Source: Bdellovibrionales bacterium (GTDB lineage: Bacteria; Bdellovibrionota; Bacteriovoracia; Bacteriovoracales; Bacteriovoracaceae). From it: a DNA stretch of 13,641 nt. The translations under genes were made by a program, and so were the position numbers. The stretch is taken from the NCBI GenBank assembly GCA_005791855.1, contig SXUH01000305.1:1-13641 (forward strand), given 5' to 3'. Shown here piece by piece: positions 1 to 13,641 of this stretch; the stretch's first letter is position 1; the number at the start of each line of letters is the position of its first letter. The notes under the pieces were generated by a model that was not told the DNA's origin, searched no databases, and worked only from the letters and a program-made list of their open reading frames with translations.

Positions 1-75
1 AGGTTTGTATTATTTTTACATCGGCGGGTAGGGATTTGTTAGTTGCGCAGTATGGTCTTGGTGGCAAAATGCACC

Positions 76-105
76 TTGGCCAATGGAAAAATTTAATCGT
101 AGATT
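76..105 (+). promoter_or_regulatory. possible promoter of the repeat-protein gene
   Basis: TTGGCC at 76-81 resembles a -35 box and TAGATT at 100-105 a -10 box, with an 18-bp spacer. Each matches four of six consensus bases. Transcription would start near 112, just before the AAGGAG ribosome site at 116-121. The match is weak and rests on inspection only. The rest of 1-75 shows no gene that I can support. Confidence 0.3.
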
Positions 106-127
106 CTGCTGTCTTAAGGAGACCCAT

Positions 128-634
128 ATGAAGTACCCAGCCCTCGTTTTCATCGCCGTCGCCGTGTCCGTGCCGGCCATCGCCCAGAGAAGCAACTACG
201 GCTACGATTCGAGCGGAAATTGTCGCCAGATCGCCGTAGACGGAACCCTGGTGAACTCCACGTGGGGCGTCGACGAAAAACTCTGTAGCTCCCCTCGGAA
301 CTACCGCTTCGACGGAAGCGGCAACTGCCGCAAGCTCTCCGTCGACCGCACCCTCGTGAACACCACGTGGGGGATGGAGGAGAAGCTCTGCTCGAGCGAT
401 CGGAACTTCGGCTTCGATTCGAGCGGAAACTGCCGCAAGGTTGCCTTCGACGGCGCACTCGTGAACACCATCTGGGCGCTGGAGGAGAAGTACTGCGAAG
501 CTCCCCGGAACTACGGCTACGACGGCAGCGGGAACTGTCGGAAGATCTCCACGGACGGGAGCCCGGTGAACACCATCTGGGCGCTGGACGAGAGGTTCTG
601 CAACCTTCGGCGTCAGCGTGGAGAGAACCGCTAG
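128..634 (+). CDS. secreted protein of four 35-residue Cys repeats
   Basis: Function unknown; I do not recognise the family. The start at 128 is chosen over an upstream in-frame ATG at 83 because AAGGAG at 116-121 sits six bases before it and a clean Sec signal peptide follows (residues 1-19, ending AIA before Gln20). The mature protein is almost entirely four tandem 35-residue units, starting at residues 23, 58, 93 and 128 (194-298, 299-403, 404-508, 509-613), then a six-residue basic tail. Every unit keeps an SGNCR core, an Asp six residues after the Cys, a VN pair, a Trp, a Glu, a second Cys at unit position 31 and a final Arg. Two Cys per unit suggests one disulfide per repeat in the periplasm or outside the cell. 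The stop codon overlaps the convergent RidA-like gene by four bases. The gene call is firm; the role is open. Confidence 0.85.
   Translation: MKYPALVFIAVAVSVPAIAQRSNYGYDSSGNCRQIAVDGTLVNSTWGVDEKLCSSPRNYRFDGSGNCRKLSVDRTLVNTTWGMEEKLCSSDRNFGFDSSGNCRKVAFDGALVNTIWALEEKYCEAPRNYGYDGSGNCRKISTDGSPVNTIWALDERFCNLRRQRGENR
194..613 (+). repeat. four tandem 105-bp coding repeats
   Basis: Four in-frame units of exactly 105 bp (35 codons) abut without linkers and fill the mature part of the secreted protein. The amino-acid pattern is tightly kept (SGNCR, VN, Trp, second Cys) while third codon positions differ. This indicates old internal duplication under protein-level selection rather than recent copying. 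Confidence 0.85.
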
Positions 635-1014
635 AAGATCACGCAGTCCGCTTCCGTCTCGACCTTCCACCTCGGGTCGATGAAGCCCCTGACCTCGACG
701 AAGGTGCACGCCGGACGGATGGCCGTGAAGACCTCCCCGTGGGCGCGGGCCGCCTCCTTCCAGGTGGAGGCGTCGGTGAGCATGATGCGGGTCCGGATGA
801 CCTGGTCTCTGGTCGCCCCGGCCTTCTCGATCGCTTCTAGCATAATGAGGAGGCAGAGCTTGGTCTGCGCGTAGACGTCATCGTAGTCCAGCGTCTCGCC
901 GGGTCTTGGAATCGGCCCGGTTCCGGAGACGGCGACCTGGTTTCCGATCCGGACGGCCCTCGAGAACCCGATGGGTTCTTCGTACTGGGAGCCGGAGCTG
1001 ATGTTCTTTCTCAT
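631..1014 (-). CDS. RidA/YjgF-family protein lacking the catalytic Arg
   Basis: At 127 residues this has the usual length of the Rid (YjgF/YER057c/UK114) family, whose archetype RidA hydrolyses reactive enamine and imine intermediates such as 2-aminoacrylate. Family features include the VSGTGPI strand (residues 29-35), a TRIMLTD stretch (75-81), RPACTFVEV (100-108) and a terminal VETEAD stretch (118-123). In E. coli RidA the deaminase Arg105 lies in a PARSCVEV context. Here that position is Cys103, so classical imine deaminase activity is unlikely and this is probably a non-RidA Rid subgroup. The start lies five bases after the stop of the monohaem-protein gene, so the two form an operon. Its stop shares a CTAG with the convergent repeat-protein gene. 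The family call is firm; the substrate is unknown. Confidence 0.9.
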   Translation of the reverse strand: MRKNISSGSQYEEPIGFSRAVRIGNQVAVSGTGPIPRPGETLDYDDVYAQTKLCLLIMLEAIEKAGATRDQVIRTRIMLTDASTWKEAARAHGEVFTAIRPACTFVEVRGFIDPRWKVETEADCVIF

Positions 1015-1019
1015 GCGAC

Positions 1020-2576
1020 CTACTTCTTCTTGGCTTCTTTGGCGAGCTCCACGAGGATCTCCTCAAGCTTGGCCCGGTTCTCCGGAGACCAGGACTTCAG
1101 CTGCAGGAAGGTTTCCGCGCCAGCCGGCTTCGGGGCCGGGAAGGTGGAAATGATCTCCAGGTACCCTTTCTGGATCTCGTCGATCTGCTTTTTCATGTCC
1201 GGGTACTTTTCAAACTCCGCCCAGGTGAACCTCTTGAGTGGTTCGGCGACCCAGTCGTAGAGCTCGGTGAAGTCGCGGAAGTTCCTCGGGGCCTGGGAGA
1301 AATCCCCTCCCCCGGGGTTACTCTGGGTCGGCGTGGACGAGTAGCCTAGGACGTAGCTCGAGAGGAGGAGCGGGATGGTATTTCCCCCAATGTGCTTCAC
1401 TTCGCTCTTCGGGAGTTCCGTGGTGAACGGCAGGGTCTCCGCGGCCGGATGGGTCTTCCGCCAGTAGTGGTAGTAGAGGGACGGCTCCCGGAAGGCCGCG
1501 ATGAGGGTCGAGTAGTTCATGATGTGCGGGCCCGGCAGCCCGAGATCGGACCTGACCGGAGGATAGGGAACGTGGGCCGGGTTCCAGAGGTCGAGCCGTG
1601 CGTACGGGTAGACCACGAGAAAATTTGTCTTGTCCGCATCCGTGCCGAACTTGGCCACGTGGTCTCTGAATCTCTCGAACCGGGCCTGGGCACTCGAGGC
1701 CGCGGCGGCTTCGTAGTCCTTCAGGTAGCTCGCGCGGAAATCCCGGTACGGTTTGTACTTCTCTTCCGTCAGGAAGTCCTGCCGGGTCGGATCGGTCTTC
1801 GAGCGGAAGACCTCCACCCAGTCCGTGGTTGTGAAGGGGAAGGAGGAGACGAACGCCTCGTTTAACTCTTCCACGGTGGTGATGGATTCGTAGATCTGCT
1901 TCGAGTGCCGCTCTTCGAGCTGGGCGTGGACGACGATGTCGAGGTTGGCGTTCTGCCGCTCGAAGAAGAACAGGTCCTTGCTTGCGAGGTCCACCAGGTG
2001 GCGATAGTTCGAAAGCTTCGGCGCCTCTTTCTTAAACTCTTCGAGGTACCTCTCCTCGAATTCAAACTTCGAGAGTTTACTCGAGCCGGCCTTCTTCCCA
2101 TACAGGCCTCCGTTCGCGCTCGAAGCGTAGAACCCGGGCCAGTGGGGGTACTCGTCCATGACCGGAACACCCTTATGGCAGGTGAAGCAGTTGGTCGGGT
2201 TCTTGTTAAGAACCGGCTTGCCTGATTGCCAGGAAATGGTTGCAAAAGTTGGAGCATTGAGACCATAGGCTTCGATGATCTCGATGTCTTTGTCTCCGGG
2301 TCTGGAGCCATTTCCATCATTGAAGGTCATGTAGAATTGATTATCGGGGGTGCGGAGAATGACACGGGGTTTTAGAGGCGATGCGCTTTGTAAGCTCCTA
2401 GAGCTGTACACCAAAGAGTAGGTCGATAGAAACTCTTTAGGCAAACTTCCGAGGAATGCGTCGATGGAAGCATAGTTGTTAACTTTGAGTTTCTCCTCAA
2501 GAGAATCCAGGTACGGAGTTTTTCCAAAGGTAAAACTAGAGTAGAGAACCAGTAAAAGGATCGATAGAGATTTCAT
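1020..2576 (-). CDS. large secreted protein with one c-type haem motif
   Basis: This is a 518-residue protein with a Sec signal peptide (about residues 1-18). A single CXXCH haem-attachment motif lies at 130-134 (CFTCH), followed by an aromatic stretch with YPHWPGFY at 143-150. I recall CXXCH followed by a WPG-type aromatic loop in uncharacterised secreted proteins of predatory and myxobacterial lineages, but I cannot name a family. The remaining roughly 370 residues match no fold I recognise. Haem would be attached covalently in the periplasm. The start is supported by GAGG four bases upstream (2581-2584). The gene leads an operon with the RidA-like gene and is divergent from another monohaem protein. 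About the first 115 codons are clearly more AT-rich than the rest. Electron transfer or a haem-dependent enzyme are both possible. Confidence 0.85.
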   Translation of the reverse strand: MKSLSILLLVLYSSFTFGKTPYLDSLEEKLKVNNYASIDAFLGSLPKEFLSTYSLVYSSRSLQSASPLKPRVILRTPDNQFYMTFNDGNGSRPGDKDIEIIEAYGLNAPTFATISWQSGKPVLNKNPTNCFTCHKGVPVMDEYPHWPGFYASSANGGLYGKKAGSSKLSKFEFEERYLEEFKKEAPKLSNYRHLVDLASKDLFFFERQNANLDIVVHAQLEERHSKQIYESITTVEELNEAFVSSFPFTTTDWVEVFRSKTDPTRQDFLTEEKYKPYRDFRASYLKDYEAAAASSAQARFERFRDHVAKFGTDADKTNFLVVYPYARLDLWNPAHVPYPPVRSDLGLPGPHIMNYSTLIAAFREPSLYYHYWRKTHPAAETLPFTTELPKSEVKHIGGNTIPLLLSSYVLGYSSTPTQSNPGGGDFSQAPRNFRDFTELYDWVAEPLKRFTWAEFEKYPDMKKQIDEIQKGYLEIISTFPAPKPAGAETFLQLKSWSPENRAKLEEILVELAKEAKKK

Positions 2577-2711
2577 TGTGCCTCACTTTGGGAAAGAAGT
2601 TAAAATACTTCCCGCTGAGCGACAAGTAGGAATTTATAAGAAATATTAAGAAAAAAATCTGCTCCAGTTGTAGTAGAAAATAGCATTCAAATTTTTACCT
2701 ACCGGAGCAGC
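2577..2711. promoter_or_regulatory. AT-rich divergent promoter region
   Basis: This 135-bp gap separates the start codons of two divergent monohaem-protein genes and is much more AT-rich than its flanks. It holds several -10-like hexamers (for example TATAAG at 2635-2640 on the plus strand and TAATAT on the minus strand), but none is paired with a convincing -35 box. It must carry at least one promoter in each direction; I cannot place them exactly. Confidence 0.5.
2659..2710 (+). promoter_or_regulatory. inverted repeat that can mask a ribosome site
   Basis: CTGCTCC at 2659-2665 is perfectly complementary to GGAGCAG at 2704-2710, separated by 38 bases. The downstream arm contains the GGAG ribosome-binding site of the gene starting at 2712. 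If transcription starts upstream of 2659, pairing would hide that site. A 7-bp stem with such a long loop may also arise by chance. Confidence 0.3.
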
Positions 2712-3824
2712 ATGAAACTTCTAGTCTTAGTCATGAGTGTTTTATTTTTGACACCAGCACACTCACAAACCTGTTCGATCACTATCAACCAGCAGAAAGA
2801 ACTCCTCATCGTCGACCCATCCGTGGTGGATGATCCGAGAGCAACCCGAGGAGTCTGGAGCTTCGCCCACATCATGGCGGTGCTGAACGCTCACAAGCAC
2901 GACCTCTCCGACTTCACTCTCCACTGGCTCCAGGAGTGGACCACGAAGCAAACCGTTAACGGATTCGCGGTCGAGCCAAGGCCCACCGTGAATAATCTCA
3001 TCAACGGGTGGCCTAAACTCCCTAACGGCAAGCTCGACATGAGTAGGGCACCCTTCCGTCTGCTCGCCATCGTCAACCGGGTCGATCTCTCGAGCGCTCC
3101 GGCGGGTGAAGGTCGCTTCGTCTACGGTCTCCTCGATCCTCAGGGGAGACCCCTCCCCTTCACCGTGATCTTCGAGTTCGTCCTTCCGGTCTCCCAGTTC
3201 AATAACCCGGTCCCCGTGATCGCCTGGGCCAAGACCTGGCACCAGCTCGGGAACATTCCTTTTGGCGAATCCTTCAACCAGGCCCTGGAGAAGATCACGG
3301 GCGCCTTCGCTCGTCCGGGGACCATCAACCAAGTCCGGACCAACGAGATCGTCTTCGGGCCGACCTGGCAGATGCGGGAGTTCACCCTGGGTCTGAATGG
3401 CCACCTCGAGAGCTCACCCACCAAACAGATGCCGGACGAAGCCTTCGTCGATTCACCCGACCTCGCCAACTGGATTCGCCTGAACGCGGAAACCATCAAC
3501 GCCGGTGCGCACGTCGTTCCCCTCCGGACCATCGGTGGGACCGGCCACGCCCCGAGGAGCTGGGCACCGTCTCTTGCAAACGATCCGAACCCGGCCATCC
3601 GATCGGCCCGGAGGAACTTCTCGATCCAGACCTGCACCGGCTGCCACTCGAGCGATACCAACACGGCCTTCCTCCACGTCGAACCGAGGGCCGCGGGACC
3701 GTCTAAGATCTCAAACTTCCTCATCGCCGACCTGAACCTGCGAGTGGAGAAGATGAAACAGATGCTCTGCTTTACCCCGGGGGAAGTGGCACGCCGACTC
3801 CGCATGAGCACGCGGGTCCACTAG
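2712..3824 (+). CDS. secreted protein with one C-terminal c-type haem motif
   Basis: This is a 370-residue protein with a Sec signal peptide (residues 1-18, ending AHS) and one CXXCH motif at 308-312 (CTGCH), in a stretch beginning NFSIQ and followed by SSDTNTAFLHVEPR. A central segment, RLLAIVNRVDL (116-126) followed by GEGRFVYG (132-139), looks like a conserved core. I associate this arrangement with uncharacterised secreted proteins of myxobacteria and Bdellovibrio relatives, but no function is established that I know of. The start is supported by GGAG at 2704-2707. Haem attachment would take place in the periplasm. The protein differs from the divergent monohaem protein in length and haem position, so they are not recent duplicates. 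Confidence 0.85.
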   Translation: MKLLVLVMSVLFLTPAHSQTCSITINQQKELLIVDPSVVDDPRATRGVWSFAHIMAVLNAHKHDLSDFTLHWLQEWTTKQTVNGFAVEPRPTVNNLINGWPKLPNGKLDMSRAPFRLLAIVNRVDLSSAPAGEGRFVYGLLDPQGRPLPFTVIFEFVLPVSQFNNPVPVIAWAKTWHQLGNIPFGESFNQALEKITGAFARPGTINQVRTNEIVFGPTWQMREFTLGLNGHLESSPTKQMPDEAFVDSPDLANWIRLNAETINAGAHVVPLRTIGGTGHAPRSWAPSLANDPNPAIRSARRNFSIQTCTGCHSSDTNTAFLHVEPRAAGPSKISNFLIADLNLRVEKMKQMLCFTPGEVARRLRMSTRVH

Positions 3825-3882
3825 TCCTGGCCTGTAATTAGTACAAAGCTCGTTCCCGGTTTCCCACCCCGTCTTTGGACTG

Positions 3883-3891
3883 TGCTAGTAT
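3883..3891 (+). promoter_or_regulatory. possible extended -10 promoter element
   Basis: TG-C-TAGTAT at 3883-3891 fits an extended -10 element (TGn plus a hexamer with four of six matches). No convincing -35 box precedes it. Transcription would start near 3898, so the left arm of the neighbouring 11-bp inverted repeat overlaps the -10 hexamer and the right arm lies in the leader. The rest of 3825-3882 shows nothing definite. Confidence 0.3.
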
Positions 3892-3925
3892 CTGCTGGAT
3901 TCCTAAACCCGAAACCAGCAGATAC
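3888..3925. promoter_or_regulatory. perfect 11-bp inverted repeat before the permease
   Basis: GTATCTGCTGG (3888-3898) is the exact reverse complement of CCAGCAGATAC (3915-3925), with a 16-base spacer, ending three bases before the permease start codon. It overlaps the candidate -10 element. It could be an operator for a dimeric repressor with half-sites 27 bp apart centre to centre. If transcription starts further upstream, it could instead form an RNA hairpin controlling translation. No ribosome-binding site is visible between the repeat and the start codon. Confidence 0.6.
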
Positions 3926-3928
3926 AGT

Positions 3929-5269
3929 ATGTCTACTCAGACTCCAAAGTTAAAGATCTGGACCGCCATCTCCGTCGTCGTTGGCTGCGTGATCGGCTCC
4001 GGCGTGTTCGTCAAACCGGGCCGGGTCCTCGTGGCCGCCGGAGACTCCAACTCCGCCCTCCTCGCCTGGACCATCGGTGGACTCATCTCTCTTGCCGGAG
4101 GCCTGACCCTCGCCGAGATCGCCTCGCGGATCCCCAAGACCGGTGGGATCTACGTCTACATGGAAGAGCTCTACGGGAAGACCTGGGGCTTCGTCTGCGG
4201 CTGGGTCCAGTCCCTCATCTACGGCCCCGCCCTCATGAGTGCTCTGAGCCTCTACTTCGCGTCTCTACTTGGCCAGTTCATTGGCCTCTCTCCGGAGACC
4301 TCGATCAGGCCCATCGCTCTGGCGACCCTTCTCCTCCTCGCGGGTGTGAGTGCGTACTCCACGGCCTACGGGGCGATCATCCAGAACGTCACGACCTTCA
4401 TTAAGCTCATTCCCATCATCCTCATCGCCGCCGCTGGCATGGCGATGGGAGACGCCCCGATCTTCGACGTCGCTCTCTCGGGTGCCGTAGCTCCGACGGC
4501 AGGAATGGGTGTGGCCATCCTCGCGACTCTCTGGGCCTACGACGGCTGGGTCCAGGTGGCGAACCTCGCCGGCGAGCTCGAGAACCCCTCGAAGAATCTT
4601 CCGAAGGCCATCGTCCTGGGCCTGGTCGGAGTCATGGCCGCCTACCTCCTGGTGAACATGGCCCTCTTCCACGTGGTCCCGGTTCAGGAGATCGCGACCC
4701 TCAATGAGAAGACCGCTGCGGTCGCGGCCACCACCCTCTTCGGGACCATCGGCGGATCGGCCCTCGCCCTCGGCATCCTGGTCTCCATCTTCGGCTGCCT
4801 CAACGGGAACATCCTCACCATGACCCGCGTCCCGTACGCCATGGCCCTCCGGGGGGCCTTCCCTCAGGCGAAGGTCTTCGCCCTCCTCCACCCGAAGCTC
4901 AAGACGCCGGTGAACTCCATCCTGCTCAAGACTTCCATCGCCATGCTCATGATCGTGCTCCTCAACCCGGACCGCATCACGGATCTGGCGATGTTCATCA
5001 TGTACCTCTTCTACGCGTCTGTCTTCTTCGGCATCGTGAAGACCCGCAAGACCTACGGCAAACCGGCCAAGGGTGAGTACAAGGTTCCCCTCTACCCGGT
5101 GGTCCCGGCGGTCGCCTGCGCCGGCTCGCTCTACATCTGCTTCTCCATGGCCTCCCAGCAGCCCGTGGACGCGCTCATCTCCGTCCTCATCGCTCTGAGC
5201 GGAGTGCCGATGTACGCGCTGATGAACCGGAGCAAGGTAGAAGCGCCGGCCGTGGTTCAGGTTCCGTAA
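3929..5269 (+). CDS. APC-superfamily amino-acid permease
   Basis: This is a 446-residue integral membrane protein with about twelve hydrophobic helices, the standard size for the amino acid-polyamine-organocation superfamily. The unwound helix-1 signature IGSGVF is at residues 22-27, and helix 3 begins in the GGIYVYMEELYG region. Its style is closest to the LAT-like exchangers and antiporters such as SteT of Bacillus. Amino-acid uptake or exchange across the inner membrane is the safe call; the substrate cannot be read from sequence. The ATG at 3929 is preferred over the TTG at 3875 because the extra 18 residues are not permease-like and are encoded largely by the inverted repeat. The ribosome site is weak, which makes the repeat the most interesting control point. 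The gene converges with the histidine kinase, leaving a 15-base gap. Confidence 0.93.
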   Translation: MSTQTPKLKIWTAISVVVGCVIGSGVFVKPGRVLVAAGDSNSALLAWTIGGLISLAGGLTLAEIASRIPKTGGIYVYMEELYGKTWGFVCGWVQSLIYGPALMSALSLYFASLLGQFIGLSPETSIRPIALATLLLLAGVSAYSTAYGAIIQNVTTFIKLIPIILIAAAGMAMGDAPIFDVALSGAVAPTAGMGVAILATLWAYDGWVQVANLAGELENPSKNLPKAIVLGLVGVMAAYLLVNMALFHVVPVQEIATLNEKTAAVAATTLFGTIGGSALALGILVSIFGCLNGNILTMTRVPYAMALRGAFPQAKVFALLHPKLKTPVNSILLKTSIAMLMIVLLNPDRITDLAMFIMYLFYASVFFGIVKTRKTYGKPAKGEYKVPLYPVVPAVACAGSLYICFSMASQQPVDALISVLIALSGVPMYALMNRSKVEAPAVVQVP

Positions 5270-5285
5270 GGGCCATCGCCGGAAC
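5261..5285. terminator. weak bidirectional stem-loop between convergent genes
   Basis: GTTCC (5261-5265) pairs with GGAAC (5281-5285), and GGC (5271-5273) with GCC (5278-5280), around a CATC loop and a five-base bulge. It lies exactly at the ends of the permease and kinase genes. No T-run follows on either strand, so it is at best a partial terminator. Confidence 0.25.
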
Positions 5286-6553
5286 TAACTGGTGCGCGGG
5301 AGCTCGAAGGTGAAGGTCGCTCCCTGGCCGGGTTCGCTCTCCACCCAGATCCTCCCGCCGTGGGCGCGGACGATCTCCGCGGAGATGTAGAGCCCGAGTC
5401 CCAGGCCACTGACCTCACTCGCCGAGATCGCTCGCTCGAAGCGGTCGAAGATTCGGGCATGGTCTTCTTTGGCGATCCCTGTGCCCTGGTCGCGCACGGA
5501 CACCCGGACCGAGTCCGGGGAATCTTCGAGCCGGAGCTCCACCGGTTTCTTCGCTCCGTACTTCAGGGCATTGGTTAGGAGGTTCGCCAGCGCCTGCTCG
5601 ATCCGAAACTTGTCCCACTCGCCAATGCTCTGGTGGCACTGGATGATTCTGAATGCGACCCCCGCGCTCTGGAACTGGGCCCCCATCCGTTCCGTGACGT
5701 CGGTGATGAGCTGGCAGAGGTCGACGGATTCCCGTTCGATGTGGAGCTTTCCGGTGGAGATCCGCGAGATGTCTAGCATGTCGTCCACTAAGCGGGCCAG
5801 GCGTTTGACGTCTCGGATGTTGTGGTCGAGGAGGCGGTCGATCTTCTCCTTGGAGTATACGCTCTCGTCTCCTTTCGCAGCAGACCGTCGCATCGTCTGC
5901 GTGTGGAGCGAGAGGGTGGTGAGCGGGGTCTTCAGCTCATGGGAGGCGATGGAGAGGAACTCGTCTCTCGCGAGGACAGCGTCCTGGAGCCTTCGCACCA
6001 GCCCCTCGCGTTCCCGGTCGAACTGGTCCTGCTGGGTGACGTCCTCGATGAGCGCGACGTAGCCTCGCACATTCTGGTTCTGGTCGAGGTCCGGGAGGTA
6101 GGAGATCCTAACGGTGATCTGCGATCCCTTCGCGAAGAGCGAGCTCCGGTACTCGAGCTTCTCGCCTCCGAGGGCCCGTCTGATGTAGGGCTCGAGCTTG
6201 GGGTAAGACTCCTCCCCGATGAACTCCTGGATTGTCTTCCCTCTCATCCCCTCGGGAGAGATGCCGAACCACTCGGTGTAGGTGGCGTTGGCGTACCGGT
6301 ACCGTTCATCGCGGTCGACGTAGGCGATGAGCACCGGCAGGGAGTCGGTGATGAGCTTCAACTGACTTTCGCTCCTCGCGAGGGCCTCGGTCCGCTCCGC
6401 GACTCGTTGTTCGAGGTCCTGGGTCAGGGCCTCCAGGTCCAGGCGGCGTTGCTCGGAGAGCTTCGCCGCCTCGGCCACGGTGAGGATCGGATGGCGGAGC
6501 TTCCAGAGGTACACGCCGGTTCCGACGGAGGCGACGGCGGTGATGACCTTCAC
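5285..6553 (-). CDS. PAS sensor histidine kinase, downstream part of a gene split by TAG
   Basis: This 422-residue open frame holds the third membrane helix (about residues 4-18), a coiled linker (30-65), a PAS domain (about 66-180) and a full histidine kinase core. Visible boxes are H (SHELKTP, phospho-acceptor His205), N (NLLTNALKY, 324-332), G1 (DQGTGI, 355-360), F (IFDRFER) and G2 (GLGLGL, 383-388), so the catalytic part is intact. The frame is continuous with the upstream membrane fragment across a single TAG at 6581-6583. The full gene is 5285-6883, which would give 532 residues if the TAG were sense. The GTG at 6553 is only a formal start with no good ribosome site, and starting there would leave one membrane helix and no sensing domain. 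The kinase would phosphorylate a response regulator; a stand-alone one is encoded at 12189-12554, but pairing is a guess. Confidence 0.85.
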   Translation of the reverse strand: MKVITAVASVGTGVYLWKLRHPILTVAEAAKLSEQRRLDLEALTQDLEQRVAERTEALARSESQLKLITDSLPVLIAYVDRDERYRYANATYTEWFGISPEGMRGKTIQEFIGEESYPKLEPYIRRALGGEKLEYRSSLFAKGSQITVRISYLPDLDQNQNVRGYVALIEDVTQQDQFDREREGLVRRLQDAVLARDEFLSIASHELKTPLTTLSLHTQTMRRSAAKGDESVYSKEKIDRLLDHNIRDVKRLARLVDDMLDISRISTGKLHIERESVDLCQLITDVTERMGAQFQSAGVAFRIIQCHQSIGEWDKFRIEQALANLLTNALKYGAKKPVELRLEDSPDSVRVSVRDQGTGIAKEDHARIFDRFERAISASEVSGLGLGLYISAEIVRAHGGRIWVESEPGQGATFTFELPRTS

Positions 6554-6580
6554 TCCGCCGCTGTACCAGTAGTCGGAGTA

Positions 6581-6583
6581 CTA
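6581..6583 (-). other. in-frame amber codon inside the kinase gene
   Basis: The plus strand reads CTA, so the gene strand reads TAG. It falls after residue 100 (NEIWNL) and before YSDYWYSGG, between membrane helices 2 and 3. The reading frame is the same on both sides and no frameshift is needed. Related membrane domains, as I recall them, often have Trp in this loop, so a single TGG-to-TAG change is the simplest origin. Confidence 0.9.
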
Positions 6584-6883
6584 GAGGTTCCAGATCTCGT
6601 TGTAGTGGGTCCAGCCGCACGCCCCGATGAAGACCCCGAAGCACAAAACGATCCGGTTGAAGCCGAGGTTGATCTTCCGGATCAACCAGTACAGGGTGAC
6701 GGAGATCACGAGGTAGGCGGTTCCGATGAGGAAGTCCGAGGTCACGTGGACGGTGACGAGACCCGGCTTCCAGAGATAGCAGTGCCCGTGGGGCATGAAA
6801 TCTGCTTCGGAAAAATATGTGACGAGATCGTTCCACCAGAAGCCGCTGCTCGCGTGTTGGCTAGCGTCATGTGCGTGTTCCAT
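6581..6883 (-). CDS. ethylene-receptor-like membrane domain, upstream part of the split kinase gene
   Basis: One hundred residues precede the TAG. The start at 6883 has a GGGGGA ribosome site, whereas the longer frame opening at 7342 is antisense to the dehydrogenase. Helix 1 (about 46-66) contains SDFLIGTAY and helix 2 (about 76-95) contains CGWTH. These align by eye with the plant ETR1 ethylene-binding domain: Asp25, Tyr32, Cys65 and His69 of ETR1 correspond to Asp50, Tyr57, Cys89 and His93 here, where the Cys and His are the copper(I) ligands. ETR1 Pro36 is Ser61 here. The preceding HGHCYLWKP stretch (32-40) is a feature I associate with bacterial members of this family. Alone, the fragment lacks the third helix and all signalling parts. 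Ethylene binding is possible but not shown. Confidence 0.8.
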   Translation of the reverse strand: MEHAHDASQHASSGFWWNDLVTYFSEADFMPHGHCYLWKPGLVTVHVTSDFLIGTAYLVISVTLYWLIRKINLGFNRIVLCFGVFIGACGWTHYNEIWNL

Positions 6884-6974
6884 TTGTCCCCCGATGTATG
6901 ATGCTACATTAGTTTCCTCAAGAATAGAAAGGAAAGGCCTGGCTCTTGCATGAAAGTGAGCATCGGAGGTATCT

Positions 6975-7976
6975 ATGAAGAAGACCAATCTACTTGGATT
7001 CCTGGGCGCGGCCCTCGTCGGGAAGAAGCTCATCGACCTCGCAACTCGCGAGAATCTAAACGACAAAGTTATCCTCATCACCGGCGGCACCACGGGGCTG
7101 GGCTTCGAGCTCATGCGCCAGCTCCTAGAGGAAGGTTGCCGCCTCGCCATCTGCGCCCGGGACGTCGCCGACCTGAATGACGTGAAAGAAAAATTCCCCC
7201 AGGTCTTCGTCGAGCGCTGTGACGTTTCGGTGAGAGAAGAGGTGGAGAGCTTCATCGCGAAGACCATCGACCACTTCGGCGGCGTCGACGTCGTGATCAA
7301 CAACGCCGGGATCATCATGGTCGCTCCCATGGAGGGCTTCACCTTCGACGACTACCACCACGCCATGGACGTCATGTACTGGGGAATCGTGAACACCACC
7401 TTCGCAGTCCTTCCGCACATGAAGGCGCGGGGCCGGGGCCAGCTCGTCAACATCACCTCCGTCGGCGGCAAGGTGAGCATCCCGCACCTCCTGCCCTACA
7501 GCGCCGCGAAGTTCGCCGCCGTGGGATTCTCCGAGGGGATCGCGGCCGAGCTCAAGCAGCACAATATCCTTGTGACCACCATCGTGCCGGGGCTCATGCG
7601 AACCGGGTCCTACGTCAACGCCCTCTTCCAGGAAGACAACAAGTGGTCGTTCAAGATCTTCTCGGCGATCTCGAGCACGCCCGGGGTGACCATCAGTGCG
7701 GCGAGCGCGGCCCGGGGGACGATCCGGGCGATGAAGGAGAAGCGGGCCCTCAAGGTGCTGGGCCTCCCGGCGAAGGCGCTCATCGAGCTCCACCACTTCT
7801 TCCCGGAGACGATGACGAGGCTCTTCACGGTGACGGCGAAGCTCCTCCCGGGGAACGACACGCCGGAGGATCTGGTGACCGGAGAGGAGATCGCTTCGGA
7901 GTTCGCGGACGCGGAGGTTCCGGTCCTCGACGTCATCGGGCACCGGGCCCAGGCTGAGTATCAAAAGAACGGATAG
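6975..7976 (+). CDS. short-chain dehydrogenase/reductase
   Basis: This is a 333-residue classical-type SDR that would reduce or oxidise an alcohol/ketone pair with NAD(P)(H). Signatures are TGGTTGLG (36-43, nucleotide-binding loop), NNAG (109-112), catalytic Ser162 and the YSAAK motif (Tyr175, Lys179). Arg62 after the second beta-strand (ICARD) hints at NADPH preference. It is longer than the roughly 250-residue core at both ends. The N-terminal extension (LLGFLGAALVG, 6-16) is hydrophobic and may associate with the membrane, and the C-terminal 90 residues resemble the tails of lipid- or steroid-acting SDRs. The start is supported by GGAGG at 6965-6969. An FMN reductase-like gene follows after 11 bases, so the two are probably cotranscribed. 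The substrate is unknown. Confidence 0.93.
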   Translation: MKKTNLLGFLGAALVGKKLIDLATRENLNDKVILITGGTTGLGFELMRQLLEEGCRLAICARDVADLNDVKEKFPQVFVERCDVSVREEVESFIAKTIDHFGGVDVVINNAGIIMVAPMEGFTFDDYHHAMDVMYWGIVNTTFAVLPHMKARGRGQLVNITSVGGKVSIPHLLPYSAAKFAAVGFSEGIAAELKQHNILVTTIVPGLMRTGSYVNALFQEDNKWSFKIFSAISSTPGVTISAASAARGTIRAMKEKRALKVLGLPAKALIELHHFFPETMTRLFTVTAKLLPGNDTPEDLVTGEEIASEFADAEVPVLDVIGHRAQAEYQKNG

Positions 7977-7987
7977 GTAGGAAGGAA

Positions 7988-8491
7988 ATGAAGATCACCA
8001 TCGTCATTAGTTCGGAGGGGAAGAACCTGGAGCTCTCGAAGAAGATCTCCGAAGCCCTCGGTCGTCACGGCGCCGAGGTGACGACGGTCAATCTCCTCGA
8101 GCTAAGCCTCCCGCTCTACACCTCGCGGTCCGAGGCGCTCCACCAGGCGGCGGCCCTCATCGCTCCGCTAAAGGAAACCCTGGCCGTCGATGGCTTCGTC
8201 TTCCTCGCCCCCGAGTACAACGGGAGCGCGCCTCCGGTCTTCAGCAACTTCATCGCCTGGGTGAGCCGGTCGACGAAGAACTGGCGGGAGACCTTCAACG
8301 GGAAGCCCGCGCTGATCGGAACCTACAGCGCGGGCCACGGATCCGGAGTGCTCACGAGCATGCGCCTGCAGCTCTCCTACATCGGGATGAACGTCCTCGG
8401 GCGGCAGGTGCAGACGGGGCTCCACAAGGAAGTGGACCCCGCCTACCTCGAAGCGACCTGCGCGGAGCTGCTGCGACTGGCGGGGAAATAA
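7988..8491 (+). CDS. NADPH-dependent FMN reductase-like flavoprotein
   Basis: This 167-residue protein has a flavodoxin-like fold of the NADPH-dependent FMN reductase family (relatives of ChrR, YieF and SsuE). Visible are the N-terminal phosphate loop after the first strand (ISSEGKN, 7-13), the flavin-contacting PEYNGSAPP (75-83) and the glycine-rich SAGHGSG (114-120). Members bind FMN and reduce flavin, quinones, azo dyes or metal ions with NAD(P)H. It is cytosolic, with no signal peptide. A strong AGGAAGGA ribosome site precedes the start and the gap to the upstream dehydrogenase is 11 bases, so the pair is likely one operon. The gene converges with the small secreted protein gene that ends at 8503. 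The exact acceptor cannot be inferred. Confidence 0.9.
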   Translation: MKITIVISSEGKNLELSKKISEALGRHGAEVTTVNLLELSLPLYTSRSEALHQAAALIAPLKETLAVDGFVFLAPEYNGSAPPVFSNFIAWVSRSTKNWRETFNGKPALIGTYSAGHGSGVLTSMRLQLSYIGMNVLGRQVQTGLHKEVDPAYLEATCAELLRLAGK

Positions 8492-8502
8492 TTCTCGAAA
8501 TC

Positions 8503-8856
8503 CTAGTTCTTCTTAAAGCACGGAATCCGCGCGAGGATCTTCCCGTCCTTCGCGACCGTCGCGACGTTCCCGTCGAGCCGGGCGAAGTATACCTTCCCTC
8601 TGGAAAGGACGACCTGGTCGCAACGGAGCGAGAGCTCCCGGGAGTCTTCCTCGGCGGCGCAGAAGCCCCAGGCCGTCCGCGAGCCGAACTCGCCCTGCGG
8701 AAGTCCGAGGAGGACGAAGACGTCGTTGTTCTGCGGGTTGGACCGGAAGGTCGCGGTGATCTGGCTGTCCTGGATCCGCGGGTTGAAGCAGACGATTTCG
8801 GCGGCCATGGAACTGAGGGAGAAGAGGCTTGAGAGAAGAAGCGTGGTGATTTTCAT
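8503..8856 (-). CDS. small secreted four-cysteine protein
   Basis: The family is not recognised. This 117-residue protein has a Sec signal peptide (MKITTLLLSSLFSLSSMA, cleavage near residues 18-19) and a mature part of about 98 residues with four Cys (23, 66, 79, 113), enough for two disulfides in the periplasm. The ribosome site AAGGAG lies five bases before the ATG, and a good promoter is visible at 8889-8917, so the gene looks like a single transcription unit. It has the same general format as the small secreted protein at 12598-13023 (signal peptide, short beta-rich body, paired Cys) but no clear sequence similarity by eye. Confidence 0.8.
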   Translation of the reverse strand: MKITTLLLSSLFSLSSMAAEIVCFNPRIQDSQITATFRSNPQNNDVFVLLGLPQGEFGSRTAWGFCAAEEDSRELSLRCDQVVLSRGKVYFARLDGNVATVAKDGKILARIPCFKKN

Positions 8857-8888
8857 AGAAACTCCTTAGGTTGGAAAAATCTTCGGAG

Positions 8889-8917
8889 CTTATAGGCAAA
8901 ATGCTACAATTAGTAAA
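8889..8917 (-). promoter_or_regulatory. promoter of the small secreted four-cysteine protein gene
   Basis: On the minus strand TTTACT (8912-8917) and TATAAG (8889-8894) are separated by exactly 17 bp, matching four and five of six consensus bases. Transcription would start near 8882, giving a leader of about 25 bases that includes the AAGGAG ribosome site. Confidence 0.55.
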
Positions 8918-8956
8918 ATCCTTTGTTTTTATTATTCTATTAGAAAAACTGATGAC

Positions 8957-9718
8957 TTAGAACACCCACTGCAGATTGAACGCCGTCGTCACGAACTGGT
9001 TCCCCAGCTCCTCGTAGTCCGTGTGATCCACTACGAGCTCCGCCTTCAGTCCCTTCGTCAGAAAGTAGCTCCCTCCGATCCCCCCCGACCGTGTGGAGAC
9101 GAGGATGTTCGACACCCCGATCACCCCCTGCGACGCCTCCCGCCCCCGGGAACCGAAGATGAAGACGGAGAACTTTTCTTCCCGGTAGTAGACCGCCCGC
9201 AGGCCGTAGGCGTAGATTTCCTCCGTCTCCGCCGGAGACCGGAACGTCGCCCTCCCCGACATCACCTGCGGGATGAGGATGATGTTCCGGAGCTTCTCGA
9301 TCTCCGTCCCGAGCCGCACGTAGTTGACCGTCGTCGCCGAGTACCGGGCGTCGGTGAAGGAGACGAAGGGCGTGATCCCGTCGCCGATGGAGAAGTAGCC
9401 CGCGAAGGAGGTCTGCGTCTCTGGGAGGAGTTCGTTCTCCCGGCCCCGCAGGTGCTTGAGCTCTAGGGAGACGCCCGTCTTCGGCCGGTAGATCACGAAG
9501 GCCCCGGCACGCTTCTCGAACAAGTTGAAGCGCTCGAGGTACGTCGCCTGCAGCCCGGCCTCGAACTTCTCCGAGACCGTCGCCTTCGCCAGGGCGTCCA
9601 CCTGCTTCCCCGTGACGTTCTGTTTTTTTATATCAACCACTTGGGTCGAGAGGAAGACTTCATGGGCGCGGGAGGTAGCTGACGAGAATAGTAGGATGGC
9701 AACGAAAAGGTAGTACAA
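8957..9718 (-). CDS. yaiO: YaiO-family outer-membrane beta-barrel
   Basis: This 253-residue protein is close to the size I recall for E. coli YaiO. It has a signal peptide (about 1-18, SRA before His19), a body of alternating hydrophobic strands, and a C-terminal strand ending in Phe (FNLQWVF), typical for insertion by the Bam machinery. The C-terminal FLTKGLKAELVVDHTDYEEL pattern with a following NQF turn fits the YaiO barrel. The start is TTG at 9716-9718: GAGG (9724-9727) lies five bases upstream and no alternative start exists before the upstream stop at 9746. It is divergent from the HEAT-repeat and glycosyltransferase genes. In E. coli yaiO lies near the family-2 glycosyltransferase yaiP. 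This supports a role as outer-membrane component of a glycan system, which is an inference. Confidence 0.75.
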   Translation of the reverse strand: MYYLFVAILLFSSATSRAHEVFLSTQVVDIKKQNVTGKQVDALAKATVSEKFEAGLQATYLERFNLFEKRAGAFVIYRPKTGVSLELKHLRGRENELLPETQTSFAGYFSIGDGITPFVSFTDARYSATTVNYVRLGTEIEKLRNIILIPQVMSGRATFRSPAETEEIYAYGLRAVYYREEKFSVFIFGSRGREASQGVIGVSNILVSTRSGGIGGSYFLTKGLKAELVVDHTDYEELGNQFVTTAFNLQWVF

Positions 9719-9781
9719 GACGTCCTCGGTTGTTAACGGTCCGGGTCATGCTAAGATTATAGCGACTAACCGAAAGGTTTC
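9719..9781. promoter_or_regulatory. divergent promoters between the barrel and HEAT-protein genes
   Basis: On the minus strand a perfect TATAAT (9756-9761) would serve the barrel gene, with a start near 9749 and a leader of about 30 bases; its -35 region is poor. On the plus strand TTGTTA (9730-9735) and TAAGAT (9752-9757), 16 bp apart, could serve the HEAT-protein gene, whose AAAGG ribosome site lies about five bases before its ATG. The two -10 boxes overlap, so the divergent units would compete or be controlled together. Confidence 0.45.
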
Positions 9782-10783
9782 ATGAATTATTTTCACAATT
9801 TCACTCACCAGGTCTCCCGGATCTTCGGGATCGAGCACTTCTCCTACGTCACCCAGGCCGTGACGGCAATCTTCCTTTTGGCCTCGGGCCTCATCGCCTT
9901 CTTCTTCGCCTACACCTTCGCGACGATCTTCACCAACAAGCTGGAAGCGCGGATTAGAAGCAAGCAGCACAAGAAGTTCACCCAGTGGCTCATCACCCAC
10001 ATCGTCGATCCGGAGTCGCCGCCGCCGAAGGTCCCCGCCTTCCACCGGACCTACCTCCGGGACGCGATCCTCGACCTGGTCTTCGTGACCAAGGGAGCGG
10101 AGCTCGTGCTCCTCAAGGAGCTCTACCAGAGGTACGGCTTCTGGGAGAAGGACCTCCGGGAGCTCACCTCCCTCATCTGGCACGTGCGGCTGGCCGCCCT
10201 CGTCCGCCTCGACCAGTGGAAGCTCTGCCTCGGGATGAAGCACCTCCACCGGCTCCTGCGGGACCGGAACCCGGCCATCCGCCAGATCACCTTCAAGAAC
10301 CTCTCCCTCACCCGGCGGGCCTCCGAGGCCTGGGACCTCATCCACGCCCTGGTGGACCTCGAGATCAACCACTCCACCCGCCACGAGATCATCTCCCGCC
10401 TGCTGAAGAACCACCGCTCCCTCGTCCTCGAGTGCTTCGAGAAGAAGAAGTGCGTCCCGCTCTGGCCCGTGATCCTCAAGGTCCTCGGGGACAACCGCGT
10501 GATCGAGGCGGTGCCCCTCATCATCACCCTGGCCAACCAGACCGAGAGCCGGGAGTCCCGGGAGATCGCCCTCTGGGCGCTCGGGAAGATCGGCGACCCG
10601 CGGGCGCTCTTCCTCCTGAAGTCCGCCCTCCGGTCCGAAGCTCCCAACGAAAAGCTCGCGGCCCTCCATTCGCTCATCATGATCAACGCCGGGGAGTTCG
10701 CCCTCACGGTCGACGCCCTCCGGGCGGACCCGGATCCCTTGGTGCGGAAGTGGGTGGACCACTACCTCAAGGTGGCGCTGTGA
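9782..10783 (+). CDS. membrane-anchored HEAT-repeat protein
   Basis: This 333-residue protein has one N-terminal membrane helix (about 23-50), a basic cytosolic juxtamembrane segment (53-66), and an alpha-helical body with HEAT-like repeats. The clearest is ALWALGKIGDPRALFLLKSAL at 263-283, the PBS-lyase HEAT pattern; weaker copies lie near 150-185 and 290-325. HEAT solenoids bind proteins rather than catalyse. The stop overlaps the GTG start of the glycosyltransferase by four bases, so translation of the two is coupled at fixed ratio and the proteins probably form a complex at the inner membrane. I infer a scaffold or regulatory role for glycan synthesis; the sequence does not prove it. No signal peptide cleavage site is seen. 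Confidence 0.85.
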   Translation: MNYFHNFTHQVSRIFGIEHFSYVTQAVTAIFLLASGLIAFFFAYTFATIFTNKLEARIRSKQHKKFTQWLITHIVDPESPPPKVPAFHRTYLRDAILDLVFVTKGAELVLLKELYQRYGFWEKDLRELTSLIWHVRLAALVRLDQWKLCLGMKHLHRLLRDRNPAIRQITFKNLSLTRRASEAWDLIHALVDLEINHSTRHEIISRLLKNHRSLVLECFEKKKCVPLWPVILKVLGDNRVIEAVPLIITLANQTESRESREIALWALGKIGDPRALFLLKSALRSEAPNEKLAALHSLIMINAGEFALTVDALRADPDPLVRKWVDHYLKVAL

Positions 10784-12192
10784 AGGAGTTTCTCGTCCCC
10801 CTCATCCAGGCGGTGTTCGTCGTCAGCATCGGCTACTACACCTTCGCCAACACCATCTACCTCGTCCTCCTCTTCTTCGCCTACCGGGACATCCGGAGAA
10901 GCAAGCTCCAGACCCCGCTCATGATCCAGGAGCTCCGGAGCACGCCCCCGGCCTTCGCCCCGGCGATCTCCATCATCGCTCCGGCCTACAACGAAGCCCT
11001 CACGGTGGTGGCGTCGGTGAAGTCCTTCCTCCTCCTGAACTACCCGGTCTTCGAAGTGGTGGTGGTCAACGACGGAAGCAAGGACCGGACCCTCGAGGAG
11101 CTCACGGCGCACTTCAAGCTCGTCGAAGAGCACACCTTCCAGGACTCGCGCCTCACCCACGCCCGCGTCCGGGGGATCTACCGCTCGGAGATCCACCCGA
11201 ACGTCATCGTCGTAGACAAGGAGAACGGCGGGAAAGCCGACGCCATCAACGCGGGCCTCGCGGTCTCCAAGTACCCGCTCTTCTGCGCCGTCGACAGCGA
11301 CTCGGTCCTCGAGGAGGACGCCCTCCTGCGGATCGCGGTTCCATTCTTCGAGGACCCGGAGAAGACCGTCGCCGCCGGGGGGACCATCCGCCTCCTCAAC
11401 GGCAGCAAGGTCGTCCACGGAAGAGTGACCAGGCCCAGCCTCGCCCGGGAACCGCTGGTCCTCATGCAGAACGTGGAGTACATCCGCGCCTTCCTCTGTG
11501 GCCGGGTCGGCTGGAACGCGTTCAACGCGACCCTGGTGATCTCCGGGGCCTTCGGCCTCTTCAAGAAGGAGGCCGTCCTCGGGGCCGGCGCCTATAACAA
11601 GAACTCCATCGGCGAAGACATGGAGCTCGTGGTTCGCCTCCACCGCTACTACACCGAAACGAAGAAGGAACCGTACCGCATCGTCTTCATCCCGGACCCC
11701 GTCTGCTGGACGGAGGTCCCGTTCGAACTCGGCTCCCTCTCCCGGCAGCGGGTCCGGTGGCAGCGGGGTCTGGCCGACACGCTCCTGAGCAACCGGGACC
11801 TCCTGAGCTGGAGGTACCGGGCGCTGGGACTCGTCGCCGTCCCCTACTTCTACCTCGTCGAGCTCTGGGGCCCGCTCTTCGAGATCGGGAACTGGATCGC
11901 GATCCTCCTCGCGTACGCCTTCGGCATCCTCAACCAGGAGCTCCTCCTCCTCTTCTTCCTCATCGGCATCGTCTACGGCCTCTTCATGACCCTCATGGCG
12001 GTCCTCATCGAGGAGAAGTACTTCCGGAAGCAGAGTAGCCTCTCGGAGTTCTGCCTCGTCTTCCTCTTCGGCTTCCTCGAGACCTTCGGCTTCCGCCAGC
12101 TGACCTCGTTCTGGCGGATCAAGGGCCTGTGGCTCCAGCTCACCAAGCAGCAGACCGTCTGGGGAGAGATGAAGCGGAAGGGAAGCTCCTAG
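10780..12192 (+). CDS. processive family-2 glycosyltransferase (YaiP/PgaC-like)
   Basis: This is a 470-residue membrane glycosyltransferase starting at GTG 10780, inside the GTGA overlap with the HEAT gene. An upstream extension in this frame is a GC-rich shadow of that gene. Order: N-terminal helix (8-36); GT-A fold with NDGS (97-100), DSDS (172-175, the metal-binding DxD), GED (278-280, general base) and QRVRW (323-327, the Q/RxxRW acceptor motif of processive enzymes); then several C-terminal helices (349-412, 424-440). This is the layout of poly-N-acetylglucosamine, hyaluronan and cellulose synthase-type enzymes, which polymerise a nucleotide sugar and move the chain across the inner membrane. 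All catalytic motifs are present. With the adjacent YaiO-type barrel it resembles E. coli YaiO/YaiP. The sugar is unknown. Its stop shares a CTAG with the convergent response regulator. Confidence 0.93.
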   Translation: MKEFLVPLIQAVFVVSIGYYTFANTIYLVLLFFAYRDIRRSKLQTPLMIQELRSTPPAFAPAISIIAPAYNEALTVVASVKSFLLLNYPVFEVVVVNDGSKDRTLEELTAHFKLVEEHTFQDSRLTHARVRGIYRSEIHPNVIVVDKENGGKADAINAGLAVSKYPLFCAVDSDSVLEEDALLRIAVPFFEDPEKTVAAGGTIRLLNGSKVVHGRVTRPSLAREPLVLMQNVEYIRAFLCGRVGWNAFNATLVISGAFGLFKKEAVLGAGAYNKNSIGEDMELVVRLHRYYTETKKEPYRIVFIPDPVCWTEVPFELGSLSRQRVRWQRGLADTLLSNRDLLSWRYRALGLVAVPYFYLVELWGPLFEIGNWIAILLAYAFGILNQELLLLFFLIGIVYGLFMTLMAVLIEEKYFRKQSSLSEFCLVFLFGFLETFGFRQLTSFWRIKGLWLQLTKQQTVWGEMKRKGSS

Positions 12193-12554
12193 GCCCGAGC
12201 CAGGATGCCCTTGACCCTCGCGACCATCTCCCGCGGGCTGAACGGTTTCTGGATGAAGTCCAGGGCTCCGTGGCCCAGGCCCCGGAGGATGTCCTCGTCG
12301 GATTTCTGAACGGCGAGGACGATGGTCTTGAGCCTGATCTGCCGCTTGGCCAGTTCCTCCATGAGCTCGAACCCGTTCAGCCCCGGCATGAGGAGGTCGG
12401 TGATGAGGAGGCTCGGCGGAGTGGTGAGGATGAAGTCCAGCGCCGCGATCCCGTCCGGGACCACGAACACCAGGAACCCGGCCTTCTCCAGGGAAAACTT
12501 GATCAGCGTTGCGGTTTCTTCCGAGTCTTCGGCGACGAGGATGGACTGGGTCAT
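12189..12554 (-). CDS. stand-alone response regulator receiver domain
   Basis: This 121-residue single receiver domain has no output domain (CheY/Spo0F style). The acidic pocket is Glu9-Asp10, the phospho-acceptor is Asp53 (ITDLLMPGLNG), and the conserved Lys is Lys103 followed by Pro104. The usual Thr/Ser switch residue after beta-4 is Ala81 (TIVLAV), so the standard conformational switch may be altered. The start at 12554 fits the family N-terminus; a longer in-frame version is not receiver-like and overlaps the neighbouring gene. A good promoter at 12562-12590 places transcription almost at the ATG. The stop overlaps the glycosyltransferase stop. It may regulate glycan synthesis by protein contact, or relay phosphate from a kinase; the window's only kinase is the amber-split one. 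Confidence 0.92.
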   Translation of the reverse strand: MTQSILVAEDSEETATLIKFSLEKAGFLVFVVPDGIAALDFILTTPPSLLITDLLMPGLNGFELMEELAKRQIRLKTIVLAVQKSDEDILRGLGHGALDFIQKPFSPREMVARVKGILARA

Positions 12555-12561
12555 GAGCCCT

Positions 12562-12590
12562 ATTCTAACCCACGACCCAGTCCCGATCAA
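12562..12590 (-). promoter_or_regulatory. promoter of the response regulator
   Basis: On the minus strand TTGATC (12585-12590) and TAGAAT (12562-12567) are spaced by exactly 17 bp, with four and five of six consensus matches. The predicted start is near 12555, next to the ATG at 12554. The AGGG that could act as ribosome site would then not be transcribed, which implies a leaderless message from this promoter. Confidence 0.55.
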
Positions 12591-12597
12591 TGCGAAA

Positions 12598-13023
12598 CTA
12601 CCGCCGGTCCCACTCCACGCAGATAGCATACGACACGTGTCCGGCGAGCGGCCCAAAATCCCTCCCCGCGTCCTGGCCGAAGAGGCCCTTGATCGCGGTC
12701 GCGGTCGCTTTAAAAGAGACGGCGTAGATCCGCTGGGTGGTCACCTTGTTTCCGAACTCTACCGGGACCTCCCGGATGAAGGTCACGGAGCTGAGCTTCA
12801 GCTCGAACCCCTCCACCTCCGTCCCGAACTGGTGATCCGGTCCGCGCTGGTAAACGAACGACGGGTTCCAGACGCCGGCCCTCGACATCGGCCCTTGCTT
12901 GACGAGGTTGAGGTTGAACTGGCCCTGCTTGGTGTAGCTGAAGATGTTGTGGCAGGAGACGTCGACGTTCGCGGCGGCGACGGTCGAGGCCAGAAGAAGA
13001 ACTAGTGTCCAGATGGATTTCAT
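12598..13023 (-). CDS. small secreted protein, function unknown
   Basis: This 141-residue protein has a Sec signal peptide (1-18, ending VAAA) and a mature body of alternating polar and hydrophobic segments that looks beta-rich. Two Cys (24 and 135) near the two ends could close the domain by a disulfide. The family is not recognised. The ribosome site GGGAG lies about five bases before the ATG. The gene follows the copper-protein gene on the same strand after 108 bases that contain strong inverted repeats, so it may be read from its own promoter or be controlled by that structure. It precedes the response regulator by 43 bases, but that gene has its own promoter. Confidence 0.82.
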   Translation of the reverse strand: MKSIWTLVLLLASTVAAANVDVSCHNIFSYTKQGQFNLNLVKQGPMSRAGVWNPSFVYQRGPDHQFGTEVEGFELKLSSVTFIREVPVEFGNKVTTQRIYAVSFKATATAIKGLFGQDAGRDFGPLAGHVSYAICVEWDRR

Positions 13024-13073
13024 GGGTGCTCCCGGAAAGTGGTTGTGCCGGGAATACCTAAGCCACGGAGAAC

Positions 13074-13120
13074 GAGCTGGCGAGGTCTTCGCACGAAAGT
13101 GCGCCAGCTCTCTGGCGCAC
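13074..13120 (-). promoter_or_regulatory. overlapping mutually exclusive inverted repeats (attenuator- or terminator-like)
   Basis: Three perfect inverted repeats share arms. GTGCGCCAG (13099-13107) pairs with CTGGCGCAC (13112-13120) around a four-base loop. GAGCTGGCG (13074-13082) pairs with CGCCAGCTC (13102-13110). CGCAC (13090-13094) pairs with GTGCG (13099-13103) around GAAA. The first two cannot form together. Read on the minus strand, the four-base-loop hairpin comes first, 12 bases after the copper-protein stop, followed by TTTC. This could be a terminator with a competing antiterminator before the next gene, or simply a palindromic intergenic repeat. Confidence 0.5.
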
Positions 13121-13131
13121 GAATCGCTTTC

Positions 13132-13494
13132 TCAGTGAGCCATGCTCCTGCAGGAGTCCGCGCACCGGCGGCACTGGTCCGCACACCTCTGCATCATGGA
13201 GTCGTTGGGATCTACGCTCCGGCAAGATTCTTCGCAGGCTTCGCAGATCTTCGCACACAGCTGGCAATGCTCGTAGGCGAACTTCCCGCCGAGCTGCATG
13301 AGCGTGGCGCTGACGTTGCAAACCTGGGCGCACTCCATCATGAGCGTGAGGTGCTTCTGCTCCGTATGTTCGCCTCCCTGGGCGAGGCAGTGGGGGATGC
13401 AGCCCATGCATTCCTGATAGCAGGCGATGCAGTCTCGGAGACACTGGTCCATGTTGCTTCCCTTTGACTGCTCCATGCTTCCTTGAATATCCAT
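13132..13494 (-). CDS. cysteine-rich four-helix copper-storage protein (Csp3-like)
   Basis: This 120-residue protein has 17 Cys, at positions 18, 22, 25, 29, 32, 36, 55, 59, 77, 80, 84, 87, 91, 104, 108, 111 and 115. They are spaced CxxxC and CxxC along predicted helices. This is the pattern of the four-helix-bundle copper-storage proteins, in which Cys side chains lining the core of the bundle bind many Cu(I) ions. No signal or Tat peptide is present, so it resembles cytosolic Csp3 rather than exported Csp1. The start at 13494 is supported by GAGGAGG about five bases upstream; a longer in-frame version adds 22 residues that do not fit. It would buffer or store cytosolic copper. It is the first gene of a minus-strand run, and the inverted repeats downstream may limit read-through. 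Confidence 0.88.
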   Translation of the reverse strand: MDIQGSMEQSKGSNMDQCLRDCIACYQECMGCIPHCLAQGGEHTEQKHLTLMMECAQVCNVSATLMQLGGKFAYEHCQLCAKICEACEESCRSVDPNDSMMQRCADQCRRCADSCRSMAH

Positions 13495-13641
13495 ACCGAC
13501 CTCCTCGTGGTTCGTTCTTAGATAAGAGTTCATCTTCCGGAAGCTTCTGACAACCGCCACGGCGGGATCTTTAGCAATTCTTCAAGCCCACGCATAGAAG
13601 GATCATATCGGTGCCATAGGGACTCTCTATGGGAGATGTCC
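13495..13641 (-). promoter_or_regulatory. upstream region of the copper-storage gene
   Basis: On the minus strand TTGTCA (13548-13553, five of six) could pair with TCTTAT (13522-13527) over a 20-bp spacer. That spacer contains the palindrome CTTCCGGAAG (13534-13543). A long spacer with a dyad inside is how MerR-family copper regulators such as CueR act, but this palindrome is shorter than a CueR site. Further out, CCATAG (13614-13619) and CTATGG (13627-13632) form another inverted repeat at the window edge. No gene is visible here. Confidence 0.3.

Follow-up and report, generated by a model that had tools for sequence, protein, structure and literature searches.

The window, a stretch of 13,641 nucleotides, carries a sensor histidine kinase gene with the layout of AzoEtr1 in which one nonsense codon stands at a conserved Trp position, and we consider it most likely, with a probability of about 0.7, that the gene is an inactive recent pseudogene or a null allele in the population sampled. 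Its layout is a three-helix ETR1_N membrane domain, a coiled coil, and PAS, HisKA and HATPase domains. The window, contig C256, belongs to a genome bin of 2,996,544 bases in 462 contigs, estimated to be 59.8% complete, whose host is probably a relative of Bdellovibrio-like bacteria.

One domain interrupted at codon 101

Translation of 6883-5285 on the minus strand gives a single frame of 100 residues, a TAG at 6581-6583, 431 residues, and a terminal TAG at 5285-5287, with no other stop between these ends. A sequence-only reading of the same DNA had described two pieces in one frame separated by that TAG and free of a second lesion, and its description holds, including the coordinates and a length of 532 residues with the TAG counted as one residue. 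The features are as follows.

6887-6892, minus strand: GGGGGA upstream of the ATG, a plausible ribosome-binding site
6881-6883, minus strand: ATG start codon of the sensor kinase (sequence)
6674-6766, minus strand: membrane helix 1, residues 40-70, with Asp50 and Ser61 (read-through model, hydropathy, conservation)
6590-6658, minus strand: membrane helix 2, residues 76-98, with Cys89 and His93 (read-through model, hydropathy, conservation)
6581-6583, minus strand: in-frame TAG at codon 101, within the loop that joins helices 2 and 3 (sequence, related loci, model)
6500-6571, minus strand: membrane helix 3, residues 105-128, downstream of the TAG (read-through model, hydropathy)
6551-6553, minus strand: GTG, codon 111, the earliest in-frame one past the TAG and start of a predicted product of 422 residues (P0001)
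6026-6346, minus strand: PAS domain, PAS_4 (Pfam)
5750-5971, minus strand: HisKA domain, with the phospho-acceptor His in HELKTP (Pfam)
5291-5614, minus strand: HATPase_c domain (Pfam)
5285-5287, minus strand: TAG terminator of the sensor kinase gene (sequence)

The N-terminal piece alone matches ETR1_N (PF25487) with 59.4 bits over model positions 2-61 of 97, above the curated cut-off of 27, and the Pfam matches of the C-terminal piece are PAS_4, HisKA and HATPase_c. When stops are read through in a six-frame search, one ETR1_N match extends over 6482-6760 with 95 bits and model positions 2-95, with the TAG inside it. Since a single match crosses the stop and rises from 59 to 95 bits, the two pieces form one domain and one gene that has been cut, not just two adjacent frames. 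The closest full-length orthologues among the matches listed are likewise fused to the upstream domain, as expected of a single gene; P0002, the closest of the 120 proteins listed, is fused and uninterrupted and has 68% identity over 96% of the query. Coding bias is gene-like upstream and downstream of the TAG. All kinase residues that are invariant in a 50-row alignment are present, which bears out the earlier statement that the kinase boxes are intact; the HisKA and HATPase_c boxes are kept, yet the stop at codon 101 leaves the kinase without an uninterrupted frame to the sensor. In 212,502 bases of the genome, this TAG ranked second for coding bias among stops flanked by open frames. First in rank was L160, which has an ATG two codons past its stop. 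Pfam searches of five lower-ranked pairs showed two different genes in four of them and gave no match for the fifth.

Modelled with AlphaFold2, the read-through protein (mean pLDDT 85.5, pTM 0.53) shows helices at residues 40-70, 76-98 and 105-128 and a long helix reaching residue 181, followed by the PAS fold and the kinase domains. A hydropathy peak lies at residue 50, in helix 1. Codon 101 falls in the short loop that joins membrane helices 2 and 3, where the TAG had been placed from the letters alone. Promoter and terminator scans gave no signal exceeding shuffles, and no solved structure matching the domain profile was found at E 0.1.

The codon itself is strongly conserved. Among the best 80 of 364 confirmed loci, drawn from public genomes with search patterns that did not include this position, the codon-101 column reads TGG (Trp) in 79 and TAT in one, consistent with an interrupted Trp codon. 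Trp occupies the position in 16/16 homologues of one protein alignment and in 49/49 of a second, the latter chosen for similar length from the 120 proteins listed. A further alignment, read by eye, has Trp in 15/16 other rows, the exception being a locus of another genus (L043) with Thr in a divergent domain.

If the base is real, translation would end past residue 100 and leave a two-helix fragment that has the copper-ligand positions and no kinase. Purines immediately abut the GTG of codon 111, a spacing that appears poor for ribosome binding, and this earliest start lies inside helix 3. A kinase part made from it would be severed from the sensor and would lack the copper-ligand positions.

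Sensor residues and known receptors

Judging from residue spacing and the ETR1 sequence, we take Asp50, Cys89 and His93 to correspond to the copper-ligand positions of ETR1. The same residues are found in 78/80, 79/80 and 80/80 loci, respectively. Residue 61 (6701-6703) is Ser where ETR1 has Pro36. Among the best 80 of 364 confirmed loci, 49 have Pro at this position and 25 have Ser, and Ser fills it in at least 90% of the rows of a 50-row alignment of PAS-bearing ETR1_N kinases. The full set of seven ethylene-binding residues, taken to include Pro36, is not present in the window's gene, which has Ser61 there. With Leu at this position (Pro36Leu), tomato ETR3 is ethylene insensitive, as summarized in PMC6727826, but Ser differs from Leu; the relevant portions of PMC11819568 and PMC6682694 state that seven residues are required for ethylene binding by ETR1, and those of PMC12643061 give its copper ligands as Asp25, Cys65 and His69. 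By analogy, Asp50, Cys89 and His93 may be copper ligands as well. In view of the Ser at the Pro36 position, ethylene sensing by this kinase is uncertain. The proposal that ethylene or copper sensing had been lost therefore stands in part, with the copper-ligand positions kept and the link to ethylene weakened by Ser61, and it should read as the loss of an ETR1_N sensor without an assigned ligand.

The closest parallel in layout is AzoEtr1 of Azospirillum brasilense Sp7 which, as portrayed in parts of PMC11819568, shares the three-helix ethylene-binding domain, the PAS domain and the histidine kinase, and has about 525 residues, compared with 532 in the window's gene. According to the same source, AzoEtr1 is an intact protein that retains the seven ETR1 binding residues in full and binds ethylene, whereas the window's frame is stopped and has Ser at the Pro36 position. 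The two also differ in context: a predicted response regulator gene lies immediately downstream of AzoEtr1 (PMC11819568, in part), whereas no response regulator adjoins the window's kinase. The window does encode a response regulator at 12189-12656 on the minus strand, about 5.3 kb from the start of the sensor kinase and with no kinase adjoining it.

SynEtr1 of Synechocystis and plant ETR1 have an ETR1_N domain with Asp, Cys and His at the copper-ligand positions, as here (sections of PMC6682694 and PMC12643061; for SynEtr1, an alignment statement in PMC11819568). The domains downstream differ from those of the window's gene in both, with GAF, kinase and receiver domains in plant ETR1, and both are intact functional receptors, as far as these sections describe them. 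Searches of one literature collection found no paper joining Bdellovibrio, pseudogene, histidine kinase and nonsense mutation, and none joining in-frame stop codon, histidine kinase and metagenome-assembled; the papers listed on Bdellovibrio and ethylene receptor, or on Bacteriovoracaceae and ethylene, were seemingly unrelated by their titles and the beginnings of their abstracts.

Explanations of the stop codon

The window's gene combines a lesion at a conserved position with little other decay, in a base taken from a draft consensus. That a very recent nonsense mutation had occurred, as the sequence-only reading inferred, is in line with the interruption of a conserved TGG site; its recency is weakly supported, because the evidence for it is the lack of a second lesion. 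In 3000 runs of a neutral simulation (uniform over sites, half of changes transitions, no indels), a further stop arose at a median of 0.011 substitutions per site, with a 95% point of 0.051, and such decay times imply that the gene is either a young pseudogene or no pseudogene. Both halves have retained their coding bias in full, along with the invariant kinase residues; this fits a very young pseudogene and, just as well, a gene still whole in the cell.

The alternative that merits most attention is an error of sequencing or assembly, with a sense codon in the cell and an intact gene, which we regard as unlikely yet realistic. The bin is fragmented and incomplete, no other lesion is present and coding bias is undiminished. 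Moreover, another kinase of the bin also has a single stop. This second PAS histidine kinase (L162, on G000:C30) has a TAG at 17161-17163 on the minus strand, inside its first PAS domain, and is the only one of 47 kinase matches in the bin with an internal stop. Under a reading by chance alone, this second TAG must be a coincidence. Isolated in-frame stops also occur among ETR1_N kinases of related drafts, at 2/80 loci, each with a single in-frame TAA: L133, from a Sericytochromatia draft metagenome bin, and L119, from a Byssovorax draft metagenome bin, where the TAA interrupts a longer kinase frame. In view of these two cases, a lone stop in a draft-genome copy of such a gene is unremarkable. 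In addition, the copper-ligand Cys is missing from L133. Against an error speaks the rarity of stops in conserved domains across the bin, which number 0 in 25 ABC_tran matches, 0 in 49 Response_reg matches and 1 in 34 PAS_4 matches, the one being L162. A protein of 567 residues (P0121), encoded on a contig of 20,810 bases, begins past the TAG of L162 with 100% identity to it and is the only near-identical protein among the matches listed; it may share source data with L162 and so is not counted as confirmation.

A scan for interrupted genes covered 82 pieces, or 549,619 of the 2,996,544 bases, made up of the window and L162 as known interrupted cases, 20 contigs with kinase or tRNA matches, and 60 taken by number. 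Nine candidate pairs, drawn from lists of 45 and 30, were tested by Pfam: in six the two frames belonged to different genes, L162 proved to be an interrupted PAS domain, and L148 (at 3446) and L198 had no Pfam matches. The remaining candidates, judged by eye, are probably frames opposite real genes or gene starts. Stops noted in kinases of three other genomes (G011, G016 and G003) lie where the match ends and were set aside as ordinary terminators.

Programmed read-through, suppression or recoding of the TAG, which would yield a full-length sensor, is very improbable. Two kinases of the bin have a conserved domain interrupted cleanly by an in-frame TAG, and the bin yielded no gene for release factor 1 or 2; with the bin at 59.8% completeness and about 40% of the genome missing, the latter is uninformative. 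The bin's single RF-1-domain match is a frame of 139 residues that is ArfB-like in our reading. On the other side, TAG is the stop used most often by the long frames whose end is visible in the 549,619 bases (102/267, with 86 TAA and 79 TGA; the frames were picked mechanically and a few may be false), and it ends the window's own gene. No CUA anticodon was present among the 16 tRNAs found in the bin, an incomplete set, and PylS was above the cut-off in 0/29 genomes, with weak matches below it in 23/29 and likewise in most control genomes. Release factor 1 was above the cut-off in 16/17 same-genus relatives searched, and the RNA fold downstream of the TAG is nothing unusual (z -0.46). The two TAGs also share no common amino acid: by our own reading, with the alignment inspected by eye, the stop of L162 lies at a position that varies among PAS domains, whereas that of the window replaces a conserved Trp. 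The earlier suggestion of recoding is unsupported on several counts.

Equally poor are the prospects of a strain polymorphism in which intact and interrupted alleles coexist in the population and the assembler kept the interrupted one. As general knowledge, such variation is expected of metagenome bins, and the gene is otherwise whole, but among the 120 proteins listed there was no intact copy from the same species, the nearest intact one having 68% identity. We give still less credence to the idea that the TAG in two PAS kinases, that of the window and L162, represents a reversible or leaky switch, with copper or small-gas sensing deployed by the population as bet-hedging instead of undergoing loss; no more credible is its mechanism, in which the kinase would be turned off by an ordinary nonsense mutation and regained by reversion or low-level read-through.

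The least plausible proposal is a deliberate division of the gene, giving a small membrane protein and a kinase made separately. It could appeal to the first 100 residues, which include helices 1 and 2 and the copper-ligand positions, and to the GTG at codon 111, but it conflicts with a cut inside the membrane domain, with a GTG that would start within helix 3 in a poor ribosome-binding context, and with a domain that lies in a frame of at least 395 codons at 79/80 related loci (measured from mid-domain, which overlooks early stops such as that of L133), the one short frame, of 172 codons in L119, itself being the product of its in-frame TAA. Insertions into AzoEtr1, placed either between its first two helices or past helix 3, left Azospirillum cells with little or no ethylene binding, as reported in the relevant part of PMC11819568, which makes a functional split of the window's gene unlikely.

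Overall, the window's TAG looks like a case with an ordinary explanation, with no new coding trick and nothing that departs from known biology.

Distribution and decay in the genus

An inactive pseudogene or null allele, our preferred reading, would place this loss in a genus with a patchy distribution of the gene and with a decayed copy in one relative. Of the 58 genomes searched, 11 have ETR1_N; within the genus it is present in 7 of 26, the window's own bin included. The ETR1_N-bearing frame is open for 410 to 824 codons in G003, G006, G010, G012 and G013. In another same-genus genome, an ETR1_N-PAS kinase of the same layout and gene family (L044, on G009:C38 at 1290-2684) has several frameshifts and stops as well as missing pieces, in contrast to the single stop of the window's gene; one of these stops replaces a different conserved Trp. 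Around six relatives' copies, searched as 14-20 kb stretches (tblastn, 1e-5), 0/10 other window proteins compared were matched, and this lack of shared neighbours suggests either mobility of the gene or its frequent loss and regain. Two other window proteins, of 518 residues (1020-2576, minus strand) and 370 residues (2712-3824, plus strand), have no Pfam match and each contain a CxxCH motif that we read as haem-binding-like.

If the base is real, the window would add a further example of the loss of an accessory sensor and, together with the intact copies and the decayed one, would form a natural series (intact, single stop, decayed) for tracking how ethylene-receptor-like kinases are lost. 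Additionally, Ser in place of Pro36 is common among the aligned relatives, which raises the question of whether these AzoEtr1-like kinases sense ethylene at all.
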